Virus record (IMG/VR): IMGVR_UViG_3300010148_001875
Coordinates: 1-27,383 of that record
Length of the DNA: 27,383 nt
Source of the DNA: a virus
Strand: one strand, 5' to 3'
Every line of letters begins with the position of its first letter. The first letter of the stretch is position 1. Made by a program: the position numbers and the translations under genes. This document shows, one piece after another, positions 1-27,383 of this stretch. A model generated the notes under the pieces. That model did no database searches, was not told the origin of the DNA, and saw only the letters and a program-made list of their open reading frames with translations.

Positions 1-13
1 AGAGAGGAATAGT

Positions 14-172
14 ATGAGGTTTTGGAGAAAACTGCACAACATTATAGATAGAGCCTGGCGACATACCTACGCTTCTATTCTATATTATTTTGATAATCGC
101 AAAGATGAAGTCGATATAGACTGGTTAAATATGCACAACAATATAATGGAGGACAAGAAGAATGACAGATAA
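14..172 (+). CDS. Small hypothetical protein, 52 aa
   Basis: An ATG at 14 follows a purine-rich ribosome site at 1-8 and opens a 52-residue frame rich in aromatic and basic residues (MRFWRKLHN start). It ends at TAA 170-172, eleven bases inside the next gene, which suggests translational coupling. I recognise no domain, signal peptide or membrane segment. The coding call rests on the ribosome site, the tight overlap and the shared strand with the DUF3310 gene. The frame could begin upstream of the window. Confidence 0.55.
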   Translation: MRFWRKLHNIIDRAWRHTYASILYYFDNRKDEVDIDWLNMHNNIMEDKKNDR

Positions 173-383
173 TGTAAACAGACCTCCGCATTATAGAAAA
201 GGATCGGTTGAATGTATTGAAGCAATTAAGTCTGCATTGACCAGGGAAGAGTTCAAGGGGTATTTAAAAGCTGCGGCTATAAAATACATTTGGAGAGAGG
301 ATCACAAAGGTAAAAACATTGAGGATCTGCAAAAAGCTGTCTGGTATTTAAACCGACTGATCAAAGAATTGGAGGAGATGTAA
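162..383 (+). CDS. DUF3310 family phage protein, 73 aa
   Basis: The protein has the DUF3310 (PF11753) layout: an N-terminal NRPPHYRKG motif, then an ECIEAIKSAL helix, AIKYIWRE, HKGKNIEDLQKA and WYLNRLI. The family is widespread in phages, is sometimes labelled nucleotide kinase without strong proof, and is typically 60-130 residues, so this looks complete. An AGGA-containing site lies just upstream of the ATG, inside the preceding small gene. Its TAA overlaps the next ATG in a TAATG junction. Family membership is well supported; the biochemical role is unknown. Confidence 0.85.
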   Translation: MTDNVNRPPHYRKGSVECIEAIKSALTREEFKGYLKAAAIKYIWREDHKGKNIEDLQKAVWYLNRLIKELEEM

Positions 384-457
384 TGGATCTTAATTTCCTA
401 GTTGGGCTTACACTATGTCTCCTCATAGTTTACGCTTTCACAAAACAAGAACCATAA
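383..457 (+). CDS. Single-span membrane peptide, 24 aa
   Basis: A 24-codon frame starts on the ATG of a TAATG junction with the DUF3310 gene. It encodes one hydrophobic helix (LNFLVGLTLCLLIVYAF) followed by a short polar tail, TKQEP. The GGAGGAG stretch at the end of the DUF3310 gene is a good ribosome site for it. Its stop abuts the terminator. It is likely a small inner-membrane phage peptide of unknown function; very short frames like this can be fortuitous, hence the moderate confidence. Confidence 0.5.
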   Translation: MDLNFLVGLTLCLLIVYAFTKQEP

Positions 458-487
458 AAAAAGGGGCTAAATGCCCCTCTTTTTTTA
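456..487. terminator. Bidirectional intrinsic terminator
   Basis: A GC stem (aggggc 462-467 with gcccct 473-478, loop taaat) is flanked by seven A residues on the left and a T run on the right. It therefore works as an intrinsic terminator on both strands. It sits exactly between the rightward small genes and the convergent leftward DUF669 gene. Confidence 0.9.
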
Positions 488-494
488 CTCACAC

Positions 495-959
495 TTAGAA
501 AGGTGGGACAGCTTCTCTTGGTGGACTCATGTCAGCATCTGCTTCTGGCAAATATAATCTGATTTTAGTCTTCTTAGTATTGACCACACCATTGTCACCC
601 TCAAACTGATCTTCAATCTGTTCAGTCTTAAGGATTAGTTTCTTACCAACAAAGTCAGTATGACTCTCTGGATACTTCTTAAAGCCAACAGCTTTCGTAA
701 GCCTGGTGAATATCTCCGTGCTTATTCTTTTGTTGTCTTCGTTAGTAGCCCATAGGTTATACCATTCGTTATGGTCTTTATACTTTCCACCATCAAGCTG
801 AAAGGTTACCTTCAACGTATGGTTGCCTGCTTTAGATTTATACTTATCAGTAGCAATAATCTTAGCATTATGTTCTCCGTCTGGAGCCAAAGGAGTGCCA
901 CCACTAGATGACAGTTCCTCCAGGTTATCAAAAAATTCTACATCACCGAAATCAGACAT
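495..959 (-). CDS. DUF669-family protein, probable ssDNA-binding partner of the recombinase
   Basis: The 154-residue protein has the features of DUF669 (PF05037): an acidic N-terminus (FGDVEFFDNLEE), a beta-rich core with the IIATDKYKSKAG and LKVTFQLDGG segments, and a short acidic, proline-rich tail (EADADMSPPREAVPPF). An acidic tail is reminiscent of SSB proteins. Its start overlaps the end of the ATPase gene by 8 bases and has an AGGAGA site at good spacing. DUF669 next to an AAA_24/Sak4 ATPase is a recurrent phage pair, and Sak4 is known to work with a cognate SSB. The SSB-like role is inferred from this context. Confidence 0.75.
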   Translation of the reverse strand: MSDFGDVEFFDNLEELSSSGGTPLAPDGEHNAKIIATDKYKSKAGNHTLKVTFQLDGGKYKDHNEWYNLWATNEDNKRISTEIFTRLTKAVGFKKYPESHTDFVGKKLILKTEQIEDQFEGDNGVVNTKKTKIRLYLPEADADMSPPREAVPPF

Positions 960-1674
960 TTGCTTCTCCTATATTATCTGTTGTTAATGAAAACCCTAAC
1001 TTCTCAATCAAGGCACTTATGTTAGGCTTCTCGAAATTATCAAGTTTACCACTACGGTCTTTAGCTTTGTAGCCTTGTCCGTATGCTGTTTGTAGCCATC
1101 TCGTTTGCACATTCTTACCGTCCTCATCTTGATCTTCAATGATGCGTAATGCAAGAACTTCATCAAAGAAATATGTAATTGATTCGCCTAACTTAGTCCC
1201 GACCATTTTAGGTGCGTGTCTAAGAACACCGTCATCATTGACCACATCTTCTTTGCAAAGAAATAATACGTGCATATTTAGATCTCTAAATGCTCGCATT
1301 AAATTTGTTACCGACTCCTGAACATTACCGTATGCCATACGTGGATCTTTACTACGAGACTTCTCCCATACTAATAAGATCTCGCTGATCTCGGATACTG
1401 AATCCAAGACAACCGTATCGTATTGTAATGTACCAGACTTAAGAGCGTTATGAAGTTCCATGACTTCACTAGCTTCTTTTACTTCTATAGCTTCAACATT
1501 GCTTGCATCTTTAATAGATAGCAATCCAGCTTCAGCACTTATAACAAGTACTTTACCTGGAGCTGTTTTAGCTAGTGTTGTCTTACCCGCTCCAGCCATT
1601 CCGTACACCAAAATTTTAGCACCTTGGTTTTGCACAAGCTTTTGCGGAGACACAATTCTATTTGATAATTCCAT
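952..1674 (-). CDS. Sak4-like (AAA_24) RecA-fold recombination ATPase
   Basis: The 240-residue protein carries a Walker A motif GMAGAGKT (about residues 25-32), a Walker B strand YDTVVLDS ending at Asp91, and the compact AAA_24 (PF13479) architecture used by Sak4-type phage recombinases. These are minimal RecA-like proteins that anneal single strands. I place the start at the ATG at 1674, seven bases after an AGGAGA site; an in-frame TTG two codons upstream lies too close to that site. The gene is co-transcribed with the DUF669 protein from the promoter at 1708-1737. The likely role is recombination or replication restart during infection. Confidence 0.8.
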   Translation of the reverse strand: MELSNRIVSPQKLVQNQGAKILVYGMAGAGKTTLAKTAPGKVLVISAEAGLLSIKDASNVEAIEVKEASEVMELHNALKSGTLQYDTVVLDSVSEISEILLVWEKSRSKDPRMAYGNVQESVTNLMRAFRDLNMHVLFLCKEDVVNDDGVLRHAPKMVGTKLGESITYFFDEVLALRIIEDQDEDGKNVQTRWLQTAYGQGYKAKDRSGKLDNFEKPNISALIEKLGFSLTTDNIGEANV

Positions 1675-1704
1675 TCTCAATCTCCTTTAATTAAAATTAA
1701 CTTG

Positions 1705-1733
1705 CATATTATAACCATAATAGTTACTATATG
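1705..1733. promoter_or_regulatory. 29-bp near-palindrome, candidate operator
   Basis: The sequence is symmetric about position 1719: CATAT (1705-1709) pairs with ATATG (1729-1733), TAAC (1712-1715) with GTTA (1723-1726), and the inner AT with AT. Eleven of fourteen positions pair. It lies between and across the -35 and -10 of the leftward promoter and next to the Cro-like regulator gene, so it is a natural binding site for a dimer of that protein. AT-rich DNA yields chance palindromes, so the binding role is inferred. Confidence 0.5.
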
Positions 1734-1737
1734 TAAA
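1708..1737 (-). promoter_or_regulatory. Leftward sigma-70-like promoter for the recombinase pair
   Basis: On the minus strand TTTACA (1737-1732, five of six to the -35 consensus) is followed after 18 bases by a perfect TATAAT (1713-1708). Transcription should start near 1700 and run into the Sak4-like and DUF669 genes. A weaker rightward candidate (TTGCAT 1702-1707, 17 bases, TACTAT 1725-1730) overlaps it. Confidence 0.7.
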
Positions 1738-1771
1738 ATTTATTTTTAACAATTTGTCGAAAGGAGAAGTA

Positions 1772-2119
1772 ATGGAACAAACTGATAAACAAACCCACAC
1801 TTGGCAAGCCAATTATTATTTTAGAACAAAAACATTAGCAACAAGAAAACTAAAGGAATTTGAAACCATGGGAATAAAACCTAATCACACTGATAGAAAG
1901 GTTAAGAAGTACACCCTTAGAGACTACATTGAGTTCTTGGGACAGAAAGAAGCTGCAAAGCAATTTGGCTGTTCGGAGGCTTCATGCAAGTCTTGGAGGT
2001 ATGGCTATCGACAACCTACAATTAACCAAGCAAAGCAAATTATAAGAGCAACTGATGGTAGATTAGATTACGAGTCTATATATGGACCTATATCTGAAAT
2101 ACTAGAAACAGAAGCTTAA
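1772..2119 (+). CDS. Cro/YdaS-like helix-turn-helix regulator, 115 aa
   Basis: Residues about 49-105 have a Cro-like layout: LRDYIEFLGQKEAAKQFG, a turn, then CSEASCKSWRYGYRQPT, followed by AKQIIRATDGRLDYESIYG. The helix-turn-helix and the tail resemble small phage Cro/YdaS repressors. The N-terminal 45 residues are basic and lack a recognised domain. The start is the ATG at 1772, with AAGGAG at 1761-1766; a TTG at 1754 precedes the ribosome site and is rejected. The gene is divergent from the recombinase pair and shares a control region containing a palindrome, so it probably controls one or both early promoters. Primase follows immediately. Confidence 0.75.
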   Translation: MEQTDKQTHTWQANYYFRTKTLATRKLKEFETMGIKPNHTDRKVKKYTLRDYIEFLGQKEAAKQFGCSEASCKSWRYGYRQPTINQAKQIIRATDGRLDYESIYGPISEILETEA

Positions 2120-2120
2120 A

Positions 2121-4241
2121 GTGTTTCAGCTTAATATAACCGAGGACGACACATCCTTGGAGCAAGCACTTGCCTACTATGATGAAGGCTATAATGTTGT
2201 CCCTCTGCAAAGATCCAACAAGAAACCACCATCATTTCTAGGTAGCTGGGAACAATACAAAGAAACTAGACCATCTAGGGATCTTGTAGAGTCCTGGTTC
2301 AAAGATAGAGATAATCTACAGGTAGCACTTGTCTGCGGTAAGTTTGTGGTCGTTGATGCTGACTCACCAGAGGCTATGGATTGGGTAGAAAAGAATATGC
2401 CTCCATGTCCGTTTAAAGTCATCACTGGTAAGGGTATGCATTACTATTACAATAACCCTGAAAACTATACAACTTTTGCTACAAGAAGGACTGCTGAAAC
2501 GCCTATAGAACGCTTGATAGACATTAGAGGTGTAGGCGGTCTAATCATAGCACCATGGAACAGACACGCTAACGGACAAGTATATAAGCCAGTTACCTTT
2601 GCAGATTGGAAGATCTATGATCATAACGATTTACCAGACTTTACTGAAATTGAGTTCCAAAAGATAACAGGTGTACCAAAGACCGATACTGGCGTTCAAA
2701 CTGCACCATTTTCATTAGATGGTGTATTAGAGGGCTCTAGGAACGACCAGGCTGCACGTATTGCAGGCTATTTAATATCAAAGAATGTTAACCTAGAGTT
2801 CGTTAGAATCTTCTTACAGAACTGGAATACCAACAATAACCCACCTTTACCACAAGCAGAGATAGATGGCGTAGTAGAGAGCGTCAAAAATACACACGAT
2901 AGAAAAAATCAGTTAGCACCATTATTTACCCAAGTTACAGAAACCATACAAAAACCAAAAGATTTATTTAATCCTCCAGGCTTGCTCAAAGATATGTTTA
3001 AGTTTTGTGAAGAGATAGCACAAGTTCCACAACCAGAACTATCACTTGTAGGTGCGTTAGCACTAGCTAGTGTTACCTGTGGACGTATTTATAGAACCAA
3101 TATGAATAACTTTTCTTCTATGTATTTCATGGGTATCGCTAAGTCAGGTCAAGGTAAAGAGAATATAAAAACATTTGTAGAGTCAGTATTAAACGCATCA
3201 GATCATGAAAAGCTTGTTGTAGGTGATGGTTATACATCAAGTGGTGCTGTTCACTCGGTATTAAAGATGCGTCCTACACAGATAACCATTATGGATGAAT
3301 TTGGTAAAAGATTAGAGGCTATAAGTAATTCAGGCAATACCAATAAAGAAGATGGTATACAAACGCTTATGGAAGCCTGGGGTCGTTGTCATGGCACATT
3401 AAGACCAGACAACTACTCGCTTATGAATGTGCAAGAACAATACAAGGAAATGATGATGAGCCGTGTTACCCATAAACCAGCTATTACATTGGTTGGCTTA
3501 TCTGTTCCTAAAAACTTTTATGGTGCGTTAAATGGTGGCAGGATTGCAGACGGGTTCCTAAACCGCTTTGTAGTCGTTGAATCAACAGAGCCAAGGAGAG
3601 TGGGTGAACTCAAACGATTCAAATCGCCACCAACGTCCATTGTCAACTGGGTAAATTACATTAGAAGACAAAGAGGTAGCATGAGTGATTTATCTAGGGA
3701 TAATGCTGAATTAGATTTAGATCAAATCGTATTAGACTTTGATAGGGAATCTGAAGAGATCTTGCAAGATTTCGCAAGAGAGATAATAAAACGACAAGAT
3801 ATACTAGAAAAAGATAACCTAGAGCCTCTTCTAAGCCGTTCTAAGGAGAAAGCTATGCGTTTGTCGTTGTTATGTACTCTTGCGTCTAATGCTGACGCTA
3901 AGACGATTACAGGAGACGTTACAAGGTGGGCTGTAGACTTTATCAGATATTATGACCTGTTATTTATAGAAGCTTGTAGAGATAAGGTGGCTAGCAGTGC
4001 AACTGAATCTAAGATCAAGCAAGTATTATCTTTCATAAGATCTAGGAATGGCGAGGGTATATCTAAACGTGAAGTAGATAGACACGAACTATTCCGTAGC
4101 ATGAAGTCTTATGAAGTAAAAGAAATTATTGAAAGGCTTAAGAATGCGGGAGAAATACAAGAGGTTGAGATAAAGATAGGTGGTAAAGGACGACCTGCTA
4201 AACGCTTTGTAGCTGTAGATCCAAACTTCTTTGCTGATTAG
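2121..4241 (+). CDS. Bifunctional primase-polymerase/helicase-like replication protein
   Basis: The 706-residue protein has three parts. Residues about 10-185 form a Prim-Pol domain (PF09250-type) with VVVDADS giving the Asp79/Asp81 pair, GKGMHYYY with His107, and LIDIRGVGG with Asp134. Residues about 200-262 look like a PriCT linker helix bundle. Residues about 285-600 match a DUF3987-type helicase-like ATPase with AKSGQGKE (Lys346) and a Walker B ITIMDEFGK (Asp392, Glu393). The last 90 residues resemble a winged helix. It likely primes and unwinds phage DNA. The start is a GTG one base after the regulator's stop, so expression is probably coupled. Its TAG shares one base with the next GTG. 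Confidence 0.85.
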   Translation: MFQLNITEDDTSLEQALAYYDEGYNVVPLQRSNKKPPSFLGSWEQYKETRPSRDLVESWFKDRDNLQVALVCGKFVVVDADSPEAMDWVEKNMPPCPFKVITGKGMHYYYNNPENYTTFATRRTAETPIERLIDIRGVGGLIIAPWNRHANGQVYKPVTFADWKIYDHNDLPDFTEIEFQKITGVPKTDTGVQTAPFSLDGVLEGSRNDQAARIAGYLISKNVNLEFVRIFLQNWNTNNNPPLPQAEIDGVVESVKNTHDRKNQLAPLFTQVTETIQKPKDLFNPPGLLKDMFKFCEEIAQVPQPELSLVGALALASVTCGRIYRTNMNNFSSMYFMGIAKSGQGKENIKTFVESVLNASDHEKLVVGDGYTSSGAVHSVLKMRPTQITIMDEFGKRLEAISNSGNTNKEDGIQTLMEAWGRCHGTLRPDNYSLMNVQEQYKEMMMSRVTHKPAITLVGLSVPKNFYGALNGGRIADGFLNRFVVVESTEPRRVGELKRFKSPPTSIVNWVNYIRRQRGSMSDLSRDNAELDLDQIVLDFDRESEEILQDFAREIIKRQDILEKDNLEPLLSRSKEKAMRLSLLCTLASNADAKTITGDVTRWAVDFIRYYDLLFIEACRDKVASSATESKIKQVLSFIRSRNGEGISKREVDRHELFRSMKSYEVKEIIERLKNAGEIQEVEIKIGGKGRPAKRFVAVDPNFFAD

Positions 4242-4699
4242 TGAGACTACAAGTAATACCATTAACTATACGTGACGCTAACGAGTTTGTTACTAACTTT
4301 CATAGACATAATAAAGCAGTAAGAGGTGCCAAATTTGCAATAGGTGCTTCTTATAATGATCAGCTTGTAGGTGTAGCCATGGTGGGTAGACCAATATCAC
4401 GTAGACTGGATGATGGTTTTACGGCAGAAGTAGTACGTGCTTGTACTCATGATGATGCACCAAAGAATACCAATTCATTCTTGTATGGGCGTTGTTGGAG
4501 GATCTGGCAACAGATGGGTGGCAGAACCATGATAACTTACACACTGCAAACTGAATCAGGATCAAGTTTAAAAGCTGCTGGATTTAAAATAATCGGAGAA
4601 ACTAAAACAGAGAAGAACCATAAAGGTTGGACTACAAGACCTGGTAGGGAATGGCAACCTGTTACAGGTCAAGCAAAATTTAAGTGGGGTAAAGATTAA
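4241..4699 (+). CDS. GNAT-like / XF1762-family protein
   Basis: The 152-residue protein resembles the phage family named XF1762 in databases and has a GNAT-like pattern: FHRHNKAVRGAKFAIGA near the start, LVGVAMVGRPISRRLDDG, EVVRACTHDD, TYTLQTESGSSLKAAGFK. The SLKAAGF segment is the usual late GNAT helix and strand. It begins with GTG overlapping the primase stop by one base and overlaps the convergent structural gene by four bases at its end. Phage GNAT-fold proteins include Mom-type DNA-modifying enzymes, so a role in DNA modification is possible, but no substrate can be read from the sequence. Confidence 0.6.
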   Translation: MRLQVIPLTIRDANEFVTNFHRHNKAVRGAKFAIGASYNDQLVGVAMVGRPISRRLDDGFTAEVVRACTHDDAPKNTNSFLYGRCWRIWQQMGGRTMITYTLQTESGSSLKAAGFKIIGETKTEKNHKGWTTRPGREWQPVTGQAKFKWGKD

Positions 4700-7600
4700 A
4701 GTACAGGTCTACCGGCTACTTGCTCTGCGAAATCTAACCTATCTTGCGATAAAGGATCTGTCGGTGTCTGAGGTGTTTGCACTGGTGCTATTTGTGGAAG
4801 TCCTGGTTGTGTAATGAGTGGTGCTAATACTCTTTCTCTTAATTCCTGAAATGTTGACGTGCCTTCTTCTGTTGCACCAGAAACATCATCATCACTAATT
4901 CCGATAGCTGTTGCACCAGTACCAAGTCCAGCATCAACTAATCCTGTAAGCTCTGCTGTAAACGGTACAAGTTCACCATCAATAAATCTTACACCTGCTT
5001 GTCTGGCTGCTGTGTTAAATATTCTCATAGCTTGTGCTATAGATCCTTGATCAGTTTTTGACATAAGACTAACAAAAGTTCTGTTAGTAAACAAAGCTCT
5101 TACAATAGCTAAACTGGTTAATATAGGTAAGGTAGATAAAGGATTAAAAACAACACTAGCTGCAATACCTGCAGCAACAAGACCACCAGCTCCACCACTT
5201 CTACCAGATTCTCCAATAGTTAATACGTCTATTTCTTTTTGGAAGTTACGTAAACCTTTTGCTATATCTCTACCAAACATTGCCTCTAATGTTTCATCAC
5301 CGTATGAATCTAGTGCAGTTTTAAGATTTTGATGTTTGAATAAGTCAGTAATCTTACCTTTACCGTTGAAGTCAATAGATTTAGATAAAAGCTTTTGCAT
5401 ACTAGCTTGTTGTATATTGTTGAATACATCAGGACTAACTGTAGCTTTTAATCTTTCAATGTTACCTGCTGAACCGGGTCTAAAGATACTATTGACTGTT
5501 TCTTCTATGCCTCTTTCAGGTAGTTGAGATATAGCTCTATTTGCTTCAAACTTAGCTCTTGCATCAGAAGCTTCAGCTAACTCTTTTAATCCACGTATAA
5601 AGGCTTGTCCTTGTTGGTTGGCATTTAAACCTTGACTGACATTTTTAGTAGTAAAGTCATTTACAAGGTTTTTAAGTGCTTGTGGTTTAAGGTTAGGACT
5701 AATCATATTTAACTGATCAATCGTTTCTTTTACAAGCTTGCCAGAGGTTTGACCTGTAGTTGAATCGGTAAAGAGTGAGTCAAACTTACCAACATTTTCC
5801 ATGTCAAACTTTTTAATTTGTCTTGCAAACTCAGTGAAGTTTACATCTGTTAAACCATCTTTTGTTGCACTTTGAAAAGCATCTGCAAAAAGTCTTTGTT
5901 TAAGTTGTGCTTTCAGTGCATTTTCTGTGGTTATAAACTTTCCTGCATCATCTGTCTGAGCTTTACCAACTCTTTGTAAGTAAAGATCGTATTCACGTAA
6001 TGCTTCAAAAACATTATCAAGCTGTGTTTTAGTTCCTTTAAGTATTGCATCCGAATAAACTCTATCTGCATTAATAGATCCTTTCTTTGCATTAGATATG
6101 AGTTTTTCCATCTGCAAAGTATCAAAAGGTTGCATCCTTTCAAAATGTAGTTTATTTGCGTCTCTGAGGTCTGATACAGCTCTTTTAATTAAAATGTCAT
6201 CTTCGGGTCTAAGTCTTAAATTATCTCTTGCTAAAGCTTCTTTAATAAGCTTTGTGCCATCTCTTTCTAGTTCTGTAAGTATGCTGTCACCGTTGTTAAG
6301 ACTTCTGCCGTTTACCATATTGTAGTCATCAAGTGTTCTCATGACATCTGTCAGCAACTTTCTTTCATGGGATGTGCCAATTACTTCTGTAGTGAAGTCT
6401 CTGATATTACTAATATCGTTTCTAATTTCTTGTAAACTTATTCCAGGTCCATCACCATCTATTGCTTTTTGAGCTCTAACTGCCATGTTTTTTAAGATGC
6501 CGTCTAGTTGCTCTACTACACCACCAGATATTTCTTGACCTGGTTGTTTTAATTTCCAAAAGTTACCGCTTTGTTTATAAGATGCTACAAGATCTTCTGC
6601 TACTCTTACGTGCTTGAGAATTACGTTATTTATAGCCTTATTAATAATTCTTGCTTTTGTTTGATCTGTTTCATTTTTAAGAGGTCCCACTATTGGGTTG
6701 CCCCTACCATCTATCTCTATTTTGTTTGGACTGGCGATGTCTAAGAATTTTTTATCTACAGCTCTATATCTTTCACCACTTTCTCTTGTAACTGCACCTC
6801 TTGCCGCAGATAAAGTATCTTTGAGGGTTTCACCAAAAGCTTGTCTTGATGGTACTGTGCCATAGTTACTAACTTCTAATATATCTTCACCTATATCACC
6901 GAGTAGTTTTTTAAGTGTATTTGTTACATCAGCTTCTTGTAATCTTAATTTTTGTAGAGCTGCATTTACTTGTTCATCTAATCCTGTTTTGGAGGATTGT
7001 GATATATAAGAATTTAGAGCCTCTCTTTCATTTTTAATACCAGATAAAATGTTATCTAGTTCAGCTCTTAATACAGCTGCATTAGCTTTATCTCTGTTGT
7101 TACCAAGCACTTGTTCTGAGAACTGCTGGTATCTACCTGGTAGCATTCTTTCTAGTGTTTGTTGTGATGGTATAGCACCTTTGGAGTATCTGTAGTCAAA
7201 TCTTTTTACTTTGCCATCTTTAATAGCTTTCTTGATTTCTCTTTCAGTCGCTTCTCTTCCCAAACTTTCATCTAATTTCTTAACATCGTCCCAGCTTCTG
7301 TTTTTAGTTAGTTGATATACAATTCTTTGATTTTCAATCGGTGCACGTTTACCCAAAAACATTCTATATATTTTTGCTGGTATTTCACCTAGAACACCTT
7401 GACCAACAGATCCAATAATAAATTCTTCTTTTAGTAAGTCTTCTAATTCATCAGCGTCTTGTAACTGAAAACCCTCTTGTGCATCAAGATATTCTTCAGC
7501 AGCTTTACCACCAGCAGAACCAACACCAGCTGCAAGAGTATTAGCTAGTGGCTTTCTACCACCAAGTCTTGCCGTTAAAAACTTTAATAATCGGGTTTGC

Positions 7601-8118
7601 GGCATGAATGCAGCTATAGTTCCTACAACAGGTCCAGCAATGCCAGATAAATCTGCTAAATCTCCTGTTGCAAGGTTAAAATCTTTTTCGTCTATAACTG
7701 TGTTTAAGTTAATGACAGAGCCATCTTGTAATCGTCTTTGTTGTACTGGTTGCCCTAATAACTCCAAACCATAGGGAGTAAGTGCTAGTTGCCCTTTAGT
7801 ATTTCTTACATAGCCTTGTGGACCCACGGCATTATCCATGATGTCTTCTTGTTCTACAGGGGACTTGGTGCTTTGTATTTTTTCTAACAGATCATTAAGT
7901 ATCTTGTTTTCTTCTTTTTCTGTTTCAGCTCTACCTAACTTTTGTCTTAACTCTTTTACATTTACACCAGTTTCATAATCAAAAAAAAGCTCATCATAAA
8001 ATGGTGATACAGCACCTTTAGCTATCTCTGCTCTAGCCTTCTTTCTTGCTTCATCCTCGTTTGATGCGTCTATGAGTTGCGAAACACCTGGAGCTATATT
8101 AACTCTAAACCTTGGCAT
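4696..8118 (-). CDS. Large internal virion (ejection-type) protein, 1140 aa
   Basis: This is the last gene of the late block. The N-terminus has a short domain (MPRFRVNIAPGVSQLIDAS, then an EARKKARAEIAKG helix). A glycine/alanine-rich, potentially membrane-active stretch lies near residues 150-210 and a second near 978-1012 (GGLVAAGIAASVVFNP onward). The long middle is charged and helical, with many predicted coiled segments, and the C-terminus is proline-rich. This combination, and the position after the tail genes, fits an ejected internal protein of a short-tailed phage. I recognise no enzymatic motif, and no lytic transglycosylase signature is visible. Translation probably couples to the preceding gene through TAATG. 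Confidence 0.6.
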   Translation of the reverse strand: MPRFRVNIAPGVSQLIDASNEDEARKKARAEIAKGAVSPFYDELFFDYETGVNVKELRQKLGRAETEKEENKILNDLLEKIQSTKSPVEQEDIMDNAVGPQGYVRNTKGQLALTPYGLELLGQPVQQRRLQDGSVINLNTVIDEKDFNLATGDLADLSGIAGPVVGTIAAFMPQTRLLKFLTARLGGRKPLANTLAAGVGSAGGKAAEEYLDAQEGFQLQDADELEDLLKEEFIIGSVGQGVLGEIPAKIYRMFLGKRAPIENQRIVYQLTKNRSWDDVKKLDESLGREATEREIKKAIKDGKVKRFDYRYSKGAIPSQQTLERMLPGRYQQFSEQVLGNNRDKANAAVLRAELDNILSGIKNEREALNSYISQSSKTGLDEQVNAALQKLRLQEADVTNTLKKLLGDIGEDILEVSNYGTVPSRQAFGETLKDTLSAARGAVTRESGERYRAVDKKFLDIASPNKIEIDGRGNPIVGPLKNETDQTKARIINKAINNVILKHVRVAEDLVASYKQSGNFWKLKQPGQEISGGVVEQLDGILKNMAVRAQKAIDGDGPGISLQEIRNDISNIRDFTTEVIGTSHERKLLTDVMRTLDDYNMVNGRSLNNGDSILTELERDGTKLIKEALARDNLRLRPEDDILIKRAVSDLRDANKLHFERMQPFDTLQMEKLISNAKKGSINADRVYSDAILKGTKTQLDNVFEALREYDLYLQRVGKAQTDDAGKFITTENALKAQLKQRLFADAFQSATKDGLTDVNFTEFARQIKKFDMENVGKFDSLFTDSTTGQTSGKLVKETIDQLNMISPNLKPQALKNLVNDFTTKNVSQGLNANQQGQAFIRGLKELAEASDARAKFEANRAISQLPERGIEETVNSIFRPGSAGNIERLKATVSPDVFNNIQQASMQKLLSKSIDFNGKGKITDLFKHQNLKTALDSYGDETLEAMFGRDIAKGLRNFQKEIDVLTIGESGRSGGAGGLVAAGIAASVVFNPLSTLPILTSLAIVRALFTNRTFVSLMSKTDQGSIAQAMRIFNTAARQAGVRFIDGELVPFTAELTGLVDAGLGTGATAIGISDDDVSGATEEGTSTFQELRERVLAPLITQPGLPQIAPVQTPQTPTDPLSQDRLDFAEQVAGRPVL

Positions 8119-9929
8119 TATAAATCTATATCAATTACGGAGGAGCTCCCTATCACTCCTGACCCAGTACCAGTAATACCTTCAACAGGTTGACCACTTA
8201 TGATTCTTAATATGCTTTCAAGATAAGGACTTACTGCTTGTATGCCTACGCCTTGGTAAGCAGGATTTTGTATTATTGTATACTTACCTTCAATAATTCT
8301 TTTCTTATCTTCGTTGTTTCTAATTAAGTTAGCTCTAGCGTTTGCTAATTTTTTCCTAATTTCTTTTGGGTCACCGGTTAAATCTAATTCACCAAATACT
8401 TTGTCTACAATTTCTCTATCTAAGTTTGATATGGTTCTACCAGATTCGTTAAGTATTTCTCTGATACTTCTTTGTTTTACTTGGTCAATATAGTTTTGTA
8501 TTTTTGTGGAATCACTAACATTTGTGTCAGTTGCACCCATGAATGCTTTTAATTTATCTACGCCTCTGACCGCATATCCTGGTAGACCTGTTATTGGTAC
8601 ACCATCTTCAATTGCTTTATCAAATAAATCTATAGCTGAGTTCATAATATCTATAGATGCTTCTGTACCTTCGTAATCTTTTACAGTAGTGCTGATTTCA
8701 GTCACATCTGTTTGTAAAGCTCCTAGTTCTGATGGTTTTAATCCTGTGTTTGATCCTTCGTTTTTGACTCTCTGCACCGCTACTGCCATTGCAAGATCTC
8801 TTTGATATTTCTTCTCTTCTTGTTCTTTGAGTAATTCTCTTGCAGTTCTTTCTTCTGCTGCTTTTGCAGCTCCAGTGGCAAGTCCTTCACCCATTTGTCC
8901 AGTAGCAACAAGCTGTCCACCAACATTTCTAATAAAGTCTAAGAATCTATCAGAGCCAAATAACCCAGTAGTTTCTTTTGGTACTACAGGTATTCTTGCT
9001 GTATTTCTTGTTTCTTCATCTTCAACTGTAGTATCAACCTTGCTTAAAATTGGCTTTAAGTCATCACCTGCAAATTTATTTTCAACATCTAACTTAGAAT
9101 CACTTAGAGTTTTTTCTGTATTTACTTTTACTTCAGCCGGTAAAATGTCCTTTAATGTAATATCAATTTCATCTAAACCTGGTGTTGTAATCGGTATATC
9201 TAATACATCCAGACCAGATATAGGTTCAATATCTAAAATGCTTGGTGGTTGTATTTCTGGGATTTCAGGACGTGTTATATTTTCTTCTTCAAATCTTTTT
9301 TCAAGATCTTCTCGTTCTTTTTGTAATCCATCTCCTTGTATTTTTATAGGATCTTCAAAAGGATTAAAACCTTCATCAACACCAGCAATTGTAGGCTCTG
9401 GTGTCTCTATTTCTTCTATTTGTGTAGAAAAATCTTGTATATCATCATCTCTTATAATCGCCTCAAGTTCTTCTTGTGTTCTACCGCCTCGTTCTGTTGC
9501 TCTTCTGAATGCACCCCTTTCACCAAAAAAAGGTGAATCATATTCTGATAAAGCTTTAGCCCTTGGTAATTGTTCTACAAGTTCATCTGGTAAAATAAGA
9601 TCTTGTGCTGCTCTAGCAATCGGTCCATAAATACCTTTTGCTATATTTGGTAAATCTCTAAATGAACCTGAGCCTACTGGTCTTCCTAAATTTGTAAAAG
9701 TAAGCACATCGATTTGTTTAGCCTGAGCAGCATTATCTAAAATAGCTTTAAGTTCTGGTGAAAATACTATTTGACCCCCATCAGCACTATTTTTTAAAGC
9801 AAAAATCTCATTGTCTGGCAAACCTTGTATTTTTTGAGCAAACTCATTTACATCAAAAGTTTGTGTTCTACCATCGCTATAAGTTACTGATCCACCAGCT
9901 TGAAACATTTTACGATTTAAAAAGTTCAT
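8118..9929 (-). CDS. Structural or internal virion protein, 603 aa
   Basis: The protein starts MNFLNRKMFQAGGSV, a short motif I associate with structural proteins of marine phages. The first 130 residues are mixed; residues about 160-310 are very acidic and rich in Pro, Ile and Asp (ILDIEPISGLDVLDIPITT) and are probably unstructured. The C-terminal half is helical, with a DVTEISTTVKDYEG to SIREILNESGRTISNLD stretch. No catalytic motif is recognised. TAATG junctions on both sides tie its translation to the neighbouring structural genes. The antisense frame of 267 codons at 8827-9630 is a shadow. Confidence 0.6.
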   Translation of the reverse strand: MNFLNRKMFQAGGSVTYSDGRTQTFDVNEFAQKIQGLPDNEIFALKNSADGGQIVFSPELKAILDNAAQAKQIDVLTFTNLGRPVGSGSFRDLPNIAKGIYGPIARAAQDLILPDELVEQLPRAKALSEYDSPFFGERGAFRRATERGGRTQEELEAIIRDDDIQDFSTQIEEIETPEPTIAGVDEGFNPFEDPIKIQGDGLQKEREDLEKRFEEENITRPEIPEIQPPSILDIEPISGLDVLDIPITTPGLDEIDITLKDILPAEVKVNTEKTLSDSKLDVENKFAGDDLKPILSKVDTTVEDEETRNTARIPVVPKETTGLFGSDRFLDFIRNVGGQLVATGQMGEGLATGAAKAAEERTARELLKEQEEKKYQRDLAMAVAVQRVKNEGSNTGLKPSELGALQTDVTEISTTVKDYEGTEASIDIMNSAIDLFDKAIEDGVPITGLPGYAVRGVDKLKAFMGATDTNVSDSTKIQNYIDQVKQRSIREILNESGRTISNLDREIVDKVFGELDLTGDPKEIRKKLANARANLIRNNEDKKRIIEGKYTIIQNPAYQGVGIQAVSPYLESILRIISGQPVEGITGTGSGVIGSSSVIDIDL

Positions 9930-12256
9930 TAACTTTGTCCTTGTCTAGGAGCCAAAGCACCATAAGCACTGAATGCAGCACCAAGTCCTGCGGCTGATGG
10001 ATCTGTTGGTAATCCGTATTTTGAACCAATCTGTGTAGATGTCTGCTGATAACCAGGTAACATAGAGCCTATTTGTCCTAAGACTCCTAGTGGTCTTTGC
10101 TGTTGTCCTAGTTGTTGCTGATAGATTCTTGATAAACCAGTCTCAGCAATACCTCTACCAGTTGCACCAAAGCCAGCTAGCTCGCCTCTTTGACCAGCTC
10201 TAAGCCCTTCTTGAGTTGAGCCTATGCCACCTATTTGACTACCGTATCCAGCTAATTGTGAGCCTAATGCTGATGCAGCACTACCTCTGCCCATACCAAT
10301 TCCCATAAGTCCTTCTGCACCAGTTCTCTTGGCTGCTTGCTGCCTAGCAAACTCACCAAGACCTGTTCTTTGTGCTTCACTAAATCCTTGTTGTCTAATT
10401 CTACCTAATGCTTGTGCTAGACCTTCTCCTAGAGCTTCTTGACGTTCCATAGCACCTAACCTAGCTCTACTACCACCAAAAGCACCAGCACTTATCTCAC
10501 GGGCTCTAGAAGCTATATCTTGCTTCTCACCTGCTTCCATGACATCTTGTATAGTTTTGTCTACTACTGCTTGTTCAAACGGATTGTAGAACTGTTGTGT
10601 CATGCTTGGGTCATAAGCACCCATAGTATCTTTATATATCTCTTCAGCTTGTGTGTAATAAGGATCTTGTAGTTCTTCAGCACGTCTTGATTGTGCAATA
10701 GCTTGTTCTACTAAGTCTCTGTTTTGTTGTAAGAATGGTTCAAAGCCACCAAGACCAGCTACTGCTTGTTGTCTTGCTAGTAGCTCTAATGGTGTTAAAC
10801 CTGCTGTTTGTTGTAATGGTACGTCTTGACCAATAAGGTTAGCACCAGCTTGTTGTAACTGTTGATAAAAACCTGGTTGATCTGCTGTACCAAAGTATAA
10901 AGCTCTTACCAATGGATCACTAAGATTTTCTTGTGATGTTTGACCAAGTAATACAGGGTCCAATGCTCCTACAGGCATAGACTGTATGGGATCTGTGCCT
11001 TGATCACTTATCGGTGCAGACGGAGTAGGAGCAGTGGTAACTGGGTCAGTTGTTGGTGTGACTGGCGTTTGATTGTTTATAAAATCTTGCAGTGCATTAC
11101 CAGCTTCTACTGAACCTTGTTCGTTAAAAGTCGGACTACCTCCTGGGTAGGCTACGCCCTCATCCAATCTAGGTTCTTTAGGTATTCTAGGAGGCTCTAT
11201 AGGCAACCTAGGGTCTGTTGGTATTCTGTCTATAGACATAAAATCATTAGCAACACCTTTGCCACCAAATAAACTGCTTCTTGGTAGTTTTGGTAAATCT
11301 GGTCTTGCACCAATGCCTCCAGGACCTGCTGTTGCAACTCTTGTTGCAGGATCAGCGAATAATCCACCACCAACAGGTGCTGGTTCAGGTAAAGCAGGTG
11401 TTTGTAACCCACTCAACCTTTCTTCTAATTGTTTTAATCTATCTTGTAAGCCTGTAGGATCAAATGCAGGTGCTTGTGGTAAATCTATACCAGCTCTTAC
11501 ATCTTCTATAAGTTTTTCTCTATCAAAAGAAGGTGGTTTTGGAATGTCTATACCACTTCGTATATCTTTGATTAATGCATCTCTGTCAAACACAGGAGGC
11601 TTTGGTGATACATTTATGCTTCCTCGCATTTTATCTAAAATCTCTTTTTCAAAAGCTTCTTTATCAAAAACTGGTAAGTCCTCTTTTCTTGCAAAGCCAC
11701 TTAAATCAGGAGCTTTATATTCAGGCATTTGTATACCTTCTCTGGCTATAGATAAAAAGTCTTCTCTAAAGTCTTTAGGGTCAAATCTAGGTAGATCTCC
11801 AGCAGTCAAAAACTTGCTAGTATCTATTTGTGGTAAATCTTCTAGTCGTGCAAAACCAGATAAGTCTGGAGCTTTGTATTCAGGTATATTGAGGTTGTCT
11901 AATCTATCTCTTAAACCAGCAATACCAGTTTGTAAGTTAGACGGATCAAACGCTGGTACTTCTCTACCCTCAAGGGCTGATAATCTATTTCTTAATTCAG
12001 AATCATCAAATGCAGGAATTTTACCTAAACTTCTATTTAGTTCATCAAACCCAGTTGTGTATCTGTCTTCAATAGCACCGATTCTTTCTCGTAAAGCTCT
12101 ATCATCAAAAGCAGTTGGTAGGTCTGCTCTAGTTAAAAATTGACTTGTATCAAAGTCCATACCACCACCAAGACCACCAATAGATAATTCATCCCTGCCT
12201 GTTATTTTAGATGGACTTCCTATTGGAGCCATTATAGAACCTCTGTCAAATCGCAT
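9929..12256 (-). CDS. Repeat-containing virion protein, 775 aa
   Basis: Residues about 35-290 consist of degenerate repeats alternating a DPSNL/RDALIKDIRSGID-type helix with a PEYKAPDLSGFARxEDLP element. Residues about 290-440 are proline-rich. The C-terminal 330 residues form a conserved-looking domain with YDPSMTQQFYNPFEQAV, AGAFGGSRARLGAMERQ and glutamine- and glycine-rich helices, which I associate with marine podovirus-type structural proteins. It lacks a signal peptide and enzymatic motifs. It is likely a tail or internal virion component; the exact position in the particle is not deducible. Confidence 0.65.
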   Translation of the reverse strand: MRFDRGSIMAPIGSPSKITGRDELSIGGLGGGMDFDTSQFLTRADLPTAFDDRALRERIGAIEDRYTTGFDELNRSLGKIPAFDDSELRNRLSALEGREVPAFDPSNLQTGIAGLRDRLDNLNIPEYKAPDLSGFARLEDLPQIDTSKFLTAGDLPRFDPKDFREDFLSIAREGIQMPEYKAPDLSGFARKEDLPVFDKEAFEKEILDKMRGSINVSPKPPVFDRDALIKDIRSGIDIPKPPSFDREKLIEDVRAGIDLPQAPAFDPTGLQDRLKQLEERLSGLQTPALPEPAPVGGGLFADPATRVATAGPGGIGARPDLPKLPRSSLFGGKGVANDFMSIDRIPTDPRLPIEPPRIPKEPRLDEGVAYPGGSPTFNEQGSVEAGNALQDFINNQTPVTPTTDPVTTAPTPSAPISDQGTDPIQSMPVGALDPVLLGQTSQENLSDPLVRALYFGTADQPGFYQQLQQAGANLIGQDVPLQQTAGLTPLELLARQQAVAGLGGFEPFLQQNRDLVEQAIAQSRRAEELQDPYYTQAEEIYKDTMGAYDPSMTQQFYNPFEQAVVDKTIQDVMEAGEKQDIASRAREISAGAFGGSRARLGAMERQEALGEGLAQALGRIRQQGFSEAQRTGLGEFARQQAAKRTGAEGLMGIGMGRGSAASALGSQLAGYGSQIGGIGSTQEGLRAGQRGELAGFGATGRGIAETGLSRIYQQQLGQQQRPLGVLGQIGSMLPGYQQTSTQIGSKYGLPTDPSAAGLGAAFSAYGALAPRQGQS
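11672..11884 (-). repeat. Two near-identical copies of a 53-aa repeat unit
   Basis: Within the 775-residue protein PEYKAPDLSGFARLEDLP (residues 125-142) recurs as PEYKAPDLSGFARKEDLP (178-195), one amino-acid change apart. Between them lie related DTSKFLTAGDLP-type pieces, also echoed at residues 36-47. This indicates internal tandem duplication of a fibrous segment. Confidence 0.8.
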
Positions 12257-13494
12257 TATACTTGTCCTATTTTATTAAACTGCTCAAAAGTCTTCATGAG
12301 CTTATCCATATTCTTTGCACCTTTTTGTCTATCAGGTGCACCATTAGGTATTAGTTCAATACCTGTTTCAGTTTTTGTTACTTTGAACCCACCTAAACCA
12401 TTGTTTGCAGCAGAAGTCATTACAAACTCACCATCACTTAACATAGCTGGTATATCATCACTTGTACCTGTGCCTGGACCTATGCTTTGACCACCCATAC
12501 GCAGATCTAACTCTTGTAATCCACCCATAGCTGCTTGTTTTCTAATACCTAAATCAAAGCCTGTAAATGTAGGAGCAGGCATAAGATCTGGTCTTATTGA
12601 TTGTCTTATGTCCTTGAGTCCGCCTTCTTTACGTTTAAAATCTTCTTTTACAGCTTTACCGTATAATGCTGCAAGAGATGCTAGGCCTGGATTAATACCC
12701 ATAAAGCTACCATCACCACCACCAAATTGACCATCTGGACCTTTTAAAGAATCTTCTATGCCTTTTATAAATCCAGGTGTGTTGCCCTTACCTAATATTG
12801 ATCTTCCTATGTTAAAACCTGTGCTTGGAACATTTACACCAGGTATAGCTATAGTATCACCAGCCACAATAGCATTTGGATCTTTTATTGATGGATTTGC
12901 TTGTAATAGTTGATCTACAGATACATTATTTGCTGCAGCAATACTATTTAAAGTATCACCTTGTTGAATGGTTTGTTGTGCAGGTTGTTGCCCTCCACCC
13001 ATACCTAACATGCCGCCTATGCCGCCTCTTATATTTCCTGCGGTGCTCAAAATAGTAGATCCAACATTGCCTAAAGTACTTGCAAGACCACCTAAACCAA
13101 CATTACTCATGCCAGCACCAATAGCACTACCTACACCACCTAAAGCACCACTTAATGCACCACCAACTCCAGGTATTAACAAAGCACCTGCAATAGGAGC
13201 TACCTTTTTAACTACTTTCTTTAAACTTTTACCTAACTTCTTAAGAAACCCAAACTCAGCCATACCTGTAATAGGGTTGATAGACATACCTTCACCAACA
13301 GTATATTCATTTGGATCTAGTCCAGCAGACATCATTTCTTTTTTTATTATTTCTTGTGTTTTAGGAGAGATAACTGGTGGTACTACCATTTCTCCTGGTG
13401 CTACGTGGGCAAGCATAGAATCTTCTCCTCTTCCTAATCCAGCTATGCCTTTACCTGAGTTGTCTATTCTATTCATGCTCAAATCATTCCTCAT
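12256..13494 (-). CDS. LysM-containing virion protein, 412 aa
   Basis: Residues 20-45 contain GRGEDSMLAHVAPGEMVVPP, a motif seen in phage structural proteins, and residues about 337-360 contain the related SDDIPAMLSDGEFVMT. Residues 97-165 are a glycine/alanine-rich segment that could interact with membrane, preceded by a basic helix (KKLGKSLKKVVKKV). Residues about 175-219 form a LysM domain (QQGDTLNSIAAANNVSVDQL, then AGDTIAIPG), which would bind peptidoglycan. Together this suggests a virion protein that contacts the cell wall during entry. The first ATG (13494) overlaps the oxygenase gene but has no clear ribosome site; the ATG at 13476, after AGGA, is an alternative start. Confidence 0.65.
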   Translation of the reverse strand: MRNDLSMNRIDNSGKGIAGLGRGEDSMLAHVAPGEMVVPPVISPKTQEIIKKEMMSAGLDPNEYTVGEGMSINPITGMAEFGFLKKLGKSLKKVVKKVAPIAGALLIPGVGGALSGALGGVGSAIGAGMSNVGLGGLASTLGNVGSTILSTAGNIRGGIGGMLGMGGGQQPAQQTIQQGDTLNSIAAANNVSVDQLLQANPSIKDPNAIVAGDTIAIPGVNVPSTGFNIGRSILGKGNTPGFIKGIEDSLKGPDGQFGGGDGSFMGINPGLASLAALYGKAVKEDFKRKEGGLKDIRQSIRPDLMPAPTFTGFDLGIRKQAAMGGLQELDLRMGGQSIGPGTGTSDDIPAMLSDGEFVMTSAANNGLGGFKVTKTETGIELIPNGAPDRQKGAKNMDKLMKTFEQFNKIGQV

Positions 13495-14191
13495 TACATT
13501 TTAACCAAAATACCAATAAGTATCTATCTCCTGATTCTACTGCAAGTCCCCTGTGCATATGAGTAAAACTCGGAAAAATTAGAGCGTGGCCTGTAGGTAG
13601 AGGCTCGACTGTACCACGTTTCAAAAACTCAGTTCCGCCACCTTTGTACTTTCCTGTGTTCAAAGGAACTACCATACTTATATCAGCACTTGCATCATGA
13701 TGCCAAGCACCTTGTTTTTTATCCTTTAGATTATAGTTGGCTATTTGTATTCCACCGCTATCTACGTGTCGATTCCAAATATTCAAAAATATAGGATTAC
13801 CTATAGTATATATCGTTTGCATGAGGGATTGGAAGATTTGTGGGCAATTATCTTGAAAAGTAATTTCTGGTATTTGTCGCAGATCATCCTCTTCTGGATT
13901 TGGTTTGAAGCCATAATGTGCTTCTAAGTTCTTCATTTCATCAAGTAATATCTCGCAAAACTTCTCTGAAAAGAATGGCACTGTATATACGTCTTTCAGT
14001 GGTTCTTCTATTATTTTATCTAGTTTTGTGTCTTTTCTAGGTGCTGTGCCACTGTCTTCGTAGAAATCAACAATAGGTTGTATAGACTCTTTTACAGCCT
14101 TGAATGTATCTTTTTGTATGTACCAGTCGGAAGGGTAGGCTAAAAGTATATTCTTTATTTGGTATCTTAGGTCTTCTGCCGTGTTTATCAT
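13484..14191 (-). CDS. 2-oxoglutarate/Fe(II)-dependent oxygenase, 235 aa
   Basis: The C-terminal half has the double-stranded beta-helix signature of prolyl-4-hydroxylase-type oxygenases: WHHDAS giving His164-x-Asp166, the distal histidine in FPSFTHMHRG (His213, or His211), and the 2-oxoglutarate-binding Arg223 in GDRYLLVFWL. The iron and cosubstrate ligands are thus complete. Residues 1-100 are an N-terminal extension without a recognised domain. It lies inside the structural operon, overlapping the following LysM gene by 11 bases and the preceding gene by 4. Such oxygenases are common in marine phages; hydroxylation of a virion or host protein is possible, but the substrate is unknown. Confidence 0.85.
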   Translation of the reverse strand: MINTAEDLRYQIKNILLAYPSDWYIQKDTFKAVKESIQPIVDFYEDSGTAPRKDTKLDKIIEEPLKDVYTVPFFSEKFCEILLDEMKNLEAHYGFKPNPEEDDLRQIPEITFQDNCPQIFQSLMQTIYTIGNPIFLNIWNRHVDSGGIQIANYNLKDKKQGAWHHDASADISMVVPLNTGKYKGGGTEFLKRGTVEPLPTGHALIFPSFTHMHRGLAVESGDRYLLVFWLKCNEE

Positions 14192-14514
14192 ATATTGATT
14201 GTAGTGCTACCTGCTATATTTATAGTGACCTTACCAACACTAGAAGTCATTTCAAACCCTTGTGGCAGTGTCCTGTCTCCAATATCTATCCACTGATTGC
14301 CTGTATATACTTGTAAAACACCAACAGTAGTATTCCAAATAATACTACCATCGTTAAATTTTAAGGTATTTTTCTCTGCGTCAGTAATTTGTCTTACGTT
14401 ATCTAAATCAACTGCACCTAGATTTATTTCTAGTATTCTTACTAATCTGTTGAAAATATCAGATGTGACTTGCTCAGATGCTAATGGTAGTTGAGTTTGT
14501 AATAGTTTGCTCAT
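14188..14514 (-). CDS. Small virion-associated protein, 108 aa
   Basis: An N-terminal helical part (SDIFNRLVRILEINLGAVD) is followed by a beta-rich section, DGSIIWNTTVGVLQVYTGNQWIDIGD in type, with Trp and Tyr spacing as in small phage fibre or carbohydrate-contacting modules. The C-terminus is short beta strands (KVTINIAGSTTINI). It overlaps neighbours by four bases on each side. I associate the motif with hypothetical proteins next to tail genes of marine phages but cannot name a function. A minor tail or fibre-attachment role is inferred from its place only. Confidence 0.6.
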   Translation of the reverse strand: MSKLLQTQLPLASEQVTSDIFNRLVRILEINLGAVDLDNVRQITDAEKNTLKFNDGSIIWNTTVGVLQVYTGNQWIDIGDRTLPQGFEMTSSVGKVTINIAGSTTINI

Positions 14515-16379
14515 CTTCTACCATCAGGCTTTATATCTATACGTGTTGCTCCTAATCTCCAACCAATACCAAGATTACCATCATCAGTTGCATCATCGTC
14601 TGATTCAAATCTAAGTGCTATCTGTCTTGATCTGCTTCTTACATAAGCTTGTTGAGTGCTTGCACTTATTGCACTGGTTGAATTGGTTGTAAGAGAGTCA
14701 CCTGGAAAATTTCTAGTTTTAAGAACTATATTAACATTACAGTTATTGCTGTCTTGAATAAACTTATAATCAGGAATAATTCGTTTAATAAAGCTAAACT
14801 GTTCACCGTCACCTATATCCATATCAGAACTTTCAATATAAACATTAGTCATGGGTGAACCGTCATCATCAAATCCTTTTTCTTGTTGATACAGATAACC
14901 ACCAGAAACAGCTCTAGGATAGTTTACAATACCTGAATCTAACCATGCCGTTCTTGATAACTCTCCATAAAACCATACTTGCTCAACATAGTTATAAATA
15001 ACATATCTATCTACCTCATCAGAGCTTGATGAACAGTAAAACCAACCTACTTCACTTTTATCTTTAATAGTAAAAGCATTAACTTTAAACGATTGTGTAA
15101 GGTTTATATCAGTAAATACATAATTGTGTACAGAACAAGGTAGTGTTTGTACGCTACCATTATATACGTAAAAGTTGTTGTAACTCATCCAATAAACACC
15201 ACTAGGCGTTGTTACTGCGGCTTTTGGACCTACTAGACCTGTTCCCTCGTTAATAAGGTTTATACCAAAAGTGAATGGAGGACCTATAAATTGCATACTG
15301 TAAAGAGCTGTATCAGTCCATACCAGTATCTCTTGTCTTGCTTTTACACCACCAATAATTGAAGATCCTGAAGATAATCTTAATGACCCTGCTGTATTAG
15401 TAGATAACGGTTCAAAATCTAAAGCGTTTTCTTGATCACTAAATGCAATAAGCATAGGATCTATGGTTCCTGTTCTTGCTGAACCAGATATAGGATCACA
15501 ACCTAAAACAATAAGATGTCTGTCTTTTTCTGAAGTTATAACCTGTAAACTTTTTGTTGGTACTAAATTAGCACCAGAGATACCTGATAGTTCTACAGCT
15601 CTAGCTGATAATCCATCTTCTTCTGTCCACTTGTAAATACCTGCGTTTCTTTGAGCAATAATTAAATCTTCACCAAAGTTATCATGAGTCCACAATCTTA
15701 ATTGGTTGGTATCGCTCAAAGCTGATGTGCTACCAAAAGCACCAGAGCCCCAACCATTTAATCCCCAGCCTGTACCAGGGACATATACATCTAGTCCTAC
15801 ATTTAATTGATAGGTTCCAACAACAGATGAACCACCATTACCAGTATCCGAAGAGTTAGCTGTTACAGTTGCACCAGAAGTGTCTTTAGCTTCTATGGTA
15901 TAACTATTTGCATTTACAACATTGGATATTTGGTATTCTTGGTTTAAAACTGCTGCTGTAATATTTCCGCCTAGTGTTGCTGCACCTGAAAATGTAACAA
16001 AATCATTTTTTACTGCACCGTGGGCTGTATCTGCAACTGTAATAGTAGCATCACCATTTGTAGCAGAAAACGTAACATCACCGGCTGCTGTTGTAGATCT
16101 AATAGGTGTTATGTCATTAAAAGTTCCACCAGACTCTATGTAATATTTCCAAGTAGTGCCTAAACCTAAAAATTTAGTACCCTCTAAAGAAATCCAAGGA
16201 TGTAAAGCTCTTGCTGTTCCTAGGTAGGTGTTGCTAGTAAGTTTTTCCCAACCACCAAATTTCTCTGGTCTGCCCTTACGAAATCTAATAAGATTACAAT
16301 CAAACCAACCGCCTTCGTTATCGTAAGCTGTTCCTTCTCTATTGATGCCTGGTCTAAATGTAAGTTTCTGCAATGGCAT
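14511..16379 (-). CDS. Tail-associated structural protein, nozzle/stabilisation type, 622 aa
   Basis: The N-terminus MPLQKLTFRPGINREGT followed by NEGGWFDCNLIRFRKG and PEKFGGW is characteristic of a family found beside tail genes in short-tailed and some other marine phages. The rest is beta-rich, with repeated blade-like segments (IIAQRNAGIYKW, LIVLGCDPISG, EILVWTDTALYSMQF, GVYWMSYNNFYVYNG). These suggest a beta-propeller like tail nozzle or P22 gp10-type stabilisation proteins; that analogy is inferred, not shown. A GAGGT site precedes the ATG. There is no signal peptide. The gene lies right after the endolysin. Confidence 0.65.
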   Translation of the reverse strand: MPLQKLTFRPGINREGTAYDNEGGWFDCNLIRFRKGRPEKFGGWEKLTSNTYLGTARALHPWISLEGTKFLGLGTTWKYYIESGGTFNDITPIRSTTAAGDVTFSATNGDATITVADTAHGAVKNDFVTFSGAATLGGNITAAVLNQEYQISNVVNANSYTIEAKDTSGATVTANSSDTGNGGSSVVGTYQLNVGLDVYVPGTGWGLNGWGSGAFGSTSALSDTNQLRLWTHDNFGEDLIIAQRNAGIYKWTEEDGLSARAVELSGISGANLVPTKSLQVITSEKDRHLIVLGCDPISGSARTGTIDPMLIAFSDQENALDFEPLSTNTAGSLRLSSGSSIIGGVKARQEILVWTDTALYSMQFIGPPFTFGINLINEGTGLVGPKAAVTTPSGVYWMSYNNFYVYNGSVQTLPCSVHNYVFTDINLTQSFKVNAFTIKDKSEVGWFYCSSSSDEVDRYVIYNYVEQVWFYGELSRTAWLDSGIVNYPRAVSGGYLYQQEKGFDDDGSPMTNVYIESSDMDIGDGEQFSFIKRIIPDYKFIQDSNNCNVNIVLKTRNFPGDSLTTNSTSAISASTQQAYVRSRSRQIALRFESDDDATDDGNLGIGWRLGATRIDIKPDGRR

Positions 16380-16381
16380 TG

Positions 16382-16831
16382 TTATACCTCATGCCATTCT
16401 TTGCCTTCAAACAGCAAAGATTCTGCTTCTCTTCTTCTTACCAAACCTTGTAAAACCTTTCCACCAGCTTTGTTCCATCTTTTTATTTGTGCTGGTACAT
16501 CATTCCAATCTGGGTGTGAGCTATTTAAAACTTTTAATAAAGTTGAGCTTTTTAAATTAGCTGGCCCAAGATTAAATACCCATGATACCATAGCATCAAA
16601 TTCGTTTTGTTTTAAATTGGTTTCAACCATGTCATTTATATAACCTTCGTATTCTTCCATTTCGTGTAATAACAATTCATCGGCTTCTTCTTGGGTAATA
16701 GTATCACCCTCTTTTACACCTTTGGTAGATCCATAGCCTATTGTCCAAACTCCTGCCGCACATTTATATGCTTCTAGTTCGCAACCCTCAAACTTTTTAA
16801 TTAAAGATAAACCTTCTTGTGAAATATTCAT
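16382..16831 (-). CDS. Endolysin, GH24 lysozyme, 149 aa
   Basis: The start is placed at ATG 16831, which has a GAGGAG site seven bases upstream; a longer frame reaching 16894 would lie inside the preceding gene. The active-site pattern of phage lysozymes is present: Glu15 in KKFEG, eight residues, Cys24 in YKCAAG, five residues, Thr30 in VWTIGYG. Cys in place of the T4 Asp is a known variant of this E-8-D/C-5-T triad. There is no signal-arrest helix or export signal, so release through a holin is expected. It degrades peptidoglycan at the end of infection and follows the spanin pair. Confidence 0.92.
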   Translation of the reverse strand: MNISQEGLSLIKKFEGCELEAYKCAAGVWTIGYGSTKGVKEGDTITQEEADELLLHEMEEYEGYINDMVETNLKQNEFDAMVSWVFNLGPANLKSSTLLKVLNSSHPDWNDVPAQIKRWNKAGGKVLQGLVRRREAESLLFEGKEWHEV

Positions 16832-16832
16832 A

Positions 16833-17204
16833 TTACTGCTCCTCTGTGGTTGTAGTAACCTTTTTATAATAAACAACAACTTCTTTAAGTTCATTTATAT
16901 ACCTTTTTAGTTCCTGCATATTATATGCCATAAGCTCATAATCGGGCACAGACATAGCTAAGAATACCACTTGACCGTGTTCTTTCTCAACTCTTGTTAT
17001 AAATTCATCTAAATTTTTATCTGAAACGACATACCAATATGGATCTTTTAAATCTATTTCTCTTGGCATAATAGGTTGCACAATAGTTCTTTCTATAGGT
17101 TTTGCTGTAACTTCTATCTGTTTAGTTGGTAGAAGACTGCAACTGCAAGCCATCATCAAGACTGTCAATGTTACGACTATCTTCTTCAATGCTATCAAAT
17201 ACAT
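16833..17204 (-). CDS. Outer-membrane lipoprotein, candidate o-spanin
   Basis: The 123-residue protein has a lipoprotein signal: Lys7-Lys8, a hydrophobic run VVTLTVLMMA and Cys20 as the probable lipidated residue. The mature part includes PIERTIVQPIMPREIDLKDP, a WYVVSDKNLDEFI strand and a helical MQELKRYINELKEVV segment. The ATG lies 83 bases inside the upstream inner-membrane gene in another frame, with AAAGGA at good spacing. This nested arrangement of a membrane-anchored and a lipidated protein next to endolysin is typical of Rz/Rz1 spanins, which fuse the two membranes in the last step of lysis. Function is inferred from architecture and context. Confidence 0.7.
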   Translation of the reverse strand: MYLIALKKIVVTLTVLMMACSCSLLPTKQIEVTAKPIERTIVQPIMPREIDLKDPYWYVVSDKNLDEFITRVEKEHGQVVFLAMSVPDYELMAYNMQELKRYINELKEVVVYYKKVTTTTEEQ

Positions 17205-17517
17205 CTTTAGTTCCTTTGTTTACTCTTGGTTCAATTAAACCAGGTTTAGCTGCTGCTAACTTTGTTAAATTATGTCTTTTAAATATGTCAAGATATCTTG
17301 ACATCTCTTGTTGTATCTCTTGATTTTTGCTTTGTAATTCTAAAAGACTATTTGTTTGTAGTGTGAAATCGTTTTGTAAACTTTTTATAGCTTCTTCTTG
17401 TGTAGCTACAGCACCTTCTAATGCAAGATTATTAGCTAAAAGAACTTTGTTTTGATTGTGGAGGTAAAAAGTTATAAGGGACATAACAAGTATTATGCCT
17501 ATTAAAACTTTGCTCAT
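17122..17517 (-). CDS. Inner-membrane coiled-coil protein, candidate i-spanin
   Basis: Residues 4-19 form a single N-terminal membrane helix (VLIGIILVMSLITFYL), followed by a coiled coil of about 55 residues rich in Gln, Glu and Leu (LEGAVATQEEAIKSLQNDF). A C-terminal part follows with the RYLDIFKRHNLTKLAAAKPG segment. This N-in, periplasm-out layout is that of an Rz-type i-spanin, and the lipoprotein gene begins within its 3' end in another frame. It overlaps the XhlA-like gene by four bases. It would partner the lipoprotein to connect the inner and outer membranes. Confidence 0.7.
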   Translation of the reverse strand: MSKVLIGIILVMSLITFYLHNQNKVLLANNLALEGAVATQEEAIKSLQNDFTLQTNSLLELQSKNQEIQQEMSRYLDIFKRHNLTKLAAAKPGLIEPRVNKGTKDVFDSIEEDSRNIDSLDDGLQLQSSTN

Positions 17518-17696
17518 ACAAATCTAGATAATACCAGTGACACTAATATGAATGGATATACAGCCCAAATCATGTTTTCTAACTTGTCAAACCTTTTAGA
17601 ACCATCTTCTAATCTTTTTTCTATATTTGCATATCTTATAGAACACTCTTTTTCGTGAGTTTCTATTTTGTTTAGTGCGTTATTTGGATTTTTCAT
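17514..17696 (-). CDS. XhlA-like small membrane protein, holin accessory candidate
   Basis: The 60-residue protein has a soluble, charged N-terminal helix (ECSIRYANIEKRLEDGSKRF) and a C-terminal membrane segment (MIWAVYPFILVSLVLSRF). This is the XhlA (haemolysin XhlA) arrangement found beside holins and endolysins. It overlaps the cyclase gene at an ATGA junction and the i-spanin gene by four bases. It probably takes part in timing or forming the inner-membrane lesion, but it is not proof of a holin on its own. Confidence 0.65.
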   Translation of the reverse strand: MKNPNNALNKIETHEKECSIRYANIEKRLEDGSKRFDKLENMIWAVYPFILVSLVLSRFV

Positions 17697-19444
17697 AAGA
17701 TTGTATAAATATTTATAGATTTTTCTTTTCCTTTTACCTTAATGCTATCTAACTCTTTAAGCGTTATTTGGTCGCTAAAGTTTTTTGCATGAATAGTATC
17801 ATAACCTATAACAATATCTTCTCCAACCACCTTCGTAGAACTCTCTAAACGTGCTGCCAAATTAACAGCATCACCTATGGCTGTGTAATCAAATCTAGTA
17901 TCGCTACCCATGTTACCAATAACAGCATATCCGGTATTCACACCTATACCTATTTCAACACCCAGACCCGCAAATTTTATTTGGTCTTGAATTTCTTTTG
18001 CACAAAGAACTGCTGCTGTTTCGTGGTTTGGTAAATCTAAGGGTGCATTAAATATAGCCATCATAGCGTCACCAATATACTTATCCACCATACCGCCAAA
18101 GTTTTTTACAGCATTGGCTTGAATAGTTAGAGCTTTGTTCATTATTTCTGTTACTTCTTCAGGTTCTAATTTTTCTGATAATGCCGTAAAGCCACGAACA
18201 TCAGTAAAAAGAAAAGTGCAATATCTTCTTTCACCACCTAACACTAAAGATTCTGGATTGTCTTGTAACTTTTGAACTTGTCTAGGATCAAGATAATGCT
18301 CAAACTGTTTTTTAATTTGTTGGCGTAATTTGTACTGTTTTCTAAAGTTTAGATAGAAAGCAATGGCACCAGTAATGAATTGAGAAACAAAAGTCCATGA
18401 AAAATCTATTAAATAGCCCTTTTGAATGCTAAAAGCTCCTGTAAAGCCCGTAGTGAAGAGTAAAACCACAGCAAGACTTACGCCCTTAGTTACACCAAGA
18501 TAATTAATTACAAGCCACGTCAACGACACAAAAATTCCAAAAATTAATATTTCTAACGCAAGAGCAAAATCTGGCACAAACGGAGACTTTTCTATCAATA
18601 TTGACTCAGATAACGCAGCTTGTATTTTGTGCGGTTCTAATAAACCAACCGGTGTTGCAAGTTGTGGCATGATTCCAGGAGCAGTCACTCCAACAAATAC
18701 AAACTTACCTGCAACATTCATTTCAGCTAGTGTAGTTTGTGGTGTATCAACCCAACTGATCCATTTGCGACCAAGATTATCTGTTTTAACTGGTGGTATT
18801 CCTCTTACAGCTATTTCTTGTATACCAACTTCATTGGTAGTAATAATGTATGTTTTAGCACCTGTAAGTGTTTTTAAGACTTCTGTACCAAAAGAACTAA
18901 CATATCCATCAGGGGTTTTAAGTAACAATGGTATTCTTCTGACCAAGTTATCTATATCGACTGGTGCACTAGCAATACCTTGATTTGCATTTTCTTGTAG
19001 TACATCTATATTTTGTATAACACCAGGCGTAGACATACCACCGACATCATCACCCTTAATAACAGTGCCTGTAGTTTTAGGATAATTACCATTATCATTT
19101 TCAAACATTGCTAATACAGATGGTGCGTATCCAAGGGTAGAGGCAAATACTTCATCACCACCCATGCGATCAGCTTGTGGAAATCCTATAACCCAACCAA
19201 CACCCATAGCACCTTCATTTATTAGATCTACTTGTATTTGTGCGAGTGTCCTCCTAGGAAATGGCCAACCCCCTTCTTCTTCAATATCTTCTTCTGTGAT
19301 ATTCAACACAACAAAATTACCAGATGGCTCTGGCGTAGTAACAAAAGCATCAAATACTTTTAACTTTAATATCTCAGTTGGCGTGCTTTGAAACACAAGT
19401 GGCAAAGACAGTATTATAAGTATTGGTAATAATAGCCGTTTCAT
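17693..19444 (-). CDS. CHASE2-domain class III adenylate cyclase, 583 aa
   Basis: A membrane helix (residues about 4-18) leads into an extracytoplasmic CHASE2 sensor domain (about 20-290: VFDAFVTTPEP, EEDIEEEGGWPFPRR, FVFVGVTAPG). Three membrane helices follow (about 295-315, 321-340, 348-366), then a linker (FEHYLDPRQVQKL) and a cyclase domain (about 405-583). All expected catalytic residues are visible: metal ligands Asp415 (FTDVRGF) and Asp459 (YIGDAM), adenine-selecting Lys455 and Thr521 (DYTAIGD), and transition-state Asn528 and Arg532 (NLAAR). The Lys/Thr pair is the class IIIb type, favouring cAMP over cGMP. It starts on a TAATG junction with fecR and ends on ATGA with the XhlA-like gene. 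CHASE2 cyclases are common in bacteria, where they sense unknown external signals; I know of no characterised phage example. Confidence 0.93.
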   Translation of the reverse strand: MKRLLLPILIILSLPLVFQSTPTEILKLKVFDAFVTTPEPSGNFVVLNITEEDIEEEGGWPFPRRTLAQIQVDLINEGAMGVGWVIGFPQADRMGGDEVFASTLGYAPSVLAMFENDNGNYPKTTGTVIKGDDVGGMSTPGVIQNIDVLQENANQGIASAPVDIDNLVRRIPLLLKTPDGYVSSFGTEVLKTLTGAKTYIITTNEVGIQEIAVRGIPPVKTDNLGRKWISWVDTPQTTLAEMNVAGKFVFVGVTAPGIMPQLATPVGLLEPHKIQAALSESILIEKSPFVPDFALALEILIFGIFVSLTWLVINYLGVTKGVSLAVVLLFTTGFTGAFSIQKGYLIDFSWTFVSQFITGAIAFYLNFRKQYKLRQQIKKQFEHYLDPRQVQKLQDNPESLVLGGERRYCTFLFTDVRGFTALSEKLEPEEVTEIMNKALTIQANAVKNFGGMVDKYIGDAMMAIFNAPLDLPNHETAAVLCAKEIQDQIKFAGLGVEIGIGVNTGYAVIGNMGSDTRFDYTAIGDAVNLAARLESSTKVVGEDIVIGYDTIHAKNFSDQITLKELDSIKVKGKEKSINIYTIL

Positions 19445-20562
19445 TAATCACTTTGAGTGATAGTAATAACGCTGTCACTCCCTCCATTGATTTTTATTAT
19501 ATTAGATATACCATCTTGTATCAAAATAACTGTGTAGGCATCACTTCCGTTTAAATCTACTCTTACGCTTTCATTTACCTCTCTTCGAAGACTTATTACA
19601 TTTCCTGTGATTAAAGCTGTAATTTGTGTATCAGGGTCTCTACCAAGCAAGGTACCACTAATTTGTGTGCTAGTAGTTTGGGCAAGAACATCCTCTTCTT
19701 CTGCTATAGCCAAAGCATCTAAAACATTTAATAAATCTTCTAAGTAATTAACATCTAAGTAGTTTATATCTAATTCTGTAAACTCAAGACTATCATCTTT
19801 TAAATAATCTTCTGCGAGATAATCTATATCTAGATCGTTAAAATCTAATACACTATCAGTTTGCGTATTAGTAGTTTCTTCTTCTGTTAACACCTCTTCT
19901 TTTGGTGGGGTAACAATTAGCATATTGTCAATAACATCTAGAGTTAAATCTAATATGACAGGTTTTGTGGGTGCTGATTCAAAGACACTTACTGTTGTGG
20001 CTTCGTATGGTTTATTTAGTATTACACTACCCATGGCAGTTACTACCTCTATCTCTCCGCTAGATAATCCTAAAGCATCTGGTAATAGTATTATGAGACT
20101 GCGACCTAGTTCATCTACTGTAGCTGTAAAATCAGTGCCACGTATTGCTATGTTAGCTGTGGGTGTTTTGAGTTGTATATTTTGTTTATCTATTCTATTG
20201 AGATTGCCTGTAATAAACCTAGCAGTGCCAAGACCAAAAGTGATAGCCATTTTTGACTTAGAAGGGTCTGGATCATAGATATATTCATCTATCAGAAGTT
20301 GTGAGTGTTCAGTTAGTTTTACAACAGAATCATCCAGGAAGGTAATAGCCATTCTGCCATCTGTAGTAATAGCTTCGTCATTACTTTGTATAGCAAACTT
20401 TAGGTTAGCTTCGTATGGCTTGTCTCTTACTATCTGTGCTGAACCATTTAGTTCAGATATGTCACCTATATCAGCAGCTTGTGCTTGTACCTTGGTCGTT
20501 TTGAATGACGCAAACAGTAGAAGAAGCAGTCCCAGAAACTGATATGATTTTAAGCCAGTCAT
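19444..20562 (-). CDS. Exported FecR-domain protein with curlin-like tail, 372 aa
   Basis: A signal peptide occupies about residues 1-29 (Lys5, then LGLLLLLFASF and a KVQAQA end). Residues about 60-160 are a FecR domain (PF04773): DGRMAITFLDDSVVKL, then TGNLNRID, NIQLKTPTANIAIRGTDF. Residues 240-292 are rich in Asp, Leu and Tyr with an internal repeat. The tail (325-372) is beta-rich and has curlin-like spacing, with Ser364-x5-Gln370 and a Gln349-x-Gly-x2-Asn354 pattern. Stand-alone exported FecR proteins often sit next to CHASE2 cyclases, as here. It may be a periplasmic or surface partner that presents a signal to CHASE2. Its first 92 bases overlap the end of the curlin-like gene in another frame. 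Confidence 0.85.
   Translation of the reverse strand: MTGLKSYQFLGLLLLLFASFKTTKVQAQAADIGDISELNGSAQIVRDKPYEANLKFAIQSNDEAITTDGRMAITFLDDSVVKLTEHSQLLIDEYIYDPDPSKSKMAITFGLGTARFITGNLNRIDKQNIQLKTPTANIAIRGTDFTATVDELGRSLIILLPDALGLSSGEIEVVTAMGSVILNKPYEATTVSVFESAPTKPVILDLTLDVIDNMLIVTPPKEEVLTEEETTNTQTDSVLDFNDLDIDYLAEDYLKDDSLEFTELDINYLDVNYLEDLLNVLDALAIAEEEDVLAQTTSTQISGTLLGRDPDTQITALITGNVISLRREVNESVRVDLNGSDAYTVILIQDGISNIIKINGGSDSVITITQSD
19447..19461 (-). promoter_or_regulatory. mRNA hairpin just before the cyclase start codon
   Basis: A perfect six-base stem (ATCACT/AGTGAT) with a three-base loop ends immediately before the fecR stop codon, whose last base is the first base of the cyclase ATG. No Shine-Dalgarno sequence is apparent there. 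Ribosomes finishing fecR would melt it, so it may make cyclase translation depend on FecR synthesis. It may also be chance. Confidence 0.35.
19735..19836 (-). repeat. Acidic 14-residue repeat, two copies, in the FecR protein
   Basis: DLDIDYLAEDYLKD (residues 243-256) recurs as ELDINYLDVNYLED (263-276), twenty residues apart. The spacing of Asp/Asn, Tyr and Leu is kept. It may form a solenoid or bind divalent cations; nothing more can be said from sequence. Confidence 0.7.
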
Positions 20563-21196
20563 TATCTTGTGTGCTCAGTTGTTGTATGTTAAATGTTCTA
20601 GAACCGCCAGTATGATCTAACCAAAAATAACCACCTGCTGATGCATTTACACCTGTGCCTGTATAAGTAACTGTATTATCTGAACCATCTATATCCATAT
20701 AGTTAGTTGCACCATCTATATTTATATTTGAAGTAACTGTGTTATTTGAGCCTTGAATAATCCAATCTAAATCAAGAGATGCAGCTATAGCTGTTGTACC
20801 TTGATTCAAAGTAAAAGTATTACCGCTACCTGTAACTTGTACGTTTTGATTAGAGCCGTCTGAACTATATGTATCTGTGGGGTCTACTTGAATAGTAAAA
20901 GAGTTTGTACCACCAGTAAATTCATAGAATCCTGTGAAGTTGTCTGCAAATATATCACCAAGAAATTTATTAGTAGCACCTATCATGTTTATATCAAGGG
21001 TCATTGTGTTACCATCTAAATCAAAAGCATTGAGACTACCAGCAGTAGAGTTCAAGCCACCAATGATATTAGATATGCCTAATTGTTCTAAATCTATGTT
21101 TGCACCAGTGCCAGACTGATCAACGTAAATTTCATTATCTGCCGAAAAAACCACAAATGAACAAACAGCTAATACGCTTAATAGTTTATTCTTCAT
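20471..21196 (-). CDS. Exported curlin-like protein, 241 aa
   Basis: A signal peptide (MKNKLLSVLAVCSFVVFS) precedes a low-charge, Asn/Gly/Thr-rich beta protein. The first mature segment, IYVDQSGTGANIDLEQLGIS, has the curlin Gln-to-Gln spacing of eleven (Gln27, Gly29, Asn33, Gln38; the Asn is one place later than in CsgA repeats). Later GSGNTFTLNQG, GSNNTVTSNIN and GSDNTVTYTG segments repeat the theme loosely. The C-terminus TVCVIQNDQGTSTSC contains two cysteines that could pair. It lies directly after csgG, so it is the likely substrate of that channel. It is longer than CsgA and only weakly repetitive, hence curlin-like and not CsgA. The last 30 codons overlap fecR. Confidence 0.65.
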   Translation of the reverse strand: MKNKLLSVLAVCSFVVFSADNEIYVDQSGTGANIDLEQLGISNIIGGLNSTAGSLNAFDLDGNTMTLDINMIGATNKFLGDIFADNFTGFYEFTGGTNSFTIQVDPTDTYSSDGSNQNVQVTGSGNTFTLNQGTTAIAASLDLDWIIQGSNNTVTSNINIDGATNYMDIDGSDNTVTYTGTGVNASAGGYFWLDHTGGSRTFNIQQLSTQDNDWLKIISVSGTASSTVCVIQNDQGTSTSC

Positions 21197-22037
21197 AATT
21201 CAATTCTACTCCTACATTTTCATTTTGTAAAATCCAAAATCCCTTATCGTATCCTAGGTTTATTATCTCAAGCACACCACCTTCTATGGCTTTCATCAAA
21301 GCAATAGTAGAAGATTCATTTCTAGCATTACCTAATTCTATCTCTACTAGCTCTGTATTAGCTTCTATAAACCTAAATACATCTTCTGACTTACCATAGC
21401 TAAATATGGTTTTTTGACTTAAAACTTCTAGCAAAACCTCTCCTGTAGCAACAGAAACCATACGTAAACTAACGGTTATGTTATCTTCTCTATACTGAAC
21501 GCTGTTACCAATGCCTAAATACCTGGCTCCAATACCTCCACTTTCTAAATTAGCTTCGTAAGATATAACAGCACCTTCAATTAAAATACCAGCAAATAGT
21601 AAAGGTCTAAGTGCTTTCTTCTTTTCTTCTTCTGTTGCTGTTTGCTCTCTTGCAGACCGTATTAACTGTCTTTCTTTAGTCAGGTTATCTAAACCGACTC
21701 TTTCTACTACTCTAAAAAACTTACCATCTCCTGCATGTTTCAAAGCTCGTATAAGTAGTGCGTTTGGTTGTTGGGTAATAGCTGTACTAAATAAAGCAAA
21801 CTCAGAGTTAGATTTTCTTTGCCCAGTTTGATCTGTAAAAGCTGTAGGATAAACAGCTACAACAGGGCTTACCTCTGGTATAGGTGCATTTTTTAAATCT
21901 TGTGATTGTAAATCTTGTATAGAAACAATGTTATGAGCTTGAAATCTTTGCTCATAGGTATCTTCAAATTGATTTAATATAGAACAACTAGAACAAAAAA
22001 GTACCAATAGGTATCGTAATTTCAGTGACTGTTCCAT
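21186..22037 (-). CDS. csgG: CsgG curli secretion channel lipoprotein, 283 aa
   Basis: The match to CsgG runs over nearly the whole length: AVYPTAFTDQTGQRKS, FSTAITQQPNALLIRALK, FFRVVERVGLDNLTKERQ, IRSARE, EGAVISYEANLESGGIGA, RYLGIGNSVQYRED, TVSLRMVSVATGEVL, then FRFIEA and a final KGFW. The length (283) is close to the 277 of E. coli CsgG. The N-terminus is a lipoprotein signal with Cys18 the best lipidation site. CsgG forms a nine-subunit beta-barrel pore in the outer membrane that exports curlin. The residues at the E. coli Tyr51/Asn55 constriction differ here. It overlaps csgF by 50 bases and the curlin-like gene by 11. Confidence 0.96.
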   Translation of the reverse strand: MEQSLKLRYLLVLFCSSCSILNQFEDTYEQRFQAHNIVSIQDLQSQDLKNAPIPEVSPVVAVYPTAFTDQTGQRKSNSEFALFSTAITQQPNALLIRALKHAGDGKFFRVVERVGLDNLTKERQLIRSAREQTATEEEKKKALRPLLFAGILIEGAVISYEANLESGGIGARYLGIGNSVQYREDNITVSLRMVSVATGEVLLEVLSQKTIFSYGKSEDVFRFIEANTELVEIELGNARNESSTIALMKAIEGGVLEIINLGYDKGFWILQNENVGVELNYEE

Positions 22038-22530
22038 CGGCTTCCGTAATTTTTAGAGTTAACGTGACACCATCACTTGTATACTCAATGGTGTTTCCTT
22101 CAAGAGTTATTGTACCTGAATCAGATGGTGTTTCGCCAAATAGGTTATTCACTAGCTGTCTTGAAAGCTCTGCATACACTCGTGATTCTAAATTACGCAA
22201 AAATCTAGCTAATGTACTATTTTCTTTTTCTCTTTTTATTTCCTCCTGTAAAGCTTTTATTTCTTCTTTGAGTGTTAGTTTACGAGTATATTCCTGGTTT
22301 TCTATAGTAAGGTAATGTGAGCTGGTCCCAACACCACTAAAACTAGGAGATTTGAATTTATGTACTATTTGATCTGATTTTACATTTTGAGATAAGATGG
22401 CTAAAAATAATACAATACCAATAATTGATACCCATTCAATTACTTTTTGTGTCTCCTTTTCTTTTGCTCTCAATTGCAATTCAGCTTTGCTTGGTCTGCC
22501 TCTTTTTCTTTTAGTCTTTTCTTTGGTCAT
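21988..22530 (-). CDS. csgF: CsgF-like curli assembly factor with cytoplasmic basic tail
   Basis: Residues about 53-180 match CsgF: IVHKFKSPSFSGVG aligns with the E. coli TFQFRNPNFGGNP segment that plugs into the CsgG channel, then a helical FLRNLESRVYAELSRQLV region and a beta C-terminus (NTIEYTSDGVTLTLKITEADG, ITIPIG). Unusually, 32 highly basic residues (KRKRGRPSKAEL, an RGRP AT-hook-like core) precede the membrane or signal helix (about 33-46), with VKS/D as a possible cleavage point. No later in-frame ATG, GTG or TTG offers a normal short signal peptide. It precedes and overlaps csgG, and its start lies within the end of the previous membrane-protein gene. Confidence 0.85.
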   Translation of the reverse strand: MTKEKTKRKRGRPSKAELQLRAKEKETQKVIEWVSIIGIVLFLAILSQNVKSDQIVHKFKSPSFSGVGTSSHYLTIENQEYTRKLTLKEEIKALQEEIKREKENSTLARFLRNLESRVYAELSRQLVNNLFGETPSDSGTITLEGNTIEYTSDGVTLTLKITEADGTVTEITIPIGTFLF

Positions 22531-22861
22531 CTCTATCAGCTTTGGCTATTTTATTACTGTCTATAAGTTGTGGTACACCTAATATTGTTTTTATTAAAGT
22601 ATCCTGGCGTATAATTTCATTGTCTAAACTACGCACTCTGTCTATCAATGCTACTAAAATACCGTGTTGAGAGTCAAGTTTTGTGCCTAGTCGTTCTTCT
22701 ATGGCAGCTATTTGGCTTTCTACTTTTTCATCAACGGTATCAAGCTTTGTCTCCATACCGTCAACAATACGCATAATTAATTTATATATAAACCAACCAA
22801 GACCTAGGGCTGCTGCAATTGGAAAGCCAACTTCTTGTATTATTGTGACCGCAGAATCCAA
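22511..22861 (-). CDS. Small membrane coiled-coil protein, holin-like candidate
   Basis: The 116-residue protein has one N-terminal membrane helix (VGFPIAAALGLGWFIYKLIM) and then a long charged coiled coil (VDEKVESQIAAIEERLGTKL, ALIDRVRSLDNEIIRQD). Similar small proteins are frequent in marine phage late regions, and the layout is shared with BhlA-type holin-like proteins, but the function is not established. It overlaps csgF by 20 bases and follows the nuclease gene by two bases. Confidence 0.6.
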   Translation of the reverse strand: MDSAVTIIQEVGFPIAAALGLGWFIYKLIMRIVDGMETKLDTVDEKVESQIAAIEERLGTKLDSQHGILVALIDRVRSLDNEIIRQDTLIKTILGVPQLIDSNKIAKADRDDQRKD

Positions 22862-22863
22862 GG

Positions 22864-23244
22864 TTAATAGTCACCCCAAACTTTAGTTTTTTTACCTCCG
22901 TGGTATTCTACTGCATGACCTTCTTTGATAAGCATTTTACAAATGTCTTTACCTTCTTCAGTATACGGTATACCAAGTATGCGACCATACTTGCCCTTAC
23001 CTAGAGATTTAATTTTAAATTTGCCTGTGCAGAGTTCTTTGAGTCTTTCTTTTGCGGCCAGACCTAGTTTTTTTTCTGCTAAATCCCTGGTTCTTGATTC
23101 TGGTGTATCTATGCCGTGTAGACGAACACGTTGTTTGTGTAGCTTTACATCAAAACCTAGATCGAGACAGCAATCAAAAGTATCACCGTCTACGATTCTT
23201 TCTAAGGTTGCGTTATAAACAAACGCATCAGGAGATTTAGCCAC
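22864..23244 (-). CDS. Staphylococcal-nuclease-type thermonuclease, 126 aa
   Basis: The protein is a compact SNase (PF00565) domain. Calcium ligands lie in IVDGDTFD (Asp21) and GIDTPE (Asp46), and the catalytic residues are Arg41 (RVRLHG), Glu49 (DTPE) and Arg88 (KYGRILG), all at the spacing of the S. aureus enzyme. No signal peptide is visible, so it should act in the cytoplasm or be packaged. In phages it may degrade host DNA or RNA and supply nucleotides; such genes are common in marine phages. It overlaps the preceding 58-residue gene by 8 bases. Confidence 0.9.
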   Translation of the reverse strand: MAKSPDAFVYNATLERIVDGDTFDCCLDLGFDVKLHKQRVRLHGIDTPESRTRDLAEKKLGLAAKERLKELCTGKFKIKSLGKGKYGRILGIPYTEEGKDICKMLIKEGHAVEYHGGKKTKVWGDY

Positions 23245-23413
23245 TATTGTCAGTAAAGTTTTTCTTTTTCTTAACTCTTACAGTAGTGTAAGCTTCATTG
23301 ACGTTAGGAGTAGATTTATCATCAGCTACGTAATGACCTTTTTTATTTCTAGACCTTACTTCAACTCTTTCAGTGCCAGTAACTTTATCCCAAAATTTTG
23401 CAAAAATACCCAT
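23237..23413 (-). CDS. Small basic hypothetical protein, 58 aa
   Basis: A 58-codon frame runs from ATG 23413, preceded by an AAAGGT site, to TAA 23237. The protein begins MGIFAKFWDKVTGTERVEVR and ends with a lysine-rich tail (VRVKKKKNFTDNSG). It fits exactly between its neighbours: one base separates its ATG from the upstream stop, and its end overlaps the nuclease by 8 bases. An amphipathic N-terminal helix followed by basic beta strands can be seen; no family is recognised. The coding call rests on the tight packing. Confidence 0.6.
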   Translation of the reverse strand: MGIFAKFWDKVTGTERVEVRSRNKKGHYVADDKSTPNVNEAYTTVRVKKKKNFTDNSG

Positions 23414-23414
23414 C

Positions 23415-23576
23415 TTAATTACCTTTGTCTTTAGCCTTTAAGATGTTAAGAGCTAATAGATCTATAAACTTATACAGTTTACCAATCCAAGCATCATCCT
23501 TTGGTGTAGGTGTAGTAGCTGCAACTAAAGATGCAACTGTAACGATTGTGGTTACCCACATAATTATATCCGCCAT
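23415..23576 (-). CDS. Small membrane protein, 53 aa, holin-like candidate
   Basis: A 53-codon frame from ATG 23576 to TAA 23415 encodes an N-terminal membrane helix (IIMWVTTIVTVASLVAA), a TPTPKDDAW turn and an amphipathic helix (KLYKFIDLLALNILKAKDK). Phage proteins of this form are common in marine late regions. The start abuts the previous stop (TAA directly followed by ATG), with GAGGAT upstream. A single span of this size could act as a holin, but no test is possible from sequence. Confidence 0.65.
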   Translation of the reverse strand: MADIIMWVTTIVTVASLVAATTPTPKDDAWIGKLYKFIDLLALNILKAKDKGN

Positions 23577-23795
23577 TTAATTATCCTCGCTAATATCATC
23601 AGATTGAGATTTTATACTTTCTGCTAAAGCTTGTTGGTATGCTTGTAAGCTTGGCATTAATTCGTCAATTTCAAATTGATGTTGGTTTATTTTTCTTGTC
23701 AAACTCTGTATATGAGTATGCAAGCTTTGTTGTTCAGGTGTATATGATACCTCAACTTTTTTTTCTTCTTTTTTGACAGTTTCTTTATTAGCCAT
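23577..23795 (-). CDS. Small coiled-coil protein, 72 aa
   Basis: After a lysine-rich start (MANKETVKKEEKKVE) there is a helical segment (YTPEQQSLHTHIQSLTRKIN) with heptad-like spacing and an acidic tail (SDDISEDN). It has no signal or membrane segment. It has a good ribosome site (AGGAGG) in the short gap upstream. I do not recognise a family; it could be a small virion scaffold or accessory factor. Confidence 0.65.
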   Translation of the reverse strand: MANKETVKKEEKKVEVSYTPEQQSLHTHIQSLTRKINQHQFEIDELMPSLQAYQQALAESIKSQSDDISEDN

Positions 23796-23844
23796 AATAT
23801 CCTCCTATGGTTTTATGCACACTTGTCGGTGTGTTTGGTTTAGA
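23796..23844 (-). other. 49-base gap with a short hairpin
   Basis: This is the only sizeable untranslated gap within the late block. It contains a five-base stem (CACAC 23818-23822 with GTGTG 23829-23833) and the AGGAGG site of the next gene. No T run follows on the minus strand, so it is not a standard terminator. It could be an RNA-processing site or a leader, or nothing. Confidence 0.35.
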
Positions 23845-24123
23845 TCAACTATTATCTGTAATATACTTTTTACCAGTAGCAATAGCTGCAACGTGATTAG
23901 TCTTTTTACTATCTGCCGCACCTTTTACGTTTGGAGTTTCGTCATCTGAATCGACAGGTGCATACTCTAAAATAATTTCCAAATGATCTACGTTTCTTTG
24001 GATCATTTCATTTATTTGAGTTTGTGTCATGCCTTCAACTTCCCAAGTTCCAGCTTTTACACCGTTAATTAAGTTTACGCTATCAGTTGCTAACGCTAGA
24101 CATTCTGTTACCGTTTGTGCCAT
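23845..24123 (-). CDS. Small hypothetical protein downstream of the tail fibre, 92 aa
   Basis: The protein has two predicted helices (VTECLALATDSVNLINGV and QTQINEMIQRNVDHLEIILE) and a polar C-terminal tail (DDETPNVKGAADSKK). It begins one base after the fibre stop codon; the AAAGGAGAA that codes the fibre's last residues also serves as its ribosome site. I recognise no family. Its position suggests a fibre accessory or assembly factor, which is inference only. Confidence 0.65.
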   Translation of the reverse strand: MAQTVTECLALATDSVNLINGVKAGTWEVEGMTQTQINEMIQRNVDHLEIILEYAPVDSDDETPNVKGAADSKKTNHVAAIATGKKYITDNS

Positions 24124-24124
24124 A

Positions 24125-27100
24125 TTATTCTCCTTTTAAAGTTTGTATTTCGGCTTTTAATTCATCTACTTGCGTAGATAATTCTTGTACTGCTTTAATT
24201 AATGGATGTACAAACATCTCTTGTGAGATTCTTTGTGAACCATCTTTTTCTTCTGACCAACCACCAAAAGTATCTACGCCTTGTTTATCAAGTGCCTCTT
24301 TTACTTCTTGAGCAATCATACCGTGCAGTTTTGTTTCTGTGTCCATGTGATTTTCTGTTTCAGAATAATCATCATAATGTTCTGGAAACTCTGAATTTGG
24401 TTTCCAGTTGTAAGTTACAGTTCTTAAATCATTTATAAAATCTAAACCTAAAATGTCATTTTCTATATTTGTCTTTTTATGTACATCTGAACTTCTTGTC
24501 CAAGAAGCATTTGTACCAAAATCATTGAAAACAGTATTACTAGGTTTACCAAATCTAAATTCGTTATTTTGTGAAGCGGTTATGTTATAGCCGATTACAA
24601 TTTGGTTCAAAGCACTTCCACTAGAAACATCATTAAAATCACCGATAATAACATTCTGTGCACCATCTGTTAGCGTGGTATCATGGTTTGCAGCTCCACG
24701 ACCTACAATAATATTATTACTTCCTGTAGTAATACCACCACCAGAATCATGTCCTACACAAGTATTTTCTGTTCCTGTAGTTATTGCATCTCCTGCAAAA
24801 GAACCTAAACACACGTTAAAAGCACCTGTAGAGCAAACTCCTAAAGCGTTAAAACCCATAGCTGTATTATTTGATGCAGTAGTATTAGCGTCTAAAGCAC
24901 CACTACCAAAAGCAGAATTATTGTTTCCTGTAGTATTTGCACCTAATGCACCAGCACCAGTTCCAGTATTTTCTGTACCTGTGGTGTTTAGTCGCAAAGC
25001 GTAAAAACCAACACCAGTATTGTAACTTGCAGTTGTTTGTGTGTGTAAGGCTTGTCTTCCTAATCCAGTATTATACTCACCTGTTGTATTATTTCGTAGT
25101 GAACTTACACCTACAGCAGTGTTATCATCACCTGTAGTATTTGCAGCTAAAGCAACTTCACCTAGTGCTGCATTGTCTCTACCTGTGGTGTTTGCGACCA
25201 TTGTATTAGTACCTACTGCGGTATTAAATTGACCTGTTGTGTTTGCGTTTAAAGCAGCATAACCTACAGCTGTGTTACTTCCAGCGGTGGTATTATTTGC
25301 TAAAGAGCTTGTACCTAATGCAGTGTTTTTGCTACCAGTAGTATTGTCTAACATAGCATTGTCACCCATAGCTACATTTTCTTCACCTGTCGTGTTTGCA
25401 CCTAAAGAGTTAGAACCAACAGCAGTATTAAAAGAACCTGTTGTTGTAGCATCTCCTGCAAGTCCACCTATAATAGTGTTTCTTACTCCTGTGGTTACTG
25501 CATTACCCGCATCATAACCAACGGCTGTGTTATGCATATTTACAGCACTAGCAGGATTCATTGCAAACAAAGCACCGCTACCTATTGCAACTGATTGACT
25601 TCCTAAAACAGAACTACTCATAGCGTTATAACCAATTGCTACATTAGAATCAGCATCTGTAAGTGCATCACCTGCTAGACCACCCATTATGGTGTTGTTA
25701 ATGCCTGTGGTTATTGAGCCACCTGCTTCATAACCAATAGCTACATTGTAAGCATTAGTAGCTGATGTAAAGTTTTGGTCTCGTAATGCAAAAGAACCAA
25801 TAGCAACATTATTAGCTCCTTTTGTATCTACTGTTAATGCTTCATATCCTAAAACTACATTGTAACTAGCGGTAGTAAGAGAATCACCTGCTAAAGAACC
25901 AACTACTGTGTTGTTTGCACCTGTAGTGTTTGATAACATTGCACCTTTACCAATTGCGGTATTATTAGATGCGGTAGTATTAGAGGCTAATGCACTATCT
26001 CCCAAAGAAGTATTAGAACCACCAGTTGTATTAGCTCCTAAACTGTTATAACCAAGTCCTGTATTATTAGCACCTGTGGTATTAGCATCTAAGGCTTCTG
26101 ATCCTACTGCTGTATTTTGAGAAGCTGTAGTGTTTAAAGCTAATGCACTTCTTCCTACAGCTACATTATTAGTACCAGTTGTATTATTAGCTAAAGTAGA
26201 ACGACCAACAGCTGTGTTATCACTAGCAGTGGTATTGGAGCCTAAAGAGTGCATACCTACAGCTACATTATCATCTCCTGTTGTAGCAGCATCTAAGGCA
26301 AAAGTACCTATAGCTACACTTCCTGCACCTGTAGTATTTGCTGTTAAAGATGTGCTGCCAACTGCTGTGTTATTAGCACCTGTTGTATTAGAACCTAATG
26401 CAGTACTACCAATCGCAGTATTATCATCTGCTGTAGTTGCAGCATCTAGTGATAAAGTTCCTACTGCTGTATTTCTAGTACCTGTGGTGTTAGCACCCAT
26501 AGAGTTATAACCAACTGCTGTGTTGTTTGCAGCAGTTGTGTTTGCATCTAAAGCTAAACTTCCTACAGCTACATTTTGAGAACCAGTATTTAATCTTAAA
26601 GCATCTTTACCCATTGCTGTATTATCACTTGCTGTTGTAACAGTAAGTAATGCTGAATTACCTATAGCTGTATTGTTACCACCTGTTGTGTTAGCGAACA
26701 AAGCTGCATTACCGACTGCTGTGTTAGGTGTTCCAGTAGTATTAGCTTGTAATGCAGAAGTACCAACTGCTACATTGTTATTAGCGGTTGTATTTGCTTT
26801 TAATGCATCTTTACCAACAGCCACATCACCAGCACCTGTAGTGTTTGATGTTAAAGCGTTAAAACCAACAGATGTATTATTATCTGCCGTGGTATTAGAA
26901 GCTAATGTATTTTGACCTATAGCAGTATTTTGGTCGCCTGTGGTATTTGCTAACAAAGCAAATGAACCCATTGCAATATTAGAAGTACCTGTAGTGTTAG
27001 CACCTAAAGAAGCATGACCAACTGCTGTATTGTTTCCAGCAGTAGTATTAGCATCTAATGCAAAAGTACCTATAGCTGTATTTTGTGTACCTGTAGTGTT

Positions 27101-27383
27101 TAATAACAAAGCATTAGTTCCAACTCCTACGTTGTTATCTGCAGTTGTATTAGCCCCTAAAGCATTTATACCTATTCCTACATTTTGTATTCCTGTAGTG
27201 TTAGCATCTAGTGCTAAAGAACCAACTGCTGTATTATTTTCACCTGTAGTGTTTAATAACAAAGCTGTATAACCTAAAGCAGTATTGTTATCGGCTGTAG
27301 TGTTACTTGCCAGTGCAGCTCTACCTATTCCAACATTTTGCGTACCAGAGGTGTTGCTTTCCATTGCTTTACGACCAACAGCA
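24125..27383 (-). CDS. Tail fibre/spike with 17-aa repeats and S74 chaperone, 5' end outside window
   Basis: The reading frame is open to the right edge (AVGRKAM precedes the first internal Met), so the true start lies beyond 27383. At least 1085 residues are present. About fifty copies of a 17-residue repeat, N-T-A-V-G-x3-AL-x2-NTTG-x2 in form, make a beta-rich shaft like the head repeats of trimeric adhesins. The last 122 residues are a peptidase S74 intramolecular chaperone: SSDVHKKTNI with the likely catalytic Ser959 and Lys964 (numbered from the Met at 27364), GLDFINDLRTVTYNWK, HGMIAQEV and a final coiled coil. S74 domains trimerise the fibre and then cut themselves off. It probably contacts the host surface and decides host range. 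Confidence 0.92.
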   Translation of the reverse strand, partial: AVGRKAMESNTSGTQNVGIGRAALASNTTADNNTALGYTALLLNTTGENNTAVGSLALDANTTGIQNVGIGINALGANTTADNNVGVGTNALLLNTTGTQNTAIGTFALDANTTAGNNTAVGHASLGANTTGTSNIAMGSFALLANTTGDQNTAIGQNTLASNTTADNNTSVGFNALTSNTTGAGDVAVGKDALKANTTANNNVAVGTSALQANTTGTPNTAVGNAALFANTTGGNNTAIGNSALLTVTTASDNTAMGKDALRLNTGSQNVAVGSLALDANTTAANNTAVGYNSMGANTTGTRNTAVGTLSLDAATTADDNTAIGSTALGSNTTGANNTAVGSTSLTANTTGAGSVAIGTFALDAATTGDDNVAVGMHSLGSNTTASDNTAVGRSTLANNTTGTNNVAVGRSALALNTTASQNTAVGSEALDANTTGANNTGLGYNSLGANTTGGSNTSLGDSALASNTTASNNTAIGKGAMLSNTTGANNTVVGSLAGDSLTTASYNVVLGYEALTVDTKGANNVAIGSFALRDQNFTSATNAYNVAIGYEAGGSITTGINNTIMGGLAGDALTDADSNVAIGYNAMSSSVLGSQSVAIGSGALFAMNPASAVNMHNTAVGYDAGNAVTTGVRNTIIGGLAGDATTTGSFNTAVGSNSLGANTTGEENVAMGDNAMLDNTTGSKNTALGTSSLANNTTAGSNTAVGYAALNANTTGQFNTAVGTNTMVANTTGRDNAALGEVALAANTTGDDNTAVGVSSLRNNTTGEYNTGLGRQALHTQTTASYNTGVGFYALRLNTTGTENTGTGAGALGANTTGNNNSAFGSGALDANTTASNNTAMGFNALGVCSTGAFNVCLGSFAGDAITTGTENTCVGHDSGGGITTGSNNIIVGRGAANHDTTLTDGAQNVIIGDFNDVSSGSALNQIVIGYNITASQNNEFRFGKPSNTVFNDFGTNASWTRSSDVHKKTNIENDILGLDFINDLRTVTYNWKPNSEFPEHYDDYSETENHMDTETKLHGMIAQEVKEALDKQGVDTFGGWSEEKDGSQRISQEMFVHPLIKAVQELSTQVDELKAEIQTLKGE
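24671..27383 (-). repeat. Tandem 51-bp (17-aa) repeats in the tail fibre
   Basis: About fifty units in tandem encode N-[TV]-[AG]-[VIM]-G-x3-[AL]-L-x2-N-T-T-[GA]-x2. Codon choice differs between units (the NTT-G/A codons vary at third positions), so DNA identity is much lower than protein identity, pointing to old repeats under protein-level selection. A few longer units (EAGGSITTG, MGGLAGD) break the array near 25450-25800 and 24680-24800. On the plus strand the array reads as several proline/valine-rich shadow frames. Confidence 0.9.

Follow-up and report, generated by a model that had tools for sequence, protein, structure and literature searches.

Likely superimposed divergent promoters between the recombination and replication genes of a phage group linked to SAR86

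The window, by which we mean the whole stretch of DNA analysed, is a 27,383-base virus record in which two gene sets diverge from a short intergenic region. On the minus strand, the left operon begins with a gene for a Sak4-like single-strand annealing or RecA-like ATPase (952-1674; phrog_124, E = 1.6e-47; PF13479, E = 1.6e-25), continues with a gene for a DUF669 or phage single-strand DNA-binding (SSB) protein (495-959; PF05037, E = 8.2e-8; phrog_378, E = 8.3e-10) and likely ends at a hairpin resembling a terminator, which was found by a pattern scan (456-484) and bears a run of T on either strand. On the plus strand, the right operon begins with a Cro/XRE-type regulator gene (1772-2119), whose product matches the transcriptional repressor family phrog_35 (E = 1.7e-7) and the Cro family PF09048 (E = 1e-4), the latter at 22.6 bits against a curated cut-off of 32.7. 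It is followed by genes for a Prim-Pol primase/helicase-like replication protein (2121-4241; PF09250, E = 1e-19; phrog_3022, E = 9.4e-86) and, last in the operon, a Mom-like DNA modification protein (4241-4699; phrog_1384, E = 3e-38; PF25680, E = 3.8e-9). The intergenic region from the sak4 start codon (1674) to the regulator start (1772) comprises 97 bases, predominantly A and T.

Within this region, a conserved element at 1700-1737 has the appearance of two antiparallel, superimposed promoters of the sigma70 type in 45 distinct versions of its core. In all 45 cores it consists of a conserved left block, ACTTGnnnATTATA (1700-1713), and a conserved right block, TACnATrTGTAAA (1725-1737), held apart by an 11-nt central spacer (1714-1724) of constant length. 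The predicted leftward promoter, on the minus strand, has the -35 hexamer TTTACA (1732-1737; TTTACA in 40 of the 45 distinct cores) and, after an 18-bp spacer, the -10 hexamer TATAAT (1708-1713; TATAAT in 43 of 45); its spacing alone would place the start near 1701. The predicted rightward promoter, on the plus strand, has its -35 at 1702-1707 (TTGCAT in the window), where TTG is present in 45/45 cores and the last three letters are free, and, 17 bp further on, its -10 at 1725-1730 (TACTAT in the window, TACnAT in relatives; 44/45), with a predicted start near 1737. The rightward -10 reads TACAAT in 31 cores, TACCAT in 10, TACTAT in 3 and TACAGT in 1. Column conservation in 43 representatives also marks two tracts, one upstream of each promoter at a distance customary for UP elements, which may be UP-element-like. 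The first, A-rich on the plus strand, occupies 1691-1699, approximately -46 to -38 relative to the rightward promoter; the second, at 1741-1747, is T-rich on the plus strand, A-rich when read leftward, and lies correspondingly far from the leftward promoter. In the same representatives, the distance from gene to element is about 26 to 46 letters on the left and 27 to 56 on the right, gene-start letters included, and because the element lies so close to both genes there is little room for another promoter. The leftward promoter matches the consensus at 8 to 11 of 12 positions (11 in 40/45 cores) and the rightward promoter at 7 to 10 of 12, the leftward being the closer of the two in 45/45.

An earlier note on this DNA had described a 29-bp near-palindrome across a leftward promoter with a perfect TATAAT, next to a Cro-like regulator on the opposite strand, and had proposed it as the operator of that regulator. 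The letters are as described: 11 of 14 pairs about a centre at 1719 are complementary (1705-1733), they overlie the leftward TTTACA (1737-1732), 18-bp spacer and TATAAT (1713-1708), which scored 11/12 in a promoter scan of the window, and the regulator gene on the plus strand is of the Cro/XRE type. The palindrome itself is weak when set against chance and its symmetry is not conserved. At least 11 of 14 pairs were reached in 8.6% of simulated intergenic regions (5000 Markov runs, 91 nt, same dinucleotide make-up) and in 8.2% of letter-shuffled ones; because the intergenic region is so AT-rich that such symmetry arises by chance in 8 to 9% of cases, it is weak evidence, and the palindrome barely exceeds chance. 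Across the window, 8 centres reach 11/14 or more versus 3.8 ± 2.0 expected (30 simulations). With the two conserved blocks of the window held fixed and the spacer randomized, 11/14 was obtained in 1.4% of draws. A single spacer among the 37 distinct ones in the 45 cores has at least four of its five inner pairs complementary, namely the window's own, and the chance of finding at least one such spacer among 37 is 0.41.

Relatives were gathered with the regulator, Sak4 and primase as queries against viral contigs, the best 80 being kept from each scan. A DNA-pattern scan of the element added at least the loci L226-L318, and a rescan with alignment A1 recovered near relatives again, with the best 80 kept. 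The loci overlap, many being the same contig fetched more than once, and distinct sequences were counted. The core search covered 467 sequences (466 loci and the window), of which 451 carry the divergent sak/regulator pair, 12 have no sak match and 4 have no regulator match. The core expression, which demanded TTG, TA.A and TA..AT at fixed distances so that conservation at these letters is partly selected for, matched 444 of the 463 sequences with a regulator match and yielded 46 distinct cores of 42 nt. Of the 19 rows left unmatched, 7 have the element with one -10 letter changed, 9 are cut by contig ends and 3 are chromosomal SAR86 loci; a full-length phage intergenic region without the element, or without its TTG, was not found among them. 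The seven one-letter variants were entered as two cores, giving 48 in total and 45 after trimming to 39 nt. Pattern-fetched loci favour conserved copies; excluding the cores seen only there leaves 41 of the 45, all seen in loci fetched by protein.

In the loci examined, the element was confined to this gene divergence. All 281 matches to its pattern in 318 loci fall between sak and the regulator gene, 276 with both genes visible and 5 with one gene and a nearby contig end, and a single copy of the whole element (up to 3 mismatches) is present in each of seven larger related records, possibly fragments. Among annotated phage records, 4 had a weak relative of the regulator and 213 had a primase match; identity was below 60% throughout, and none of the primase matches covered 80%.

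Substitutions were counted by Fitch parsimony on a tree built from the regulator and Sak4 proteins of 45 representatives. In the 45 cores, the 11 spacer sites accumulated 98 changes (8.9 per site), compared with 2 over the 6 sites of the leftward -10, 5 over the 6 sites of the leftward -35, 6 over the 6 sites of the rightward -10 (5 at 1728 and 1 at 1729) and 0 over the 3 sites of the TTG (1702-1704); the remainder of the rightward -35 (1705-1707) changed 25 times over 3 sites. The 41 protein-fetched cores gave 92, 2, 5, 6, 0 and 25 changes, respectively. On the same tree, the regulator gene (109 codons) has 8.77 changes per third codon position and sak4 (230 codons) has 6.83, the figures for fourfold sites being 11.4 (10 sites) and 9.1 (39 sites), respectively. 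Since the spacer rate of 8.9 is close to the 8.77 of regulator third codon positions, the middle of the palindrome behaves as nearly free sequence: the promoter elements hardly change, while the spacer is near neutral. L018, a relative with a 90% identical regulator, has the same spacer as the window, but in L010, whose regulator is 96% identical, 6 of the 11 spacer sites are different; this pattern points to possible recombination across the promoter.

These rates bear directly on the proposed operator, in which a dimer of the adjacent Cro-like regulator would read symmetric half-sites across the spacer. Cro-type proteins usually autoregulate from an overlapping operator, and the 11/14 symmetry in the window would suit such an arrangement, as would the 10/14 reached by a remote relative (L480) about a centre moved by half a base pair, which by itself favours symmetry. 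PY54 Cro binds a single operator (PMC4488713). In the 45 cores, however, complementarity is no greater than the letters alone would give: inner pairs average 1.11 of 5 compared with 1.02 ± 0.10 in shuffles, and outer pairs 6.36 of 9 compared with 6.33 ± 0.04 (1.10 versus 1.03 and 6.29 versus 6.27 in the 41 protein-fetched cores). The frequent changes at 1705-1707 are not accompanied by compensating changes at 1731-1733, and the spacer has the substitution rate of third codon positions, whereas the recognition region of the regulator is largely fixed; a spacer read by the regulator would be conserved and this one is not, so the regulator is unlikely to be a spacer reader. When the centre was slid to eight other positions, inner complementarity was above that at 1719 in five and below it in three. 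Copies of the palindrome are not in excess within the window, where its inner 15-mer pattern (up to 3 mismatches, both strands) gave 24 matches compared with 33 for a reversed-pattern control and the next-best match (23540-23554, 1 mismatch) lies inside an open frame. Thus, the symmetric half-sites conserved alongside the regulator that characterize a lambda-type operator were not found in the 45 cores, and several related copies were found neither in the window nor in the seven larger records, which have one element each. The earlier note had itself named half-sites that are not conserved in relatives as grounds for abandoning the operator, and on the shuffles, the compensation analysis and the rates we reject it; the operator reading is not supported and we consider it very unlikely. 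As a separate observation, inner complementarity in the relatives peaks at centre 1717 (0.396, compared with 0.222 at 1719).

We consider it highly probable that the element is an antiparallel pair of sigma70-type promoters, one leftward and one rightward, on the same ~36 bp. The leftward TTTACA-18-TATAAT would drive sak4 and ssb, and the rightward TTGnnn-17-TACnAT would drive the genes for the regulator, the primase/helicase and the Mom-like protein. With each -10 adjoining the -35 of the other promoter, a composite word of about YTTRCATATTRTA would provide the -35 of one strand and the -10 of the opposite one. Because each arm doubles in this way as a -35 and a -10, the pair would account for the outer part of the palindrome, its inner part being attributable to chance. 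Both hexamer sets and both spacings are kept in the 45 cores, among which the spacer is written in 37 ways. What the earlier note had recognized as promoter-like sequence for the recombination genes, beside a divergent Cro-like regulator, is retained in the promoter pair; its operator is not, and the rightward promoter had been missed.

It could be argued that only the leftward promoter is real, that the right block is merely its -35 and that the regulator is transcribed from elsewhere, since the rightward promoter of the window (TTGCAT, TACTAT) matches only 7/12 of the consensus and is absent from the promoter-scan list. We regard this as improbable. Positions 1725-1730 lie outside both the leftward -35 and the leftward -10, yet they change only at 1728 (five times) and 1729 (once), and TTG at 1702-1704 is unchanged in all 45 cores. 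In addition, the 17-bp rightward spacing is kept where the leftward spacing changes. This was seen in a remote relative (L474/L480) on a 53,352-base contig (G094:C4) in a genome of the SAR86 order, which has the same gene pair, with a regulator 53% and a Sak4 68% identical to those of the window over the matched stretches. Its site is one letter longer ahead of ATTATA and one letter shorter in the spacer; because of these compensating length changes it is not among the 45 cores. The leftward -10 is thereby 1 nt nearer its -35, at a spacing of 17 bp. In the rightward direction TTGAAT-17-TACTAT persists, with the spacing measured to the second of two TACTAT words that overlap (5 beyond the first, which would give a spacing of 12).

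A replication origin or an RNA hairpin at the same site appears most improbable. The cumulative GC skew turns in this area, the site is AT-rich and both strands of the window copy fold better than shuffles (z of -3.3 and -2.6). However, the skew turn coincides with the switch in coding strand, the good folding is as expected because the site is a palindrome, and the pairs of that palindrome, which are the pairs of any hairpin, are not conserved in relatives. No Rfam match at the gathering threshold was obtained in the window, and a tRNA search found none.

From the observed sequence, conservation, spacing and single copy per searched record, we infer that the promoter pair would be transcribed from starts near the positions given above, that one polymerase would probably exclude another and that the regulator may act here. 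Because both promoters share the same DNA, RNA polymerase of the host would probably be held in one orientation at a time, as argued for pLS20, and because the leftward promoter is closer to the consensus in 45/45 cores, it would be expected to prevail by default. Its better fit would favour the recombination and SSB functions first, the rightward promoter would make the regulator and the replication proteins, and the regulator, if bound here, may shift the balance between the two.

As a predicted pair, the element belongs to a known class, that of overlapping divergent promoters. It is similar to the Pc/Pr pair of pLS20, in which divergent promoters lie on the same DNA with reciprocal -10/-35 geometry: the authors of the pLS20 report favour a Pr whose -10 and -35 are located at the -35 and -10 of Pc, a weak promoter drives the regulator gene (Rco) and the strong one is the main promoter, and exclusion between polymerases is put forward as one component of the switch (PMC4207663). 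Reciprocal positions are likewise present here at the level of sequence alone (1702-1707/1708-1713 and 1725-1730/1732-1737 in 45 cores), and a regulator gene lies downstream of one promoter, being the next gene to the right (start at 1772). The two systems differ in that pLS20 is a Bacillus subtilis plasmid whose switch controls conjugation, with mapped starts and with operators and DNA looping shown (PMC4207663), whereas the present case is a divergence of phage replication and recombination genes known from its sequence. The element is also reminiscent of the bidirectional promoters of Escherichia coli and Salmonella, where pseudo-symmetric DNA can hold polymerase in either of two mutually exclusive orientations (PMC12825309, PMC10268837). 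By definition, those promoters have a common -10 and starts 7 to 25 bp apart (PMC10268837); here, the -10s are separate and some 36 bp lie between the predicted starts, ~1701 and ~1737. Polymerase competition was reportedly precluded at the five bidirectional promoters tested in E. coli, where basal transcription was too low (PMC12825309). Finally, PY54 (PMC4488713) resembles the present locus in that a phage regulator of the Cro type neighbours a region of divergent promoters with a single site; unlike the present group, PY54 is a temperate phage whose operator has been studied experimentally, whereas here the symmetry is not conserved and a tyrosine integrase was not seen in the seven larger records, which may be fragments.

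The conserved blocks carry more invariance than two promoters would demand. C1727, the third and non-consensus letter of the rightward -10, and A1700 and C1701 are invariant in 45/45 cores and in 41/41 protein-fetched cores; because sigma70 recognition does not require these letters, another factor may read the blocks. We tentatively raise the possibility that the blocks are promoter elements and recognition sites of the regulator at once, the 11-bp spacer being ignored. The regulator would then read ACTTG/ATTATA and TACnATrTGTAAA directly, in competition with polymerase, an explanation that would add to the promoter pair and is not an alternative to it. The invariance of C1727 and A1700/C1701 is the best hint of such reading, and any binding by the regulator at this site would be expected to involve the blocks, because the spacer is not conserved. 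The largely fixed recognition region of the regulator is in keeping with this: an alignment of 24 members shows no variation at C67, S68, K73 or W75-R80, E69, A70 and S74 are each retained by at least 90% of the members, and variation is seen at residues 71 and 72. On the other side, the two block arms are not strictly symmetric.

The modelled structure of the regulator has helices at residues 49-56, 58-65, 69-77 and 84-93, with ten-residue pLDDT means of 85 to 91 across residues 51-100, and these helices are arranged in the model as in a helix-turn-helix domain. The top Foldseek matches were to YdaS of prophage CP-933P (PDB 8co2 and 8c7k; probability 1.00; E = 0.068 and 0.15; TM by query 0.46 and 0.44), which is only 23% identical to the window regulator. 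Foldseek returned the helix-turn-helix fold class at probabilities of up to 1.00 and no match at E ≤ 0.001, and the best match in a sequence search of solved structures had E = 0.07.

Regulator matches were obtained in 8 of 203 genomes of the SAR86 order, the 53-kb phage contig included. Chromosomal genes in SAR86 and SAR86-order genomes (L223, L224, L225 and L475/L479) share the helix-turn-helix half of the regulator, are 60 to 74% identical to the window regulator over the matched parts and lie in similar small gene clusters. One of these chromosomal operons (L225) has, in the divergent promoter region of its own regulator homologue, ACTTGTAAATTATA, which is a form of the left block also present in phages (for example, L131), as might be expected if the blocks are read by the regulator. 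Against this, the L225 match is equally a -35/-10 composite, the 13-mer ACTTGTAAWTTAT occurs 4 times in 5 such genomes with the L225 site included, which makes one match weak, and L223 and L224 have only the variant ACTTGTAATTAT. The chromosomal homologues therefore lend weak support to reading of the blocks. A motif common to the phages and the chromosomal SAR86 homologues was also considered and was not adopted, being suggestive in L225 alone.

Extending the same reasoning, it can be envisioned, with still less confidence, that these phages have a switch with no operator of its own, in which the regulator would read the two blocks that polymerase reads in both orientations, and the regulator and two antiparallel polymerases would compete for a single 36-bp site whose spacer is fixed in length and free in sequence. 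If this were the case, the switch would set the ratio of recombination to replication, and the DNA-binding half of its regulator would be common to chromosomal genes of the likely SAR86 hosts.

A 53-kb phage contig inside an assembly of the SAR86 order constitutes a likely host link, and SAR86 is the likely host of the phage group. This contig carries a 99-base direct repeat common to both of its ends (L487/L488) and, because of this terminal repeat, looks like a whole free phage genome and not an integrated one; its end genes, read from their translations, look like tail or structural genes. A tyrosine integrase was not found in the seven larger records, which may be fragments, and because of this and the apparently free phage the group is probably lytic.

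The element, in 45 distinct versions, would provide a natural example of superimposed divergent promoters that are under selection while the DNA between them drifts, and could serve as a test bed for the choice of orientation by RNA polymerase. It would also be the probable site of early control in a group of uncultured marine phages that are linked to bacteria of the SAR86 group. A note of caution follows for similar observations, in that promoter elements can themselves create AT-rich palindromes over promoters.

Two further regions of the window are of interest, both on the minus strand. Genes with CHASE2-adenylate/guanylate cyclase (Pfam E = 2.5e-26), FecR (E = 1.6e-9), CsgG (E = 9.5e-46) and CsgF (E = 4.2e-15) domains lie near each other at 17693-22530, and a gene at 20471-21196 has no Pfam match. 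The presence of cyclase and FecR genes in a phage seems unusual. At 24125-27364, a gene encodes a highly repetitive protein of 1079 amino acids with NTTxxNNTAxG-like repeats and a Peptidase_S74 chaperone domain near its end.
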